Part shown: positions 1 through 64,000 of the stretch, one piece after another
Numbering within the stretch: the stretch's first letter is position 1
Layout of the letters: each line of letters opens with the position of its first letter
Assembly: GCA_034521975.1 (NCBI GenBank)
Contig: JAXHLR010000005.1
Span: 186,001-250,000 of the forward strand
Source of the DNA: Acidimicrobiales bacterium
GTDB lineage: Bacteria; Actinomycetota; Acidimicrobiia; Acidimicrobiales; SKKL01
Reading direction: 5' to 3'
DNA length: 64,000 bases
Notes under the pieces: generated by a model
Database searches by the model: none
Told to the model about the DNA's origin: nothing
The model's input: only the letters and a program-made list of their open reading frames with translations
Translations under genes and position numbers: made by a program

Positions 1-507
1 CGACAGCCATTCGGCCAGCGCCACCACGGCGTGCTTGGTGACCGAGTAGGGCGCCGAACCCAGCTGGGTGAGCAGGCCCGCGGCCGACGCCGTGTGGAGC
101 AGGTACCCCTCACCGCGCTCGAGCATCGACGGCAGGACCGCGCGCGCCGCGTAGATGTGGCTCTTCACGTTCACGTTCCAGATCCGTTCCCAGTGCTCGT
201 CGGGTACGTCGACGCCGCCGATGACCATGATCCCGGCATTGGCGGCGAAGAGATCGACGGGTCCGTAGCGCTCCTCGGTGGTGGCGACCAGGGCGGCCAC
301 GTCTGCCTCGTCGCCCGCATCGATCTGCACCGCGAAGGCGTCCGCGCCGTCCGAGGTGAGATCGGTGGCGACCCGCTGCGCGTCGTCTCCGGCGAGATCG
401 GCCACCACGACACCCTTGGCGCCCTCGGCGGCGAAGGCCCGACACATCGCCTCGCCGATCCCGTTGCCACCTCCGGTGACGATCGCGACCTTGCCTGCCA
501 GTTCCAT
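1..507 (-). CDS. SDR-family oxidoreductase (3' end outside window)
   Basis: Short-chain dehydrogenase/reductase, probably an NAD(P)-dependent oxidation or reduction of an alcohol or keto group; the substrate cannot be told. I see a Rossmann glycine motif (TGGGNGIGE, residues 11-19), an NAG motif near residue 89 and the catalytic YSVTK near 153-157. About 169 codons are visible and the frame runs off the left edge, so some 80-90 C-terminal residues are missing. The ATG at 507 follows a GGGGGAG ribosome site, which fixes the start. A long inverted repeat upstream suggests repression by a dimeric regulator. Confidence 0.85.
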
Positions 508-524
508 GAGCTCCCCCTGAGAAG

Positions 525-569
525 CGATGCGAGTGCGTTCGTACGTCCATCGAGTGCACTCGCATCGTA
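525..569 (-). promoter_or_regulatory. Inverted-repeat operator overlapping the SDR promoter
   Basis: A perfect 12-bp inverted repeat (CGATGCGAGTGC at 525-536, its complement at 556-567) has a 19-nt spacer. The right arm is itself part of a 12-bp palindrome, CGAGTGCACTCG, at 551-562. On the minus strand a TACGAT -10-like box lies at 564-569, so the repeat covers the expected transcription start of the SDR gene. This is the usual place for a TetR- or GntR-type repressor; the regulator is not in the window. Confidence 0.5.
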
Positions 570-679
570 GGCCCTCACCCTCACCGTGGCCGAGCCTCAT
601 CGCGACCGGACCTGGAGGAACCGCGCCCGCGGTGGCATCGGCCCCCTGACCGCACAGGTGGATGGGGAGCCGGCGGTGA

Positions 680-1999
680 TCAGGACCAGGCGCGGATCAT
701 GCCCGCACCGATGGTGCGGTCGCTCTTCTCGTCGATGATCACGAAGGCGCCGAGCGTGCGGTCGTCGTCGTAGCGGTCGACGACCAACGGGCCCGCGGTC
801 GCGAACCGTACGATGCCGATGTCGTTGAAGGCGAGCTCGTCGAGGTCCTCTGAGTGGTCGAGCCGTTCGATGTCGAGATGGCTCACCACCTCGCGGACGA
901 CGGTCCGTTCGACCCGCGTGCCCTGCTTGACCACGAGGCGGGCACCGGCGCCGAGCGGGTCCTCGTTGAACCAGCAGACCGTGGCCTCGATCTCGCGGGC
1001 CACCGCAGGGGCGCTGGCGGAGTTGGCGACCACATCGCCACGAGCGACGTCGATGTCGTCGGCGAGGGTGATCGCAACCGACCGGCCGGGCAGGGCGACG
1101 ACCAGCTCGTCGTCGCCGACGACGATGCGTTCCACGGTGCTCGTCTGACCGGAGGGGAGGACCACCACCGGGTCACCGGGACACAGCGGCCCACCGTGCA
1201 CCATGCCGGCGTAGAGCCGGGTGGGGCGCCCGTCGCCGGGCTCGCGCAGCACCAGTTGCACGGGGATGCGGGCGCCGGTCGCGTCGCCCACCGGAGCGGG
1301 GCTGACGGTCTCGAGGTACTCGAGCAGTGCCGGCCCGCTGAACCACGGGGTGCGGGTCGAGCGGTCGACGACGTTGTCGCCGTGCAGCGCCGACATGGGG
1401 ATGGGGATGACGGCCTCGACCCCGAGCCGGTCGGTGACGGCGAGGAAGTCGGCGACGACCGAGTCGAAGCGCTCCTCGGACCAGTCGACGAGATCCATCT
1501 TGTTCACGCAGAGGGCGAACTGGCGGATGCCCAACAGCGCGGCGACGGTCACGTGGCGACGGGTCTGGGTGGTGAGTCCGTGGCGGGCGTCGACCAGCAC
1601 CACGGCCACCTCGGCGGTGGATGCGCCGGTGGCCATGTTGCGGGTGTACTGGGCGTGTCCGGGGTTGTCGCCGACGATGAAGGTGCGGGTCGGCGTGGCG
1701 AAGTAGCGGTAGGCCACGTCGATGGTGATGCCCTGCTCGCGCTCGGCACGCAGCCCGTCGGTCACCAGCGACAGGTCGAGACCTTCGTGTCCGCGCCGGG
1801 CGCTGGTGGTGGCCACCGCCTCGATCTGGTCCTGCAGGAGCGTCTTGGCATCGTGGAGGAGGCGACCGATGAGGGTGGACTTGCCGTCGTCGACCGAGCC
1901 GATGGTGGCGAAGCGCAACAGGTCGGTGTCGGCCAGTGCGAGGGCATGATCGGTGCCGGGGGAGTGGTCCTGGTGGTCGGGCACGGACTCGGAGGCCAC
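680..1999 (-). CDS. cysN: Sulfate adenylyltransferase subunit 1 (GTPase)
   Basis: GTP-hydrolysing subunit of ATP sulfurylase; with CysD it makes adenosine 5'-phosphosulfate (APS) from sulfate and ATP. A translation-factor-type GTPase is visible: P-loop GSVDDGKST (34-42), DNPGHAQYT (G3) and NKMDLVDW (G4), followed by two beta-barrel domains. It is 439 aa and has no fused APS kinase, so it is CysN rather than CysNC. I chose the GTG at 1999, two bases after the cysD stop; longer upstream frames run antisense-free through cysD and are artefacts. It is the last gene of cysH-cysD-cysN. Confidence 0.93.
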
Positions 2000-2001
2000 G
2001 G

Positions 2002-2931
2002 CTAGAAGTACCCCTCGCGCTTGCGGTCCTCCATGGCGGCCTCGGAGAACTTGTCGTCGGCCCTGGTGGCCCCGCGTTCGGTCAGCACCGAGGCGCAGAT
2101 CTCGTCGATGACCTCGGGCACGCTGGTGGAGTGCGAACGCACCGCTCCGGTGCACGAGGCGTCGCCCACCGTGCGGTAGCGCACCTTCTCGACCAAGGGG
2201 GTCTCGCCCGGCCCGGGGACGACCCACTGGTTGACCGCCAGCAGCATGCCGTCTCGCTCGACCACCTCGCGCTCGTGGGCGAAGTAGATCGAGGGCAGCT
2301 CGAGCTGCTCGCGGGCGATGTACTCCCACACGTCGAGCTCGGTCCAGTCGCTGATGGGGAACACCCGCAGGTGCTCGCCGGGACGCACACGGCCGTTGTA
2401 GAGCTGCCACAGCTCTGGTCGCTGGTTGCGGGGCTCCCACTGTCCGAACTCGTCGCGCACCGAGTAGATGCGCTCCTTGGCCCGGGCCTTGTCCTCGTCG
2501 CGTCGGGCACCGCCGAAGCAGGCGTCGAAGCGGTGCTCGGCGATGGCGTCGAGCAGGGTGACCGACTGCAGGCGGTTCCGGGATCCGCCCGGACCGGGGT
2601 CGGCGACGCGGCCCTGGTCGATCGAGTCCTGGACCGAGGCGACGACGAGGTCGACGCCGAGCTCGGCAACCCGTCGATCGCGAAACTCGATCACCTCGTC
2701 GAAGTTGTGGCCGGTGTCGACGTGCATGACCGTGAACGGGACCCGCCCCGGTGCGAACGCCTTCGCCGCGAGGTGCAGGAGCACGACCGAGTCCTTGCCG
2801 CCCGAGAACAGGATGACGGGCCGCTCGCGCTCGGCCGCCACCTCGCGCATGACGAACATGGCATGGGATTCGAGGGCGTCGAGGTGGGCCAGGCGCCCGG
2901 CGGCGATCCGGTCGTTGTCGAGCAAGGTCAT
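2002..2931 (-). CDS. cysD: Sulfate adenylyltransferase subunit 2
   Basis: Catalytic adenylyltransferase subunit of ATP sulfurylase, 309 aa, the family's normal length. The PP-loop SGGKDS lies at residues 43-48, within an N-type ATP pyrophosphatase fold. The C-terminal segment TERGATRADDKFSEAAME and the final KREGYF are typical of CysD. The ATG at 2931 has a GGAGAG site six bases upstream and is preferred over the GTG-type extensions into cysH. It lies 31 bp after cysH and two bases before cysN, which implies one transcript. Confidence 0.94.
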   Translation of the reverse strand: MTLLDNDRIAAGRLAHLDALESHAMFVMREVAAERERPVILFSGGKDSVVLLHLAAKAFAPGRVPFTVMHVDTGHNFDEVIEFRDRRVAELGVDLVVASVQDSIDQGRVADPGPGGSRNRLQSVTLLDAIAEHRFDACFGGARRDEDKARAKERIYSVRDEFGQWEPRNQRPELWQLYNGRVRPGEHLRVFPISDWTELDVWEYIAREQLELPSIYFAHEREVVERDGMLLAVNQWVVPGPGETPLVEKVRYRTVGDASCTGAVRSHSTSVPEVIDEICASVLTERGATRADDKFSEAAMEDRKREGYF

Positions 2932-2962
2932 CGACTCTCCTGACGATGGAACGGGGCGACCA

Positions 2963-3661
2963 TTACAGGTTGAGCCCACATTCGGTCTTGGACGAGCCGG
3001 CCCAGCGACCCGATCGGGGGTCGTCGCCGGGCGCGACCCGCTGGGTGCACGGGGCGCAGCCGATGGACGGGTAGCCGTCGAACAGCAGCGGGTTGAGCAC
3101 CACGTCGTTGGCGGCGACGTAGGAGTCGACGGCGTGGTCGTCCCAGTTGGCGAGGGGCCGGATGCTGACCAGTCCCCGCGAGTCGCGGGTGACGATGGGG
3201 GCGTCGGCCCGCTCGGGCGAGTCGACGCGACGCAGGCCGCTCATCCAGGCCGAGTACTGGCCGAGGGCCCGCTCGAAGGGGGCGACCTTGTGCTTGGCGC
3301 AGCAGGCGTCGGTGTCGGTCCTCCAGAGGTCGGGGATGCGGTCGTCGTCTTCGCTCACGATCCGCAGCTCGATGGGGTACCGGCGGCCGACACGGTCGGC
3401 GGTCGCCAGGGTTTCGGGGAAGTGGAAGCCGGTGTCGACGAACACGACGTCGACGCCGGGAGCGACCCGGGTGACCACGTCGATGAGCAGGGCGTCCTCC
3501 ATGGAGGACGCCACGCAGAGGTCGCCGCCGAAGGTGTCGGCGGCCCAGGACACGATCTCGGACGCGTCGGCGGTCTCGAAGCGCTGGTTCAGCTCGGCGA
3601 GGTCGCCGTCGCTCAACGGTCGGGTCGAGGATCTGACGCGGGCGGTGGTCGACTCGGGCAC
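2963..3661 (-). CDS. cysH: Adenylyl-sulfate reductase, [4Fe-4S] type
   Basis: Reduces APS to sulfite with thioredoxin as donor. The paired cysteines C120-C121 plus C202-x-x-C205 are the iron-sulfur ligands that mark the APS-using branch of the CysH family; PAPS-specific reductases lack them. The redox-active TECGL motif is at 227-230. Length is 232 aa. No APS kinase gene occurs nearby, in keeping with direct APS reduction. No sulfite reductase is in the window. The GTG start at 3661 has no proper ribosome site but a TAGCCT box six bases upstream, so the mRNA may be leaderless. Confidence 0.92.
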   Translation of the reverse strand: MPESTTARVRSSTRPLSDGDLAELNQRFETADASEIVSWAADTFGGDLCVASSMEDALLIDVVTRVAPGVDVVFVDTGFHFPETLATADRVGRRYPIELRIVSEDDDRIPDLWRTDTDACCAKHKVAPFERALGQYSAWMSGLRRVDSPERADAPIVTRDSRGLVSIRPLANWDDHAVDSYVAANDVVLNPLLFDGYPSIGCAPCTQRVAPGDDPRSGRWAGSSKTECGLNL

Positions 3662-3667
3662 TCCGTC

Positions 3668-3697
3668 AGGCTAGCGATAACTGACTAAACCGATCAA
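3668..3697 (-). promoter_or_regulatory. Putative leaderless promoter of cysHDN
   Basis: Read on the minus strand, TTGATC (3692-3697) and TAGCCT (3668-3673) are separated by 18 bp and end six bases before the cysH GTG. The stretch 3674-3710 is conspicuously AT-rich for this genome, as expected of a promoter/operator. Promoter assignment is by eye only. Confidence 0.5.
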
Positions 3698-3733
3698 CTT
3701 TTCCAAGAATCCCTCCGACCAGGCAATTCTCGG

Positions 3734-4357
3734 CTACTGGGCTCCGAACTGGCGGTCGCCGGCGTCGCCGAGGCCGGGCACGATGAAGCCCACCTCGTTC
3801 AGCCGCTCATCGACCGAGGCGGTGTGCACCTCGGCGTCGAACCCCGCGGCGGCGAAGTGGTCGAGCCCCTCGGGCGCGGCCAGCACGCAGGCCACGATGA
3901 GTCGCCCGGCGTTGTGCTCGGCGATCTGTTCGCAGGTGTAGACCAGCGAGCCGCCGGTCGCGAGCATGGGGTCGAGCACGAGCACCGGCGCGCCGTCGAG
4001 ATCCGGCGGCACGGTGGACAGGTAGGCATCGGGGAGCAGGGTGGTCTCGTTGCGACGCACGCCGATGAAGCCGACAGGGGCGTCGGGCAGCATCTCCTGG
4101 GCGGCGACGAGCATGCCAAGCCCCGCTCGCAACACCGGGACCAGCAGGGGTTGCGGGGTCACCCTCCGCCCGGTGGTGGCTGCCAGTGGCGTGCGCAGCT
4201 CGTACTGCTCGGTCGCCAGCGACCGGGTGGCCTCGTAGATCACGAACCCCGACAACTCGTGCAAGGACCGCCGGAAGCCGGCCGATGGGGTGGATTCGTC
4301 ACGGAGGCTGGCCAGGCGCTCGGTGGCGAGGGGATGGTCGACCACGTTGATGTGCAC
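3734..4357 (-). CDS. upp: Uracil phosphoribosyltransferase
   Basis: Salvages uracil to UMP with PRPP. The PRPP loop reads VLVLDPMLATGGS, the RAGLGM block lies near residue 80, and the uracil-binding C-terminus reads VGFIVPGLGDAGDRQFG, all diagnostic. With the GTG at 4357 it is 207 aa, matching the usual ~208; longer in-frame extensions overlap the divergent deoC and are rejected. It is divergent from deoC (58 bp between starts), which suits a shared nucleoside-salvage role with the operon at 15.1-21.9 kb that would supply uracil. Confidence 0.93.
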   Translation of the reverse strand: MHINVVDHPLATERLASLRDESTPSAGFRRSLHELSGFVIYEATRSLATEQYELRTPLAATTGRRVTPQPLLVPVLRAGLGMLVAAQEMLPDAPVGFIGVRRNETTLLPDAYLSTVPPDLDGAPVLVLDPMLATGGSLVYTCEQIAEHNAGRLIVACVLAAPEGLDHFAAAGFDAEVHTASVDERLNEVGFIVPGLGDAGDRQFGAQ

Positions 4358-4403
4358 CCCGGCATCATCTCGCACCGTCGGGACGCGTGTCGCCACCTGG
4401 CGG

Positions 4404-4409
4404 TAGCGT
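4404..4409 (+). promoter_or_regulatory. -10 box of leaderless deoC
   Basis: TAGCGT ends six bases before the deoC ATG (4416) and there is no Shine-Dalgarno sequence. The same layout recurs before many genes in this window. Confidence 0.4.
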
Positions 4410-4415
4410 CGGGCC

Positions 4416-5384
4416 ATGGCGCTCATCTCCGATCCCGATCCGGCACCGGTGCCCTCGGCGTCGCACGCGTCGTGGCTGCCGCCGCTGCCCGACGGCTCCA
4501 CGGTGACAGTCGCGCCGGTCGACGCCGTGGGCCTCGAGGAGCGGGCGGCGGGGTTGGGCGCCCGCTCGATCAAGACCAGCTCCAAGCTGGCCGCCCTCGA
4601 CCTGGCCATCCGTTGCATCGACCTGACCACCCTCGAGGGCACCGACACGCCGGGCAAGGTGGCGGCGCTGTGCGCCAAGGCCGCTCGTCCCGACCCCACC
4701 ATGGCCGGCATCCCACCGGTGGCAGCGGTGTGCGTCTACCCCGAGCTGGTGCCGGTAGCGGCCAGAGCGGTGCACGGCACCGGGGTCCGGGTCGCCAGCG
4801 TGGCCGGCAGCTTCCCCGCCGGGCTCGGCCCGCTCGAGGTGCGTCTCGCCGAGATCCGATCCGCCGTCGAGTCCGGGGCCGACGAGATCGACATCGTGTT
4901 GAACCGCTCGGCGTTCCTGTCCGGGCGCTATCAGCAGGCCTTCGACCAGATCGCGGCGTCGAAGGAAGCCTGCGGATCGGCCCACCTCAAGGTGATCCTC
5001 GAGACCGGCGAGCTGGGCTCCTACGACCAGGTGCGGCGGGCCAGCATGCTCGCCATGGTGGCCGGGGCCGACTTCATCAAGACCTCCACCGGCAAGATCG
5101 GAACCAACGCCACGCCACCGACCGCGCTGTGTATGGCCGAGGCCATCCGCGACTTCGCCGACCAGACCGGTCGCGCCGTCGGTCTCAAGCTCGCCGGCGG
5201 GATCCGTACCGCGAAGCAGTCCTGGCAGTACCTGGTGTTGGTCCAAGAGACCCTCGGCGCCGACTGGCTCACACCCGAGCGCTTCCGTCTGGGTGCGTCC
5301 AGCTTGTTGAACGACGTGCTCATGCAGATCGCCAAGCTCCGCACCGGCGCCTACCAACGACCCACCGACTTCACCAACGACTGA
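4416..5384 (+). CDS. deoC: Deoxyribose-phosphate aldolase
   Basis: Class I aldolase splitting 2-deoxyribose 5-phosphate into glyceraldehyde 3-phosphate and acetaldehyde. The Schiff-base lysine is in FIKTSTGK (K222) and the second active-site lysine in GLKLAGGIR (K258). The TIM-barrel strand motif DEIDIVLN is near 157. At 322 aa it is the long form, with about 50 extra N-terminal residues relative to E. coli. It is followed nine bases later by an aldehyde dehydrogenase, an obvious partner for removing the acetaldehyde. Confidence 0.94.
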   Translation: MALISDPDPAPVPSASHASWLPPLPDGSTVTVAPVDAVGLEERAAGLGARSIKTSSKLAALDLAIRCIDLTTLEGTDTPGKVAALCAKAARPDPTMAGIPPVAAVCVYPELVPVAARAVHGTGVRVASVAGSFPAGLGPLEVRLAEIRSAVESGADEIDIVLNRSAFLSGRYQQAFDQIAASKEACGSAHLKVILETGELGSYDQVRRASMLAMVAGADFIKTSTGKIGTNATPPTALCMAEAIRDFADQTGRAVGLKLAGGIRTAKQSWQYLVLVQETLGADWLTPERFRLGASSLLNDVLMQIAKLRTGAYQRPTDFTND

Positions 5385-5392
5385 GGGTGGAC

Positions 5393-6874
5393 ATGGCCGA
5401 CAGCTCACCGACGACTCCCACCCCGTTCGACCTCGACTACGCCGCCGCGCCCGAGTCGACCTCCATCGTGTCGATCGCCGAGCGGTACTCGCTCTTCATC
5501 GGGGGAGACTGGGTCGAGCCCCGCAGCGAGGCGACCTTCACCACGGTCAACCCCGCCACCGAGGAGCCCCTGGCCGAGATCGCCGAGGCCGGTGCCGACG
5601 ACGTCGACCGGGCCGTCGCCGCCGCGCGCGCGGCGTTCGACCAGTGGTCGAGCTGGCCGGGTCGCGAGCGGGCCAAGGTGCTCTACCGCGTCGCCCGGCT
5701 GCTCCAGGAGCGCAGTCGCGAGTTCGCCGTGCTCGAGTCGATCGACGGCGGCAAGCCGATCAAGGAGTCCCGCGACGTCGACGTGCCCCTCGCCGCCGCC
5801 CACTTCTTCTACTACGCCGGCTGGGCCGACAAGCTGGGCTACGCGTTCCCCGGACAGCGTCCGTCGCCGGTGGGCGTCGCCGCCCAGATCATCCCCTGGA
5901 ACTTCCCGCTGCTGATGGCCTCGTGGAAGCTGGCCCCCGCCCTGGCCACCGGCAACACCGTGGTGCTCAAACCGGCCGAGACCACCCCGCTCACCGCCCT
6001 GTTGCTGGCCGAGGTGCTCCAGGAGGCCGGGATGCCGCCGGGCGTGGTCAACATCATCACCGGTGCCGGTGCCACCGGAGCCGCGCTGGTCGATCATCCC
6101 GGCATCGACAAGGTGGCCTTCACCGGCTCCACCGAGGTCGGCAAGCACATCCAGCGGTCCCTCGCCGGCCGCGACGTTCGCCTCACCCTCGAGCTCGGCG
6201 GCAAGGCGGCCAACATCGTGTTCGAGGACGCGGCCATCGACCAGGCGGTCGAGGGCGTGGTCAACGGGATCTACTTCAACCAGGGCCACGTCTGCTGCGC
6301 GGGGTCACGCCTGCTGGTGCAGGAGTCGGTGGCCGACCTGCTGCTCGACAAGCTCAAGCGTCGCCTCGACACCCTGCGGGTGGGCGACCCGCTCGACAAG
6401 AACACCGATGTCGGTGCCATCAACTCGCTCGCCCAGCTCGACAAGATCGAAGAGCTGGTGGCCTCGGGTGTCGCCGAGGGCGCCCAGCTCTACCAACCCG
6501 ACTGCCCCTTGCCCGAACGGGGCTGGTTCCACCGGCCGACGCTGTTCACCGACGTGTCGCTGTCGCACCGCATCGCCCGCGAGGAGATCTTCGGGCCGGT
6601 GCTGTCGGTGCTCACCTTCCGCACGCCTGACGAAGCGGTCGCCAAGGCCAACAACACGCCCTACGGGCTCTCGGCAGGGATCTGGACCGAGAAGGGGTCG
6701 CGCATCCTCTGGATGGCCGACCAGCTCAAGGCCGGTGTGGTGTGGGCCAACACCTTCAACCGCCTCGATCCCACCAGCCCCTTCGGCGGCTACCGCGAGA
6801 GCGGGTTCGGCCGCGAGGGCGGCCGCCACGGCCTCGAGCCCTACCTCGAGCTCACCGACCTCGTCGCCACCTGA
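5393..6874 (+). CDS. Aldehyde dehydrogenase, catalytic half of a split ALDH16-type enzyme
   Basis: NAD(P)-dependent aldehyde oxidation. The oxyanion asparagine is in IPWNFP, the general base in LELGGK (E~266) and the nucleophile in GHVCCAGSR (C~301). The length of 493 aa is a complete ALDH core. The ATG at 5393 sits behind GAGGGTGG, nine bases after deoC. The next gene encodes a second, truncated ALDH domain of 291 aa. Together they equal the ~780 aa of one-chain bacterial ALDH16, whose C-terminal ALDH domain is catalytically dead. Acetaldehyde from deoC is a likely substrate, by inference from position. Confidence 0.9.
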   Translation: MADSSPTTPTPFDLDYAAAPESTSIVSIAERYSLFIGGDWVEPRSEATFTTVNPATEEPLAEIAEAGADDVDRAVAAARAAFDQWSSWPGRERAKVLYRVARLLQERSREFAVLESIDGGKPIKESRDVDVPLAAAHFFYYAGWADKLGYAFPGQRPSPVGVAAQIIPWNFPLLMASWKLAPALATGNTVVLKPAETTPLTALLLAEVLQEAGMPPGVVNIITGAGATGAALVDHPGIDKVAFTGSTEVGKHIQRSLAGRDVRLTLELGGKAANIVFEDAAIDQAVEGVVNGIYFNQGHVCCAGSRLLVQESVADLLLDKLKRRLDTLRVGDPLDKNTDVGAINSLAQLDKIEELVASGVAEGAQLYQPDCPLPERGWFHRPTLFTDVSLSHRIAREEIFGPVLSVLTFRTPDEAVAKANNTPYGLSAGIWTEKGSRILWMADQLKAGVVWANTFNRLDPTSPFGGYRESGFGREGGRHGLEPYLELTDLVAT

Positions 6875-6885
6875 GTTCGGCACGG

Positions 6886-6891
6886 TACGCT
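6886..6891 (+). promoter_or_regulatory. -10-like box before the ALDH-like gene
   Basis: TACGCT ends seven bases before the GTG at 6899, inside the 24-bp gap after the full-length ALDH. It may give the second gene a leaderless transcript of its own. Confidence 0.3.
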
Positions 6892-6898
6892 CGCCGCG

Positions 6899-7774
6899 GT
6901 GACCGATCGTCTCGACGTGCGCAAGACCTACAAGCTCTACATCGGGGGAGCGTTCCCCCGGTCCGAGTCCGGTCGCACCTTCGCGGTCGAGGGCCACGAC
7001 GGGGCCACGCTCGCGCACGCGCCGCTGGGGTCGCGCAAGGATCTGCGCGACGCGGTCGCCGCCGCCCGGTCCGCCCAGGGTGGCTGGGCCGGACGCACCG
7101 CCTACAACCGGGCGCAGATCCTCTATCGCATCGCCGAGATGCTCGAGGGGCGCAGCGCTCAGTTCATCGACGAGCTCGCCCGCGGAGCCGGGGCCACCGG
7201 CGTCGACCCCGCGGCGGAGGTCCGTGCCAGCATCGATCGGTGGGTCTGGTACGCCGGGTGGGCCGACAAGATCGCCCAGATGGCCGGCGGCGCGAACCCG
7301 GTGGCCGGGCCGTACTTCAACCTGTCCGTACCCGAACCGTCCGGGGTGGCGGTCGTCGTCGCCCCCGACGATCCACCGCTGCTCGGACTGGTCTCGCGCC
7401 TCGCCCCCGCGATCGTGTCGGGCAACAGCGCCGTCGTGATCCTGAGCGAGACGGCGCCACTGGCGGCGCTCACCTTCTGCGAGGTGCTCGCCACCAGCGA
7501 CCTCCCCGGTGGCGTGGTGAACGTGTTGACCGGCCGCAGGGCCGAGCTGGTGCCCCACGCCGCGGCACACCGCGACGTCGACGTGCTCGACCTGATCGGG
7601 GTCGACGACTCCGGCCTGCGCACCGACGCCGAACGGGCTGCGGCCGACTCGGTCACTCGGGTGATCCGTCCGCGGCCGGCAGACACCGACTGGTCACACG
7701 ACGCCTCTCAGCGACCCGACCTCATCCTCGCGTCGTGCGAGATCAAGACGGTGTGGCACCCCAAGGGACGCTGA
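6899..7774 (+). CDS. Truncated, non-catalytic ALDH-domain protein (ALDH16 C-terminal-like)
   Basis: An aldehyde dehydrogenase fold of 291 aa that covers only the N-terminal and NAD-binding part. The motif that carries the oxyanion asparagine (PWN) is here PDD, and the chain ends before the position where the catalytic cysteine would lie. It still contains the linker-like YAGWADKIAQMAGG and GGVVNVLTG blocks. It is not a pseudogene by appearance: the frame is clean and the composition matches its neighbours. Following a full ALDH, it matches the inactive C-terminal domain of ALDH16, here as a separate polypeptide. A structural or regulatory partner role is inferred. Confidence 0.8.
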   Translation: MTDRLDVRKTYKLYIGGAFPRSESGRTFAVEGHDGATLAHAPLGSRKDLRDAVAAARSAQGGWAGRTAYNRAQILYRIAEMLEGRSAQFIDELARGAGATGVDPAAEVRASIDRWVWYAGWADKIAQMAGGANPVAGPYFNLSVPEPSGVAVVVAPDDPPLLGLVSRLAPAIVSGNSAVVILSETAPLAALTFCEVLATSDLPGGVVNVLTGRRAELVPHAAAHRDVDVLDLIGVDDSGLRTDAERAAADSVTRVIRPRPADTDWSHDASQRPDLILASCEIKTVWHPKGR

Positions 7775-7855
7775 AGTCCTCAGCGGTGCCTGGTTTCGGC
7801 CGATGGGAGGCCGTAGGATCGTGAAGCGGGCGGAGACCGCTTGGAGGTACGGCGC

Positions 7856-9085
7856 GTGGCGCCAACGTACACACGACATCCCGCTCGACCAGCACGACCC
7901 GCACGGCGCCTCGTCGCCGCCCTCGTCGCGGTCGTGGTCGGGGCGGTCCTCGTTCCCACGACCACCAGCGGAGCCGAGCCGACGATCGCCGAGGAGCTGG
8001 CGTCGGCTCGCGAGGAGGCCACCGCCACCGCCGAGGAGCTGTCGGCCATCGAGACCGACCTCGCCCGCCTCGAATCCGACATCGCCGCCCACGACGAAGA
8101 GATCGAGGCGGTTCGCTCGGAGCTGGCCGCGCTCGAGGACGAGGTTGCCGAGATCGCGGTGCAGCGCTACATGTCGGCCGGCAACGGTCCCCTCACCTAC
8201 AGCGACGACCTGCACGAACACCAGCGCATCGACGTGATGATGAGCGCGGTGCAGCTCGAGTCCGAGACCACGATGGCCGCCTACGAGGACGCCAGCGGGC
8301 GCCTCGAAGCCGCCAGCGACGCGCTGGCCGATCGTCTCGACGACCAGGCCGCCGCCCGTGAGCGCCTCGCCGACCGGCTCGAGGAGCTGAACGAGCAGCT
8401 GGGCCAGTTGTCCGAGCTGCAGCGCCAGGCCGAGGCCGAGGCGGCTCGTCTCGAGGCCGAGCGTCGCCAGGCTGCTGCCGAGGCCGCCGCGGAGACCACC
8501 ACCACCGCAGCCCCGACCACCACCGCCACCACCACGACCACCACCGCACCGCCCGACACCGCTTCCAGCCCCTCGTCCTCCACCACCACCAGCTCGTCGA
8601 CCACCACGACCACGACGGCGCCCACGACGACCACGACCGAGGCGTCCAGCGCCGATGAGATCGCCACCGAACCCGACGGCGACGGCGGGTCGACCAGCGG
8701 GTTCCTGTGTCCGGTGCGGGGAGCGTCGGTGTTCACCGACAGCTGGGGAGCCCCCCGATCGGGTGGGCGGACCCACAAGGGTGTCGACATGCTCGCCGAG
8801 ATCGGGACGCCGGCGGTCGCTCCGGTGTCGGGCACCGTGACCCACCGGGGGAACTCGATCGGTGGCCTGTCGTACCACCTCGACGGTGACGACGGGAACT
8901 ACTACTACGGCACCCACCTCAGCGAGTACGGCGCCGAGGGTCGGGTCAGCGCCGGGACCGTCATCGGCTACGTGGGCGACAGCGGCAACGCGGCGGGGAT
9001 CCCCCACCTGCACTTCGAGATCCATCCCGGTGGCCGCGGCAACGCCATCAACCCCTACCCCACGGTCAAGGCCGCCTGCGGATGA
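7856..9085 (+). CDS. Secreted coiled-coil M23 (LytM) peptidase
   Basis: Cell-wall hydrolase or activator acting outside the membrane. A signal segment lies at 17-45, coiled coil at about 40-215 (rich in EEL/RLE heptads), then a low-complexity Thr/Ser/Ala linker at about 215-275. A C-terminal M23 domain follows, with zinc-ligand motifs HKGVD (H~306) and HLHFEI (~383), so it is probably an active endopeptidase. The layout resembles EnvC/RipA-like division or wall-remodelling factors. I chose the GTG at 7856, eight bases after GGAGG; a TTG 15 bases earlier is the alternative. It is 409 aa. Confidence 0.88.
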   Translation: MAPTYTRHPARPARPARRLVAALVAVVVGAVLVPTTTSGAEPTIAEELASAREEATATAEELSAIETDLARLESDIAAHDEEIEAVRSELAALEDEVAEIAVQRYMSAGNGPLTYSDDLHEHQRIDVMMSAVQLESETTMAAYEDASGRLEAASDALADRLDDQAAARERLADRLEELNEQLGQLSELQRQAEAEAARLEAERRQAAAEAAAETTTTAAPTTTATTTTTTAPPDTASSPSSSTTTSSSTTTTTTAPTTTTTEASSADEIATEPDGDGGSTSGFLCPVRGASVFTDSWGAPRSGGRTHKGVDMLAEIGTPAVAPVSGTVTHRGNSIGGLSYHLDGDDGNYYYGTHLSEYGAEGRVSAGTVIGYVGDSGNAAGIPHLHFEIHPGGRGNAINPYPTVKAACG

Positions 9086-9093
9086 ACCTGGCG

Positions 9094-9099
9094 TAGTCT
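9094..9099 (+). promoter_or_regulatory. -10 box of leaderless M20 peptidase gene
   Basis: TAGTCT ends six bases before the ATG at 9106, with no ribosome site between. Confidence 0.4.
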
Positions 9100-9105
9100 C
9101 GCCCC

Positions 9106-10545
9106 ATGTCCGGCGAGCTGATCGAGCACTGCGAGCGGGTGTGGGACGACGAGATCCTGCCCGCGCTGTCCGACTACATCACCATCCCCGCGAAGTCGGT
9201 GGCGTTCGACCCCGACTGGGAGGCCAACGGCCACATCGACGCTGCGGTCGAGCTGATCGTGTCGTGGGGCGAGCGACGCTCGATCGCCGGCCTCTCGATC
9301 GAGGTGGTGCGGCTGCCGGGGCGCACCCCGCTGGTCTTCATGGAGGTGCCGGCCTCGGACGGATCGCAGGGCACCGACGGCGACAACGGCAACGACCGCG
9401 CCACGGTCATGCTCTACGGCCACCTCGACAAGCAGCCCGAGATGACCGGCTGGCGAGATGGGCTCGGCCCGTGGACTCCGGTGCTCGACCGCGACCGGCT
9501 CTACGGTCGGGGTGGGGCCGACGACGGCTACTCGGCCTTCGCCGCGCTCACCGCCATCGAGGCGCTGCAGGCCCAGGGCCGGCCGCACAGCCGCTGCGTG
9601 GTCCTCATCGAAGCGAGCGAGGAGTCGGGCAGCCCCGACCTGCCCGCCTACGTCGACGCGCTGGCCGATCGGATCGGTTCGCCGAGCCTGGTCATCTGCC
9701 TCGACTCGGGGTGCGTGAACTACGACCGTCTCTGGGTCACGACCTCGCTGCGAGGGGTGGCCAGCGTGGTGCTGACCGTCGAGGTGCTGCGGCACGGGAT
9801 CCACTCGGGAGCGGCGAGCGGCATCGTGCCGTCGAGCTTTCGGATCCTGCGGCGGCTGCTCGACCGGATCGAAGACCCCGACACCGGCGAGATCCTCGTA
9901 CCCGAGCTGCGCCGCGAGCCCTCCGCGGCCCGGCTCGACCAGGTGCGGGCCACCGCGGCCGAGGTGGGTGGGGCGATCGCCACCGCGTGGCCGTGGGCCG
10001 GCGACACCGGACCGGTCACCACCGACCCGCTCGAGGCGCTGCTGGCCAAGACCTGGCGGCCGACCCTGTCGGTCACCGGCATGGACGGCATCCCGGCGGT
10101 GCGCGACGGCGGCAACGTGCTGCGGCCGTTCACCTCGGTGGCGCTGTCGTTCCGGTTGCCGCCGGGCGTGGATCCCACCTCGGCGATGGACGCGGTGGTC
10201 GATCGGTTGACCGCCGACCCGCCACATGGCGCCACCGTCCGGGCGAAGGTGGTCGAGGGCGGACCGGGATGGGAAGCGCCCGCGCAGGCGCCGTGGCTGG
10301 CCGAGGCGCTCGACCAGGCGTCGACGGCGGCCTTCGGTGCCGATGCCCGCTACATCGGCGAGGGCGGCTCGATCCCGTTCATGGGGATGCTCGGCGAGCG
10401 GTTCCCCGATGCTCAGTTCGTTGTCACCGGCGTGCTCGGGCCGGGCAGCAACGCCCACGGACCGAACGAGTTCCTGCACGTCCCCACCGGCAAGCGGGTC
10501 ACCAGCGCTGTCGCCCTGCTCCTCGAGGCCAACACCTCACGCTGA
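9106..10545 (+). CDS. M20-family metallopeptidase / dipeptidase
   Basis: Zinc-dependent hydrolase of peptides or N-acyl amino acids, cytoplasmic. Metal-binding motifs are in order: YGHLDKQP (H and bridging region near 105), GRGGADDGYS (metal-bridging Asp) and IEASEESGSPD (catalytic Glu pair near 170). A lid/dimerisation domain follows, with RHGIHSG. At 479 aa it matches the larger M20 dipeptidases (ArgE/DapE/CNDP-like). The exact substrate is not evident. It is convergent with the flavodoxin-fold gene. Confidence 0.88.
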   Translation: MSGELIEHCERVWDDEILPALSDYITIPAKSVAFDPDWEANGHIDAAVELIVSWGERRSIAGLSIEVVRLPGRTPLVFMEVPASDGSQGTDGDNGNDRATVMLYGHLDKQPEMTGWRDGLGPWTPVLDRDRLYGRGGADDGYSAFAALTAIEALQAQGRPHSRCVVLIEASEESGSPDLPAYVDALADRIGSPSLVICLDSGCVNYDRLWVTTSLRGVASVVLTVEVLRHGIHSGAASGIVPSSFRILRRLLDRIEDPDTGEILVPELRREPSAARLDQVRATAAEVGGAIATAWPWAGDTGPVTTDPLEALLAKTWRPTLSVTGMDGIPAVRDGGNVLRPFTSVALSFRLPPGVDPTSAMDAVVDRLTADPPHGATVRAKVVEGGPGWEAPAQAPWLAEALDQASTAAFGADARYIGEGGSIPFMGMLGERFPDAQFVVTGVLGPGSNAHGPNEFLHVPTGKRVTSAVALLLEANTSR

Positions 10546-10573
10546 TCGGCGGTGCGAGGTCGCTGAGGGGACC

Positions 10574-11032
10574 TCAGCCGTCGGGCATCAGTCCCGCCGC
10601 GACCGCTGCGCCGAGCTCCCACGCGGCGTCGGTGGCGTCGCGGTCGGGCGAGCCGATCACCTCCAGCGGCGGCTGGGCCAGGACCCAGCCGAGACCCGTG
10701 GTGATCGACTCGACGGCACGCACCGCTCCGGAGGTGTCGTTGTTGCCATGCACCCACAGGCCGTAGGGCCGACCCTGGGTGGCGTCGAGCACCGGGTAGT
10801 ACACGGTGTCGAAGGCGTGCTTGAGCGCCCCCGACATGTAGCCGAAGTTGGCCGGTGTCCCGAGCAGGTAGCCGTCGGCGTCCAACACGTCGGGGATGGT
10901 CAGGGCCAGCGCGGGGCGCAGCACCACCTCGACCCCTTCGATCTCGTCGGTCGTGGCGCCGTCGCGTACCGCGTCGAGCAGCGTGTGGGTGGGGGGCGAG
11001 GGGGTGTGGTGGATGACGAGTAGGCGGGCCAT
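10574..11032 (-). CDS. Flavodoxin-fold / NADPH-dependent FMN reductase-like protein
   Basis: Small (152 aa) flavoprotein-like protein. The N-terminal strand MARLLVIHHTPSPPTH carries the phosphate-binding loop of flavodoxins, and GTPANFGYMSGALKHAFD is the characteristic second FMN-contact block of the NAD(P)H-dependent FMN reductase family. The function, oxidoreductase or WrbA-like, is not further defined. It begins nine bases after the adenosine deaminase stop, so the two are probably co-transcribed. Confidence 0.75.
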   Translation of the reverse strand: MARLLVIHHTPSPPTHTLLDAVRDGATTDEIEGVEVVLRPALALTIPDVLDADGYLLGTPANFGYMSGALKHAFDTVYYPVLDATQGRPYGLWVHGNNDTSGAVRAVESITTGLGWVLAQPPLEVIGSPDRDATDAAWELGAAVAAGLMPDG

Positions 11033-11041
11033 CGTCGGGTG

Positions 11042-12115
11042 CTATCCCTCCAGGCGGGCGAAGCCGGGCTTGATCACGTCGTTGATCAGCGCCAGACGCC
11101 GCTCGAAGGGCCAGAAGGCGCTCTTCATGGCGTTGATCGTCAGCCACTGCAGCTCGTCCCACCCGTAGCCGAACGCATCGACCAGCCCGGCCAGCTCCTC
11201 GGACAGCGAGATGTTGCTCATCAGCCGGTTGTCGGTGTTGACCGTCACCCGGAACCGCAGCTTGGCCAGCAGTCCGATGGGGTGCTCGGCGATGGTGTCG
11301 CACACCCCGGTGTGGACGTTGGAGGTGGGACACATCTCCAACGGCACCCGCCGGTCCCGCACGAACGCAGCCATGTCGCCCAGGTGGGCCTCGCCGTCGG
11401 CCGCGACGGTGATGTCGTCGACGATCCGCACCCCGTGGCCGAGGCGTTCGGCGCTGCACCACTGCAAGGCCTCCCAGATCGACGGCAGCCCGAAGGCCTC
11501 GCCCGCGTGGACCGTGATGTGGAAGTTGGCCCGTTGCACGTACTGGAACGCATCGAGGTGGCGCGACGGCGGGTACCCCGCTTCCTTGCCGGCAATGTCG
11601 AACCCCACCACGCCGTCGCCCCGGTGGCGGACGGCCAGCTCGGCGATCTCGCGGGAGTTGGCGGCGGTGCGCATGGCGGTGAGAAGCGTTCCGACGGTGA
11701 TGGCCCGCCCGTCCGAGCCCTGGTGGAAGCCCTCCTGGACCGCGTCGACCACCTCGTCGAGGCTCAGGCCCTGCTCCAGGTGGAGCTCGGGGGCGAAGCG
11801 GACCTCGGCATAGACGATGCCGTCGGCCGCGAGATCCTCAGCGCACTCGCGGGCGACCCGCACCAGGGCGTCTCGGTGCTGCATCACCGCGACGGTGTGC
11901 TGAAAGGTGTCCAGGTACAGCGCCAGGTCCTTGCGGTCGGCGCCGGCGTGGAACCAGGCGCCGAGCTCGTCGACGTCGGTGGTCGGAAGCCTCTCGTAGC
12001 CGTACTCCTCGGCCAGCTCGACGATGGTCCGTGGCCGCAGCCCGCCGTCGAGGTGGTCGTGAAGCAGCACCTTGGGCGCCTCACGGATGGATTCCAGAGT
12101 GGGCGGTTCGGGCAC
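11042..12115 (-). CDS. add: Adenosine deaminase
   Basis: Deaminates adenosine and deoxyadenosine to inosine forms in purine salvage. Zinc ligands and catalytic residues are visible: HDHLDGG (H19, H21), HAGEAFG (His/Glu near 201), CPTSNVHTG and NTDNRLMSN with the catalytic aspartate. Length is 357 aa, the normal bacterial size. GAGGAG lies before the ATG, and a TACCAT box further upstream (12146-12151 on the plus strand as ATGGTA) may be the promoter. It fits the nucleoside-salvage theme of the window. Confidence 0.93.
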
Positions 12116-12198
12116 GGAGCTCCTCGGGGCCGGCGTTGGCCCGATGGTATCTGCGCAGGTGGGGGGACGGGGTCGTTCAGATGAGCGAAGATGGGGCC

Positions 12199-12756
12199 AT
12201 GTCGTTCGTGTCCCACGCGGGTCGGCTGTTGGTGGCCACGGCCGCCATCGGCGATCCGAACTTCGAACGTTCCGTCGTGCTGTTGCTCGACCACGACGAG
12301 GACGGCTCCCTCGGCCTGGTCCTGAACCGTCCCTCGGAGCTGTCGGCCGCCGAGATCCTGCCCGGGTGGTCCGACCTCACCGTCGATCCCGGTGTGGTGT
12401 TCGCCGGTGGGCCGGTCGAACAGGAGGGCATCATCGGTCTGGGTCGTCGCACCCAGCGCGAGCTCGACGGTCCCTTCCAGGTCACCGTCGGGCCGGTGGG
12501 GGTCATCGACCTCAGCGCCGAACCGGTCGAGGCCGTCGGCACCGTCGAAGGCATCCGTCTGTTCGCGGGCTATGCCTCGTGGGGGCCTGGCCAGCTCGAG
12601 TCCGAGCTGTTGGCCACCGCCTGGTGGATCGTCGACGCCGACCCGACCGACCCCCTCACCGACGATCCCGACGATCTCTGGGCGGCGGTGCTCCGCCGCC
12701 AACCCGAGCCCCTGCGGCGGTGGTCGTTCTATCCGGTCGACCCGAGCTGGAACTGA
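12199..12756 (+). CDS. YqgE/AlgH family (UPF0301) protein
   Basis: A 185-aa member of the YqgE/AlgH family, whose biochemical role is unknown. Family signatures are [19 protein letters not shown] at the N-terminus, VLNRPS, the GGPV block and the late [14 protein letters not shown]. An ATG at 12181 in the same frame would add six residues; the ATG at 12199 puts the conserved SHAGRLLVA at the usual position. Its neighbours give no functional hint. Confidence 0.85.
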
Positions 12757-12772
12757 GTCGAGCGTCGCCGGT

Positions 12773-13621
12773 TCAGGCGGCGAACCCGCGCAGTGGCATC
12801 TCCGCCCGGCGCTGCAGCCAGTTCTCGGCCGGATAGCTCGCACCCCGTTCGATGGCGTGGAGCGTGTAGGCGTGGCGCGACCGGGGCGACCGGTTGGGGC
12901 CGCTCAGGTGGGGCAGCAGGCCGTGCAGGACGATGAGGGTGCCGGCGGGCGCCTCGAGCGGAACGATGCCGTCGAGGGGGTAGTCGTCGGGGTCGAAGAC
13001 CTCGAAGTCGGTGCCGCCGCCGGGAGCCCGCACGAACCGCTTCCTGACCGGCATGCGGTGGCCGCCCGGCAGCGCGTACATGCACCCGTTCTCGGTGGTG
13101 GCGTCCTCGAGGGCGAACCAGAACCCGGTGACCGACATCGGTTCGGTCCACAGGAACGTGTGGTCGGTGTGGCAGACGACCTCGCCGCCGATGTTGGGCT
13201 GTTTGAAGATGTACATCGACTGCAGCACGACCGGATCGACCATGCCGATGCCGGTGGCGACCTCGCCGAGCCGGGACGAGTGCGAGAACGGCTCGAACAC
13301 CGGGTCGAGGTCGTGGAGGGCGTGGCCGATCTTGTTGATCGACAGCTCCTTGGCCTGGCGGAGCTCGCCGTGGTCGTCGAACGCCTCCTCCTCGAAGAAG
13401 AAGCTCACCCGGTCGCCGGAGGAGAGGAAGTGGTCGTCGGCGGTGCGGGTCTGTTCGACGGTGGAGAAGATCGACGCGCTGGCCTCGGCGTCGGGGTCGA
13501 AGGTGTCGACCAGGTGGTTGGCCCGGTCGATGAGTCGCCGGCAGGTGTCGGGGTCGACGAAGTCCTCGATCACGAGGAACCCGTCGCGCTCGTAGGCCCG
13601 GGCCTGGTCGTCGCTGATCAC
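12773..13621 (-). CDS. Phytanoyl-CoA dioxygenase (PhyH) family oxygenase
   Basis: Non-haem Fe(II)/2-oxoglutarate-dependent dioxygenase, 282 aa. The iron-binding HxD is in CHTDHTFL (near 155) and the distal histidine in LLPHLSGPNRS (near 237), followed by an arginine for 2-oxoglutarate. The N-terminal ERDGFLVIEDFVD is typical of the family. The hydroxylated substrate is unknown. The GTG at 13621 is preceded six bases upstream by TACCCT, so it is probably leaderless. It is divergent from the DinB-like gene at 13670. Confidence 0.85.
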   Translation of the reverse strand: MISDDQARAYERDGFLVIEDFVDPDTCRRLIDRANHLVDTFDPDAEASASIFSTVEQTRTADDHFLSSGDRVSFFFEEEAFDDHGELRQAKELSINKIGHALHDLDPVFEPFSHSSRLGEVATGIGMVDPVVLQSMYIFKQPNIGGEVVCHTDHTFLWTEPMSVTGFWFALEDATTENGCMYALPGGHRMPVRKRFVRAPGGGTDFEVFDPDDYPLDGIVPLEAPAGTLIVLHGLLPHLSGPNRSPRSRHAYTLHAIERGASYPAENWLQRRAEMPLRGFAA

Positions 13622-13627
13622 ACCCCC

Positions 13628-13661
13628 AGGGTAGGTGCCGTGAACCGACGGCGGGTAGGTT
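13628..13661. promoter_or_regulatory. Divergent promoter pair, PhyH gene and DinB-like gene
   Basis: Minus strand: TACCCT (13628-13633) six bases before the GTG at 13621. Plus strand: TAGGTT (13656-13661) eight bases before the ATG at 13670. Both lack Shine-Dalgarno sites. Confidence 0.4.
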
Positions 13662-13669
13662 CGATGCTC

Positions 13670-14368
13670 ATGGGGAGCGACACGGTTCACGACGCCTACC
13701 GCGAGGGGCGCCGGCGCCTCACGACCTGGGGATCCACCCTCGATGGAGCCGAGGCGGCCACCCCGGTGCCGGCGCTGCCCGGCTGGACCGTCAAGGACAC
13801 GTTCTCCCATCTCGTGGGGCTGGCAGCCGATGTGTGTGCGGGCGGGCTGTCCGGCCCTCCCGACGATGCGGTCACCGCCCGTCAGGTCGACGACCGGGCC
13901 GGCTGCTCGCTCGCGGCGGTCCTCGACGAGTGGAGCACCGTCGGACCCCAGCTCGAGGACGTGCTGGCCGAGCTGGGACGCGACGCCCCGCTCCCGTTGG
14001 TCATCGACATCTGGAGCCACGAGGTCGACATGCGTTCGGCGCTTCAGGTTCCGCTCCCCGACGGAGGCGCCGCCGAGCGGTTCCTCGACCGTGCCGCCCG
14101 CCGGGGGATCGGTCGTGGATGGTCCGAGCGAGGCGTCCCGCCGCTACGGATCGTGGTCGAGGACGACGAGTGGGTCGCTGGTGGCGACGAACCGGACGGC
14201 ACCCTCACCACCACCCGGTTCGAGCTGGGCCGCGTCATGCTGGGTCGGCGTAGCCGGGACCAGATGCTGGGTCTCCAGTGGTCGGCAGCGGACCCCGCGC
14301 CCTGGATCGCGGCGATCCCGGTGTTCGGTCCCGCATCGATCGACGTCGTCGACTCCCCCCGGGCCTGA
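13670..14368 (+). CDS. Maleylpyruvate isomerase / DinB-like family protein (TIGR03083 type)
   Basis: 232 aa, related to mycothiol-dependent maleylpyruvate isomerase-like proteins of Actinobacteria. I see the helical DinB-like start (LPGWTVKDTFSHLVGLAAD, with the metal-binding HL) and DIWSHEVDMRSAL, the usual second histidine motif. The C-terminal half is the variable MDMPI domain. The true substrate is unknown for most members; S-transfer with mycothiol is only an inference. An ATG at 13664 adds two residues; the later ATG fits the leaderless layout. Confidence 0.75.
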   Translation: MGSDTVHDAYREGRRRLTTWGSTLDGAEAATPVPALPGWTVKDTFSHLVGLAADVCAGGLSGPPDDAVTARQVDDRAGCSLAAVLDEWSTVGPQLEDVLAELGRDAPLPLVIDIWSHEVDMRSALQVPLPDGGAAERFLDRAARRGIGRGWSERGVPPLRIVVEDDEWVAGGDEPDGTLTTTRFELGRVMLGRRSRDQMLGLQWSAADPAPWIAAIPVFGPASIDVVDSPRA

Positions 14369-14432
14369 CCGCCATCCCGGCCAGAGGTGGCCGGCCGGGA
14401 AGCTCGCGGGACGCTCGCGTGTTGGAGAAGGT

Positions 14433-15068
14433 GTGCGCATCGACATCTGGTCCGACGTCATCTGCCCGTGGTGCTTTCTCGGCAAGCGCCGGTTCGACCA
14501 GGCGGTCGAACGCCTCGGCGGCCTCGATGGCGTCGAGGTCCGGTGGCGGGCCTTTCAGCTCGACCCCACCGCCACCACCGAGCCCGGCGATCTGAAGCGT
14601 TCGATCGAGGCCAAGTACGGCTCGGGGGCGTTCGACCAGATGACGCGGCGTCTGGGCGCGCTCGGCGAAGCAGACGGGATCGACTACCGGTTCGACCTGG
14701 CCAAGCGGGTGAACACCATCGATGCCCACCGCCTGGTGGCCTGGTCGTTGGCGACCGATGGCCCTGCCGTGCAGGCCGCCCTGGTCGAGGTGCTGTTCCG
14801 GGCCTACTTCCAGGAAGGGGCCAACGTCGCAGACCATGCCACGCTGGCGGGTGCGGCCACCGAGGTTGGCCTCGACGGCGACGCCGCCGCGGCGATGCTG
14901 GCCGGCGGCGACCACCTCGCCACCGTCGAGGCGGACCTGGTCCAGGCCCGCGAGCACGGCATTGCCGGTGTGCCCGCCTTCGTGCTCGACGAGGCGTTCG
15001 TCATCCCCGGCGCCCAGGACACCGACACCTTCGTCAACCTGATCGGCCGGGTCCTCGACCGGGCGTGA
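14433..15068 (+). CDS. DsbA-family (FrnE-like) thiol oxidoreductase
   Basis: 211-aa thioredoxin-fold protein of the FrnE/HCCA-isomerase subgroup. The start VRIDIWSDVICPWCFLGKRR carries the CPWC redox motif, and GIAGVPAFVLDE with the cis-proline loop is near 180. There is no signal peptide, so it is cytoplasmic, where such proteins act as disulfide reductases or isomerases. The GTG at 14433 has GGAGAAG upstream. It stands alone, convergent with cdd. Confidence 0.87.
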   Translation: MRIDIWSDVICPWCFLGKRRFDQAVERLGGLDGVEVRWRAFQLDPTATTEPGDLKRSIEAKYGSGAFDQMTRRLGALGEADGIDYRFDLAKRVNTIDAHRLVAWSLATDGPAVQAALVEVLFRAYFQEGANVADHATLAGAATEVGLDGDAAAAMLAGGDHLATVEADLVQAREHGIAGVPAFVLDEAFVIPGAQDTDTFVNLIGRVLDRA

Positions 15069-15087
15069 CCGTGGGGCTGGGGGAGGC

Positions 15088-15492
15088 TCAGAGTCGGAAC
15101 GGATGGGGGAGCAGCTCGTTGAGCTCGAACCGGCCGACACCATCGATGACCACCAGCGCGTCGCGGCCGAGCAGCTCGACCATCACCTGTCGGCAGGCCC
15201 CGCACGGCATCAGGGTGGCGGGGCGACCGACGTCTCCGTCGAGACAGCTCACCGCCAGCGCGACCAGGTCGTGGTGGCCGCCGGCGACAGCGGAGAACAT
15301 GGCGGTCCGCTCACCGCAGATCGCCAGCCCGTAGCTGGCGGTCTCGACGTTGCACCCGCCGACGGTGACCCCGTCGGCGGTGAGCACGGCGGCGCCGACC
15401 CGAAACGACGAGTAGGGCACCCGTGCCCGTTCGCCGTGGACCCGGGCCTCGGCGACGAGGCGGTCGATGGCGGCGTCGGTGAGGGGGTTCAC
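15088..15492 (-). CDS. cdd: Cytidine deaminase
   Basis: Zinc enzyme converting cytidine and deoxycytidine to uridine forms. The zinc motif CNVETASYGLAICGE (catalytic Glu in CGE, residues 59-61) and PCGACRQ (96-101) define it as the small tetrameric type, 134 aa. Its GTG overlaps the deoA stop in GTGA, so translation is coupled. It is last in the operon bmp lipoprotein-ABC-deoA-cdd. Its product uridine would be split by the phosphorylase upstream. Confidence 0.94.
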   Translation of the reverse strand: MNPLTDAAIDRLVAEARVHGERARVPYSSFRVGAAVLTADGVTVGGCNVETASYGLAICGERTAMFSAVAGGHHDLVALAVSCLDGDVGRPATLMPCGACRQVMVELLGRDALVVIDGVGRFELNELLPHPFRL

Positions 15493-16760
15493 GGTCCGAT
15501 CCGATCGATGATCAGCGGCATGGCCTCGGGTGGGTGGGCACCGATGTCGAGAGCCCCTTCGAGCGCCGCCTCGGCGTGCTCCAGGCGGGTCGGGTCGTCG
15601 GTGTGCAGCTCGAGCAGTGGTTGGCCGGCCCGAACGGTGTCGCCCGGCTTGGCGTGCATGATCACGCCCGCGGCCGCGCTGACCGGGTCCTCCTTGCGGG
15701 CCCGCCCGGCACCGAGCCTCCAGGCGGCGATGCCCACGGCACGGGCGTCGAGACGTTGCAGCACGCCGTCGGTGGGACAGGTGATCGTCCCGGTGTGTCG
15801 GGACCGGGGGAGGGAAGCGTCGGGGTCGCCACCTTGAGCCGAGATCATCGCCCGCCAGGTGTCCATCGCCCGACCATCGGCAAGGGCGACGGCGGGATCG
15901 GTGTCGATGCCGGCCAGCGCCAGCATCTCGGTGGCCAGGGCCAGGGTCACCTCGATGAGGTCCGGGGGGCCGCCCCCGGCGAGCACGTCGACCGCCTCCT
16001 GCACCTCCAGGGCGTTGCCGGCGGTGAGCCCCAGAGGAGTGTCCATCGCGGTGAGCAGCGCCGAGGTCCTCACCCCGTGGGCCTCGCCGAGGCCGACCAT
16101 GGTGCGGGCCAGCTCGTCGGCCATCTCGCGCTCGGGCAGGAACGCGCCGCTGCCGACCTTGACGTCGAGGACGAGAGCGTCGGTGCCCTCGGCGATCTTC
16201 TTGGACATGATCGACGACGCGATGAGCGGGATGGCCTCGACGGTGCCGGTGACGTCGCGCAGGGCGTAGAGCTTGCGGTCGGCCGGTGCCAGGTCGCCGC
16301 CGGCGGCGCAGATGACCCCGCCGATGTCGCGCAGGATCCGGATCATGTCGTCGGTGGAGACCGTCGCCCCCCACCCGGGGATCGACTCGAGCTTGTCGAG
16401 GGTTCCACCGGTGTGGCCGAGCCCGCGGCCGGACAGCTGTGGCACCGCCGCGCCGCAGGCTGCGACCAGCGGGCAGAGGATGAGCGACACCTTGTCGCCC
16501 ACCCCGCCGGTGGAGTGCTTGTCGACGGTGGGCCGCCCCACGCCGGACAGGTCGAGCCGGGTGCCGGAGGCGATCATCGCCGCGGTCCAGTGGGCCAGCT
16601 CGTCGGCCTCCATGCCCCGGAAGACGATGGCCATCAGCAGCGCCGATGCCTGTTCGTCGGCGACCTCGCCATCGGTGTAGGCACCGATGAACCAGTCGAT
16701 CTGCTCGTCGCTCAGGCGGTGCCCGTCGCGCTTGGCCCGGATGATGTCGACGACATCCAC
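15489..16760 (-). CDS. deoA: Pyrimidine-nucleoside / thymidine phosphorylase
   Basis: Phosphorolysis of pyrimidine nucleosides to base plus (deoxy)ribose 1-phosphate. The family signature SGRGLGHTGGTLDKLESI is intact, as are the phosphate-binding KHSTGGVGDK near 83 and the lysine-rich SSIMSKKIAEG. At 423 aa it is the normal length; whether it prefers thymidine or uridine cannot be read. It lies two bases after the permease and overlaps cdd by four. Its products feed upp (uracil) and, after isomerisation, deoC. Confidence 0.93.
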   Translation of the reverse strand: MDVVDIIRAKRDGHRLSDEQIDWFIGAYTDGEVADEQASALLMAIVFRGMEADELAHWTAAMIASGTRLDLSGVGRPTVDKHSTGGVGDKVSLILCPLVAACGAAVPQLSGRGLGHTGGTLDKLESIPGWGATVSTDDMIRILRDIGGVICAAGGDLAPADRKLYALRDVTGTVEAIPLIASSIMSKKIAEGTDALVLDVKVGSGAFLPEREMADELARTMVGLGEAHGVRTSALLTAMDTPLGLTAGNALEVQEAVDVLAGGGPPDLIEVTLALATEMLALAGIDTDPAVALADGRAMDTWRAMISAQGGDPDASLPRSRHTGTITCPTDGVLQRLDARAVGIAAWRLGAGRARKEDPVSAAAGVIMHAKPGDTVRAGQPLLELHTDDPTRLEHAEAALEGALDIGAHPPEAMPLIIDRIGP

Positions 16761-16762
16761 GG

Positions 16763-18091
16763 CTAGTGCACCTCACCCTTGCGGTAGACGCGACCGATCC
16801 ACGCCGGGGGCCGCAATCGTTGGGCGGCAAAGGCCAGCACCAGCAGGGTGACGACGTAGGGGGTGAAGTTCACGAACTGGCTGGGGACCTCGTCCGAGAC
16901 GATGTACCAGGCCAGGAACCCGATGGAGGTGGCGGCGAGGAGCATCGTCGTCAGGAGCCCGCGCTGCTGGATCAGCGAGCGGAGGGCGAACGCGGCGGCG
17001 AGCAGGGCGATGAAGAGCAACAGCCCCTGGATGGCCTCGCTGCTGCGGAGCTGCAGGGCGTCGGTGAACCCGAACAGCCCGGCACCCACCGCGGCACCGC
17101 CGGGACGCCAGTTGCCGAAGATCATGGCGGCGAGCCCGATGAACCCCCGACCGCCGGTCTGGCCCTCCCGGTAGAGGTTGGATGCCACCAGGGCGAGGAA
17201 CGCCCCGCCGAGACCGGCGAGGCCACCGCTGATGGTGATGGCGGCGTACTTCATCTTGTAGACGGCGACACCGAGCGACTCCGCCGCCTCGGGGTTCTCG
17301 CCGCAGGCGCGCACGCGCAGCCCGAATGCGGTGCGCCAGAGCACCCAGAACGCCAACGGGAAGAGCGCGACCGCGAGCACGGTGAACAGCGAGAGGTTGG
17401 CCGTGAGCCCCTTGAGGATCCCGGCCACGTCGGACACGAAGAACCAGCCGTGCTGCTCGAACCATCCGAACAGGTCGGGGCTGTCCCACCCCAGCAATTT
17501 GCCGCCGGCGAGGAACGGGATGCTGACCGTGCTGATGCTGTCGGTGATCGCGGGGGACTGGGTCGCTCCGCCTCCGGTGCCCGGCGTGTAGGTGATCACC
17601 GAGAGGTAGCGGGCGATGCCTCCACCGAGAATGTTGATCGCCACGCCCGAGATGATGTGGTCGACACCGAAGGTGACCGTGGCCAGCGCGTGGAGCAGGC
17701 CACCGATCGCTCCGCCGAGCAGTCCGAGCACCACTCCCCACCAGAGGCCGAACTGCCATGCTCCGTAGGCTCCGAACCAGGTGCCGAGGATCATCATGCC
17801 CTCGAGCCCGATGTTGATGACGCCGGACCGCTCGGAGAAGACGCCGCCGAGTCCGGCGAGACCGATCGGGACGCCGAGGCGCAGCGCAGCCCCCCACGTT
17901 CCCGAGGAGGTCAGCTCGGAGGTGTCGGCGATGATCCGGGTGACCGACAGCAACAGGATGCCGACGCTGGCCATGAGCAGGCCGCGCTGCCAGGGGTGCA
18001 GGTCGCGGAACCGTTGCCAGGGACGGATCCCGGTCGGGCTCGGCTCGACGAGGGCCTCGTCGGCGGTGTTCGGGGTCTCGGGTGCGGTCAT
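16763..18091 (-). CDS. Nucleoside ABC transporter permease 2
   Basis: Inner-membrane permease of the BPD_transp_2 (NupQ/YufQ) type, 442 aa. It has about ten hydrophobic segments and the loop ERSGVINIGLEGMMILGTWF, shared with riboside importers. An N-terminal cytoplasmic stretch of about 30 residues is proline- and charge-rich. Its ATG overlaps the stop of permease 1 in ATGA. Together with the preceding genes it forms a complete BmpA-type importer next to nucleoside catabolism genes. Confidence 0.9.
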   Translation of the reverse strand: MTAPETPNTADEALVEPSPTGIRPWQRFRDLHPWQRGLLMASVGILLLSVTRIIADTSELTSSGTWGAALRLGVPIGLAGLGGVFSERSGVINIGLEGMMILGTWFGAYGAWQFGLWWGVVLGLLGGAIGGLLHALATVTFGVDHIISGVAINILGGGIARYLSVITYTPGTGGGATQSPAITDSISTVSIPFLAGGKLLGWDSPDLFGWFEQHGWFFVSDVAGILKGLTANLSLFTVLAVALFPLAFWVLWRTAFGLRVRACGENPEAAESLGVAVYKMKYAAITISGGLAGLGGAFLALVASNLYREGQTGGRGFIGLAAMIFGNWRPGGAAVGAGLFGFTDALQLRSSEAIQGLLLFIALLAAAFALRSLIQQRGLLTTMLLAATSIGFLAWYIVSDEVPSQFVNFTPYVVTLLVLAFAAQRLRPPAWIGRVYRKGEVH

Positions 18092-19221
18092 GTGGTCGCA
18101 CCCCCTGTCGAGCTCTGGGTCGCATCGGCCATCTCGCGGCTCACCTCGCGCTGCTCCTGGGCTTCACGGAAACGCCGCACGAGCTCGTAGGCGACCACGA
18201 CCGAGATCACGATGATCCCCTGCATGATCACGACGATCTCTTTGGGGATCCCCTCGAGATCGAGGATCTGGGCCGAACGCTCCATGAAGCCGAAGAGCAG
18301 GGCGCCGATGGCGATGCCCGCGGGGTGGTTGCGACCCAGCAGGGCGACGGCGATCCCGGTGAAGCCGAGCTGGGCGGGGAAGTCGACGGTGTAGCGGTGG
18401 AAGAAGCCGAGGAGCTGGGACATGCCCACCAGCCCGGCCAGACCGCCAGAGATGAGCAGGACCTTGGCGATCATCGCCTTGGAGTCGACGCCGCTGACCA
18501 GCGCAGCCTGGCGGTTGACCCCGGCGGCGCGCAGGTCGAACCCGAAGCGGGTGCGCCAGATGACCAGGTAGAAGCCGATGCCGATGAGCGCGGCGATGAT
18601 GACGAAGCCGTGGAGCTCGGTGCCGGCTCGCAGCTCGAGGCCGAGAGCCTCGAGCACCGGGTTGAGCGACGGGAACCGGCCGGACTCGGGGATGGTGTCG
18701 GTCGCCAGCAGCAGGTCCGATGCCGATGACCGGGTGTCGAGGAAGTTGGCCAGCAGCCATGCGGTGAGCCCGATGGAGATGAAGTTCAACATGATGGTCG
18801 AGATCACCTCGTGGACACCGCGGGTCACCTTCAACACGGTGGGGATGGTGATCCAGGCCATGCCGGCGATGATCGCGGTGAGCAGGATGACCGCGACGTG
18901 CAGCGGCGCCGGCAGCACGATCCACGAGCCGACCGCGGCGGCGGCGACGGCGGCGATGCGGTACTGACCCTCGACGCCGATGTTGAGCAGACCCATCTTG
19001 ATGCCGATCGCGACCGCGAGGCCCGACAGGTAGAGCGGCACCGCCCGGTTCACCATCGACACCAGCGAGTCGCTGCGGGTCCCGTATGCCCACATCTCGC
19101 GATAGGCGTCGAGTGGGGGAGCGTCGGCGAGCAGGAGGAAGACCGACGACAGTGCAACGGAGAAGGCCAGTGCCAGCACCGGCGCCACCAGGGCGAGTCC
19201 CGCGCGGCGGACCAGGGTCAC
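18088..19221 (-). CDS. Nucleoside ABC transporter permease 1
   Basis: Second permease (NupP/YufP type), 377 aa, with multiple transmembrane segments. The EAA-like loop KMGLLNIGVEGQYRIAAVAA and the late LGFTGIAVALLGRNHP are both characteristic of purine/pyrimidine riboside importers. The GTG at 19221 overlaps the stop of the ATPase gene (GTGA); an earlier open frame into the ATPase gene is an artefact. It ends in a charged cytoplasmic tail. Confidence 0.9.
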   Translation of the reverse strand: MTLVRRAGLALVAPVLALAFSVALSSVFLLLADAPPLDAYREMWAYGTRSDSLVSMVNRAVPLYLSGLAVAIGIKMGLLNIGVEGQYRIAAVAAAAVGSWIVLPAPLHVAVILLTAIIAGMAWITIPTVLKVTRGVHEVISTIMLNFISIGLTAWLLANFLDTRSSASDLLLATDTIPESGRFPSLNPVLEALGLELRAGTELHGFVIIAALIGIGFYLVIWRTRFGFDLRAAGVNRQAALVSGVDSKAMIAKVLLISGGLAGLVGMSQLLGFFHRYTVDFPAQLGFTGIAVALLGRNHPAGIAIGALLFGFMERSAQILDLEGIPKEIVVIMQGIIVISVVVAYELVRRFREAQEQREVSREMADATQSSTGGATT

Positions 19222-20741
19222 GCGGCGTCCCGTCCGGTGCCGGTCATGTGGGCGCCGAGCTCCTTCGCGGTGACCGTGGCCGGGTCGAGGTGGGCGACGA
19301 GGCGTCCGCCGTAGATGACGTGGAGCGTGTCGGACAGGCCGATGAGCTCCTCGAGGTCGGCGGAGATGAGCAGCACCGCCAGCCCGTCGCCGCGGGCGTT
19401 GCGCAGCTCCTCCCACACCGCGGCCTGGGCCCCGACGTCGATGCCGCGGGTGGGATGGGCCGCGATGAGCATCGCCGGGCGCGCGGCCATCTCCCGGCCG
19501 ACGATGAGCTTCTGCTGGTTGCCACCGGACAGGGCGTGGGCGGCAACGCCGACGCCGGGGGCGCGCACGTCGAAGGTCTCGAGGACCTCCTCGGTGCGCT
19601 CCCGCGCCCCGGTTCGGTCGATCCACGGCCCTCGGGCGAAGGGCGCCTGGCGCTGGTGGCCGAGCATGGTGTTCTCCCACAGCGGCGCCGGAAGCAGGAG
19701 GCCCTCGCGGTGGCGGTCCTGGGGGATGTAGCCGAGCCCGGCCTCGCGGCGGTCCCGGGTGGGGTCGTCGGTGATGTCGCGGCCGCCGAGGATGATGCGT
19801 CCCTCGGTCGGCGCGGCGATGCCGAGCAGTGCATCGATGAGGTCGTGCTGACCGTTGCCCTCGACCCCGGCGATGCCGACGATCTCGCCACGGTGGACCG
19901 TGAAGCTCACCTCCTCGATGAGGGACCGTCCGGACTGGTCGCGAACACCCAGGCCCGACACCTCGAGCTGGGCGGTGTCGGTGACCGTGCTCTCGCGGGT
20001 CTCGGGTGTGGGCAGCTCGCTGCCGATCATCAGCTCGGCGAGGTCGCGGGCGGTGACGTCGCCGGGTTCGACGGTGGCGACGGTGGTCCCGGCCCGCATC
20101 ACCGTGATGGTGTCGGCGATCGAGAGGACCTCGTCGAGCTTGTGCGAGATGAAGATCATCGTCACCCCGTCGTCCTTGAGTCCCCTCAGGTTGTGGAACA
20201 GGTCCTCGACCTCCTGGGGGACCAGCACCGCGGTCGGCTCGTCGAGGATCAAGATCCGGGCCCCACGGAACAGCACCTTGAGGATCTCGATCCGCTGGCG
20301 CTCACCGACACCGAGGTCGGCGACGAGTCGGTCGAGATCGATCCGGAACCCGTAGGCCTCGGCCAGGTAGTCGATCTGGCGCCGGGCCTCGGCCCGGTCG
20401 AGGCTTGCGCCCCGTCGCGGCTCGGCGCCGAGGATGACGTTCTCGAGCACGGTGAGGTTGTCGGCGAGCATGAAGTGCTGGTGGACCATGCCGATGCCGG
20501 CGTCGATGGCATCGGTGGGAGTGCGGAGCTGGACCGGCGCTCCGTTCACGGCGACGGTCCCCTCGTCGGGCCGCTGCATGCCGTAGAGGACCTTCATCAG
20601 GGTCGACTTGCCGGCCCCGTTCTCGCCGACGACGGCGTGGATCTCGCCGCGGGACACGGTGAGGTCGACATCGTGGTTGGCCACCACGCCGGGGAACCGC
20701 TTCGTGATCCCGCGCAGCTCGACGGCGTTGGATGCTTCCAC
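19218..20741 (-). CDS. Nucleoside ABC transporter ATP-binding protein (duplicated)
   Basis: 507-aa protein with two ABC modules, as in sugar and riboside importers. Module 1 has a perfect Walker A (GENGAGKST) and Walker B (ILILDEPTAVL), but a weak signature, LGVGERQRIEI. Module 2 has a degenerate Walker A (GVEGNGQHDL) and a good signature LSGGNQQK. One functional ATP site per pair is normal for this subfamily. It is 113 bp downstream of the lipoprotein gene, on the same strand. Confidence 0.92.
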   Translation of the reverse strand: MEASNAVELRGITKRFPGVVANHDVDLTVSRGEIHAVVGENGAGKSTLMKVLYGMQRPDEGTVAVNGAPVQLRTPTDAIDAGIGMVHQHFMLADNLTVLENVILGAEPRRGASLDRAEARRQIDYLAEAYGFRIDLDRLVADLGVGERQRIEILKVLFRGARILILDEPTAVLVPQEVEDLFHNLRGLKDDGVTMIFISHKLDEVLSIADTITVMRAGTTVATVEPGDVTARDLAELMIGSELPTPETRESTVTDTAQLEVSGLGVRDQSGRSLIEEVSFTVHRGEIVGIAGVEGNGQHDLIDALLGIAAPTEGRIILGGRDITDDPTRDRREAGLGYIPQDRHREGLLLPAPLWENTMLGHQRQAPFARGPWIDRTGARERTEEVLETFDVRAPGVGVAAHALSGGNQQKLIVGREMAARPAMLIAAHPTRGIDVGAQAAVWEELRNARGDGLAVLLISADLEELIGLSDTLHVIYGGRLVAHLDPATVTAKELGAHMTGTGRDAA

Positions 20742-20854
20742 TCGGTCGTCCTCGTCCCCTGTGAGGTGCGGTGATGGGAACGGACCTCGACGGGTCCCGC
20801 GGCGATGCTAGCCGGGGACCCGCCGAGGCTCGGGGTACTCGTGGGGCGAACCCG

Positions 20855-21913
20855 CTACGGGGTGTCGGGGACCTCGATGTCGCCGGCGATGATCTGGTCG
20901 GCGTAGTCGTCGAGCTCGCCGGTGATGTCGTCGATGAACCCGCCCGAGGTCGAGTAGCCGACGCCGTCGGACTCGAGGTCGAACACCAGCTGGCCGGAGA
21001 CGTCCTCGCCGTTCACGAACGACTCGATGGTGAGGTAGACCGCGTTGTCGACCTGCTTGAGCATCGAGGTGAGGATGTACTGGTTGAGCGGCTCGCCGAC
21101 GATCTCGTACTGGTCCGAGTCGACACCGATCGCCCACACCTCACCTTGCTCTCCGGCGTCGGATGCCGCCTCGAACAGGCCGTTGCCCGATCCGCCGGCG
21201 GCGTGGTACACGACATCGGCGTCGTCCTGGTACATCGACGCCGCGATCTCGTTGGCCCGGGCCGGGTCGTTGAAGCCCGAGAAGTCCGGCGGCTGGGAGA
21301 TGTAGCTGATGTCGACGGTGATGTCGGGGTTCACCTCTTGGGCGCCGGCCACATATCCCGCCTCGAACTTCTGGATCAGCGGGTTCTCGACGCCGCCGAT
21401 GAAGCCGATGTGCCCCGTCTCGCTGGTCAGTGCCGCCGCGGCGCCGACCAGGAACGAACCCTCGTGTTCGGCGAAGGTCAGTGAGGCGACGTTGGGCTGG
21501 TCGACCACGGCGTCGACGATGGCGAAGGTGGTGTCGGGGAAGTCCTGGCTCACCGCCTCCATGTGCTCGGCAAAGGCGAACCCGACACCGATGATGAGGT
21601 CGTAGCCCTCGTCGGCGAGCAGGCGCAGCAGCTCTTCGCGGTCCTCGCCGGTGCCGCTCGGTTCCAGGTCCTGGGTCTCGATGCCGAACTCGTCGGCGGC
21701 CTGGTCGAGGCCCCGGGCCGCGGCATCGTTGAACGACTGGTCGCCACGGCCGCCGATGTCATAGACCATGCCGACCCGCAGGTCCGAGTCGCCGCCATCG
21801 GCAGCGGTGTCGTCGCCATCGCCATCGCCGTCGTCGCCGCAGCCGACTGCGACCAGGGCGAACACCGCCATCAGGGCAAGCAGGAGCCGGAGGCCCCGAG
21901 AGTTGGTGCGCAT
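20855..21913 (-). CDS. BMP-family nucleoside-binding lipoprotein
   Basis: Extracellular solute-binding lipoprotein of the importer, 352 aa. It has a signal peptide with lipobox VAVGC (C~25), then an acidic Gly/Asp linker and a Med/BmpA-PnrA fold starting at LRVGMVYDIGGRGDQSFND. This opening is typical of purine-nucleoside receptors. YHAAGGSGNGLFEAA is the conserved ribose-contact region. The ATG at 21913 follows GGAGGATGC. Ligand specificity (purine or pyrimidine) is not certain; the downstream genes favour pyrimidines or a broad range. Confidence 0.92.
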   Translation of the reverse strand: MRTNSRGLRLLLALMAVFALVAVGCGDDGDGDGDDTAADGGDSDLRVGMVYDIGGRGDQSFNDAAARGLDQAADEFGIETQDLEPSGTGEDREELLRLLADEGYDLIIGVGFAFAEHMEAVSQDFPDTTFAIVDAVVDQPNVASLTFAEHEGSFLVGAAAALTSETGHIGFIGGVENPLIQKFEAGYVAGAQEVNPDITVDISYISQPPDFSGFNDPARANEIAASMYQDDADVVYHAAGGSGNGLFEAASDAGEQGEVWAIGVDSDQYEIVGEPLNQYILTSMLKQVDNAVYLTIESFVNGEDVSGQLVFDLESDGVGYSTSGGFIDDITGELDDYADQIIAGDIEVPDTP

Positions 21914-21920
21914 GCATCCT

Positions 21921-22006
21921 CCATCGTGCCGAGGCACCCACGATGGGCGCCCGCTCGTTGTCACCGGGTCGGGGATCTCCCCGGATGTCCGTGGAAGCAC
22001 ACCGTA
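21921..22006 (-). promoter_or_regulatory. Promoter and SD-proximal hairpin of the nucleoside operon
   Basis: On the minus strand a TACGGT -10-like box (22001-22006) gives a leader of roughly 80 nt. It ends in a perfect 8-bp inverted repeat (CCATCGTG 21921-21928, CACGATGG 21939-21946) whose base touches the GGAGG ribosome site. An alternative inner stem GTGCC/GGCAC exists. It could be a repressor operator or a translational switch. Confidence 0.4.
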
Positions 22007-22038
22007 GTCCCCGTGAGCGGTTCGTGGTGGTGGATCGG

Positions 22039-22404
22039 TCAGCCTGGCGGGTCGATCCGGCAGGCCGGAGTGCCGCCCGGCATGCGGTGGCGGTAGCGGG
22101 CGACGAGCGCGTAGACGGGAGCGGCCAGCCACGAGACCGGCGGGGTGACCAGCATCGTCCCGATCAGACCCCAGAATCCACCCGTGCTGCGCAGGGCATG
22201 GCCGATGGCCAGGTGTCCGCCGTGACGCCGGCCGTCGGGGGTGATCCACCACACCTTGGCGTTGGCCTCGTCGACGGTGAGGCCGAGCGCGCCGAGGTCA
22301 TCGACGAACTGCCAGGCCACCACCTCGACGTCGTCGGGGAGCCGGCGTTCGATCCAGTGGGCGGAGGTGGTGCAGAACCCGCAGTCGCCGTCGAAGATCA
22401 GCAC
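22039..22404 (-). CDS. DCC-family (DUF393) thiol-disulfide oxidoreductase-like protein
   Basis: 121-aa protein opening with LIFDGDCGFC, the DxxxDxxC/DGxCxxC motif that names the DCC (DUF393) family. The following WIERR and a C-terminal region with hydrophobic VTPPVSWLAAPVYALVA are also typical. Some relatives are redox-active, but the function is not established. The start is uncertain: the GTG at 22404 has no ribosome site, and it sits 20 nt after the tiny ribosomal protein gene, so reinitiation is possible. Confidence 0.75.
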   Translation of the reverse strand: MLIFDGDCGFCTTSAHWIERRLPDDVEVVAWQFVDDLGALGLTVDEANAKVWWITPDGRRHGGHLAIGHALRSTGGFWGLIGTMLVTPPVSWLAAPVYALVARYRHRMPGGTPACRIDPPG

Positions 22405-22424
22405 GCTGGGTCGCCGTGGGTGGG

Positions 22425-22508
22425 CTAGCGGCCGGCGTTGGGCTTGCGGCGGTGGTTGGCCTTGTTGCGGCGGGCCTTGGCGCGCTTCTTGGAGGTCTTC
22501 TTCGACAT
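22425..22508 (-). CDS. Small ribosomal protein, bL37-like
   Basis: A 27-residue, extremely basic peptide (MSKKTSKKRAKARR and then NKANHRRKPNAGR). The KANHxxxPN core resembles, from memory, the end of mycobacterial bL37, a 24-aa protein of the large subunit; length and charge also agree. It is too short for normal gene callers. A TAGGGT box lies nine bases before the ATG, so it may be leaderless. It lies between ychF (divergent) and the DUF393 gene. I infer bL37; a search with the mycobacterial protein would settle it. Confidence 0.65.
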   Translation of the reverse strand: MSKKTSKKRAKARRNKANHRRKPNAGR

Positions 22509-22517
22509 AGGGGTGCG

Positions 22518-22569
22518 ACCCTACCGGGCCGGCGGCGCGTCCGGCGACTCCGCCGGTCACCGGTACGCT
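22518..22569. promoter_or_regulatory. Divergent leaderless promoters, bL37-like gene and ychF
   Basis: Minus strand: TAGGGT at 22518-22523, nine bases before the small gene's ATG. Plus strand: TACGCT at 22564-22569, seven bases before the ychF ATG. Confidence 0.4.
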
Positions 22570-22576
22570 CTGGCCG

Positions 22577-23653
22577 ATGGAACGATTCGGGTTCGTCGGC
22601 CTCCCCAACGCGGGGAAGTCGTCGCTGTACAACGCGCTGGCGGGCGGCGGTGCCCTCGCCGCGCCCTACGCCTTCGCCACCACCGATCCCAACGTGGGGG
22701 TGGCCAAGGTCTTCGACCAGCGGCTCGACGCGTTGGCGACCATGAGCAACTCGAGAAGCGTCGTGCCGGCCAGCGTGCAGTTCACCGACATCGGGGGGCT
22801 GGTCGAGGGGGCGAGCAGGGGAGAGGGGCTCGGCAACCGCTTCCTGGGCGGGATCCGCGAGGTCGACGCCATCGTCTATGTGCTGCGGGCCTTCGCCGAC
22901 ACCGACGTTCCCGGTCCGTCCGACCCGCTCGAGCACCTCCGGGTGATCGAGATCGAGCTGACCCTCGCCGACCTCGAGACCGTCGAGTCCCAGGTCACCA
23001 AGCGCCGCAAGGCCCTCAAGGGCGACAAGGGCCTGGCCGACGAGGTGGCGGCGCTCGACGAGGCGATCGGGGTCCTCGCCGAAGGCACGCCGATCTACCG
23101 CAGCGACCTGTCAGCCTCGTCCCGCCGGTTGCTGCGGCCCTACTTCCTGCTCACCAACAAGCCGGTGCTGGCGGTGGTCAACATCGGCGAGGACGACATC
23201 GAGCGGGTCGACGAGGTGGTCGCCCCGGTTGTCGCCGAGCTCGGCGAGCGGGCCGAGGTGATCGGCGCCTGCGTGCAGCTCGAAGCCGAGGCGGCGCTCA
23301 TGGAACCCGACGAACGGCGCGAGGTGCTCGACGCGCTCGGCCTCGGCGAGGGCGCGCTTCCCCGGTTCGTGCGGGCCGCATACCACGCGCTGGGGTTGCG
23401 CACCTTCCTCACCACGGGCGAGAAGGAGACCAGGGCGTGGACGTTCCGGGCCGGTTCCAAGGCGCCCCAGGCCGCGGGCCGCATCCACACCGACTTCGAG
23501 CGTGGGTTCATCCGGGCCGAGGTCATCCACTGGGACGAACTGCTCGAGATCGGGTCGTGGTCCAAGGCCCGCGACGTGGGCAAGCTGCGGGTGGAAGGCA
23601 AGGACTACGAGGTCCAGGACGGTGATGTGGTGGAGATCCGCTTCAACGTCTGA
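22577..23653 (+). CDS. ychF: Redox-regulated ATPase YchF
   Basis: OBG-family P-loop protein that prefers ATP and binds ribosomes; involved in translation and stress control. Walker A GLPNAGKSS (8-16), Walker B FTDIGGLVEGAS and the YchF-type substitution at the G4 site (VVNIGEDD instead of NKxD) are visible. The C-terminal TGS domain ends VEGKDYEVQDGDVVEIRFNV. Length is 358 aa, normal. It is placed beside translation-related genes. Confidence 0.94.
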   Translation: MERFGFVGLPNAGKSSLYNALAGGGALAAPYAFATTDPNVGVAKVFDQRLDALATMSNSRSVVPASVQFTDIGGLVEGASRGEGLGNRFLGGIREVDAIVYVLRAFADTDVPGPSDPLEHLRVIEIELTLADLETVESQVTKRRKALKGDKGLADEVAALDEAIGVLAEGTPIYRSDLSASSRRLLRPYFLLTNKPVLAVVNIGEDDIERVDEVVAPVVAELGERAEVIGACVQLEAEAALMEPDERREVLDALGLGEGALPRFVRAAYHALGLRTFLTTGEKETRAWTFRAGSKAPQAAGRIHTDFERGFIRAEVIHWDELLEIGSWSKARDVGKLRVEGKDYEVQDGDVVEIRFNV

Positions 23654-23698
23654 GCCCGTCGATGCGGGCCATGGTGTGACGATCCACGGGAGGCCGCG

Positions 23699-24028
23699 GT
23701 GGCGTGGTTGGTGCGAGACGACGAGGTGCTGGCATCGCTGGAGATCGCCGACGGGCGCCGCGACCGCTCGCGGGGACTGCTCGGTCGTGAGGGCATCGAG
23801 GGCGCGATCTATCTGACCCCGTGCCGTTCGGTGCACACCTTCGGCATGCGGTTCCCCATCGATGTGGCCTTCGTCGACGCCGATCTCGTCGTGGCGAGGA
23901 TCGTCTCGATGCGGCCCGGTCGGATCACCCGGCCCTGCTGGCCGGCACGAGGGGCGATCGAGGCCGAGGCCGGGTCGTTCGCCTCGTGGAACCTCGGGAT
24001 CGGCGACGCGCTGGAGGTGCGGCGGTGA
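23699..24028 (+). CDS. DUF192 family protein
   Basis: 109 aa. The DUF192 core is visible: RSRGLLGREG, the CRSVHTFGMRFPIDVAFVD block (usually MxFPIDVxFL) and IEAEAGSF. Function is unknown for most members. It has GGGAGG six bases before the GTG start and overlaps rsmI by GTGA, so the two are co-translated. There is no signal peptide. Confidence 0.82.
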   Translation: MAWLVRDDEVLASLEIADGRRDRSRGLLGREGIEGAIYLTPCRSVHTFGMRFPIDVAFVDADLVVARIVSMRPGRITRPCWPARGAIEAEAGSFASWNLGIGDALEVRR

Positions 24029-24855
24029 GCGCCGGTCGTCTCGTGCTCGTCGCCACCCCGATCGGCAACCTCGGCGACCTGGCGCCGCGTGCGATCGAGG
24101 CGCTCGCCGCCGCCGACGCCGTCGCATGTGAGGACACGCGCCGCACCGGGCGCTTGCTCCAGCACGCAGGTGTCGCTGCCAGGACGCTCATCACGGTCAA
24201 CGACCACACCGAGGCCGCCCGGACCCGTGACGTCCTCGCCCGCCTCGATCGTGGTGAGACCGTCGCGGTGGTGACCGATGCGGGCATGCCGGGCATCTCG
24301 GACCCGGGCGAGCGGTTGGTGCGGGCCGCGGGCGGCGCGGGGCACGTGGTCGAGGTGGTGCCGGGACCGTCGGCTCTGGTCGCCGGCCTCGTGGCCAGCG
24401 GGTTGCCCACCGGACGGTTCTGCTTCGAGGGGTTCCTGCCCCGGAAGGGTTCGGCCCGCACCGCGCGCCTGACCGCACTGGCTGGTGAACGGCGCACCGT
24501 GGTGCTCTACGAGGCCCCGCACCGACTGGTCCGGACCATCGCCGACCTGGCCGAGGCCCTGGGCCCGACCCGACGTTGTGCGCTGGCCCGCGAGCTGACC
24601 AAGCTGCACGAGGAGGTGTGGCGCGGCACCCTGGCGGGTGCCATCGATCACCTGGCCGAGGTGGCGCCGCGTGGCGAGTACGTGGTGGTGGTCGACGGGG
24701 CCCCCGAGCCCGAGCCCGCGTCCGATGACGAGGTGCGGGCAGAGCTGGCGCGGCTCATGGCGGCCGGCATGTCGACCCGCGACGCGTCGAGCGAGGTCGC
24801 GACGCGGTTCGACGTTCCCCGCCGCCGGGTCTACGGCATCGCCACCTCTGACTGA
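24025..24855 (+). CDS. rsmI: 16S rRNA (cytidine(1402)-2'-O)-methyltransferase
   Basis: SAM-dependent methylation of C1402 in the decoding centre of 16S rRNA. The tetrapyrrole-methylase-like fold opens with LVATPIGNLGD (7-17). CEDTRRTGRLL, VTDAGMPGISDPG and VVPGPSAL are family blocks. At 276 aa it is the usual length. The GTG overlaps the DUF192 stop. The second C1402 enzyme (RsmH) is not in the window. Confidence 0.94.
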   Translation: MSAGRLVLVATPIGNLGDLAPRAIEALAAADAVACEDTRRTGRLLQHAGVAARTLITVNDHTEAARTRDVLARLDRGETVAVVTDAGMPGISDPGERLVRAAGGAGHVVEVVPGPSALVAGLVASGLPTGRFCFEGFLPRKGSARTARLTALAGERRTVVLYEAPHRLVRTIADLAEALGPTRRCALARELTKLHEEVWRGTLAGAIDHLAEVAPRGEYVVVVDGAPEPEPASDDEVRAELARLMAAGMSTRDASSEVATRFDVPRRRVYGIATSD

Positions 24856-24878
24856 ACGTGGCTGCTTGACTTGGCGTG

Positions 24879-26528
24879 ATGGCCGATGCGTCCGAGTCCA
24901 CCCAGGCGACCGCCGGCGGGTCCGGCGGCGCCCCGACCCGCGGCGCGCTGGTGCGGTCGAGCGCGCTGGTGGCGGTGGGCACCGGCCTGTCGCGGGTCAC
25001 CGGGCTGGTCCGGGTCTTCGCGCTGCTCTACGCCCTGAACCAGACGTGGCTCACCGACGTCTACAACGTCGCCAACACCATGCCGAACCTGGTGTACGAG
25101 CTGCTGCTCGGCGGCATCCTGTCGGCCACGCTCGTGCCGGTCTTCACCGAACGGGTGAAGAAGGAGGACGGCGGCACCTCGGCGGTGGTCTCGACCGCCG
25201 CGCTGGTGCTCGTGGTGGTTGCGGTCGTCGGCATCATCGCCGCCCCGTGGATCATCGCCGGGTTCGCCCTCGCGCTCGAGAACCCGTCGGCGGCCGAGCT
25301 TGCCTCCTACCGCGAGGTCGGCACCACTCTGCTGCGGTTCTTCATGCCCCAGGTGCTGTTCTACGGGCTGATCACCGTGGTGACCGCCATGTTGCACGCC
25401 CGGCGCCACTACCTCGCTCCCGCCTACGCACCGGTGCTGAACAACCTGGTGGTGTCGGCGATGTTCCTGTCGCTTCCCACGCTGGTCGGCCGCGGGGTCG
25501 GCGAGCCCGGAGCGCTGGTGCAGGCGGTGGGCGACACCACCTTGCTCCTGCTGCTCGGTCTCGGCACCACCGCCGGTGTGGTGGCCATGGCCTTCGCCAT
25601 GGTGCCGGCGCTGGTGCGCCAGCGGGTGCCGCTGCGGTTCAACCCCGACTTCCGACACCCGGCGGTGAAGACCGTCGTCGGCCTGTCGGGGTGGACTGTC
25701 GGCTATGTCGCCGCCAACCAGATGGCGCTGTTGACGGTCATGTGGCTGGCCCAGACCCAGCCGGCCGGGCACCTGACCGCCTACACGGTGGCCTTCATCT
25801 TCTTCCAGCTGCCCCACGGCCTGTTCGCCGTGTCGATCATGACCACCTTCATGCCCGAGCTGACCCGGTCCGCACAGGACGGTGACGCCGCCGCGTTCGG
25901 CGAGCGGTTCACCCTCGGGGTGCGCCTCATGGCCCTGGTGCTGCTGCCCGCGTCGTTGGGGTACCTGGCTCTGTCGCTCCCGATCGTCGCGCTGTTGCCC
26001 ATCACGCGGGGGGCGCCCGCCTCGGTCACCGCCGGCGTGGTCGCCACCCTGGCGATCGGCCTGTTCGGGTTCTCGGTCTATCTGTTCGCGCTCCGCGGCT
26101 TCTACGCCCGCAAGAACACCAGGACCCCGTTCCTGCTCAACCTCACCGAGAACGGGCTCAACGTGGCCCTGGCGGTGCCGCTGGTCGTGTGGCTGGGGGT
26201 TCAGGGGTTGGGTCTGGCCTACTCGGCGGCGTACCTGGTGGGGGCCGTGCTCGCGGTCCGGTCCCTGTCCAAGGCGGTCGGAGGGCTGGGCCTGCGGTCG
26301 GTCGTCGGGCCCGTGGTGCGGATGGGGCTCGCGGCCGGCGTGTGCGGGCTCGCGGCCTGGGCGGTCTCCCAGCCGCTCGCCTCGACCGGCCCGGTCGCCC
26401 AGATCGCGGTCGGTGTCCCGGTCGGTGTCGTCGTCTATGGCACGGCCCTGATCGCGCTGCGGGTCGACGAGATCGCCACCGCCCGCCGCCTCATCTCCTT
26501 CCGCCTCCGTGCCCGCTCGGCGAGCTGA
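24879..26528 (+). CDS. murJ: Lipid II flippase MurJ
   Basis: MviN/MurJ-family membrane protein, 549 aa, with about 14 hydrophobic segments, that moves lipid II across the membrane for peptidoglycan synthesis. The family blocks TGLSRVTGLVRVFAL, YNVANTMPNLVYELLLGG and VPVFTERV are typical of actinobacterial MurJ. The large cytoplasmic extension seen in mycobacterial MviN is absent. An adjacent GTG at 24876 is an alternative start. Its stop abuts the convergent gluQ stop. Confidence 0.9.
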   Translation: MADASESTQATAGGSGGAPTRGALVRSSALVAVGTGLSRVTGLVRVFALLYALNQTWLTDVYNVANTMPNLVYELLLGGILSATLVPVFTERVKKEDGGTSAVVSTAALVLVVVAVVGIIAAPWIIAGFALALENPSAAELASYREVGTTLLRFFMPQVLFYGLITVVTAMLHARRHYLAPAYAPVLNNLVVSAMFLSLPTLVGRGVGEPGALVQAVGDTTLLLLLGLGTTAGVVAMAFAMVPALVRQRVPLRFNPDFRHPAVKTVVGLSGWTVGYVAANQMALLTVMWLAQTQPAGHLTAYTVAFIFFQLPHGLFAVSIMTTFMPELTRSAQDGDAAAFGERFTLGVRLMALVLLPASLGYLALSLPIVALLPITRGAPASVTAGVVATLAIGLFGFSVYLFALRGFYARKNTRTPFLLNLTENGLNVALAVPLVVWLGVQGLGLAYSAAYLVGAVLAVRSLSKAVGGLGLRSVVGPVVRMGLAAGVCGLAAWAVSQPLASTGPVAQIAVGVPVGVVVYGTALIALRVDEIATARRLISFRLRARSAS

Positions 26529-27437
26529 TCAGCGGTCGGTCTCGAAGGTCCACGGCTCGCGGGGGAGCAGCGTCGGATCGAAACGTGCCACCAGCTCGGC
26601 AGGGGTGACCGGCTCGCCCGGCTCGGCCAGCCCCAGCGAGGCCGCGAGCAGCGACAGCACCTGCTTCGGTGACTCCCCGAGAGCCTGACGGTCGGCGAGG
26701 GTGACCGCGCCGTGGCGCTTGGCCATGCGCTGGCCATCGGCTCCCAGCACCAGCGGGACGTGCGCGTGGGCGGGCCGGGGCAGCCCCAACAGGTCGGCGA
26801 TGTGGAGCTGGCGGGGGGTCGAAGGCAACAGGTCGTCGCCCCGCACCACCTCTTCGATGCCCTGGTCGGCGTCGTCGATCACCACCGCCAGGTTGTAGGC
26901 GGGGGTGCCGTCGTTGCGCTGCAGGACCACGTCGTCGACCAGACCCCGGTAGGTGCCGTGGATCCGGTCGACGACCTCGGCCTCGCGCACCTGGGCCCGC
27001 AGCCGGATCGCGGCAGGGCGCCCCGTGGCGGCGCGCTCGGCGCGCTCGGCGGCGCTGAGGCGCAGGCACGTCCCTGGGTAGGCACCCTCGGGAGCCTCGC
27101 CGTGCTGTGCGGAGGCGGCCTCGCGGATCTCTCGTCGGGTGCAGGTGCACTCGTAGGTCAGACCGGCGTCGGTGAGCCTGCGGATCGTCTCGTGGTACTG
27201 CTCGAAGCGCTCGGACTGGCGCACGACGGGTCTGTCCCAGTCGAGTCCCAGCGCGGCCAGGTCGGCGAGTTGCCGGGCCTCGTGTGCTCGGTTCGACACG
27301 CGGTCGTCGAGATCCTCGACCCGCATCAGGAACCGGCTGCGCGCCGATCGTGCGAACAGCCAGGCCACCAGCGCGGTGCGAAGGTTGCCGAGGTGGAGGT
27401 CCCCGGTGGGGCTGGGGGCGAAGCGACCGACGGCCAT
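26529..27437 (-). CDS. gluQ: Glutamyl-Q tRNA(Asp) synthetase
   Basis: A GluRS-like enzyme without an anticodon-binding domain (302 aa) that attaches glutamate to queuosine in tRNA-Asp. The HIGH-like motif lies in APSPTGDLHLGN (7-18). The KMSKS-like motif is RMAKRHG near 235, here lacking the consensus serine. The zinc cysteines CTC...YPGTC near 97-120 are characteristic. Full GluRS would be ~470 aa, so the shortness supports gluQ. It implies that the organism has queuosine. Confidence 0.87.
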   Translation of the reverse strand: MAVGRFAPSPTGDLHLGNLRTALVAWLFARSARSRFLMRVEDLDDRVSNRAHEARQLADLAALGLDWDRPVVRQSERFEQYHETIRRLTDAGLTYECTCTRREIREAASAQHGEAPEGAYPGTCLRLSAAERAERAATGRPAAIRLRAQVREAEVVDRIHGTYRGLVDDVVLQRNDGTPAYNLAVVIDDADQGIEEVVRGDDLLPSTPRQLHIADLLGLPRPAHAHVPLVLGADGQRMAKRHGAVTLADRQALGESPKQVLSLLAASLGLAEPGEPVTPAELVARFDPTLLPREPWTFETDR

Positions 27438-27515
27438 GGCCCTTGCATCCTGCCACGCTCCTGCCCCGGAGCACCTCGGGACGGAATCGGTTCGGTCGGG
27501 GCGAGGGTGCGCCCG

Positions 27516-27521
27516 TAGGCT
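27516..27521 (+). promoter_or_regulatory. -10 box before metG
   Basis: TAGGCT ends seven bases before the metG GTG (27529). The intervening GGGGAG could also act as a weak ribosome site. Confidence 0.4.
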
Positions 27522-27528
27522 GGGGAGC

Positions 27529-29058
27529 GTGACAGACCGCTTCTATGTGACGACGCCGATCTACTACGTGAACGACGCGCCCCACATCGGGCACGCCTAC
27601 ACGACGGTGATCGCCGACTCGCTCGCCCGTTGGCACCGCCTGCTCGGCGACGAGACCTTCTTTCTCACCGGCACCGACGAGCACGGGTTGAAGGTGAAGC
27701 GCTCGGCCGACGAGGCGGGGGTGACACCGCAGGAGCAGGCCGACCTCAACGCCAACCGCTTTCGCGAGACCTGGGACGCCCTCGGCATCTCCTACGACGA
27801 CTTCATCCGCACCACCGAGCCGCGGCATCACCGGGCGGTGCAGGCGTTGCTGCAAGCGGTCTATGACAACGGGTGGATCGAGAAGGGCACCTACGAGGGT
27901 CTCTACTGCGTGTCGTGCGAGGCCTACTACAACGACGACGACCTCCTCGACGGCAACTGCCCGGTCCACGGCCGGCCCGTCGAGTTCCTCCAGGAGGAGA
28001 ACTACTTCTTCAAGCTCTCGGCCTTCGCCGGGCGGCTCGAGGAGTGGCTCAGCTCCGACGAGCTGGCGGTCATCCCCGACGGCAAGCGCCGCGAGGCGCT
28101 CGGTCTGGTCCGTCACGGTCTCGACGACGTGTCGATCACCCGCACGTCACTCGACTGGGGCGTGCAGGTCCCGTGGGACGACGACCACGTCTTCTACGTC
28201 TGGTACGACGCGCTCATCAACTACGCCACCGCGGTGGGCTACGGCACCGACGACGAGCGCTTCACCCGATGGTGGCCGCACACCCTGCACCTGCTGGCCA
28301 AGGACATCCTCCGGTTCCACTGCGTGTACTGGCCGGCGATGCTGATGGCGGCGGGGATCGAGCCGATGCCGCGCCTGGCTGTGCACGGCTACCTGCTGCT
28401 CGGCGGCGAGAAGCTGTCCAAGACCGTGCACGGTCCGGCGAAGCTCACCGACATCGCACCCGCACGCCTGGTCGAGGACTTCGGTGTCGACGGGTTCCGC
28501 TACCACCTGCTGCGCGACACCCCGTTCGGACCCGACGGCGACTTCTCCTACGAGGGCATGGTCGCCCGCTACAACTCCGACCTGGCCAACAACCTCGGCA
28601 ACCTGCTGTCGCGGGTCGCCACGGTCGTGGCCAAGAAGTGCGACGGCGTCGGACCGGCACCACGTCCCGACGGTCCCCTCGCCGAGATCGTCGCCGAGGC
28701 CTACCGCGACGCGGCGGAGGCGTGGGCGGGGGTCGCCCCCTCGATCGCGCTCGACGCCACCTGGCGGATCGTGCGCGAGACCAACGCCCACCTCGAGGCC
28801 AACGAACCGTGGAAGACCGATCCCGGTCCCGAGGTCGATGCGGTCATGGGCGACGCCCTGGAGGCATTGCGGATCGTCGCCATCCTGGCCAGCCCCGCGC
28901 TGCCGGGCACCTGCGAGGCGATCTGGCAGCGCATCGGGTTGGGCGGGTCACCGCTCGATCAGCGTCTGCCCGCCGCCGCCGAATGGGGTCAGTACCCCGG
29001 CGACCTGTCGGTCGAGAAGGGCGCGCCGCTGTTCCCCCGCATCAAGGCCGAGGCCTGA
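27529..29058 (+). CDS. metG: Methionyl-tRNA synthetase
   Basis: Charges tRNA-Met, initiator and elongator. HIGH motif APHIGHAY (near 18-25) and KMSKS variant GGEKLSKT (near 295) are visible. A zinc-knuckle remnant CVSCEAYY with NCPVHG lies near 125-145. The anticodon-binding helix bundle follows, to 509 aa, without the C-terminal dimerisation (Trbp111) domain. The GTG start places FYVTTPIYYVND at the normal N-terminus. A four-base gap leads to tatD. Confidence 0.95.
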   Translation: MTDRFYVTTPIYYVNDAPHIGHAYTTVIADSLARWHRLLGDETFFLTGTDEHGLKVKRSADEAGVTPQEQADLNANRFRETWDALGISYDDFIRTTEPRHHRAVQALLQAVYDNGWIEKGTYEGLYCVSCEAYYNDDDLLDGNCPVHGRPVEFLQEENYFFKLSAFAGRLEEWLSSDELAVIPDGKRREALGLVRHGLDDVSITRTSLDWGVQVPWDDDHVFYVWYDALINYATAVGYGTDDERFTRWWPHTLHLLAKDILRFHCVYWPAMLMAAGIEPMPRLAVHGYLLLGGEKLSKTVHGPAKLTDIAPARLVEDFGVDGFRYHLLRDTPFGPDGDFSYEGMVARYNSDLANNLGNLLSRVATVVAKKCDGVGPAPRPDGPLAEIVAEAYRDAAEAWAGVAPSIALDATWRIVRETNAHLEANEPWKTDPGPEVDAVMGDALEALRIVAILASPALPGTCEAIWQRIGLGGSPLDQRLPAAAEWGQYPGDLSVEKGAPLFPRIKAEA

Positions 29059-29061
29059 TCG

Positions 29062-29826
29062 GTGGCCGAGTCGCCGGCCGGCCTCTGGTGGGCCGACCAG
29101 CACTGTCATCTGCGGCGTGACACCGCGTCGGAGCAGGTGGCCGAGGCGAACGACGCCGGGGTCGACATCCTCGTCACCGTCGGCACCGACCTGGAGAGCT
29201 CGCGCCTGGCGATCGAGATGGCCGGGCAGTTCGACGGGGTGTGGGCGACCGTCGGGCTGCATCCCCACGACGCCAAGGACGGACTCGACGGGATCGAGGA
29301 ACTGCTGGGGTCGCCCAAGGTGGTGGCGGTGGGGGAGTGCGGGCTCGACTACTACTACGAGCACTCACCCCGTGACACTCAGCGCGAGGTGTTCGCCGCC
29401 CAGATCGCGATGGCGCATCGCCACGGGCTGCCGCTTGTCATCCACTCGCGCGATGCCTGGGACGACACCTTCGAGGTGCTGGCCGCGGAAGGTGCGCCCG
29501 AGCACACGGTGATGCACTGCTTCACCGGTGGGCCCGACGAGGCGCGGCGCAGCCTCGACCTCGGGGCGCACCTCTCCTTCAGCGGGATCGTGTCGTTCCC
29601 CAACGCGCCCGGGGTGCGCGAGGCGGCCGCGCTGTGCCCGGCCGATCGGTACCTGGTCGAGACCGACTCGCCCTACCTCGCGCCGGTGCCCCACCGGGGT
29701 CGCAAGAACCGCCCGGCCCTGCTGCCGCACGTGGGCGAGGCGGTGGCCGAGGCACGGGGCGCGACCGTCGAGGTCGTCGCGTCGCAGTCCCGCGCCACCG
29801 CGCGTGGCTTCTACCGGTTGGCCTGA
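29062..29826 (+). CDS. tatD: TatD-family metal-dependent hydrolase (DNase)
   Basis: Metal-dependent 3'-5' exonuclease family, 254 aa. The metal site motifs are HCH (14-16), GECGLDYYY with the bridging Glu near 93, the IHSRDAW and MHCFTGG blocks, and TDSPYLAPVP with the C-terminal Asp. It follows metG by four bases, the order seen in many bacteria. The GTG start has no clear ribosome site and is probably coupled. Confidence 0.92.
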   Translation: MAESPAGLWWADQHCHLRRDTASEQVAEANDAGVDILVTVGTDLESSRLAIEMAGQFDGVWATVGLHPHDAKDGLDGIEELLGSPKVVAVGECGLDYYYEHSPRDTQREVFAAQIAMAHRHGLPLVIHSRDAWDDTFEVLAAEGAPEHTVMHCFTGGPDEARRSLDLGAHLSFSGIVSFPNAPGVREAAALCPADRYLVETDSPYLAPVPHRGRKNRPALLPHVGEAVAEARGATVEVVASQSRATARGFYRLA

Positions 29827-29903
29827 GCCCGACCCCGCGCGCCGGGTGGGGTCTGTAGCGTGCCTCTAGTTTGTGCGCTTGTGACCATCCGAGCGCGAGG
29901 AGG

Positions 29904-29932
29904 TTGCATTCTCGTTACGGGCTCCCTAAGGT
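29904..29932 (+). promoter_or_regulatory. Sigma70-type promoter of the rpf gene
   Basis: TTGCAT (29904-29909), a 17-bp spacer and TAAGGT (29927-29932). This predicts a transcript starting near 29939 and a leader of about 140 nt before the GTG at 30080. Confidence 0.5.
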
Positions 29933-29947
29933 TCCGGCAGCACTCCG

Positions 29948-30050
29948 CACCCGAGTCGATGTCTCCGACGACGGTGCCATCAAGATCCGAACCCAGGGAA
30001 GGACGGAGTCCTGGTAGGAGACCATCGGCCCATCGGCCACGAGTCGGGTG
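29948..30050 (+). ncRNA. Structured 5' leader of rpf (riboswitch candidate)
   Basis: CACCCGA (29948-29954) can pair with TCGGGTG (30044-30050), closing a domain of about 100 nt. Inside are smaller stems, for example CCAGG/CCTGG around 29992-30014. Actinobacterial rpf genes are often preceded by the ydaO/yuaA c-di-AMP riboswitch; I could not confirm that motif's conserved core here by eye. No credible coding frame occupies the leader. Confidence 0.3.
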
Positions 30051-30079
30051 ACACCGACGCTTCGCCCGCCGCGGACCCA

Positions 30080-30874
30080 GTGGTCCGTGGTCCCGTCGTT
30101 CGTCGGCGGGAGCGGCGGCGCCTGGCCGTCGCGGTGATCTCCACCATGATGGCGGTACCGCTGCTGCTGGTCGAGGTCGCCCCGGGGGCGGACGCGTCGC
30201 CCGACTCCGAGCTAGCCGCCTTCGTCGTCGACGAGCTTGCGATGGTCGCCCCCCCGGACCGCTTCGACATCGGGATGGCCGGATCCGCTTCCGCGCTCGG
30301 CCAGCCCCGCTCGGTCGGTTCGATCACCGGCGACGACCTGGCCGCCCCCCGTCTGGTCTCCACCCTGTCCAACGGTGACGCCCTGCGTGCCCAGGCCGAA
30401 GCCGAGGCCGCCGAGGAAGCGGCCCGACAGGCCGAGGCGGAGCGCCAGCGCCGCCTCGCCGAGCAGGAGGCCGCCGAGGAAGCCGAGCGTGCCCAGCGTC
30501 GGGCCGAGGCCGAGCGCCGGGCGGCCGAAGAGGCGGCGGCACAGGCCGATGCCCAGGCCCGGGCCGAAGCCGACGCCGCAGCCGGGTCCGGCACCACCGC
30601 TTCCGGTGGACCGACCCCCGAGCAGTGGCACTCGCTGCGCATGTGCGAATCGGCCAACAACTACCAGGCCGTCAGCGGCAACGGTCTCTACTTCGGTGCC
30701 TACCAGTTCTATCCCGGCACCTGGGACAGCACCGCACGCCACGCCGGCCGAAGCGACCTGGTGGGCGTCCGTCCCGACCACGCGGCGCCCGCCGACCAGG
30801 ACGCCATGGCCCAGGCGCTCTACCAGCGTCGTGGAAGCCGCCCGTGGCCGCACTGCGGCGTTCATCTGCGCTGA
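30080..30874 (+). CDS. Resuscitation-promoting factor-like lytic transglycosylase
   Basis: Secreted peptidoglycan-cleaving protein, 264 aa. A basic N-terminus and hydrophobic signal (about 12-38) lead into a linker. A long Ala/Glu/Arg coiled coil follows (about 105-170). The Rpf/transglycosylase-like domain at the C-terminus has the catalytic Glu in MCESANNYQAV (~190), the GAYQFYPGTWD block and a terminal cysteine (WPHC) that could pair with the one in CES. It lies directly upstream of rsmA, a conserved actinobacterial order (rpfB-ksgA-ispE). Confidence 0.88.
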   Translation: MVRGPVVRRRERRRLAVAVISTMMAVPLLLVEVAPGADASPDSELAAFVVDELAMVAPPDRFDIGMAGSASALGQPRSVGSITGDDLAAPRLVSTLSNGDALRAQAEAEAAEEAARQAEAERQRRLAEQEAAEEAERAQRRAEAERRAAEEAAAQADAQARAEADAAAGSGTTASGGPTPEQWHSLRMCESANNYQAVSGNGLYFGAYQFYPGTWDSTARHAGRSDLVGVRPDHAAPADQDAMAQALYQRRGSRPWPHCGVHLR

Positions 30875-31677
30875 CCCACTCACCGGCCGACATCGCTGCG
30901 ATCCTGCAGGCGCATGGGCTCTCGCCCAGCCGTGCCCTGGGTCAGAACTTCGTGGCCGATCCCAACACCGTCCGCCGGATCGCCCGACTCGCCGAGGTGG
31001 GTCGTGGCGACCACGTGGTCGAGATCGGGGCCGGTCTGGGATCGCTCACCCGGGCGCTGGCCGAGACCGGGGCCGCGGTCACCGCGGTCGAGGTGGACCG
31101 CCACCTGGTCCCGGTGCTGCGTGAGCAGGTCGATACCCTCGGGGTCGAGGTGATCGAGGGTGACGCCGGCGACCTCGACTGGGCCGAGGTGCTGGGCGGG
31201 GCCAGCGGGTGGGTGCTGGTGGCCAACCTGCCCTACAACGTGGCGACACCCCTGGTGCTCGATCTGCTCGACGACGTTCCGGCGATCGAGCGGATGCTGG
31301 TCATGGTCCAGCTCGAGGCGGGCCAGCGGCTGGCGGCCGGGGTCGGTGATCCGGCCTATGGCATCCCCTCGGTGAAGGTCGCCTACTGGGCCAGCGCCGA
31401 GCTGGTGGGTCGGGTGCCGCCGTCGGTGTTCGTGCCGCGCCCACGCGTCGAGTCGGTGCTGGTGCGCATCGAGCGGCGTCCCGTCCCCGCCGTCGAGGCG
31501 GACCCCGACCGGTTGTTCGCGCTGGTGCGGGCCGGGTTCGGGCAACGGCGCAAGATGCTTCGTCGGTCCCTGGCCGGGCTGGTCGAACCCGGGGGCTTCG
31601 AACGAGCTGGTGTGCGGCCCGAGGCCCGGGCCGAGGAGCTGTCGATCGAGGATTGGGGCCGGCTGGCCGAGCGCTAG
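30844..31677 (+). CDS. rsmA: 16S rRNA dimethyladenosine transferase
   Basis: Dimethylates A1518 and A1519 in 16S rRNA helix 45 (KsgA). The N-terminal ALGQNFVADPN, SAM motif VEIGAGLGSLT, catalytic NLPYNVATP and FVPRPRVESVL are all present. With the GTG at 30844 it is 277 aa and overlaps the rpf gene by 31 nt; a later non-ATG start near 30874 is possible. The final stop is convergent with the MBL gene. Confidence 0.94.
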   Translation: MAALRRSSALTHSPADIAAILQAHGLSPSRALGQNFVADPNTVRRIARLAEVGRGDHVVEIGAGLGSLTRALAETGAAVTAVEVDRHLVPVLREQVDTLGVEVIEGDAGDLDWAEVLGGASGWVLVANLPYNVATPLVLDLLDDVPAIERMLVMVQLEAGQRLAAGVGDPAYGIPSVKVAYWASAELVGRVPPSVFVPRPRVESVLVRIERRPVPAVEADPDRLFALVRAGFGQRRKMLRRSLAGLVEPGGFERAGVRPEARAEELSIEDWGRLAER

Positions 31678-31715
31678 CTGACCCGCCGGCCACAGGCCCG
31701 AGTCGACCCGGGGGC

Positions 31716-31765
31716 TGCATGGGCGTCCGACGTGCAGCTCTGGCGACACCACCGACGCCCATGCA
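31716..31765. terminator. Hairpin between convergent rsmA and MBL genes
   Basis: A perfect 12-bp inverted repeat (TGCATGGGCGTC 31716-31727, GACGCCCATGCA 31754-31765) has a 26-nt loop. It lies exactly between two convergent stops. There is no T-run, so it is at best a factor-assisted or bidirectional terminator. Confidence 0.4.
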
Positions 31766-31767
31766 CG

Positions 31768-32748
31768 CTAGCGGGCGAGGGCCGCCATCTGGCCGAAGAG
31801 CTCGACGACGTTGGTCTTCTCCTCGGCGCCGGAGAACTCCCGGAACAACGTGTCGACGTTGATCACGATCCGCTCGGCGTCGCCCCAGGTGGAGAACCGG
31901 CTGGTCCCGAGCTCGCGACCGACGATGTCGGTGGCCGCCGTGGCCGCGTCCATGCCGTCGTCATAGCGTTGGCGGGTCTCGGCGGTGAGCCATTCGAGGT
32001 AGTCGTTCACCGCCCGCACCCCCCGAAGGTCGGTCACCGGCCCATGGCCGGGCACCACCGTGTCGGGGTTCCACGCTTCGATCAGGTCACACGCTGCCAG
32101 CCAGTTCGTGACCGGTCCCTCCCACACGATCGGGTGCCCGCCGATGAAGAGGATGTCGCCGGTGAAGACGGTCTTGCGCTCGGGCACGTGCACGAGCACG
32201 TCGCCGGTGGTGTGGGCGGGCCCGACCTCGATCAGCTCGACCTCGGTGTCGCCCACCGTGAGGTCGAGGCGCCGGCTGAAGGTTCGGGTGGGGAGGGTCT
32301 TGGTGACCCCGGCGAAGTCGAAGGCCCCGAAGCAGCGGGTCACGAACTCGCCGACCTCGCCCATCTCGGGTGCCGCCGCCAACCAACCGGCCATCATCTC
32401 GGGGCTCTCGTCGGCCATCGCCGACGCCGAGGACTCCGACGCGACGATCTCGGCGCCGGTCACCAGCTCGTTGCCGTTGCAGTGGTCGCCGTTGCTGTGG
32501 GTGTTCACCAGGGTGTCGATGCGCGACGCCGAGGGAGCCGCGGCGCGCATGGCATCGAGCATGGTCGCGGTGAGGGGCACGTCATAGAGCGTGTCGACCA
32601 GCAGCGACGCTTCGCCGTCGACGATCAGGCCGGCGTTGCTCCATCCCCAGCCGCCGTCGGGCTGCAGCCACGCCCAGGTGTGGTCACCGACTTCGTGCAA
32701 GCCTCGGGTGTAGTCGATGATCCCGAGCGCTGCGGCCGTGTAGCTCAT
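31768..32748 (-). CDS. Metallo-beta-lactamase-fold hydrolase
   Basis: 326-aa MBL-fold protein without signal peptide. The metal-binding signature reads THSNGDHCNGN, so the second His of the usual HxHxDH is Asn. Later ligands are visible: GPAHTTGDV (His), VFTGDILF (bridging Asp) and VVPGHGPV (His). This suggests a one-metal or altered site. Substrate is unknown. It interrupts the rsmA-ispE pair on the opposite strand. Confidence 0.8.
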   Translation of the reverse strand: MSYTAAALGIIDYTRGLHEVGDHTWAWLQPDGGWGWSNAGLIVDGEASLLVDTLYDVPLTATMLDAMRAAAPSASRIDTLVNTHSNGDHCNGNELVTGAEIVASESSASAMADESPEMMAGWLAAAPEMGEVGEFVTRCFGAFDFAGVTKTLPTRTFSRRLDLTVGDTEVELIEVGPAHTTGDVLVHVPERKTVFTGDILFIGGHPIVWEGPVTNWLAACDLIEAWNPDTVVPGHGPVTDLRGVRAVNDYLEWLTAETRQRYDDGMDAATAATDIVGRELGTSRFSTWGDAERIVINVDTLFREFSGAEEKTNVVELFGQMAALAR

Positions 32749-32780
32749 GGTGTCTCCCTGGCAGCTGTGGTCCCGGTCAG

Positions 32781-32790
32781 AACCTACTCT
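32781..32790. promoter_or_regulatory. Overlapping divergent -10 boxes, MBL gene and ispE
   Basis: Minus-strand TAGGTT (32781-32786) and plus-strand TACTCT (32785-32790) overlap by two bases. The ispE ATG is eight bases downstream; the MBL gene has a ~30-nt leader with AGGGAGA. Confidence 0.4.
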
Positions 32791-32798
32791 GACCTCCG

Positions 32799-33527
32799 AT
32801 GCCTGACACCGAGGTCCTGACCGCCCCCGCCAAGCTCACCGTCTCGCTGCGGGTCACCGGTGTCCGCGCCGACGGCTATCACCTCATCGACGCCGAGATG
32901 GTGACCCTGGACCTGGCGGACACGCTCGTGGTCGGTCCCGGCGACGGGATCGTGGTGCGGGGCGAGTCGGGGGGTGAGGTCCCCGTCGACGACGACAACC
33001 TCGTGGCTCGGGCACTGGCGCTGGCGGGTCGCACCGCTGCGGTCGAGCTCACCAAGCGGATCCCGGCGGGGGCCGGACTCGGGGGTGGGTCGGCCGATGC
33101 CGCCGCGATCCTGCGGTGGGCCGGGTTCGACGACCTCGACGCGGCGGCGGGCATCGGTGCCGACGTGCCGTTCTGTCTCGTCGGCGGCCGCGCCAGGGTG
33201 CGCGGGATCGGTGAGGTGGTCGACCCGTTGCCGTTGGAATCCCGCACCTTCACCCTCTGCACCCCGCCGTTCGGGTGCTCGACCCCCGCGGTGTACGCCG
33301 AGTGGGACGCGCTGGGAGGACCGACGGGGGAGGGACCCAACGACCTGGAGCCGGCCGCGCTGTCGGTCGAACCGCGACTCGCCGAGTGGCGCGACCGTCT
33401 CGGCGAGGCGACGGGGCGGACCCCGGTCCTCGCCGGCAGCGGCTCGACATGGTTCGTCGAAGGAGCATTCCCCGGCCCTGAGCGTGTCGTCGCGCGAACC
33501 GACCGCCCGCGTGGGGCGGTCGTATAA
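32799..33527 (+). CDS. ispE: 4-diphosphocytidyl-2-C-methyl-D-erythritol kinase
   Basis: GHMP kinase of the MEP isoprenoid pathway. The N-terminal TAPAKLTVSLRVTG carries the catalytic lysine. The ATP loop PAGAGLGGGSADAAA lies near 90-104 and the C-terminal glycine motif LAGSGSTWFVEG near 215. At 242 aa it is shorter than the usual 280-310, mainly in the C-terminal domain, but every motif is present. A hairpin overlaps its stop codon. Confidence 0.9.
   Translation: MPDTEVLTAPAKLTVSLRVTGVRADGYHLIDAEMVTLDLADTLVVGPGDGIVVRGESGGEVPVDDDNLVARALALAGRTAAVELTKRIPAGAGLGGGSADAAAILRWAGFDDLDAAAGIGADVPFCLVGGRARVRGIGEVVDPLPLESRTFTLCTPPFGCSTPAVYAEWDALGGPTGEGPNDLEPAALSVEPRLAEWRDRLGEATGRTPVLAGSGSTWFVEGAFPGPERVVARTDRPRGAVV
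33501..33521 (+). terminator. Hairpin at the end of ispE
   Basis: GACCGCCC (33501-33508), a five-base loop and GGGCGGTC (33514-33521), just before the ispE stop, followed by GTATAAC. It has a GC stem but no real T-tract. Confidence 0.35.
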
Positions 33528-33551
33528 CACGCCGAACCGAGCCGGTAGGGG

Positions 33552-33653
33552 CTATTTGCCCTTGGCTCGACGCTGGAAGCGAGTCCGCTTCAGCATCTTG
33601 CGGTGCTTCTTCTTGCGCATGCGCTTGCGGCGCTTCTTGACCAGCGATCCCAT
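33552..33653 (-). CDS. Small ribosomal protein bS22 (AURKAIP1/COX24-domain type)
   Basis: 33 residues: MGSLVKKRRKRMRKKKHR then KMLKRTRFQRRAKGK. The KKRRKRMxKKKHRK core is that of the actinobacterial AURKAIP1/COX24-domain protein, identified as bS22 in mycobacterial 30S subunits. It is too short for most gene finders. A TACCGT box ten bases before the ATG suggests a very short or no leader. It is convergent with ispE and upstream of tRNA-Gln on the opposite strand. Confidence 0.85.
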   Translation of the reverse strand: MGSLVKKRRKRMRKKKHRKMLKRTRFQRRAKGK

Positions 33654-33729
33654 GAGGCTGTGCACGGTAGCGGTCAGCGGACCGATCGTGCGAACCGAGC
33701 TCGCAGAGGCGGTAGCGTCGGGGGACCGA

Positions 33730-33802
33730 TCGCGGGTAGTTCAATCGGCAGAACGCCTGACTTTGGATCAGGAGGTTGGAGGTTCGAGCCCTCCCCCGCG
33801 AG
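33730..33802 (+). tRNA. tRNA-Gln (anticodon TTG)
   Basis: Acceptor TCGCGGG (33730-33736) pairs with CCCGCGA (33795-33801), discriminator G. The D stem is GTTC/GAAC. The anticodon stem CCTGA/TCAGG holds the loop CTTTGGA, giving TTG. The T arm is GGAGG-TTCGAGC-CCTCC. No CCA is encoded. A TAGCGT box upstream is a possible promoter element. Confidence 0.96.
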
Positions 33803-33827
33803 CTCGAGCACGGAGCCGTTCGGCCCA

Positions 33828-33855
33828 TTGACTGGGTAGCGACGGGCGGTAACCT
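33828..33855 (+). promoter_or_regulatory. Promoter of the intergenic 6C-like RNA
   Basis: TTGACT (33828-33833), a 16-bp spacer and TAACCT (33850-33855). By eye this is the closest sigma70 match in the window, yet no gene follows on the plus strand. Confidence 0.5.
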
Positions 33856-33861
33856 CAGGGA

Positions 33862-33990
33862 TCCACGCCACAACAGCTTCCCCCTGGGTGGCGTGGTGCG
33901 CTCCCCCCAATGGTGCGCATGCTTGTTGGGTTGGGAGACCGGGCGGTGGGCATCGTTCGAACGGTGGCCTGCCGCCCGGCCCAACCCGCT
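33862..33990 (+). ncRNA. Candidate small RNA, 6C-like (two C-rich-loop hairpins plus terminal stem)
   Basis: Downstream of a good promoter lie three hairpins in a row. Hairpin 1 is CACGCCAC/GTGGCGTG (33864-33871, 33888-33895), with five consecutive C in the loop. Hairpin 2 is TGCGC/GCGCA (33897-33901, 33915-33919), with six consecutive C in the loop. The third is a long stem of GGGTTGGG...CCGGGCGG with CCGCCCGG-CCCAACCC (33928-33987). Two C-loop hairpins followed by a terminator-like stem is the published architecture of actinobacterial 6C RNA (Rfam). The match is structural, made by eye, not by covariance model. No T-run follows the last stem. Plus-strand coding frames here have no support. 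Confidence 0.5.
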
Positions 33991-34011
33991 ACTCGGCGTG
34001 CTGCGCAGCGC

Positions 34012-34028
34012 GAAGCCGGTTGGGCTTC
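34012..34028 (-). terminator. Small hairpin at the end of the GGDEF gene
   Basis: GAAGCC (34012-34017), loop GGTTG and GGCTTC (34023-34028) overlap the minus-strand gene's stop. There is no T-tract; a weak terminator candidate. Confidence 0.25.
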
Positions 34029-35148
34029 ACCGACGATGATCGTGTCGACGGGTCACACGGCTGATGACCCGCAGCGGCGCGGTCGCCAGCGTGCACGCGG
34101 CGTCCACCACCGCGTCGATCTCGTCGCCGAGCCCGCCGGGTGGCCGTGGTGGGGATGGGTCCGCGTGCTGCGCCTCGGTCCGGTGCAGTCGCTTCGACGC
34201 GTACATCTCCAGGTCGGCTCGCCGCCACGCCTCGTGCAGATCTCCACCCGGAGGGCACTCCGCCGCTCCGATCGAGGCCGCCAACCCCGCTTGGTCGACG
34301 CTCGCCCTGAGACGCGCAGCCAGCCCTTCGCCGGTGCCGGGTGCCGAACCTGGGGCCAGCAGGGCGAACTCGTCTCCACCCAGGCGGGCGACAACATCAT
34401 CGGCTCGGGCGGTGGTGCTGATGCAGCGGGCCAACGACCGGATCTGTTCGTCCCCGTAGGCGTGCCCGAGCCGGTCGTTGGTCTCCTTCAGGTCGTCCAG
34501 ATCGATCACCAGGACCGACGCCGCCTGGTCCAGGGTCCGACACCGCATCGCCTCCCGCTGGATGGCCTCGTCCCATCCGGCCCGGTTCAACACGCCGGTC
34601 ATGCCGTCTCGCTGGCGCTGTTCCACCGCCTCCAGCACCTGGATCTGGGCCTGGTCGCTCGCCTCCTGCAACGCCAGCAGCGATCCCACCAATCCGCCCA
34701 ACACCTCGACCGTCTCGAGCTCGTCGACCAGCGACGGATCGCTGGGTTCGGGGTCGATCCCACACAGCACACCCAGGACCTCGCCCGAGGGCACCCGCAG
34801 TGGGGTCCCCACGAACGAACCCACCACGAACTCGCTCGCGGTGGCCGCCGCCGCGAGCTCAGGCGCCGCTGACACGTCGGGGGCGACCGCCGGTACGGCA
34901 TCGGACAGCGCCGCCGCGCAGAACGACTCCGCCCAACCCAACACCTCGTCGCCAACCTCGCCGTGCTGGGTCCGGTCGATCATGCGGACAGCGATCGTCT
35001 CCCCACCCGTTCGGGTGACCAGCCACAGGCCCAGCCCGAGTCGACGAGCCAGTAGCGACAAGACCCGGTCGACGGCGGTCTCCACCACCCCCGTCAGCGT
35101 CAGATCGACCTCAGGTGCACTGCTGCGCCGTGGCCACGAATCCTCCAT
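34027..35148 (-). CDS. GAF-GGDEF diguanylate cyclase
   Basis: Soluble 373-aa protein. A GAF-like sensor (about 15-165) and a short helical linker lead into a GGDEF domain with an intact active site ARLGGDEF (~254), so it should make c-di-GMP. The RxxD product-inhibition site (RADD, five residues before GGDEF) is present. GMTGVLNRAGWDE is the domain start. No membrane segment and no EAL domain. Upstream TACTGT five bases before the ATG suggests a leaderless mRNA. A proline-rich tail follows the domain. Confidence 0.9.
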   Translation of the reverse strand: MEDSWPRRSSAPEVDLTLTGVVETAVDRVLSLLARRLGLGLWLVTRTGGETIAVRMIDRTQHGEVGDEVLGWAESFCAAALSDAVPAVAPDVSAAPELAAAATASEFVVGSFVGTPLRVPSGEVLGVLCGIDPEPSDPSLVDELETVEVLGGLVGSLLALQEASDQAQIQVLEAVEQRQRDGMTGVLNRAGWDEAIQREAMRCRTLDQAASVLVIDLDDLKETNDRLGHAYGDEQIRSLARCISTTARADDVVARLGGDEFALLAPGSAPGTGEGLAARLRASVDQAGLAASIGAAECPPGGDLHEAWRRADLEMYASKRLHRTEAQHADPSPPRPPGGLGDEIDAVVDAACTLATAPLRVISRVTRRHDHRR

Positions 35149-35206
35149 CGGTCACAGTATCGGCTCCTCAACTGCCAGTTTCGTGGGCCATTCGGACCCT
35201 TCGCGC

Positions 35207-36250
35207 TCAGGACCGGGTGAGCACGACCTTCAATGCACCGGTCTCGCCGGCGCGTTCGAACACGTCGTAGGCCTCCATGAAGTCGTCGAGGGCGAAGCGG
35301 TGGGTCACGAACTGTCCCGGTTCGACCTGGTGGCCGGTGATCAGGCGCAGCAGGGTCGGCGTGGAGTAGGTGTCGACCAGGCCGGTCGTGATGGTGACGT
35401 TGCGGATCCACAGCTCCTCGAGGTGCAGGGTCGCCGGCTCGCCGTGCACTCCGATGTTGGGGACCCGGCCACCGGGACGGATGAGCTGGGTGCACAGCTC
35501 GAAGGTCGCGGGGATGCCGACCGCTTCGATCGCCACGTCGGCGCCGAGGCCGTCGGTGAGGCCCTTCACGACCTCGTGGGGGTCCTGGTTCGAGTTGTTG
35601 ACCGTCACGTCGGCCCCGAACTGCTTGGCTGCCTCGAGGCGGTTGTCGGCGAGATCGATGGCGACGATGTGGGACGGGTTGAACAGGCGAGCGCCCATGA
35701 TGGCGGCCAGCCCGATGGGGCCGGCACCGACCACCGCCACGGTGTCGCCGGGTGAGACCGCCCCGTTGAGCACGCCGACCTCATAGCCGGTGGGAAGGAT
35801 GTCGGCCAGCATCAACACCTCTTCGTCGCTGACGCCTTCGGGCACCGGGTAGGTCGAGGTGTCGGCGAAGGGGACCCGCACCCGTTCGGCCTGGGTGCCG
35901 TCGATGAGGTGGCCGAGGATCCAGCCGCCACCGCCGATGCACTGCCCATAGCTTCCTTCGCGGCAGTAGCGGCACGCGCCGCAGGCGGTGATGCAGGAGA
36001 CCAGCACCCGGTCGCCCACGGCGACGTTCTTCACCGCCGAGCCGACCTGCTCGACCGTGCCGACCGCTTCGTGGCCGAGGACGCGGCCGTCGGTCACCGC
36101 GGGAACATCGCCTTTGAGGATGTGCAGGTCGGTGCCGCAGATGGTCACCGCGTCGACCCTCACCACGGCGTCGGTGTCGGCCTCGAGGCCAGGGTCGGGG
36201 ACCTCCTCCCATGCCTTGTTGCCCGGGCCGTGGTAGACGATGGCTCGCAT
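35207..36250 (-). CDS. Zinc-dependent alcohol dehydrogenase (MDR family)
   Basis: 347-aa medium-chain dehydrogenase. Catalytic zinc ligands are C38 (TICGTDLH) and H60-E61 (LGHEAVG). The structural zinc cysteines C90, C93, C96 and C104 are intact (CGACRYCREGSYGQC). The Rossmann motif is VVGAGPIGLAAI near 175. The overall pattern resembles class III-like/Tdh-like actinobacterial alcohol dehydrogenases; the substrate is unknown. GGGGAGA precedes the ATG. It stands alone. Confidence 0.88.
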   Translation of the reverse strand: MRAIVYHGPGNKAWEEVPDPGLEADTDAVVRVDAVTICGTDLHILKGDVPAVTDGRVLGHEAVGTVEQVGSAVKNVAVGDRVLVSCITACGACRYCREGSYGQCIGGGGWILGHLIDGTQAERVRVPFADTSTYPVPEGVSDEEVLMLADILPTGYEVGVLNGAVSPGDTVAVVGAGPIGLAAIMGARLFNPSHIVAIDLADNRLEAAKQFGADVTVNNSNQDPHEVVKGLTDGLGADVAIEAVGIPATFELCTQLIRPGGRVPNIGVHGEPATLHLEELWIRNVTITTGLVDTYSTPTLLRLITGHQVEPGQFVTHRFALDDFMEAYDVFERAGETGALKVVLTRS

Positions 36251-36342
36251 GGTGGATCTCCCCGAGGTGGGATGGTTTCTGATCGCCTGCTCTTACCCGA
36301 ACGCTCCTCGCTTCACACCACCGTCCGTGACACGATGAACCC

Positions 36343-37470
36343 ATGAGCACTCCTCGCCTGTCCGCTGTGATCCTCGCTGCGGGAGAGGGCACCCGGATGC
36401 GCTCCGATCGGCCCAAACCCCTGCACCTGCTGTGTGGCAAGGCGATGCTGCTCTATGTGATCGACGCGCTGGCCGCGTGCGACATCGGCCGGGCGGTGGT
36501 CGTGGTGGGCCACGGCGCCGAGCAGGTGACCAAGAAGCTCCAGGAGCAGGGTCCCGACCTCATGTTGGACTTCGTCGAGCAGCGTGTGCAGCGGGGCACC
36601 GGCGACGCGGTCAGCGTTGGGCTCACCGCCTTCGGCGACGAGGTCATCGATGACGACCTCGACCTGCTCGTGCTGCCGGGCGACACGCCGCTGCTGCGCC
36701 CCGAGACCCTCGCCGCTCTGGTCGACGCGCACCGTTCGAGCGGTGCCGCCTGCACGATCCTCACCGCCCGTCTCGACGATCCCACCGGCTATGGCCGCAT
36801 CGTGCGGGGCAAGGAAGACGTCGTCCGCCGCGTCGTCGAGCAGTCCGACGCGACCGACGACGAGCTGGCCATCGACGAGATCAACACCGGCATCTACTGC
36901 TTCCGGCGCAGCCTGCTCGCCCCGTCGCTGCGCCGGCTGAGTCCCGAGAACGCCCAGGGCGAGTACTACCTCACCGACGTGGTGTCGGTGCTGGCCGAGG
37001 CGGGGCACCCGGTTGCCACCTTCGTGGCACCCGACGCGGCCGAGACCCACGGTGTGAACGATCGGATGCAGCTGGCCGCCGCCGAGGCCGAGCTGCGGGC
37101 CCGCACCAACCGGGCCTGGTTGCGGCGCGGGGTCACCATGGTCGACCCCGCTGACACCTACGTCGACGCGACCGTCGAACTGGCGGCCGACGTGACGCTG
37201 TTCCCCGGTGTCGTGGTCCAGGGACGCACCGTGGTCGGCCCCAACTCCGAGATCGGTCCCGGTACGCGCCTGGTGGACTGCGTCGTGGGCACAGGCGTCT
37301 CGATCGACCAGACGGTGGCCCGCGACGCCGAGATCGGCGACGGGGCGCGCGTCGGCCCGTTCGCGGTGCTCGAGCCCGGAGCACAGATCCCGGCTGGCGC
37401 GGTCACCGGCGCGTTCTACACTGCGGGCGACAGCGAGGCACCGAGCCCCGCCGTGCTCGACGACAGCTGA
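36343..37470 (+). CDS. glmU: GlmU-like UDP-GlcNAc pyrophosphorylase with truncated left-handed beta-helix
   Basis: The N-terminal uridylyltransferase is complete: LAAGEGTRMRSDRPKPLH (11-28), VLPGDTPLL and the EINTGIYCF block. The C-terminal hexapeptide helix starts (VDPADTYVD, LFPGVVVQG, IGPGTRLVD) but stops after about four coils at GPFAVLEPGAQ. The chain is 375 aa, against about 455-495 in complete GlmU. The acetyl-CoA site and the catalytic His, Lys, Tyr and Asn are missing, and the arginine of the xPFxxLRPG block is Glu. It should make UDP-GlcNAc but not acetylate GlcN-1-P. Confidence 0.85.
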   Translation: MSTPRLSAVILAAGEGTRMRSDRPKPLHLLCGKAMLLYVIDALAACDIGRAVVVVGHGAEQVTKKLQEQGPDLMLDFVEQRVQRGTGDAVSVGLTAFGDEVIDDDLDLLVLPGDTPLLRPETLAALVDAHRSSGAACTILTARLDDPTGYGRIVRGKEDVVRRVVEQSDATDDELAIDEINTGIYCFRRSLLAPSLRRLSPENAQGEYYLTDVVSVLAEAGHPVATFVAPDAAETHGVNDRMQLAAAEAELRARTNRAWLRRGVTMVDPADTYVDATVELAADVTLFPGVVVQGRTVVGPNSEIGPGTRLVDCVVGTGVSIDQTVARDAEIGDGARVGPFAVLEPGAQIPAGAVTGAFYTAGDSEAPSPAVLDDS

Positions 37471-37488
37471 CAGACAAGGCACAACACC

Positions 37489-38469
37489 ATGGAGCTGGTC
37501 ACCAAGAAGAAGCTGGCGCTGATCGCCGGCCGAGCCAACGTCGAGCTGGCCGAGGAGGTGGCCGCCCACCTGGGGACCCCGCTGCTCGACGCGCACTGCT
37601 CCGAGTTCGCCAACGGAGAGCTGCACTGCAAGATCGAATCGTCGGTGCGGGGAACCGACGTGTTCATCATGCAGAGCCACCTCAGCTACGAGGGCATGAG
37701 CGTCAACGACACGATCATGGAGCACCTGATCATGGTCGACGCCGCTCGGCGGGCCTCGGCCAAGCGCATCACCGTCGTCATGCCCTTCTACGGCTACGGC
37801 CGTCAGGACCGCAAGTCGGCAGGGCGCGAGCCCATCACCGCCCGCATGATCGCCGACATGTTCGCCGTCGCCGGCGCGCAACGGCTGATGTCGGTCGACC
37901 TCCACTCCGGTCAGATCCAGGGCTTCTTCAACGGCCCGGTCGACCACCTCACCGCCATGCCGGTCCTGGTCGACTACATGAAGACCCTGGGCGAGGACCT
38001 GGTCGTGGTGTCGCCCGACGCCGGTCGGGTCAAGGTCGCCGAGCGCTACTCCAACACGTTGCACGCCGACCTCGCCATCATCCACAAGCGTCGACTCAAG
38101 GACGCGAAGAACGCGGTCGAGGCACGCGACGTGATCGGCGACGTCGCCGGCCGCACCTGCGTGCTCATCGACGACATGATCGACACCGCGGGCACCATCG
38201 TCGCCGCCGCCGAGCAGCTCCACGAGAAGGGCGCGGCCCGGGTCGTGGCGGCCACGACCCACGGCGTGTTCTCGGGTCCGGCCATCGACCGTTTGAAGAA
38301 CTCGGCGATCGAGCGGATCGTTGTCACCAACACCTTGCCGCTGTCCGCCGACAAGCAGCTCGACAAGATCGAGGTGGTGTCGGTGGCCAACATCATCGCC
38401 GACGCCATCGACGCGGTGTTCGAGGACACGTCGGTCAGCGAGATATTCGACGGCCAGAACCAGAGCTGA
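37489..38469 (+). CDS. prs: Ribose-phosphate pyrophosphokinase
   Basis: Makes PRPP from ribose 5-phosphate and ATP for nucleotide, His and Trp synthesis, and for the phosphoribosyltransferase Upp in this window. The flexible loop KSAGREPITARM, metal-binding DLHSGQIQGFF and PRPP loop LIDDMIDTAGT are visible. At 326 aa it is class I. It follows glmU by 18 bp, the usual gram-positive order glmU-prs-rplY-pth. Confidence 0.96.
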   Translation: MELVTKKKLALIAGRANVELAEEVAAHLGTPLLDAHCSEFANGELHCKIESSVRGTDVFIMQSHLSYEGMSVNDTIMEHLIMVDAARRASAKRITVVMPFYGYGRQDRKSAGREPITARMIADMFAVAGAQRLMSVDLHSGQIQGFFNGPVDHLTAMPVLVDYMKTLGEDLVVVSPDAGRVKVAERYSNTLHADLAIIHKRRLKDAKNAVEARDVIGDVAGRTCVLIDDMIDTAGTIVAAAEQLHEKGAARVVAATTHGVFSGPAIDRLKNSAIERIVVTNTLPLSADKQLDKIEVVSVANIIADAIDAVFEDTSVSEIFDGQNQS

Positions 38470-38491
38470 ACCGGCCTGGCCCACCGGCGGG

Positions 38492-38522
38492 TTGGTGATC
38501 GGGTCGCTCGACCGCGTACACT
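38492..38522 (+). promoter_or_regulatory. Promoter before rplY
   Basis: TTGGTG (38492-38497), a 19-bp spacer and TACACT (38517-38522), giving a leader of about 60 nt with AGGAG near 38576. Confidence 0.4.
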
Positions 38523-38590
38523 GGCCGACTGCCTCGGGGCCGTGTCGCGGTCCCGACCTGTTCTCGTGTCGCCCAGGAGCGCCTCTCACC

Positions 38591-39253
38591 ATGGATGTCA
38601 CCCTCACGGCCACCACCGGCCGCACCACCGGAACCCGGCCGTCGCGACGGCTCCGGGCCGAGGGGCTGGTCCCCGGCTCGCTCTATGGCCTGGGCAAGGA
38701 TCCGGTCACCCTCGCCGTCGACTACCGCGAGCTGCGCCAGGCGCTCACCACCGATGCCGCGCTCAACGCCATCATCACCTTGAAGGTCGGTGGCACCGAC
38801 GAGCTGTGCATCGTCCGCGACCTGCAGCGTCACCCCGTGCGCCACGACGTGGTCCACGTCGAGTTCGTGCGGGTCAACGTCGACGAGGAGATCCTCGTCG
38901 AGGTGCCGATCGTGCTCGAGGGCGAGGCCAAGCAGGTGCTCGACGAGCAGGGCGTGGTCGACCAGGTCGCCTACACGCTGTCGGTGTACTCCAAGCCCAA
39001 CGCCATCCCCAACGAGGTCACCCTCGACGTCTCCGACCTCACCGTCGGCGACACCCTCCAGGTCTCTGACATCACGCTGCCTCCCGGTGCCCGCACCGAG
39101 GCCGACCCCGAGGAGACCATCGTCTCGGCGTCGGTCACCCGGGCCGCGATCGAGGAGGAAGAAGAGGGTGCCGAGGGCGAGGAGGCTGCCGAAGGCGGCG
39201 AGGCTGCCGAGGGTGGCGAGGCCGCTTCGGCCGAGGACGACGACGAGTCCTGA
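38591..39253 (+). CDS. rplY: 50S ribosomal protein bL25 (CTC/TL5 form)
   Basis: Binds 5S rRNA. The N-terminal L25 domain (about 1-95) includes SRRLRAEGLVPGSLYG. A TL5/CTC second domain (about 95-185) follows, then a 30-residue acidic Glu/Ala/Gly tail with repeated EAAEGGE. At 220 aa it is the long CTC form. The ATG at 38591 has CAGGAG upstream. It sits between prs and pth. Confidence 0.93.
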   Translation: MDVTLTATTGRTTGTRPSRRLRAEGLVPGSLYGLGKDPVTLAVDYRELRQALTTDAALNAIITLKVGGTDELCIVRDLQRHPVRHDVVHVEFVRVNVDEEILVEVPIVLEGEAKQVLDEQGVVDQVAYTLSVYSKPNAIPNEVTLDVSDLTVGDTLQVSDITLPPGARTEADPEETIVSASVTRAAIEEEEEGAEGEEAAEGGEAAEGGEAASAEDDDES

Positions 39254-39262
39254 TCGCCGGTC

Positions 39263-39895
39263 ATGAGCCCAGTGGGGCGTCGGCGCACTGACGCCGCTCG
39301 GACCGGGACCCCGGCCGACCTGTTGGTGGTCGGGCTCGGCAACCCTGGCCGGCAGTACCGGCGCACACGCCACAACGTGGGAGCCGAGGTCGTCGAGCTG
39401 CTCGCCGAGCGTCACGACGGCCGGCTCCGCAAGGGCAAGGAGCTGGCGCTGGTCGACGAGGTGCGCGTCGACGGTCGCCGCGTGGCGCTTGCCTTCCCGA
39501 CCACCTACATGAACAACTCGGGCGACTCGGTCGGGCTGCTCGTCCGCCGCTACGGCATCGAAGACCTGTCCCACCTGGTGGTGGTGCACGACGAGCTCGA
39601 TCTTCCGGTCGGGCGCCTCAAGGTCAAGTTCGGGGGTGGGCTGGCCGGCCACAACGGGCTCCGCTCGATCCGTGCCCATCTGAAGACCGCCGACTTCGTC
39701 CGGGTGCGCATCGGTGTCGGCAAACCCCCGTCGGCCGAGCGTGGCGCCGACCACGTGCTGAAGCCGCCGTCCAAGCGTGAGCGCGACGAGCTCGACATCG
39801 TGGTCCAGGAGGCGGCCGACGCGGTGGAGATGATCCTGGTCGAAGGGATCGAGGCAGCCATGGGGCGCTACAACACCGCGCCTGAGGCAGACTGA
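39263..39895 (+). CDS. pth: Peptidyl-tRNA hydrolase
   Basis: Frees tRNA from prematurely released peptidyl-tRNA. Catalytic and substrate residues are in TRHNVG (H37), TTYMNNSGDS and VHDELDLP (Asp), and the GLGNPGRQY opening is canonical. At 210 aa it is normal apart from a ~18-residue basic N-terminal extension. It lies nine bases after rplY and three before mfd. Confidence 0.95.
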   Translation: MSPVGRRRTDAARTGTPADLLVVGLGNPGRQYRRTRHNVGAEVVELLAERHDGRLRKGKELALVDEVRVDGRRVALAFPTTYMNNSGDSVGLLVRRYGIEDLSHLVVVHDELDLPVGRLKVKFGGGLAGHNGLRSIRAHLKTADFVRVRIGVGKPPSAERGADHVLKPPSKRERDELDIVVQEAADAVEMILVEGIEAAMGRYNTAPEAD

Positions 39896-39898
39896 CTC

Positions 39899-42800
39899 GT
39901 GCCGTTCCGCTCACTGCTCGAACAGCTTCGCGACGAACCGGCGGTGGTCCGCACCCTGGGGACCCCGAACGCGGTGCTCGCGGTCCCCGAAGCGGCCCAG
40001 GCGTTCGCCGTCGGCGGCCTGGCGACCCTCGGTGAGCGCCGGCCGTTCGTGGTGTGTGTCCCCACGACCGCCGATGCCGAGCGCCTCGCCGCCGACCTGT
40101 CCACGTTCCTGGGGCCCGACCAGGTGGAGGTGTTCCCCGCGTGGGAGACCCTGCCCTTCGAGCGGGTCAGTCCCAGCGTCGAGACCATGGGCCAGCGGTT
40201 GCGGGTGCTGTGGCACCTCCAGGACCCCGAACGGGCCCCGCAGGTGCTGGTGGCCCCCGTCCGCGCACTGGTCCAGCGCCTCGGGCCCGGCGCCGCCGAG
40301 GTCGAGCCGGTCGTGGTGGGCGTCGGCGACCGGGTGGACTCCGACGACCTCATCGAAGCACTCGTGGCCTCCGGCTACCGGCGCGAGTACCAGGTCGAGC
40401 TGCGGGGCGAGGTGGCGGTGCGGGGCTCGATCGTCGACGTCTACCCCTCCACCGGTGGGGCCCCGATCCGGATCGATCTGTGGGGCGACGAGGTGGACCG
40501 GCTCACCGAGTTCTCGGTCGCCGACCAGCGGTCCACGATCGACCGCTCCGAGGTGGCGATCTTCCCCGCCCGCGAGCTGTTGCCCACCGACGAGGTGCGC
40601 GACCGGGCCGCGGGCCTCGTGGCCTCCGAACCGTGGGGCCGCGAGCACTGGGAGCGACTGGCCGAGGGCCTCGTCTTCGACGGCATGGAGTCGTGGCTCC
40701 CCTGGTTGAGCGAGGAGGAGCAGGTGGTGCTCGACCTGCTGGGCGCCGATGCCCAGATCCTGCTGGTCGACCCCCGCCGGATGCGTGACCGCGCTACCGA
40801 TCTGGCGGCCGAGGAGCTCGATCTGGCGACGACCCTGGCGCGCACCTGGGGCGCGATCGGCGACGACGAGTCCGGCGACGACCGCTTCCCGAGCCTGCAC
40901 GTGCCCTTCGACCGGCTCCTCGGCCGCACCGAGGCGTCGGTGTCGACGCTCACCACCAGCCCCGAGGGCCCCGAGGTCCCCGCGGTCGACGCGCGTGGCT
41001 GGGACCCGGTCGTCGGCGACGGGCAGCGGCTGATCGACCAGGTCAGCGAACTGCTGGCCGGCGGCCACCGAGTGGTGGTGTGTGCCGACGGGTCCGGGTC
41101 GGCCGAGCGTCTCGGTCACCTCATGGCCGACCACGGAGTGCACCTCGCGTCGGTCGACCCGGAGTCGGCCGACAGCCTGGTGCCGGGTGGGTACCTGGCG
41201 GTCGCTCCGCTCGAACGGGGCTTCATCCTGCCGGAGCTGCGGGTCGCGGTGCTGTCCGAGCGCGACCTCACCGGGCGCCGGCGTGCCCATCGCGTCGCCC
41301 GCAAGCGACGCACCGACGCGGCCCGCTTCTTCGACGATCTCGCCCCGGGCGACCACGTCGTCCACCACCAGCACGGAGTCGCCCGCTACGGCGGGATGGT
41401 CAAGCGGGCGATCGGCGGTGTCGAGCGCGACTACCTGCTGCTCGAGTACCGCGGCAACGACAAGGTGTATGTGCCGTCCGAGCAGATCGACGTCGTGCGC
41501 CACTACACCGGTGGGGACAGTCCGACCCTGAGCCGCCTCGGTGGGGGCGAGTGGACCAAGACCAAGGCCCGGGTCCGGTCCGCGGTGCAGGAGATCGCCC
41601 AGGAGCTGGTCGTGCTCTACCAGAAGCGGATCAACACCCCCGGTCACGGCTTCGACCCCGACAGTCCGTGGCAGGCCGAGCTCGAGGACGCCTTCCCCTT
41701 CCAGGAGACCCCCGACCAGCTCCAGGCGATCACCGACGTGAAGGCCGACATGGAGGCCGACCAGCCGATGGACCGCCTCGTGTGCGGCGACGTCGGGTTC
41801 GGCAAGACCGAGGTGGCCATCCGGGCGGTGTTCAAGGCGGTGCAGGACAACAAGCAGGCCGCGGTGCTGGTGCCGACCACCCTGTTGGCCCAGCAGCACT
41901 TCCAGACCTTCAGCGAGCGCTACGCCGGGTTCCCGATCCGGGTCGAGATGCTGTCGCGCTTTCTCACCAACGCCCAGGCCAAGAAGGTCGTCGAGGGGAT
42001 CCGCAGCGGCGAGGTCGATGTCGTGATCGGCACCCACCGGCTCCTGGCCGAAGACCTCGAGTTCAAGGACCTGGGCCTGCTCGTGGTCGACGAGGAGCAG
42101 CGGTTCGGGGTCACCCACAAGGAGCGGATCAAGACCCTCGAGACCGGGGTCGACGTGTTGACCCTCACCGCGACCCCGATCCCACGCACCCTGGAGATGA
42201 GCCTCACCGGCATCCGCGACCTCACCCTGCTCCACACCCCGCCGGCGGAGCGTCAACCCATCCTCACCTATGTCGGCGAGTACGACGAGCGTGCCGTCGC
42301 CGAGGCCATCCGCCGCGAACTCCTGCGTGAGGGTCAGGTCTTCTTCGTGCACAACCGGGTGCGCGACATCGAACAGGCTGCCGCCGAGGTACGCGAGCTG
42401 GTCCCCGAGGCGCGGGTGGCGGTCGCGCACGGCCAGCTCGACGAGGGCACCCTCGAACAGGTCGTGATCGACTTCTGGGAAGGCGACTACGACGTGCTGG
42501 TCTGCACCACCATCATCGAGTCCGGCATCGACATGCCGACCGTGAACACGCTGGTGGTCGACCGGGCCGACCTGCTTGGCCTCGGCCAGCTCCACCAGCT
42601 CCGTGGCCGGGTGGGACGCGCCGGCTCGCGGGCCTACGCCTACCTCTTCAGCCCCAAGGACCGGTCGCTCACCGAAGAGGCCTACGAGCGGCTCAAGACC
42701 ATCGGCGAGTCGACCGACCTGGGGGCGGGCTTCAAGATCGCCATGCGCGACCTCGAGATCCGAGGTGCGGGCAACCTCCTCGGCACCGGCCAGTCGGGCC

Positions 42801-43366
42801 ACATCGCCGCAGTCGGCTACGACCTGTACTGCCAGATGGTCACCGAAGCGGTCGCCGAGCTGAAGGGCGAGACCCCGGACGAACCGGTCGAGATCACCAT
42901 CGACCTGCCGGTGCCGGCCTCGTTGCCCGCCGACTACGTCGCCAAGGAGCAGCTGCGACTCGAGGCCTACCGGCGCCTGGCGGCGGTCACCACCGAGGCC
43001 GAGGTCGACGACATCCGTGCCGAGTGGGAGGACCGCTACGGGCCGGTGCCCCAACCGGCGCTCAACCTGCTCGCGGTCGCAACGCTGCGCGCCGAGTGCG
43101 TGCGCACCGGCGTGACCGAGGTCTCGGTCACGAGCGGGTCGGGGTTCGGCGGACCCAAGCACACCGCCAAGCTCAGCCCGTTACCGCTGTTGCTCAGCCA
43201 GCAGCTGCGCCTCAAGCGGCTGTTCCCCAACTCGGTGTACAAGGAGGACCTCTCGCAGGTGCAGGTGGGGATCAAGGGCGGCACCGACCTCATCGAGGCG
43301 CTGGTGCTGTTCCTGCGCACGATCATCCCGGTCGAGGACCGCGTCGACGAGCCCGTCGGCGGGTGA
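39899..43366 (+). CDS. mfd: Transcription-repair coupling factor
   Basis: DNA translocase that removes RNA polymerase stalled at lesions and recruits UvrA. The 1155-aa chain shows the UvrB-like N-terminal module and the RNAP-interaction domain ([16 protein letters not shown], near 485). The translocase has Walker [12 protein letters not shown] (~630), DEEQRFGV (~730), [10 protein letters not shown] and the TRG/RecG-like [14 protein letters not shown]. The C-terminal autoinhibitory domain follows. The GTG start is three bases after pth. Confidence 0.96.
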
Positions 43367-43406
43367 CTGGTCGCGGCCGGTCCCCGGTCCCTAGCATGCA
43401 CTCCTC

Positions 43407-44449
43407 GTGACCCACCTTCGTTCCATCTCCTCTCTCCTCGCCGCGCTCGTGGCCACCGTCCTGCTCCTCGGCTCCTGCGGGGGCACCTCGGCGGCAGCGG
43501 TGTCGGTCAACGGTGTCGACGTCGACGACAGTGCCTTCCGCGACGAGCTCGACCTGTTGAGCGAGCATCCCGAGTTCGCCCAGGCCGTGTTCGGTGCCAC
43601 CGTGCCCAGCGACGCCAACACCGTCGACACCGCCTTCGCGGCCGAGGTGCTGCGCCTTCGGATCCTCATCGAGCTGGTCGACCAGGCCCACAGCGACCGG
43701 GGTCTCGAGGTCACCGAGGACGACCTCGAAGCGGCCGACGACACCTTCATGGATGAGCTCCGGGTGCTGCTCGACGAGCTCCCCGACGACTACCACGACC
43801 GGTTCCGCACCTGGAACGCCCAGCTCATCAGCCTGCGTGAGGCGCTGGAGGCCGACGCCGCCGAGCGGTCCGACGAGGTCACCGATGCCGAGGTCGAGGC
43901 GTTCTACGACCAGTACCGGGCCATCTTCACCACCGAGGAGGCCTGTGCCCGTCACGTGCTCCTCGACACCGAGGCCGAGGCCGAGGAGGTGATCGCCGAC
44001 CTCGACGACGGCGCGGACTTCGGCGAGGTGGCAAGCGAGCGCTCGGTCGATCCCTCCGCCGAAGCCAATGCCGGCGACCTGGGGTGCACCGGACGGGGAC
44101 AGTACGTCGCCGAGTTCGAGGAGGCGGTGTGGGAGGGTCCGATCGGTGAGCTGCAGGGGCCGATCGAGACCCAGTTCGGGTTCCACGTGATCCTGGTCGA
44201 CAGCAGGGGCCTGCCGAGCTTCGACGAGCTCGAACCCGACATCCGTGCCTTTCTCGAGTCGCCCGAATCTCGCGACGGCCAGCAGCTGTTGAACCTGGAG
44301 ATCCAGCGCCTGACCGCCACCGCCGACGTCGAGGTGAGCTCGCGGTACGGCACCTGGAACCCCACCACCCAGTCGGTCGAACCGCCCGACGGTCCCACCA
44401 CCACCACGCCCGCTCCCGGCGCGGGCGATCCGCTCGGGGTGCCCGAGCC

Positions 44450-44453
<4 letters not shown>
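43407..44453 (+). CDS. Parvulin-type peptidyl-prolyl isomerase lipoprotein (PrsA/SurA-like)
   Basis: 348-aa exported foldase. The signal peptide ends in lipobox LLGSC (C~24). A SurA-N-like helical domain (35-150) follows, then a PPIC parvulin domain (about 170-270) with ARHVLLDTEAEAEE, FGEVASERSVDPSA and GDLGCTGRGQYV. The C-terminus is proline/threonine rich. It is placed between mfd and mazG, a familiar order (mfd-surA-mazG-eno). A TAGCAT box is nine bases before the GTG. It overlaps mazG by four bases. Confidence 0.88.
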
Positions 44454-47177
<2,724 letters not shown>

Positions 47178-47182
47178 GCGCG

Positions 47183-47521
47183 GTGCGCCGCTTTCGCCGC
47201 CTCGCCTGGCCCCTGGTGGCCGTCGTGGTGATCGTCGGCGCGTTGTCGCTGTCGGCGTTCCCGCTGCGCACCCTGTTCGACCAGCGCGACGCCATCGCCT
47301 CCTCCGAGGCCGAGCTCGCCGAGCTCGACGAGCAGGTCACGGCGCTTCAGGCCCGGGTCGAGGCGTTGGACACGCCCGGCGAGATCGAGCGCCTGGCCCG
47401 CGAGCGCTACAACATGGTGCGTCCGGGCGAGGAGCCATACGGCATCCTGCCCGCGGCCCTGCCGCCGCTCGAGGTCCCTCCCGGTTGGCCCTTCACCCCG
47501 GCTCCACCGGCCACCGACTGA
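47183..47521 (+). CDS. Septum formation initiator (FtsB/DivIC family)
   Basis: 112-aa division protein. A short basic N-terminus, one transmembrane helix (about 10-30), an extracytoplasmic coiled coil (ASSEAELAELDEQVTALQARVE) and the family block IERLARERYNMVRPGEEPYGIL are visible. It acts in the FtsQ-FtsL-FtsB complex of the divisome. The GTG at 47183 is six bases after eno; a CTG at 47174 is a less likely start. In many actinobacteria the next gene is DUF501; here ~8.8 kb intervene. Confidence 0.9.
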   Translation: MRRFRRLAWPLVAVVVIVGALSLSAFPLRTLFDQRDAIASSEAELAELDEQVTALQARVEALDTPGEIERLARERYNMVRPGEEPYGILPAALPPLEVPPGWPFTPAPPATD

Positions 47522-47546
47522 CCGTGATGGTCCGCGTCTTGTCGGT

Positions 47547-48497
47547 GTGCCCGTGAGCCATCCCATCGAGGTCGAGGGGCTGGTCCGCCGCTTCGGCGAC
47601 CTGGTCGCGGTCGACGGCATCGACCTGTTCGTCGAGCAGGGCGAGGTGTTCGGCTTCCTCGGACCGAACGGGGCGGGCAAGTCCACCCTGGTGCGCATGC
47701 TCACCACGCTGCTGCGCCCCACCGGCGGTGTCGCCCGAGTTGCCGGCCACGACATCCGGCGCGACGCGGCCGCGGTGCGGCGCTCGATCGGTGTCGCCCT
47801 GCAGGACGCGGCGATCGATCCGCTCATGACCGGAAGCGAGCTGCTGCACCTCCAGTCGGTGTTGCACGGGGTGCCGCGCCGCGTCGCCGAGGAGCGCAGC
47901 GGCGATCTGCTCGAACGGGTCGGACTCACCGCCGCGGCCAACCGGCGGGTCGGCACCTACTCGGGCGGGATGCGCCGGCGCCTCGATCTGGCCTTGTCGC
48001 TGGTGCACGAGCCGATCGTGCTGTTCCTCGACGAGCCCACCACCGGGCTCGACCCCACCAGCCGCATGGCGCTGTGGGAGGAGGTGCGCCGGCTCAACCA
48101 GGAGCACGGCACCACGGTGTTCCTCACCACCCAGTACCTCGAAGAGGCCGACGAGCTGGCAGGACGCATCGCCATCATCGACGACGGCCGGATCGTGCGC
48201 GAGGGGACCCCCAAGCAGCTCAAGGCCGCGGTCGGGGCCCCGACCCTCACCGTCGAGGTCGACCCCGACCATGCCGGCACCGCCACCGAGATCCTGACCC
48301 GGTTCGGCGATCCCCGCCCCGCGACCCCGCCGGTGGTGGCCATCGGACTCGCGGGCGGGGCGCGCGACATGGCCGCGGTCGTCCGGGCCTTCGACGAGGC
48401 CGGCATCGCCCTGGACCACGTGCAGCTCGACTCGCCGAGCCTCGACGACGTGTTCGCCGAAGCCACCGGCCGCCGGCTCGAAGGAGCCGACGGATGA
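47547..48497 (+). CDS. ABC exporter ATP-binding protein (DrrA-like)
   Basis: 316-aa nucleotide-binding subunit. Walker A is GPNGAGKST (near 38), the Q loop VALQDAA, signature TYSGGMRRRLDLA, Walker B VLFLDEPTTGLD and the C-terminal DrrA-type extension ending LDDVFAEATGRRL. Such exporters carry drugs or lipids; the cargo is unknown. It overlaps the next permease by ATGA. A second GTG at 47553 is possible. It begins the block that separates divIC from DUF501. Confidence 0.92.
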   Translation: MPVSHPIEVEGLVRRFGDLVAVDGIDLFVEQGEVFGFLGPNGAGKSTLVRMLTTLLRPTGGVARVAGHDIRRDAAAVRRSIGVALQDAAIDPLMTGSELLHLQSVLHGVPRRVAEERSGDLLERVGLTAAANRRVGTYSGGMRRRLDLALSLVHEPIVLFLDEPTTGLDPTSRMALWEEVRRLNQEHGTTVFLTTQYLEEADELAGRIAIIDDGRIVREGTPKQLKAAVGAPTLTVEVDPDHAGTATEILTRFGDPRPATPPVVAIGLAGGARDMAAVVRAFDEAGIALDHVQLDSPSLDDVFAEATGRRLEGADG

Positions 48498-49309
48498 CCC
48501 TGCCGGCGGCTCCACCCGCCAGGCGCGGTCCGGTGGTGGGGGCTTCGCACGTGCTGGTGCTGTCGCGCCGGGCGGTGCTCGGCTTGTGGCGCCAACCCAA
48601 CATCTGGGCGATGGGAACGCTGTTCCCGCTGCTGATCGCGGCGGTGCAGGCATCGGCGTTCTCGCGGGCGATCGACCTGCCCGGGTTCCCCGAGGTCGAC
48701 TCGTTCCTGCAGTTCGTGCTGCCGGCCACGATCGTGCAGGTGGTGCTCTTCGGGAGCATCAACGCCGGCACCGACCTGGCCCTCGACATCGAGAACGGCT
48801 TCTTCGACCGGCTGGTCGCGGCGCCCACGTCGCGCATCGCCATCCTGCTCGGTCGCATGGCGGGGGCCGCCACCTTGGCGTCGTTGCAGGCCCTGCTCTA
48901 CATCGGCATCTTCTCGGTCTTCGGGGCCCGGGTCGAGGGTGGAGTGCCGGCCATGGTGCTGCTCATGGCCCTGGCGGGATTGCTGGCGGTGGCCATCGGC
49001 GGGCTCGCCTGTGCCGTCGGGTTGCGCACCGGCAAGGCCGAGGCGGTTGGCAACTCGTTCCCGCTGGTGTTCATCTTGTTGTTCATCTCCTCCGCGTTCT
49101 TCCCGGTCGAGCTCATGTCGGGCTGGTACCGCACCGTGGCCGAGCGCAACCCCCTCACCGTGATGATCGACGGTGCCCGCCACCAGGTCATCGTCGGCTT
49201 CGATGTGGGCGAGGCGGCGGCCAGCCTGGCCGTGGCGCTCTCACTCATCGTCGTGTCGTTCTGGCTGGCGACGCGGATGCTGCAGCGGCGGTTGGCGGTC
49301 GCGGCATGA
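48494..49309 (+). CDS. ABC-2 type permease 1 (DrrB-like)
   Basis: 271 aa with six hydrophobic segments. The ABC2 membrane motif is visible as FLQFVLPATIVQVVLFG and NSFPLVFILLFISSAFFPVELM, followed by ERNPLTVMIDGAR. It pairs with the ATPase and permease 2 to make a heteromeric exporter. Start and stop overlap both neighbours in ATGA, so the three genes are one translation unit. Confidence 0.9.
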   Translation: MTLPAAPPARRGPVVGASHVLVLSRRAVLGLWRQPNIWAMGTLFPLLIAAVQASAFSRAIDLPGFPEVDSFLQFVLPATIVQVVLFGSINAGTDLALDIENGFFDRLVAAPTSRIAILLGRMAGAATLASLQALLYIGIFSVFGARVEGGVPAMVLLMALAGLLAVAIGGLACAVGLRTGKAEAVGNSFPLVFILLFISSAFFPVELMSGWYRTVAERNPLTVMIDGARHQVIVGFDVGEAAASLAVALSLIVVSFWLATRMLQRRLAVAA

Positions 49310-50142
49310 CCGAGCGGCTCACCACCGGCGAGGTCACCGGCGAGGGCGCCGCCGCACCGCCCCGCGAGGGACGGGTGGCGAACCCGCTGCTGGTGGCGTT
49401 GCAGATCGCGCTGCGGGGCACCCGCAACACGGTCCGGATCCCCGCGGCCCTGGTCCCCACCGTGGCCATGCCCATGTTCTTCGTGGTGGCCTTCAGCGGG
49501 GCGTTCAGCGCGATCACCGGCATCCGGGGGTTCCCCACCGAGAACATCTTGAGCTGGATGGTGCCCTTCGCCATCTTGCAGGGTGCCTCCTTTGCCGGCA
49601 TGGGCACCGCGTTCAGCACCGCCCGCGACATCGAGGACGGCTTCTACAACCGCCTGCTGCTCGCCCCGACGCGCCGGTGGGCGCTGGTGCTGGGTCCGAT
49701 GATCTTCGCCGGGCTGCGGGCCCTGATCCCGTTCGTGGTGGTGGTGCCGGTCGCTCTCGTCGCGGGCATCTCGGTTCCCGCCGGGCCGGTGGCGCTGGTG
49801 CCGCTCGCGCTCGGGTGTGTGGGGGTCGGTACGGTTGCCGGGCTCTGGGGGCTCGGCATCGCCTATCGGTTCCAGTCCCAGCGGGCGGGCGCCATCGTGC
49901 AGCTCGGCATCTTCTCGGTGATGTTCCTGTCGATCGGGCAGGCACCGCTGGAGGTGATGGAGGGCTGGCTGCACACCGTCGCCCGGGTCAACCCCATGAC
50001 CAACGTGTTGCGCTTCGCCCGCCAGGGGTTCATCGGCGACCTGAGCTGGGCCGACACCTGGCCCGCGCTGGTCGCCTTGGCGCTGGCGGTCGTCGCCCTC
50101 GGCGCCTTCGCGGCCCGTCAGTTCCGCCGCCTCTTCCCGTGA
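49306..50142 (+). CDS. ABC-2 type permease 2 (DrrC-like)
   Basis: 278 aa with an Ala/Gly-rich cytoplasmic start and six hydrophobic segments. [20 protein letters not shown] and [19 protein letters not shown] are homologous in place to the motifs of permease 1. It completes the exporter. The next gene, coxS, has its own promoter-like and ribosome sites 20-45 bp downstream, so the exporter and cox genes may be separate units. Confidence 0.9.
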
Positions 50143-50165
50143 GCGCCGAGGTGTTGGCTCGCGCC

Positions 50166-50184
50166 TACACTCGCCGTCGGAGGG
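50166..50184 (+). promoter_or_regulatory. -10 box and ribosome site of the cox cluster
   Basis: TACACT (50166-50171) and a strong GGAGGG (50179-50184) precede the coxS ATG at 50189. The -35 region is poor. It is one of the few perfect Shine-Dalgarno sites in the window. Confidence 0.4.
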
Positions 50185-50188
50185 CTAC

Positions 50189-50704
50189 ATGAACGTCACC
50201 ATCACCGTCAACGGCACCCAGCACAGCGCCGAGGTCGAACCTCGCACGCTGCTCGTCCAGTTCATTCGCGATCAGCTTCGGCTGACCGGCACCAACATCG
50301 GCTGCGACACGTCGTCGTGTGGGGCCTGCACGGTGCTGGTCGATGGCGAGTCGGTGAAGTCCTGCACCGTGTTCGCCGCCCAGGCCGACGATGCCGACAT
50401 CACCACCATCGAAGGTCTCGCCGACGCCGACGGAACGCTGCACCCCATGCAAGAGGCGTTCCGCCAGCACCACGGCCTGCAGTGCGGCTACTGCACGCCG
50501 GGCATGGTCATGGCCGCGGTGTCGCTGCTCGACGAGAACCCCGACCCGACCGAGCGCGAGGTCAGGGTCGGCCTCGAGGGCAACCTGTGCCGCTGCACCG
50601 GCTACCACAACATCGTCAAGGCCGTGCTGGCGGCGGCGTCGGGCGACCCGTCGTCGGAGCCGTCGTTCACCCCGGTCGATCTCACCGCCGGGGGTGGCTC
50701 GTGA
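50189..50704 (+). CDS. coxS: CO-dehydrogenase-type [2Fe-2S] small subunit
   Basis: Electron-transfer subunit of a molybdenum hydroxylase (CO dehydrogenase/xanthine dehydrogenase family), 171 aa. The plant-type cluster ligands are C39, C44, C47 and C59; the proximal cluster ligands are in [11 protein letters not shown] (C99, C102) and NLCRCTGY (C134, C136). The last residues after the second domain form a short Ser/Pro tail. It overlaps coxM by GTGA. No large subunit is present, so the enzyme it serves must be completed from elsewhere, or is lost. Confidence 0.93.
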
Positions 50705-51528
50705 TCCCCGCCACCTTCGACTACGTCCGGGCCGACTCCGCCGAGGCTGCGGTCGCGGCCCTGGCCGAGCACGGCGACGAGGCCAAGCTGCTGGCCGGGG
50801 GCCACTCGCTCATCCCCATGATGAAGCTGCGGCTGGCCGTGCCCGCCGTGCTGGTCGACATCGGGCGTCTGGCCGACCTGTCCTATGTGCGCGACGCCGG
50901 CGACCACGTGGCCGTCGGTGCGCTCACCCGCCACCACGATCTCGAGACCAACGAGCTGTTGCACACCGAGGTGCCGCTGCTGGCCAACGCCGCCCACCAT
51001 GTCGGCGATCCCCAGGTGCGCCATCGGGGCACCATCGGCGGGTCGCTCGCCCACTCCGATCCCGCCGCCGATCTGCCCGCCGTGCTCCTGGCCCTCGACG
51101 CCACCCTGGTGGCCGCCGGCCCCGGTGGGTCCACTCGCGAGATCGCCGCCGCCGACTTCTTCACCGGCTACTTCGAGAGCGCGCTGGGCGACGACGAGCT
51201 GCTCACCGAGATCCGGGTGCCGAAGCTGGCCGGTGTCGGCTGGTCGTTCCAGAAGTTCAACCGGCGCGCCCAGGATTGGGCCATCGTCGGGGTCGCCGCG
51301 GTGCACGGCGAGGGCCGCACCGGCATCGGCCTGGTCAACATGGGGTCGACCCCGTTGCGGGCTGCCGCCACCGAGGCGGCGCTGCGCGACGGTGCCAGCG
51401 TGACCGACGCCGCCGCCATGGCCGACGAGGGCACCGAGCCCTCGGCCGATCTCAACGCGTCGGAGGAGTACCGCCGGCACCTGGCCCGGGTGCTGGTGCG
51501 GCGGGCTCTCGAGGACGCGTCGGGCTGA
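50701..51528 (+). CDS. coxM: CO-dehydrogenase-type FAD-binding medium subunit
   Basis: 275-aa flavoprotein subunit of the same molybdenum hydroxylase. FAD motifs [14 protein letters not shown] (near 36) and [15 protein letters not shown] (near 114) are both intact. The C-terminal CO-dehydrogenase flavoprotein domain is present. The GTG overlaps the coxS stop. The order S-M without L is unusual; downstream there is a broken pirin-like gene instead. Confidence 0.93.
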
Positions 51529-51602
51529 TCGCGCCGTCACCACGTGGCGGGAACAGCGGCGCCTCCCCGGTGGTTGAACTCTGTACCAGCCATGGAGGAC
51601 CG

Positions 51603-51844
51603 ATGGACGCCACCGACACGATCACGATCCGCGCCCCCGAAGACCGGCGGCCAGGCTGGGCCCGGACGAGTCGCTGACGGTGCCCGGCGGCGACCATGTG
51701 CACCTCTTCGTGGCCATGGGTTCGGCCGCGCTGGACGGCCGGGAGATGTCGCGGGGAGCGGCCGCCCGCCTCACGGCGGCCGGACCGGTCGAGCTCACCG
51801 GTGGCCCCGACGGAGCCGAGACACTGATCTGGGTGACGGCGTAG
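51603..51844 (+). pseudogene. Pirin-like gene remnant (internal deletion and frameshift)
   Basis: From the ATG at 51603, a pirin-like N-terminus (TITIRAPEDRRPGW) runs for about 20 codons and hits a stop at 51675-51677. In another frame, ending at the TAG at 51842-51844, there is a pirin-like C-terminus (LGPDESLTVPGGDHVHLFVA, then GAAARLTAAGPVELTGG). The family is normally 230-290 aa, so most of the cupin core is gone. A GGAGG site still precedes the ATG. I read this as a decayed gene; the two pieces are assigned by remembered family pattern only. Confidence 0.6.
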
Positions 51845-51862
51845 GTTCGTGCGGTTGCGCTC

Positions 51863-51868
51863 TACGCT
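51863..51868 (+). promoter_or_regulatory. -10 box before the moxR-type gene
   Basis: TACGCT ends nine bases before the ATG at 51878, directly after the pirin remnant. It may drive the downstream accessory genes independently of coxSM. Confidence 0.35.
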
Positions 51869-51877
51869 GGCGGTGAG

Positions 51878-52825
51878 ATGAGCAACGATCCCGACACCAC
51901 CGCCACCTCGACTTGGGGCGTCCCCGACTCGGTCGACGAGGTCGTCCACGCTCTGGCCGACAACGACTACCTTGCCGACGAGGGTCTGGCCACCGCAGTG
52001 TTCTTGTCGTTGCGCCTGCATCGCCCGTTGCTGCTCGAGGGCGAGGCCGGTGTCGGCAAGACCGAGGTGGCCAAGACCCTGGCCCGCTGGAGCGGCGGCG
52101 AGCTGATCCGGCTGCAGTGCTACGAGGGCATCGACCTCGCCCAGGCCGCCTACGAGTGGGACTACTCGCGGCAGCTGCTGCACCTGCGCACCGCCGAGGC
52201 GACCGGGGCGGCCTCTTCCGCGTCGACCGACGCGCTCGAGGACGAGCTGTACCACGAACGGTTCCTGGTCCGCCGGGCCCTGCTCCGCGCGCTCGATCAC
52301 GGCGATGGACCGCCCCCGGTGCTGTTGATCGACGAGCTCGACCGCGCCGACGACGAGTTCGAGGCCTTCCTGCTCGAGATCCTCTCGGACTACGCCATCA
52401 CCGTGCCCGAGCTGGGCCGGTTCGCGGCCGCGGTGCCGCCGATCGTGGTGATCACCTCCAACCGCACCCGCGACCTGCACGATGCCCTCAAGCGCCGTTG
52501 CCTCTACCACTGGGTCGAGCACCCCGACTTCGACCGCGAGGTCGCGATCGTTGGACTCCGCGCCCCCGAGGTGCCCGACCGCCTCGCCCGCCAGGTCGCG
52601 TCCGCCACCGCCACCATCCGGGACCTGGGGCTCTACAAGCCGCCGGGGGTGGCCGAGACGATCGACTGGGCCTCGGCGCTGGCGCTGCTCGGCCGGGGTG
52701 AGCTCACCGCCGACACGATCGACGCCACGCTCGGCACCGTGCTCAAGTACCGCGAGGACCAGGAACGGGTCCGCACCCACGGACTCGAGGTCCTGGTCAC
52801 CGAGGCCATGGCCCGCCATGGCTGA
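51878..52825 (+). CDS. MoxR/CoxD-type AAA+ ATPase
   Basis: 315-aa AAA+ protein of the MoxR branch used to mature the molybdenum/copper site of CO dehydrogenases (CoxD). Walker A is GEAGVGKTE (near 55-63), Walker B VLLIDELDRADDE and sensor 1 VITSNRTRDLHDALKRRC, an arginine-finger region. The next gene is a VWA protein, the usual MoxR partner, overlapping by eight bases. Its presence supports assembly of a CoxL-like enzyme even though coxL is not here. Confidence 0.9.
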   Translation: MSNDPDTTATSTWGVPDSVDEVVHALADNDYLADEGLATAVFLSLRLHRPLLLEGEAGVGKTEVAKTLARWSGGELIRLQCYEGIDLAQAAYEWDYSRQLLHLRTAEATGAASSASTDALEDELYHERFLVRRALLRALDHGDGPPPVLLIDELDRADDEFEAFLLEILSDYAITVPELGRFAAAVPPIVVITSNRTRDLHDALKRRCLYHWVEHPDFDREVAIVGLRAPEVPDRLARQVASATATIRDLGLYKPPGVAETIDWASALALLGRGELTADTIDATLGTVLKYREDQERVRTHGLEVLVTEAMARHG

Positions 52826-53987
52826 GCTCGACGCCACCGTCGCCGCTGGTCGCGAGGGTGGCCCCGCGAGCGACCCGACCCCCGAACCGGTGGTCGTCGC
52901 CTTCGTCGCCGCCCTGCGCCGAGCGGGGGTCGCCATCCCCGTTGACAGCACGGTCACCTTCTCCGAGGCGCTCGCCGAGGTCGGCGCCACCGACCGCAAC
53001 GCCGTCTACTGGGCCGGTCGGGCCACGCTGGTCACCCGGCCCGAAGACATCGAGCCCTACGACCAGGTCTTCGCCGCCTTCTGGGGCGAGGGCCCCGCCG
53101 CGCTGCTGCGGTCGGCGTCGGCGCCCACCCCCACCACGTTGGTCCTCGACGATACCGACGACGCATCCGAACCACCGACCGACGACGGTGACGACGACGA
53201 GTCCGAGGAGATCCAGGCGGTGCGCTACAGCCCGGCCGAGGTGCTGCGCCACCGCGACTTCGCCGAGTGCAGCGAGGAGGAGCTGGCCGAGGCGCACCGC
53301 CTCATGTCGCTGATGGGCCTCGGTGTCGCCCGCCGGCCGTCGCGCCGGCACCGTCCCACCACCGCCCGCCACGGCCGCCCCGACCTTCGCCGCACCGTCC
53401 GCCAGAGCATGCGCACCGGCGGCGAGACCCTCCGCCGGGCCCACACCAGTCCGAGCGACCGACCCCGCCGGTTGGTGCTGCTGGCCGACATCAGCGGGTC
53501 GATGGAGCCCTACTCCCGCTCGCTGCTGCGGTTCGTGCACGCCGCCGCCACCGGGCGCACCCGTGTCGAGGCGTTCGCCCTCGGGACCCGCCTCACCCGC
53601 CTCACCCGCGAGCTGTCCACCCGCGACCCCGACGCCGCGCTCGAGCGGGTCGGATCCGCGGTCGACGACTGGGCGGGCGGCACCCGCTTGGGCGACATGC
53701 TGGCCGAGTTCAACGACCGCTGGGGGGTTCGGGGCATGGCCCGGGGTGCGGTGGTCGTGATCCTCTCCGACGGCTGGGACCGCGGCGAGCCCGACCAGCT
53801 GGCCGAGCAGATGCAGCGCCTGTCGCGGGTCGCCTACCGGGTGGTGTGGGTCAACCCGCTGAAGGCGACCCCCGGCTACGAGCCCCTGGCCAGGGGCATG
53901 GCCGCTGCGCTGCCCTACGTCGACCGCTTCATCGAGGGCCACTCCCTCGCCGCCCTGGAACACCTCGCCAAGGAGATCGCCGCATGA
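52818..53987 (+). CDS. VWA-domain protein, CoxE family
   Basis: 389-aa partner of the MoxR ATPase. An N-terminal helical region and an acidic low-complexity stretch (about 110-135) lead to the VWA domain near 215, with MIDAS residues DISGSM (~224) and the later SDGWDRGE. RRLVLLADISGSME and VVWVNPLKATPGYEP are typical of CoxE proteins. Thought to act with CoxD in maturing the active site. The stop overlaps the next gene in ATGA. Confidence 0.9.
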   Translation: MAELDATVAAGREGGPASDPTPEPVVVAFVAALRRAGVAIPVDSTVTFSEALAEVGATDRNAVYWAGRATLVTRPEDIEPYDQVFAAFWGEGPAALLRSASAPTPTTLVLDDTDDASEPPTDDGDDDESEEIQAVRYSPAEVLRHRDFAECSEEELAEAHRLMSLMGLGVARRPSRRHRPTTARHGRPDLRRTVRQSMRTGGETLRRAHTSPSDRPRRLVLLADISGSMEPYSRSLLRFVHAAATGRTRVEAFALGTRLTRLTRELSTRDPDAALERVGSAVDDWAGGTRLGDMLAEFNDRWGVRGMARGAVVVILSDGWDRGEPDQLAEQMQRLSRVAYRVVWVNPLKATPGYEPLARGMAAALPYVDRFIEGHSLAALEHLAKEIAA

Positions 53988-54298
53988 AGGAGATCCTCGC
54001 CGACATCGACCGCTGGCGGACCGCCGGCAAGAAGGTGGCCATCGCCCGAGTCGTCGACATCGACGGGTCGGGCCCCCGCCTGCCCGGGGCCGCCATGGCG
54101 GTCAACGAGGACGGAGAGGTCGCCGGTTCGGTGTCGGGCGGCTGCGTCGAGGGGGCGGTGGTGACCGAGGCGCTCGAGATCCTCGAGGGGGCCGAACGGC
54201 GGATCGTCACCTTCGGCTACAGCGACGACGACGCCTTCGCCGTCGGGCTCACCTGTGGCGGCACCGTGCACCTGTTCATCGAGCCCCTGGACTGGTAG
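53984..54298 (+). CDS. XdhC/CoxI N-terminal-domain protein
   Basis: 104-aa protein equal to the first domain of XdhC: VAIARVVDIDGSGPRLPGA, GSVSGGCVEGAVV with the conserved cysteine, and GLTCGGTVHLFIEP. In one-chain XdhC this domain precedes a Rossmann domain; here the two are separate adjacent genes. XdhC-type proteins insert or sulfurate the molybdenum cofactor of hydroxylases. Confidence 0.88.
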   Translation: MKEILADIDRWRTAGKKVAIARVVDIDGSGPRLPGAAMAVNEDGEVAGSVSGGCVEGAVVTEALEILEGAERRIVTFGYSDDDAFAVGLTCGGTVHLFIEPLDW

Positions 54299-54300
54299 TC

Positions 54301-55092
54301 GTGCCCGATTCGGCCATCTACGACACGCTCCACGCCGCCCTCGATGTCGAGGAGCCCGTGGCCCTGGCCACCGTGGTGCAGGGACCCGACACCGGCGCGA
54401 AGCTGCTGGTCGGCCCCGGACGAGACCCGATCGGCAGCCTCGGCGATGCCGACCTCGACCGGGTGGTCGTCCGTGACGCCCTCGGCGAACTGGAGTCGGG
54501 CCGGACCGGGGTCCGCCACTACGGCCCCCACGGCGAAGCCCGCGAGGACGAGGTGTGGGTGTTCATCGAGTCGTTCGCTCCGCCGCCGCAGATGTGGATC
54601 TTCGGCGCGGTCGACTTCACCGCTGCCCTGGCCAAGGTGGCCAAGGTGCTCGGCTACCGGGTGGTGGTCTGCGACGCGCGGTCGGTGTTCGCCACCCCGC
54701 AGCGGTTCCCGATGGCCGACGAGGTGGTCGTGGCCTGGCCCAACGACCTGATCGCCGAGCGCGGCCACGAGCTCGGCCCCCGCGACGCCATCTGCGTGCT
54801 CACCCACGACGCCAAGTTCGACGTGCCCGCCATCGTGGCGGCGCTGCCCACCGCGGTCGGCTACCTGGGGGCCATGGGGTCGCGCCGCACCCACGCCGAC
54901 CGCTGCGAGCGCCTGCGCGAGGAAGGGGTCACCGAGGGCGAGATCGCCCGCATCATGGGTCCCATCGGTCTCGACATCGGTGCTCGCACCCCGGAGGAGA
55001 CCGCGGTGTCGATCGTGGCCGAGATCATCGCCGCGCGGACCGGCCGCGACGCGCCGTCGCTGCGCGACACCAGCGGTGACATCCACCGCTGA
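54301..55092 (+). CDS. XdhC-family protein, Rossmann-domain form (CoxF-like)
   Basis: 263 aa. An XdhC-N-like front part (ALATVVQGPDTGAKLLVG) is followed by the Rossmann half: QMWIFGAVDFTAALAK, VVVCDARSVFATPQRFP and VGYLGAMGSRRTHADR. The GAVD motif replaces the GAGH of classic XdhC, as in the actinobacterial cox-linked branch. Its job is probably cofactor delivery or sulfuration for the hydroxylase. The GTG is two bases after the previous stop. Confidence 0.88.
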   Translation: MPDSAIYDTLHAALDVEEPVALATVVQGPDTGAKLLVGPGRDPIGSLGDADLDRVVVRDALGELESGRTGVRHYGPHGEAREDEVWVFIESFAPPPQMWIFGAVDFTAALAKVAKVLGYRVVVCDARSVFATPQRFPMADEVVVAWPNDLIAERGHELGPRDAICVLTHDAKFDVPAIVAALPTAVGYLGAMGSRRTHADRCERLREEGVTEGEIARIMGPIGLDIGARTPEETAVSIVAEIIAARTGRDAPSLRDTSGDIHR

Positions 55093-55654
55093 GGGCGCGA
55101 CCACCGCCGCGGTGGTGCTCGCCGCGGGGGGCGGCACCCGGTTCCGGGGCACGGCCAACAAGCTGTTGGCCGACCTCGACGGCCGGGCCCTGGTTCGTCA
55201 CGCCGTCGACGCCGCGCTCGCCGCCGGGCTCGACGAGGTGATCGTGGTGACCGGAGCGGTCGATGTCGCCCCCTACCTCCCGCCTGGTGTCCGGGTGGTG
55301 CACAACCCCGAGTGGGCCGAGGGGATGGCCACCTCGTTGCAGGCCGGCATCGCCGCTGCTGAGGGGGCGGGACACGACGCCGTGGTCGTCGGCCTCGGCG
55401 ATCAGCCCGGGCTCGGCCCCGAGCCGTGGCGGGCGGTGGCCGCCGCCACCAGTCCCATCGCCGTCGCCACCTACCACGGACGGCGCCGCAACCCCGTCCG
55501 GCTGCACCGTGAGGTGTGGCCGTTGCTGCCGACTGCCGGCGACGAGGGGGCGCGGGTCCTGTTCCGAGTACGGAGTGACCTCGTGGGCGAGGTACCGTGC
55601 GTGGGCGAGCCCGCCGACATCGACACGCTGGAGGATCTCGAGCGATGGAACTGA
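55076..55654 (+). CDS. MobA-like nucleotidyltransferase (MocA-type, molybdenum cofactor)
   Basis: 192 aa. VVLAAGGGTRFRGTANKLLA is the NTP-transferase signature, VVVGLGDQPGL the metal site and HGRRRNPVRLHREVWP the MocA-type substrate block. MocA adds CMP to molybdopterin to form the MCD cofactor used by xanthine- and CO-dehydrogenases. It overlaps both neighbours (17 and 10 nt), which embeds it firmly in the cluster. Confidence 0.88.
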   Translation: MTSTAEGATTAAVVLAAGGGTRFRGTANKLLADLDGRALVRHAVDAALAAGLDEVIVVTGAVDVAPYLPPGVRVVHNPEWAEGMATSLQAGIAAAEGAGHDAVVVGLGDQPGLGPEPWRAVAAATSPIAVATYHGRRRNPVRLHREVWPLLPTAGDEGARVLFRVRSDLVGEVPCVGEPADIDTLEDLERWN

Positions 55655-56355
55655 CGAACGATTTCGAAGTTGCGGTGCCGGTCGAAGAGGCCTGGTCCGT
55701 GCTCACCGACATCGAGCGCATCGCGCCGTGCATGCCCGGGGCCGAGCTCCAGGAGGTCGAGGGCGAGGAGTACCGCGGCATCGTCAAGGTCAAGGTCGGG
55801 CCCATCACCGCCCAGTACAAGGGCAAGGCCACCTTCCAGGAGAAGGACGACGCCCAGCACGTGGCGGTGCTCAAGGCCGATGGCCGCGACACCCGCGGGC
55901 AGGGGAACGCCAATGCGCTCATCACCGCCCGGCTCGAGTCAGCGGGCGAGGGCACCAAGGTCAGCGTCCACACCGATCTCACCGTCACCGGCAAGGTCGC
56001 CCAGTTCGGGCGCGGGGTCATGGCCGACGTGAGCGCCAAGCTGTTCGACCAGTTCGTCGAGAACCTCGAGACCACCGTCCTGGCCGGCGACACCGGTTCG
56101 TCCGGAACCGGCTCGTCGGGCACCGGTTCATCGGGCGCAGGCGACGAGCACGTGGTCGAGGCCGCCGAGGAGGAGACCACCTCGGCCAGCGTCGGCACGC
56201 CATCCGAGGACGGGGTGCGCCGCATCGATCAGGCCAGAGCCGAACCGGTCGATCTGATGAGCACCGCCGGGGCGCCGGTCGCCAAGCGGGTCGTGCCCGC
56301 GGTCGCCGCGCTGGTGATCCTGCTCATCCTGTGGCGGTGGCTCAACGACCGGTGA
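55645..56355 (+). CDS. CoxG-family SRPBCC protein with C-terminal membrane anchor
   Basis: 236 aa. Residues 1-145 are a CoxG/SRPBCC fold (MELTNDFEVAVPVEEAW, CMPGAEL and the VGPITAQYKGKA block). A Gly/Ser/Thr linker with three SSGTG-like repeats follows (about 152-165), then an acidic region and a single C-terminal transmembrane helix (about 212-232). In Oligotropha, CoxG recruits CO dehydrogenase to the membrane. This anchor would do the same for a hydroxylase here. Confidence 0.9.
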   Translation: MELTNDFEVAVPVEEAWSVLTDIERIAPCMPGAELQEVEGEEYRGIVKVKVGPITAQYKGKATFQEKDDAQHVAVLKADGRDTRGQGNANALITARLESAGEGTKVSVHTDLTVTGKVAQFGRGVMADVSAKLFDQFVENLETTVLAGDTGSSGTGSSGTGSSGAGDEHVVEAAEEETTSASVGTPSEDGVRRIDQARAEPVDLMSTAGAPVAKRVVPAVAALVILLILWRWLNDR

Positions 56356-56828
56356 CCACCGCCGATCACGACGCCGTCGAAGCCCTGCTCGGGCGGGTTC
56401 CCCGGGGACTCTACGAGGTGGCCGTCCGCGACGACGAGGGCTCACCGGTGGTGATCTGCAACGCGCCGCTCCTCGACGACGGCACCCCCATGCCGACCCG
56501 CTACTGGCTGGTCGGCGAACGCGAACGGGTGCTGGTCGGTCGCCTCGAAGCCGACGGTGGGGTCCGCCGCGCCGAAGCCGCGGTGGCACCCGACGAACTG
56601 GCGGCCGCTCACGAGCGCTACGCCATCGAGCGCGACGCTGCGCTCGGCGACGACCACGACGGACCCCGCCCCTCCGGCGGTGTCGGCGGTACCCGCCGGG
56701 GTGTCAAGTGCCTGCACGCCCACTACGCCTGGTACCTGGCCGGCGGTGACGATCCGGTCGGTCGTTGGGTGGCGAACCGGCTGGCCGAGATCGATCCCGC
56801 GGACCCGGTCGAGGAGGTGCGACGGTGA
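56352..56828 (+). CDS. DUF501 family protein
   Basis: 158-aa actinobacterial protein of unknown function. Family marks are the N-terminal LLGRVPRGLYEVAVRD, PTRYWLVG and the Cys/His motif GVKCLHAHYAWYLAG near 116-130. The motif might bind metal. In most actinobacteria the gene lies between divIC and ppx; here it keeps ppx (GTGA overlap) but is separated from divIC. The GTG overlaps the coxG stop, so the cox block is joined to it without a seam. Confidence 0.9.
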   Translation: MTTADHDAVEALLGRVPRGLYEVAVRDDEGSPVVICNAPLLDDGTPMPTRYWLVGERERVLVGRLEADGGVRRAEAAVAPDELAAAHERYAIERDAALGDDHDGPRPSGGVGGTRRGVKCLHAHYAWYLAGGDDPVGRWVANRLAEIDPADPVEEVRR

Positions 56829-57757
56829 GTCGCCCGGTCGGTGTCGTCGACTGCGGCACCAACAGCATCCGCCTGCTCGTCACCGACGGGGCGAGCGACC
56901 TCGAACGCCAGGCCACCATCACCCGTCTCGGCGGCGGGGTCGACCGCACCGGTCGCCTTGATCCGGCCGGCATCGACCGCACCGTCGAAGTGCTCGAGAC
57001 CTACCGGACGCTGCTCGACCACCACGGTGTCGACGCGGTGCGGGTGATCGCCACCTCGGCCTCGCGCGACGCCGCCAACCGCGACGAGTTCTTCACCCGG
57101 GCCGAGACCGCCATCGGTGCGACCCCCGAGCTGCTCACCGGCGAACAGGAGGCCGAGGCCGCGTTCGGTGGGGCCACCGCCGACCTCGACGCGTCCGACG
57201 GTCCGTTCTGCGTGATCGACCTGGGTGGCGGCTCCACCGAGTTCGCCATCGGCTCCACCTCGCTCGACCAGGTCCTGTCGCTCGACATGGGATCGGTGCG
57301 CTTCACCGAGCGCTACGTCGAGCACGACCCGCCCCGGCCCGAGGAGCTGGTGGCCTGTCTGTCGGTGGCCGAGGCCCACCTCACCGACGTGGTGCGCGAG
57401 ATGCCCGACATCGCCGAGACCCGCACCTTCATCGGGGTGGCCGGCACCATCACCACCATGGCCGCGGTCGAGATCGGACTCATCACCTACGACCCCGAGC
57501 GCATCCACCGGTTCGAGCTCACCAGGCCCGCGGCCGAGGACGTGTACCGAACGCTGGTCACCGAGGCCTTCGACGATCGGGTCCACAACCCCGGGTTGCA
57601 GCGCGAACGGGCCGAGGTGATCGTGGGCGGCAGCGCGATCGTGGTCGCCATCATGCGCTACTTCGGCATCGATCCGCTGGTGGTCTCCGAGCGCGACCTG
57701 CTCGACGGGCTCGCGGCGGGCCTGCTGGTCGGTAATGTCGGATCCGATGCCCCATAG
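56825..57757 (+). CDS. ppx: Ppx/GppA phosphatase (exopolyphosphatase family)
   Basis: 310-aa member of the actin-like phosphatase superfamily hydrolysing polyphosphate or pppGpp. Phosphate loops VVDCGTNSIRLLV (7-19) and VIDLGGGSTEFAIG (near 130), together with the TSASRDAANRDEF block, define it. It is the short, single-domain actinobacterial form; which substrate is used cannot be read. It overlaps the next gene by 23 nt. Confidence 0.92.
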   Translation: MSRPVGVVDCGTNSIRLLVTDGASDLERQATITRLGGGVDRTGRLDPAGIDRTVEVLETYRTLLDHHGVDAVRVIATSASRDAANRDEFFTRAETAIGATPELLTGEQEAEAAFGGATADLDASDGPFCVIDLGGGSTEFAIGSTSLDQVLSLDMGSVRFTERYVEHDPPRPEELVACLSVAEAHLTDVVREMPDIAETRTFIGVAGTITTMAAVEIGLITYDPERIHRFELTRPAAEDVYRTLVTEAFDDRVHNPGLQRERAEVIVGGSAIVVAIMRYFGIDPLVVSERDLLDGLAAGLLVGNVGSDAP

Positions 57758-58841
57758 CGATCGAGTCCTCATGGGCCCCGGGCCCGGAAATCCCTACCCC
57801 GAGGTCGTCGAGGCGATGGTTCGACCGGTGCTCGGCCACCTCGACCCCGAGTTCCTCGAGCTGCTCGACGAGACCAACGAGCGGCTGCGGCAGGTGTGGC
57901 GCACCTCCAACCCGCTCACCTTCCCCGTGAGCGGCACCGGGTCGGCGGGCATGGAGGCGGCGTTGGTGAACGTGGTCCGTGACGGCGACCCGGTCGTGGT
58001 CGGGGTCAACGGGGTGTTCGGCGAGCGGCTGTGCGACGTAGCTGCCCGCTGCGGCGCCGAGGTGATCCGGGTCGAGGCACCGTGGGGGCAGCCGATCGAT
58101 CCTCAGGCCCTGCTCGACGCCCACCCGGCGCCGGCGGTCATCGCCGTGGTCCACGCCGAGACCTCCACCGGGGTCCGCAACGACGTGGCCCCGCTGGCCG
58201 AGCGACCCGAGGGCACCCTGCTCGTGGTCGATTGCGTCACCTCGCTGGGCGGCATCCCCGTCGAGGTCGACCGGTGGCGGGCCGACCTCGCCTACTCCGG
58301 TACCCAGAAGTGCCTGGGCGTGCCCCCGGGTCTGGCGCCGCTCACCGTGTCGCCCGCCGGGGTCGAGCGGGTGGTCGAGCGTCCCCGGTCGTGGTACCTC
58401 GACCTCAACATGATCGCCCGCTACGTGGCCGGCGAGGGGGCCAGGGCCTACCACCACACGGCGCCGATCTCGATGATCTATGCGCTCCACGCCGGGTTGG
58501 GGTGCCTGCTCGACGAGGGGCTCGAGGCGTCGTGGGCGCGCCACGATGGGTGCGGTCAGGCGCTCCAGGACGGGCTCGAGGCCATGGGTCTGTCGTTGTT
58601 CGCGGCCGACGGTCACCGGTTGCCCGAGCTCACCACCGTGTGGGTCCCCGACGATCTGCCGGCGGGCCTCGACGACGCCGAGATCCGCCGTCGGCTGCTC
58701 GACCGCTACGGGATCGAGATCGGCGGGGGGATCGGCGAGTTCGCGGGGCGGGTGTGGCGGATCGGTCTCATGGGCCACACGGCCCGCCCCCGCAACGTCA
58801 CCCTGCTGCTCGCGGCCCTGGGCGAGATCCTGGGTCGATGA
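57735..58841 (+). CDS. Class V aminotransferase (alanine-glyoxylate / serine-pyruvate type)
   Basis: 368-aa PLP enzyme. The opening MGPGPGNPYPEVVEAM, GTGSAGMEAALVN, VVDCVTSLGG and the PLP lysine in YSGTQKCLGVPPG match the alanine-glyoxylate aminotransferase family. Likely glyoxylate detoxification or serine metabolism. An ATG at 57747 is a shorter alternative start. ATGA overlap with the GNAT gene. Confidence 0.9.
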   Translation: MSDPMPHSDRVLMGPGPGNPYPEVVEAMVRPVLGHLDPEFLELLDETNERLRQVWRTSNPLTFPVSGTGSAGMEAALVNVVRDGDPVVVGVNGVFGERLCDVAARCGAEVIRVEAPWGQPIDPQALLDAHPAPAVIAVVHAETSTGVRNDVAPLAERPEGTLLVVDCVTSLGGIPVEVDRWRADLAYSGTQKCLGVPPGLAPLTVSPAGVERVVERPRSWYLDLNMIARYVAGEGARAYHHTAPISMIYALHAGLGCLLDEGLEASWARHDGCGQALQDGLEAMGLSLFAADGHRLPELTTVWVPDDLPAGLDDAEIRRRLLDRYGIEIGGGIGEFAGRVWRIGLMGHTARPRNVTLLLAALGEILGR

Positions 58842-59428
58842 GCCCCCTGTTCGGCAGGCGCATCCTGCTGCGTCCGCTCACCCTCGGCGACTTCGAGCAG
58901 TGGCGCGAGGTGCGGCGCCACAACCACGAGTGGCTCACCAAGTGGGAACCCCAGCGCGTGCCCGGTCACCCCGACCCGATCGAGGATCGAGACGCCTTCG
59001 CCGTGCGCTGCAGCGCCCGCCAGCGAGAGCGCCAGCTCGGCACCGCCTATGGGTTCGCCATCTTCATCGACGGGGACTTCGCCGGGGAGATCAACGTGTC
59101 GTCGGTGCAGCGCGGCCCGTTCCAGAGCGCCTATGTGGGCTACTGGATCGATGAGCGCCACGCCGGTCACGGCTACATGCCCGAGGCGGTGGTGACCATC
59201 ATGCGGTTCGCGTTCGAGGACCTGAACCTGCACCGCCTCCAGATCTCGATCATCCCCCGCAACATGGCGAGCCGTCGTGTCGTCGAGAAGCTCGACCTGC
59301 GGTGTGAGGGGCTGGCCCAGCGCTACCTGGAGATCAACGGGGTCTGGGAGGACCACCTCCGCTATGCCATCACCGCCGAGGAGTGGCAGGAGCGGGGCGA
59401 GACCCTGGCCCGCGACTGGCTCAACTGA
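58838..59428 (+). CDS. GNAT-family N-acetyltransferase (RimJ-like)
   Basis: 196 aa. The start RRILLRPLTLGDFEQW, acetyl-CoA-binding DERHAGHGYMPEAV and LHRLQISIIPRNMASRRV are typical of RimJ/RimL-type acetyltransferases, which modify protein N-termini or small amines. The substrate is unknown. It ends the eno-to-GNAT strand; the next gene is convergent. Confidence 0.88.
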   Translation: MSPLFGRRILLRPLTLGDFEQWREVRRHNHEWLTKWEPQRVPGHPDPIEDRDAFAVRCSARQRERQLGTAYGFAIFIDGDFAGEINVSSVQRGPFQSAYVGYWIDERHAGHGYMPEAVVTIMRFAFEDLNLHRLQISIIPRNMASRRVVEKLDLRCEGLAQRYLEINGVWEDHLRYAITAEEWQERGETLARDWLN

Positions 59429-59437
59429 TGGTGGCAG

Positions 59438-60499
59438 TCAGTCCTGATCGGATGAGGTCGACTCGGGTTCGCGGACCACGGCGGGGGAGTGGCGGAAGAA
59501 CGTCTCGACGTCGCGCTCGTAGCGGAACTCGGGGCGGCGCGGGCCGACCGTGTCGTGCAGCCGCATGGCCTCGGCGAAGGCCTTGACCGTGGCGGCGGTG
59601 GTGTACTCGTACTCGAAGCCCAGGTCCTTGAGCCGCTGGTTGTCGACGCCGCGGCCATAGCGCAGCAGCGACAGCAGCTCGTCGGGCAGGTCGATGCCGA
59701 CCGGTCGCAGGGCCCGCCCCACGATGCCGGTGCCCCACGGGCTGATGGGCGCGGTGCGCTTGCCGCACAGCGCGACCACCTCGCTCCAGGGCATGACGCC
59801 GTCGCCGGCGACGTTGTACACGCCGCTGAGGTGGTGGCGGAGGGCGAACACGATGGCCCGGATGACGTCGTGTTCGTGCACGAACTGGAAGCGCGGGTCG
59901 AACCCGGCGATCTTGGGTACGAGTGGCAGCTGCAGGGCCCGGCTGATGGGGGTGACCAGCTCGTCGCCCAGCACCTTGCAGAACCGCAGGAGGGCGAGGT
60001 CGACGTGTGGGTTGTCGGCGGCGAAGTCGCGGACGTAGCCCTCGACCTCATCCAGCGACTGCTGGATGCGGGTGGAGGGCGGGCCGTGTGGTGGTGCGTC
60101 CTCGCGGAACCAGGTGGGGTCCGACGACGAGGCGCCGTAGACCATCGTGGACGACTTCACCACCAGGTTCCGCACGGTCGATGCGGGTGCGGAGGCAGCG
60201 GCCATGAGGTTCATGGTGCCGATGACGTTGATCTCGTGGATCTCGCGCTGGGGGAGCTGGCTGGCATCGACCACGAGGTGGGTGTGGACGATGGTGTCGA
60301 CCTGGGTGGCTCGGACCAACCTCGACAGGATCGAGTAGCTGGCGTCGGCCCGCACGTACTCGGTGCGCTCGAGCGGGACCTTGGGGGTGTCGACGCCGAG
60401 CCCGACGATGAGCTCTACATCGGGGTCGCGTTCGAGAGCCTGGGCGACCCGCGCGCCCCAGAACGATCCGATGCCGGTGATGAGGACACGGCGTCCCAT
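59438..60499 (-). CDS. NAD-dependent epimerase/dehydratase-like SDR with degenerate active site
   Basis: 353 aa. The N-terminal glycine motif ITGIGSFWGARVA and NVIGTMNLMAAA are those of extended SDRs, but the region after VVKSSTMVYG has no YxxxK (it reads PPSTRIQQSLDEVEGY). It may bind NAD(P) and a nucleotide-sugar-like ligand without normal catalysis. It is followed 14 bases on by a PlsC-type acyltransferase, the order also known from Rv0501-Rv0502 of M. tuberculosis, which hints at a lipid-linked role. Confidence 0.82.
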   Translation of the reverse strand: MGRRVLITGIGSFWGARVAQALERDPDVELIVGLGVDTPKVPLERTEYVRADASYSILSRLVRATQVDTIVHTHLVVDASQLPQREIHEINVIGTMNLMAAASAPASTVRNLVVKSSTMVYGASSSDPTWFREDAPPHGPPSTRIQQSLDEVEGYVRDFAADNPHVDLALLRFCKVLGDELVTPISRALQLPLVPKIAGFDPRFQFVHEHDVIRAIVFALRHHLSGVYNVAGDGVMPWSEVVALCGKRTAPISPWGTGIVGRALRPVGIDLPDELLSLLRYGRGVDNQRLKDLGFEYEYTTAATVKAFAEAMRLHDTVGPRRPEFRYERDVETFFRHSPAVVREPESTSSDQD

Positions 60500-60512
60500 C
60501 AGCGGGTGCTCC

Positions 60513-61400
60513 TCACCCGAACCAGATCGACTGGCGGGTGCTCAACATGTCGTAGAGCGCCGACTGGATCTGTTGGCGGATGGCCTCGGACTCTTCGAGG
60601 ACCCGGCTGCGCGAGTAGCGGTCCTGGTCGGGTGCCACGTCGAAGGAGATGGGGTCGAGGACCCGGAGCCGGAACTTGGCGGGGAAGTAGCCGATGGTGC
60701 CGAGCACCGGGCCGAGCACCAGGTGGTTGGCGGTGACGGGCAGGTAGGGGAGGCCCAGGGCCCGGCCCAGGGAGGTGGACCGGGCCACGATCGGCATCGA
60801 CTCCTCGGCGCCGACCACCGCGATGGGCACGATCGGGACCCCGGCCCGCATGGCGATCTCGACGAACCCGCCCCGACCGAAGCGCCGGAGGCGGTAGCGG
60901 GTGCGGTAGGTCTTGGCCGGGCCCTTCTCGCCCTCGGGGAACACGAGCACGAGCTGGTTCTGCTCGCGCAGCAGCCGGTAGGCGTTGTCGGGGTGGGCGA
61001 CCACGCCCCCGAGGCGGGACCACAGGGTCCCGACGACGGGGAGGTTGCGGAACATGTGGTCGGCCAGGCCGTAGACGGGTCGGCCGAGCTCGGATTCGAT
61101 GCCGTGCATGATGACCGGGGCGTCGGAGGGGATCGCACCGGCGTGGTTGGCCACCAGCAGGGCGCCGCCGGATGTGGGGATGCGGTCGAGGCCCTCCCAC
61201 TCGACCCGGAACCACTTGCGGTAGACCGGGTCGTAGACGCGGCGGGCCAGCTCGCGCCAGTGCTCGGAGCGGCCCCACTCGTCGACGTCGCCGAGTCGGT
61301 CGGGGTCGGCGTCGGGGCGCGGGTCCTCGTCGGCCAGCGGCGGGAGCTGGACCAGGGCGGTGCTGGGCTCGCCGCTGGCGGTCTCGGGACGGGGGACCAT
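60513..61400 (-). CDS. PlsC-type lysophospholipid/glycerolipid acyltransferase
   Basis: 295-aa membrane-associated acyltransferase. Block I is VANHAGAIPSDAPV, where the catalytic His-Asp spacing follows the actinobacterial HAGxxPxD variant. Block III is VFPEGEKGPAK and block IV VPIVPIAVVG. A long hydrophilic N-terminus (about 60 residues) precedes the domain. The acceptor could be lysophosphatidate or another glycerolipid. The ATG at 61400 is chosen; larger open frames upstream enter the next gene antisense-free and are spurious. Confidence 0.87.
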   Translation of the reverse strand: MVPRPETASGEPSTALVQLPPLADEDPRPDADPDRLGDVDEWGRSEHWRELARRVYDPVYRKWFRVEWEGLDRIPTSGGALLVANHAGAIPSDAPVIMHGIESELGRPVYGLADHMFRNLPVVGTLWSRLGGVVAHPDNAYRLLREQNQLVLVFPEGEKGPAKTYRTRYRLRRFGRGGFVEIAMRAGVPIVPIAVVGAEESMPIVARSTSLGRALGLPYLPVTANHLVLGPVLGTIGYFPAKFRLRVLDPISFDVAPDQDRYSRSRVLEESEAIRQQIQSALYDMLSTRQSIWFG

Positions 61401-61432
61401 GTCGCGATGGTACCGGGTGCGGTTCGGCACCC

Positions 61433-62410
61433 TCAGGCGAGGTCGTCGAGCTCGAGGTGGGCGCGACCGGCGTCGCAGTCGGCGAGCACGATGCACCACC
61501 GGCACGCGGGGCCCGGCCGCAGCTGAGGTTCGACGGTGCCGTGGGCGAGGTTGACCAACCGGTCGACGCCGTCGGCGACGCGGGCCACGGTGGCTTCGAG
61601 GAGCCCGACGGTGACCGCTTCGGCTCGGGGTGTGCCGCTGTCGAGGTAGTAGGTGGCGACGAGTCGGGGCGGCACGCCGAGGCGGATCGTCTCGAGCAGG
61701 GCGTAGAACCGCAGGTCGTCGAGGTGCACGGGGGCGAACCCGCCGGTCTTGAGGTCGATGAGGACCTTGCCGGCGGTGGTGCCGCGAGCCTGGCCGAGGC
61801 TGAGGTCGACCTTGCCCGAGAGCGCCAGACGGCCCTCGAGCAGGTCGACCCGGGCACGGGACTCGGTGACGGGACGCCATCGGGACTGCAGGGGAGGAAA
61901 GCTCTCGAGGAACTTGGTGACCCGGTCGAGGGCCTCGCCCCGCAGCTCGGCCAGGTCGACCTCGCCGGCCCGCTGGAGGAACTCGGCCAGGGTGCCGCCG
62001 TCGTTGGCGAGTCGGGCCATGGACTCGTCGACCAGCTCGGTGGGGGTGGGGCGTCCCCGCCAGTGGACCGACAGCTCGATGGCCTTGTGGGCGACGGTGC
62101 CGCGGGCGGTGGGGACCGACCACTCGAACCCCGCGTCGTCCTCGGCCAGCATCCGGACCTCGCAGCCGTGCACCGACCCGAGCTTGTGCTTGGACACGAA
62201 GAAGGTGTCGTCGGGGTCGAGGTCGCCGGCGAGGTGGGCGAGCTGGGAGTCGAGCTCGGCTCGCAGCTCGTCGCGGAGGGTGGGGTCGAAGGTGGGTCGC
62301 TCGTCGGCGGGGGCGCCCAGCAGGTCGAGGACCTGCTGCTGGGCGGGGTTCAGCGCTGGTGGGGCGAGCCCGTCGGTCGACACGGCCCCACGGTACCGGC
62401 CCTCGCTCAC
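61433..62410 (-). CDS. PD-(D/E)XK nuclease, RecB/Cas4-like with cysteine cluster
   Basis: 325 aa. The nuclease core shows ARGTVAHKAIE (His), ALSGKVDLSL (Asp) and KVLIDLKTGG (Asp and Lys). A lone Cys (VHGCEV near 80) plus three C-terminal cysteines, CRWCIVLADC, match the one-plus-three iron-sulfur clasp of Cas4/AddB-type nucleases. It has no helicase domain and no recombination partner nearby. Its role in DNA repair or processing is inferred. The GTG start at 62410 is tentative. Confidence 0.8.
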   Translation of the reverse strand: MSEGRYRGAVSTDGLAPPALNPAQQQVLDLLGAPADERPTFDPTLRDELRAELDSQLAHLAGDLDPDDTFFVSKHKLGSVHGCEVRMLAEDDAGFEWSVPTARGTVAHKAIELSVHWRGRPTPTELVDESMARLANDGGTLAEFLQRAGEVDLAELRGEALDRVTKFLESFPPLQSRWRPVTESRARVDLLEGRLALSGKVDLSLGQARGTTAGKVLIDLKTGGFAPVHLDDLRFYALLETIRLGVPPRLVATYYLDSGTPRAEAVTVGLLEATVARVADGVDRLVNLAHGTVEPQLRPGPACRWCIVLADCDAGRAHLELDDLA

Positions 62411-62458
62411 GGCGCACCGGACGCTTCGGTGTCACACGGGGTGGGGAAGATGGTCGGG

Positions 62459-62806
62459 ATGAAGGACACGACCTCACGTTGCGGCCAGTCCGGCTCCGCC
62501 GGCACCGCGGTGCGCTTCGCCGCCGCCGCCCGTGCCCTGGGCGAGGCGGCGAGGGCCAGATCGCTCACGGTGCCGGCGTTTCGCAGCCCGCCCCGGCTCG
62601 GCGGGGTCGACCGCACCATCCGCCGTCGCCGCGATGGCGGGAGCACCATCGCCATTCACCTGAAGGACCGGCCGTGGCCCGCGGTGCTGGCCGACATGAT
62701 CGAGGGCGTGGTGGTGGCCAACGGCCTCGACGGAGCCGACGCCATGCGGGTGCGTACCGCCCTGTGGGCCGCGCTCGACGACGACCACGAGGCCGACGCC
62801 GCGTAG
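62459..62806 (+). CDS. Small hypothetical protein
   Basis: 115 aa, family not recognised. The N-terminal half is Ala/Arg rich (RFAAAARALGEAARARSL). It is followed by VPAFRSPPRLGGVDRTIRR, and the C-terminal half is a compact region with IAIHLKDRPWPAVLADMIEG. No signal or membrane segment. The ATG at 62459 sits eight bases after GGGGAAGA; an ATG at 62450 is an alternative. Codon use looks like that of real genes here. It lies just upstream of tRNA-Leu. Confidence 0.65.
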   Translation: MKDTTSRCGQSGSAGTAVRFAAAARALGEAARARSLTVPAFRSPPRLGGVDRTIRRRRDGGSTIAIHLKDRPWPAVLADMIEGVVVANGLDGADAMRVRTALWAALDDDHEADAA

Positions 62807-62841
62807 CCCCCGGCTCGTCGGGGTAGCGTGGCCCGACCGCC

Positions 62842-62930
62842 GGGCGAGTGGCGAAATCGGTAGACGCAGCTGGCTTAAACCCGGCAGGGCTCTCGAGCCC
62901 GTGGGGGTTCGAATCCCCCCTCGCCCACCA
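62842..62930 (+). tRNA. tRNA-Leu (anticodon TAA)
   Basis: Acceptor GGGCGAG (62842-62848) pairs with CTCGCCC (62920-62926), followed by A and an encoded CCA. Anticodon stem GCTGG/CCGGC holds the loop CTTAAAC, giving TAA. The long class II variable arm GGGCTC-TC-GAGCCC and the T arm GGGGG-TTCGAAT-CCCCC confirm leucine. It encodes CCA, unlike the tRNA-Gln of this window. Confidence 0.97.
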
Positions 62931-63112
62931 AGAAATCCCTGGTCAACAGGGGTTTCGAGGACGACTGATCGGCCGATCTCTACCGGATCTCTACCGTTGA
63001 AGATTGAACAACCTGCGGCGCAGATCGCCGGACCGGTCCAGGTCGTGCGGCGCGGCTCCCGGCCGGCTGCGGCCATCTCGATGACCGAGGCGCATCACAA
63101 CAAAAATGAAAA
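62931..63112. other. Non-coding spacer after tRNA-Leu
   Basis: No credible gene. It contains two direct copies of ATCTCTACCG (62976-62985 and 62987-62996) and an AT-rich end (CAACAAAAATGAAAA). Its base composition is below that of the backbone. Spacers like this beside a tRNA 3' end are common insertion points, but no att duplication is visible within the window. Confidence 0.4.
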
Positions 63113-63135
63113 GGGCCCCGTGAGTTCCGGGGCCC
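63113..63135 (-). terminator. Rho-independent terminator of the DUF3800 gene
   Basis: GGGCCCCG (63113-63120) and CGGGGCCC (63128-63135) form a perfect 8-bp stem with a seven-base loop. Read on the minus strand, the stem is followed by TTTTCATTTTTG. It is the only clear intrinsic terminator in the window. Confidence 0.8.
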
Positions 63136-63140
63136 AAATA

Positions 63141-63191
63141 CCGCAGGTGCTTCGGTTGCATTCGGCTGACGCCTACTAACCGAACCTGCGG
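63141..63191. repeat. Imperfect inverted repeat downstream of the DUF3800 gene
   Basis: CCGCAGGTGCTTCGGTT (63141-63157) and AACCGAACCTGCGG (63178-63191) pair except for a three-base bulge. It lies between the gene's stop and its terminator. It may be a second terminator-like stem or the end of a mobile unit. Confidence 0.45.
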
Positions 63192-63213
63192 CACTCGCCA
63201 TGGTACCAGTGGA

Positions 63214-63918
63214 TCAGATCACCGTCACGTAGTTCGTGAATGACCGTCCCGTGCACGTGTTGGAGAGGACCTTGGCCGGGCGGATCGACGCGAGGTGGGC
63301 GTCGAACGCCGCCATGGCGGTATCGCCCTCCACAGCCCGCCGCCGAACGGCTGCGACCACATCGGCGACTTGCACGCCCTCGTTTCCATGAGAGCTCGCG
63401 TAGTAGACGCCCGGGTGGACTCGGAGCTTGCGGGAGGCCGCGAAGCTCGCCACACACCGGCTCGCGTGCTGATCGAACTGGTGGGTCGACCAGTCGGCGA
63501 TGACCATGCCGAGCGAGTTGGTCGCTCGGCACTCCACCTCAAAATGTTCGACCAGGCATTGGAGCTGCAGTGGCATCGTCGTGGCCAGCGTCATCGGGTG
63601 GTGGAGGTTGGCCTTGGTGATGGTCGCCGCGTAGAAGGTGCCTCCCAGGTCGCTGACGATTCGGGCCAGCTCATGGGCGAAGTTGCGGTTGTTCGCACGG
63701 TTCCAAGGGTTGGGCTTCACGAGTCCGCTCGACTTGACCTCCCAGCCCTGCGGGACGCCGCGACCTGGGTAGAAGCGAGCCTTCGCTCCGAGGACTCGTC
63801 GCGACAGGGCCGGGTAGCGGAGCGTGTCGATCGACAGTCCGGCGATGACCACCGCTCCTGAGGCGTGGCCGGCGTCGGGCTTGCCCGAGTCGTCGAGGAT
63901 CAAGAGACGCGTGTTCAT
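63214..63918 (-). CDS. DUF3800 family protein
   Basis: 234 aa. It opens RLLILDDSGKPDAGH with the acidic pair of DUF3800, has GMVIADWSTHQFDQHA in the middle and GVQVADVVAAVRRR near the end (the family's QxAD block). The fold is RNase H-like by family description, and the genes are common in phages, plasmids and defence islands; function is unproven. Its ATG overlaps the previous stop in ATGA. More A/T at third positions and its own intrinsic terminator suggest recent acquisition. Confidence 0.8.
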   Translation of the reverse strand: MNTRLLILDDSGKPDAGHASGAVVIAGLSIDTLRYPALSRRVLGAKARFYPGRGVPQGWEVKSSGLVKPNPWNRANNRNFAHELARIVSDLGGTFYAATITKANLHHPMTLATTMPLQLQCLVEHFEVECRATNSLGMVIADWSTHQFDQHASRCVASFAASRKLRVHPGVYYASSHGNEGVQVADVVAAVRRRAVEGDTAMAAFDAHLASIRPAKVLSNTCTGRSFTNYVTVI

Positions 63919-64000
63919 GCCTGCACCAGAACGAGATCGATTCGAGAGGTAGGTGCCTCAGTCATGAGTATCTTCGCCCATTCCTCGCCGAAGAACCCGA
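63915..64000 (-). CDS. C-terminal end of an unidentified gene (runs off window)
   Basis: 28 codons are visible up to a TGA at 63915-63917, reading GFFGEEWAKILM then TEAPTSRIDLVLVQA. The stop overlaps the DUF3800 ATG, so the two would be translationally coupled. Too little remains for identification; the coupling is the main support. Confidence 0.45.
   Translation of the reverse strand, partial: GFFGEEWAKILMTEAPTSRIDLVLVQA

Follow-up and report, generated by a model that had tools for sequence, protein, structure and literature searches.

Assessment of a candidate small RNA with two cytosine-loop hairpins between tRNA-Gln and a GAF-GGDEF gene in an Acidimicrobiales genome

The window, that is, the whole stretch of 64,000 nucleotides analysed here (G000:C5:186001-250000), is part of a 3.3-Mb genome with a GC content of 69%, whose closest named relatives are Acidimicrobiia/Acidimicrobiales MAGs, with a best IspE identity of 80%. 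The genes around the element under study are arranged in the order of a metallo-beta-lactamase-fold protein (-), ispE (+), a 33-residue protein (-), tRNA-Gln (+), the element, a GAF-GGDEF protein (-), a zinc alcohol dehydrogenase (-), glmU (+), and prs (+), where the names ispE and glmU were assigned by family and context. The 33-residue protein is rich in Lys and Arg, and we take it to be ribosomal protein bS22. The element consists of a promoter-like box, two hairpins with cytosine runs in their loops, and a long GC stem (Table 1). The open reading frames that cross it show no clear coding signature.

Table 1. Coordinates of the element and its neighbors in the window.
Feature	Position	Strand	Description	Basis
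Lys/Arg-rich protein	33552-33653	-	33 residues	
tRNA-Gln (TTG)	33730-33803	+	upstream neighbor of the element	Rfam tRNA, 68.9 bits; ARAGORN
Candidate promoter	33828-33855	+	TTGACT-16-TAACCT	sole TTGAC-N17..20-TANNNT match in the 64-kb window
Hairpin 1	33863-33896	+	9-bp outer stem, inner 3-bp stem, C5 in the loop (33880-33884)	folding
Hairpin 2	33897-33919	+	5 bp plus 2 inner pairs, C6 (33903-33908)	folding
Long GC stem	33927-33988	+	62 nt, terminator-like, loop without C-run, no U-run	folding
GAF-GGDEF gene	34027-35148	-	convergent neighbor of the element	Pfam GGDEF, 101.9 bits; GAF, 33.7 bits

The promoter-like box that the first-pass annotation placed after tRNA-Gln is present, with TTGACT at 33828-33833 and TAACCT at 33850-33855 separated by a 16-nt spacer. 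It agrees with the E. coli consensus at 8 of 12 positions, including three of the six positions of the -10 box, and was not called by a stricter promoter scanner. The pattern TTGAC-N17..20-TANNNT, a promoter motif of actinobacterial type, occurs once on both strands of the window versus 0.27 times expected from shuffles, at least one match is found in 24 of 100 shuffled windows, and three matches occur per 400 kb of background taken as stretches from the same genome. The predicted start at ~33862 adjoins the first base of hairpin 1, and the box ends 7-8 nt ahead of that hairpin. A promoter of this sigma-A type would thus start transcription at hairpin 1.

Hairpin 1 carries the C5 loop ascribed to it, with an outer stem of 9 bp rather than the 8 bp given at first; hairpin 2, with its 5-bp stem and C6 loop, and the long GC stem, with the arms originally described, are both recovered by folding. 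Hairpin 2 is followed by TGCTTGTT, and the terminator-like stem is separate from it. The C-runs of both hairpins are predicted to be largely unpaired, with one to two cytosines of each run paired; in hairpin 2, four of the six are predicted to be mostly unpaired. The whole element folds more stably than its shuffles on the plus strand (z of -4.3, 0 of 200 shuffles) versus a z of -2.1 on the minus strand, and the two C-loop hairpins taken without the long stem give a z of -2.7. An 80-mer with the terminal stem reaches -52.8 kcal/mol and is more stable than all 2000 random background 80-mers from the same genome.

The two C-loop hairpins are the sole such pair in the window. Pairs of this kind arise by chance about three times per shuffled window and six times per 400 kb of the same genome; hence, the C-loops alone are unremarkable. 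The unusual trait, among features that were chosen after looking at the sequence, is the succession of a promoter, C-loops, and a strong stem in one intergenic region. It is quite possible, though short of probable, that no RNA gene exists here and that the long GC stem acts as a terminator in both directions, with tRNA-Gln (+) on one side and the GGDEF gene (-) on the other, the C-loop hairpins and the promoter box being chance products of GC-rich DNA. The position of the stem between convergent genes, the chance frequency of C-loop pairs, the modest z of the hairpins alone, and a complete lack of conservation (see below) all agree with this explanation, but it needs three ordered coincidences within 160 nt, namely a promoter match of the frequency given above, paired C-loop hairpins, and a stem more stable than any of the 2000 background samples.

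The distance from tRNA-Gln to glmU is less than 100 bp in 37 of 43 same-strand ispE loci and 2539 bp in the window, where the 2.5-kb stretch at 33804-36342, containing the element, the GGDEF gene, and the zinc dehydrogenase gene, parts the two. Because tRNA-Gln adjoins glmU in most relatives, the element appears to lie, together with the GGDEF and dehydrogenase genes, in a lineage-specific insertion. The GGDEF orthologue of a congener (G001) is located elsewhere, beside a c-type-cytochrome-like reading frame and with no adjoining tRNA. Direct repeats of the kind left by integration at a tRNA were sought, and the best, 16 nt with an 88% match, was unconvincing. At another locus (L143:4694-4740), tandem CGACGGCCCCCCGAG-type repeats stand right after tRNA-Gln; the C-runs there were set aside as tandem repeats, and similar repeats occur at a contig end in L136. 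The same gene order bears on whether the element is a trailer, or a processing or termination structure, of the tRNA-Gln transcript instead of a separate gene. The two share a strand, only 24 nt lie between the tRNA end and the promoter-like box, and a strong stem ends the array; the short tRNA-Gln to glmU distance in relatives nevertheless leaves no room for such a structure, and a separate promoter match stands between the tRNA and the hairpins, so we consider a trailer very improbable.

The paired arms, whose conservation in relatives was a proposed check of the first-pass annotation, found no counterpart in any of the searches. The element is absent by blastn from 59 relatives; blastn against the congener and two family mates returned short chance-level pieces, in the family mates of up to 44 nt, and those inspected there looked coding. 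A single-sequence covariance model of the element gave, across 298 genomes of the order, one convincing match, which was the element itself, and it found nothing in 80 ispE loci. The best match outside the element's own genome (G016; model R1, 33.6 bits, E 6e-4) was rejected, as it falls inside a reading frame that resembles glyceraldehyde-3-phosphate dehydrogenase by sequence. No homologue was found among the searched relatives, and the paired arms have no conserved, covarying counterpart there.

The element had been proposed to be a 6C RNA, with the Rfam model as the test. RF01066, with a cut-off of 47 bits, gave no match over the window at gathering, none on 33700-34100 at E<=10, and none in the element's own genome at E<=1. 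Other weak Rfam matches at the locus, including SAM-SAH at 19.7 bits versus a cut-off of 40 and several microRNA families, were dismissed as chance. RF01066 may have failed here because it fits this class badly: none of 247 Acidimicrobiia genomes passes its cut-off, and the order's own 6C RNAs also fall below 47 bits, the best at 46.2. We therefore built an order-specific model. Weak RF01066 matches in one family (f54) are flanked, where both neighbors are detectable, by pyruvate-dehydrogenase-E1-alpha-like and pyridoxamine-oxidase-like genes (named from sequence). Five of these f54 loci made up model R2, with which more unmistakable 6C RNAs were recovered from families other than f54, and 16 6C RNAs of the order aligned to R2 made up model R3. 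In the R3 alignment, 104 cells changed on both sides, as opposed to 29 in shuffles, and the paired share of cells is 93%; these counts favor the structure, to which the alignment had been fitted. Of 387 genomes of the order, 86 have R3 matches at E<=0.05, with a top score of 82 bits, and 70 places match at E<0.001, scoring about 35 bits or more.

With all filters off, R3 gives the element 16.1 bits, at an E of 0.16 over the 64 kb, which is the top match in the window. An unrelated place in the same window scores 15.6 bits, and 100 kb of background reaches 14.6 bits; the best match genome-wide, at C3:188544, scores 18.7 bits and was rejected because the place looks coding. The score is level with background, and the element is therefore inseparable from noise under R3, a model that works in the element's own order. 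Together with the failed Rfam search, the unconserved arms, and a last C-loop hairpin without a U-tail, this places the element outside the 6C family by the tests applied, and the proposed identity falls. We judge it unlikely that the element is a true 6C RNA, relocated here and now strongly diverged or decaying, in a genome otherwise without 6C. Such a history would accord with the presence of 6C RNAs at several loci in many genomes of the order, with the lack of any other 6C found in this genome, and with the rank of the element as top R3 match; however, the score equals background, hairpin 2 lacks a terminator stem of the CCCGCC...GGCGGG type as well as a U-tail, intermediate forms were not seen, and a family mate (G003) holds a better 6C-like candidate.

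That candidate (L274:1501-1574, minus strand, plus ~60 bases 5' of it, on G003:C170) has three serial C-run hairpins and a U-tail; it scores 24.9 bits with R3 (E 0.14) and has a LysR-like regulator on one side and a carboxyltransferase-like gene on the other, both named from sequence. A possible 6C-like RNA with two C-run hairpins was also observed in the congener (L273 ~1468-1551, on G001:C3; R3 26.2 bits, E 0.07), upstream of a nitronate-monooxygenase-like gene. Two other R3 matches were rejected, L275 for overlapping the 3' end of a tRNA and L277 by its matching sequence. At four f54 loci (L233, L234, L237, and L238), the first 6C hairpin has no C-run and the C-loop terminator hairpin is retained, at the same pyridoxamine-oxidase-like locus. 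By R3, many genomes of the order carry 6C RNAs (L032, L033, L036, L232, L239, L256, L258-L267, L270, and L284-L299), and Rfam appears to miss the Acidimicrobiia branch of 6C. The literature searched contained no mention of 6C RNA together with Acidimicrobi-.

Since the 6C tests failed and no relative searched carries the element, it can be at most a young and unproven RNA with a comparable design. Our tentative preference, held with slightly less than even confidence, is for a lineage-specific small RNA gene of ~125-130 nt with a 6C-like layout. The promoter, the start at hairpin 1, the strand-specific folding, and the 3' stem form a plausible unit, and the small-RNA part of the first-pass annotation survives to that extent, separated from its 6C identity. 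The lack of conservation, the missing U-run, the poor -10 box, and the chance recurrence of C-loop pairs argue against it. We infer transcription, termination, and any target of this candidate: the RNA would expose C-runs on two hairpins, and its 3' end would fall within or beyond the long GC stem, at ~33988. If the element is transcribed, pairing of its exposed C-runs with G-tracts, as shown for B11, is a natural guess, and the loops would most likely pair in trans with G-rich translation-start regions of mRNAs as in mycobacterial B11/6C. The neighboring GAF-GGDEF gene, suggested earlier as a partner, finds no support as a target, as there is no G-tract at its start and its duplex of -10.3 kcal/mol is close to the random median of -11.4; some genes of the window reach -18, with gene starts that are mechanical guesses.

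It is rather doubtful, although conceivable, that a C-loop regulatory RNA evolved at this new locus without descent from 6C, its lineage having apparently lost 6C, which would make it a case of convergent cytosine-loop pairing. If transcribed, the element would be a C-loop small RNA outside the 6C family and would offer a simple test of the repeated evolution of such pairing in GC-rich actinobacteria. At present, it is one unconserved candidate; a firmer side result is the frequent occurrence of 6C RNAs in this Acidimicrobiia order, where they score below the Rfam cut-off.

6C RNAs are defined by two stem-loops with about six or more cytosines in each loop (PMC4046766); the element has two stem-loops, with C5 and C6, of which one to two cytosines per run are paired. 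It resembles 6C/B11 (RF01066) in the serial pair of hairpins with C-run loops, the actinobacterial genome, the free-standing intergenic position, and the proposed pairing of C-loops with G-tracts, which is established for B11 at ribosome sites (PMC12395582, PMC10470900), but it differs in having no covariance-model support, U-tail, or conservation. In Mycobacterium marinum, the terminator loop of B11 is itself a C-loop hairpin (PMC12395582). The last C-loop hairpin of the element, by contrast, is short and is not a U-tailed Rho-independent terminator, and an extra long stem free of a C-run follows it. With the Acidimicrobiia 6C RNAs identified in this analysis (L032, L033, L036, L232, L239, L256, L258-L265, L267, and L270), the element shares the order and the two C-run loops; these RNAs occupy other loci and have a second stem of 12-13 bp, mostly with a CCCGCC/GGCGGG core, that is usually U-tailed and covaries strongly, whereas the element has neither such a stem nor a U-tail. 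Finally, in position and shape, the long GC stem resembles the U-run-free, intrinsic-terminator-like GC stems found between convergent genes, a likeness that leaves the promoter match and the two upstream C-loop hairpins unexplained.
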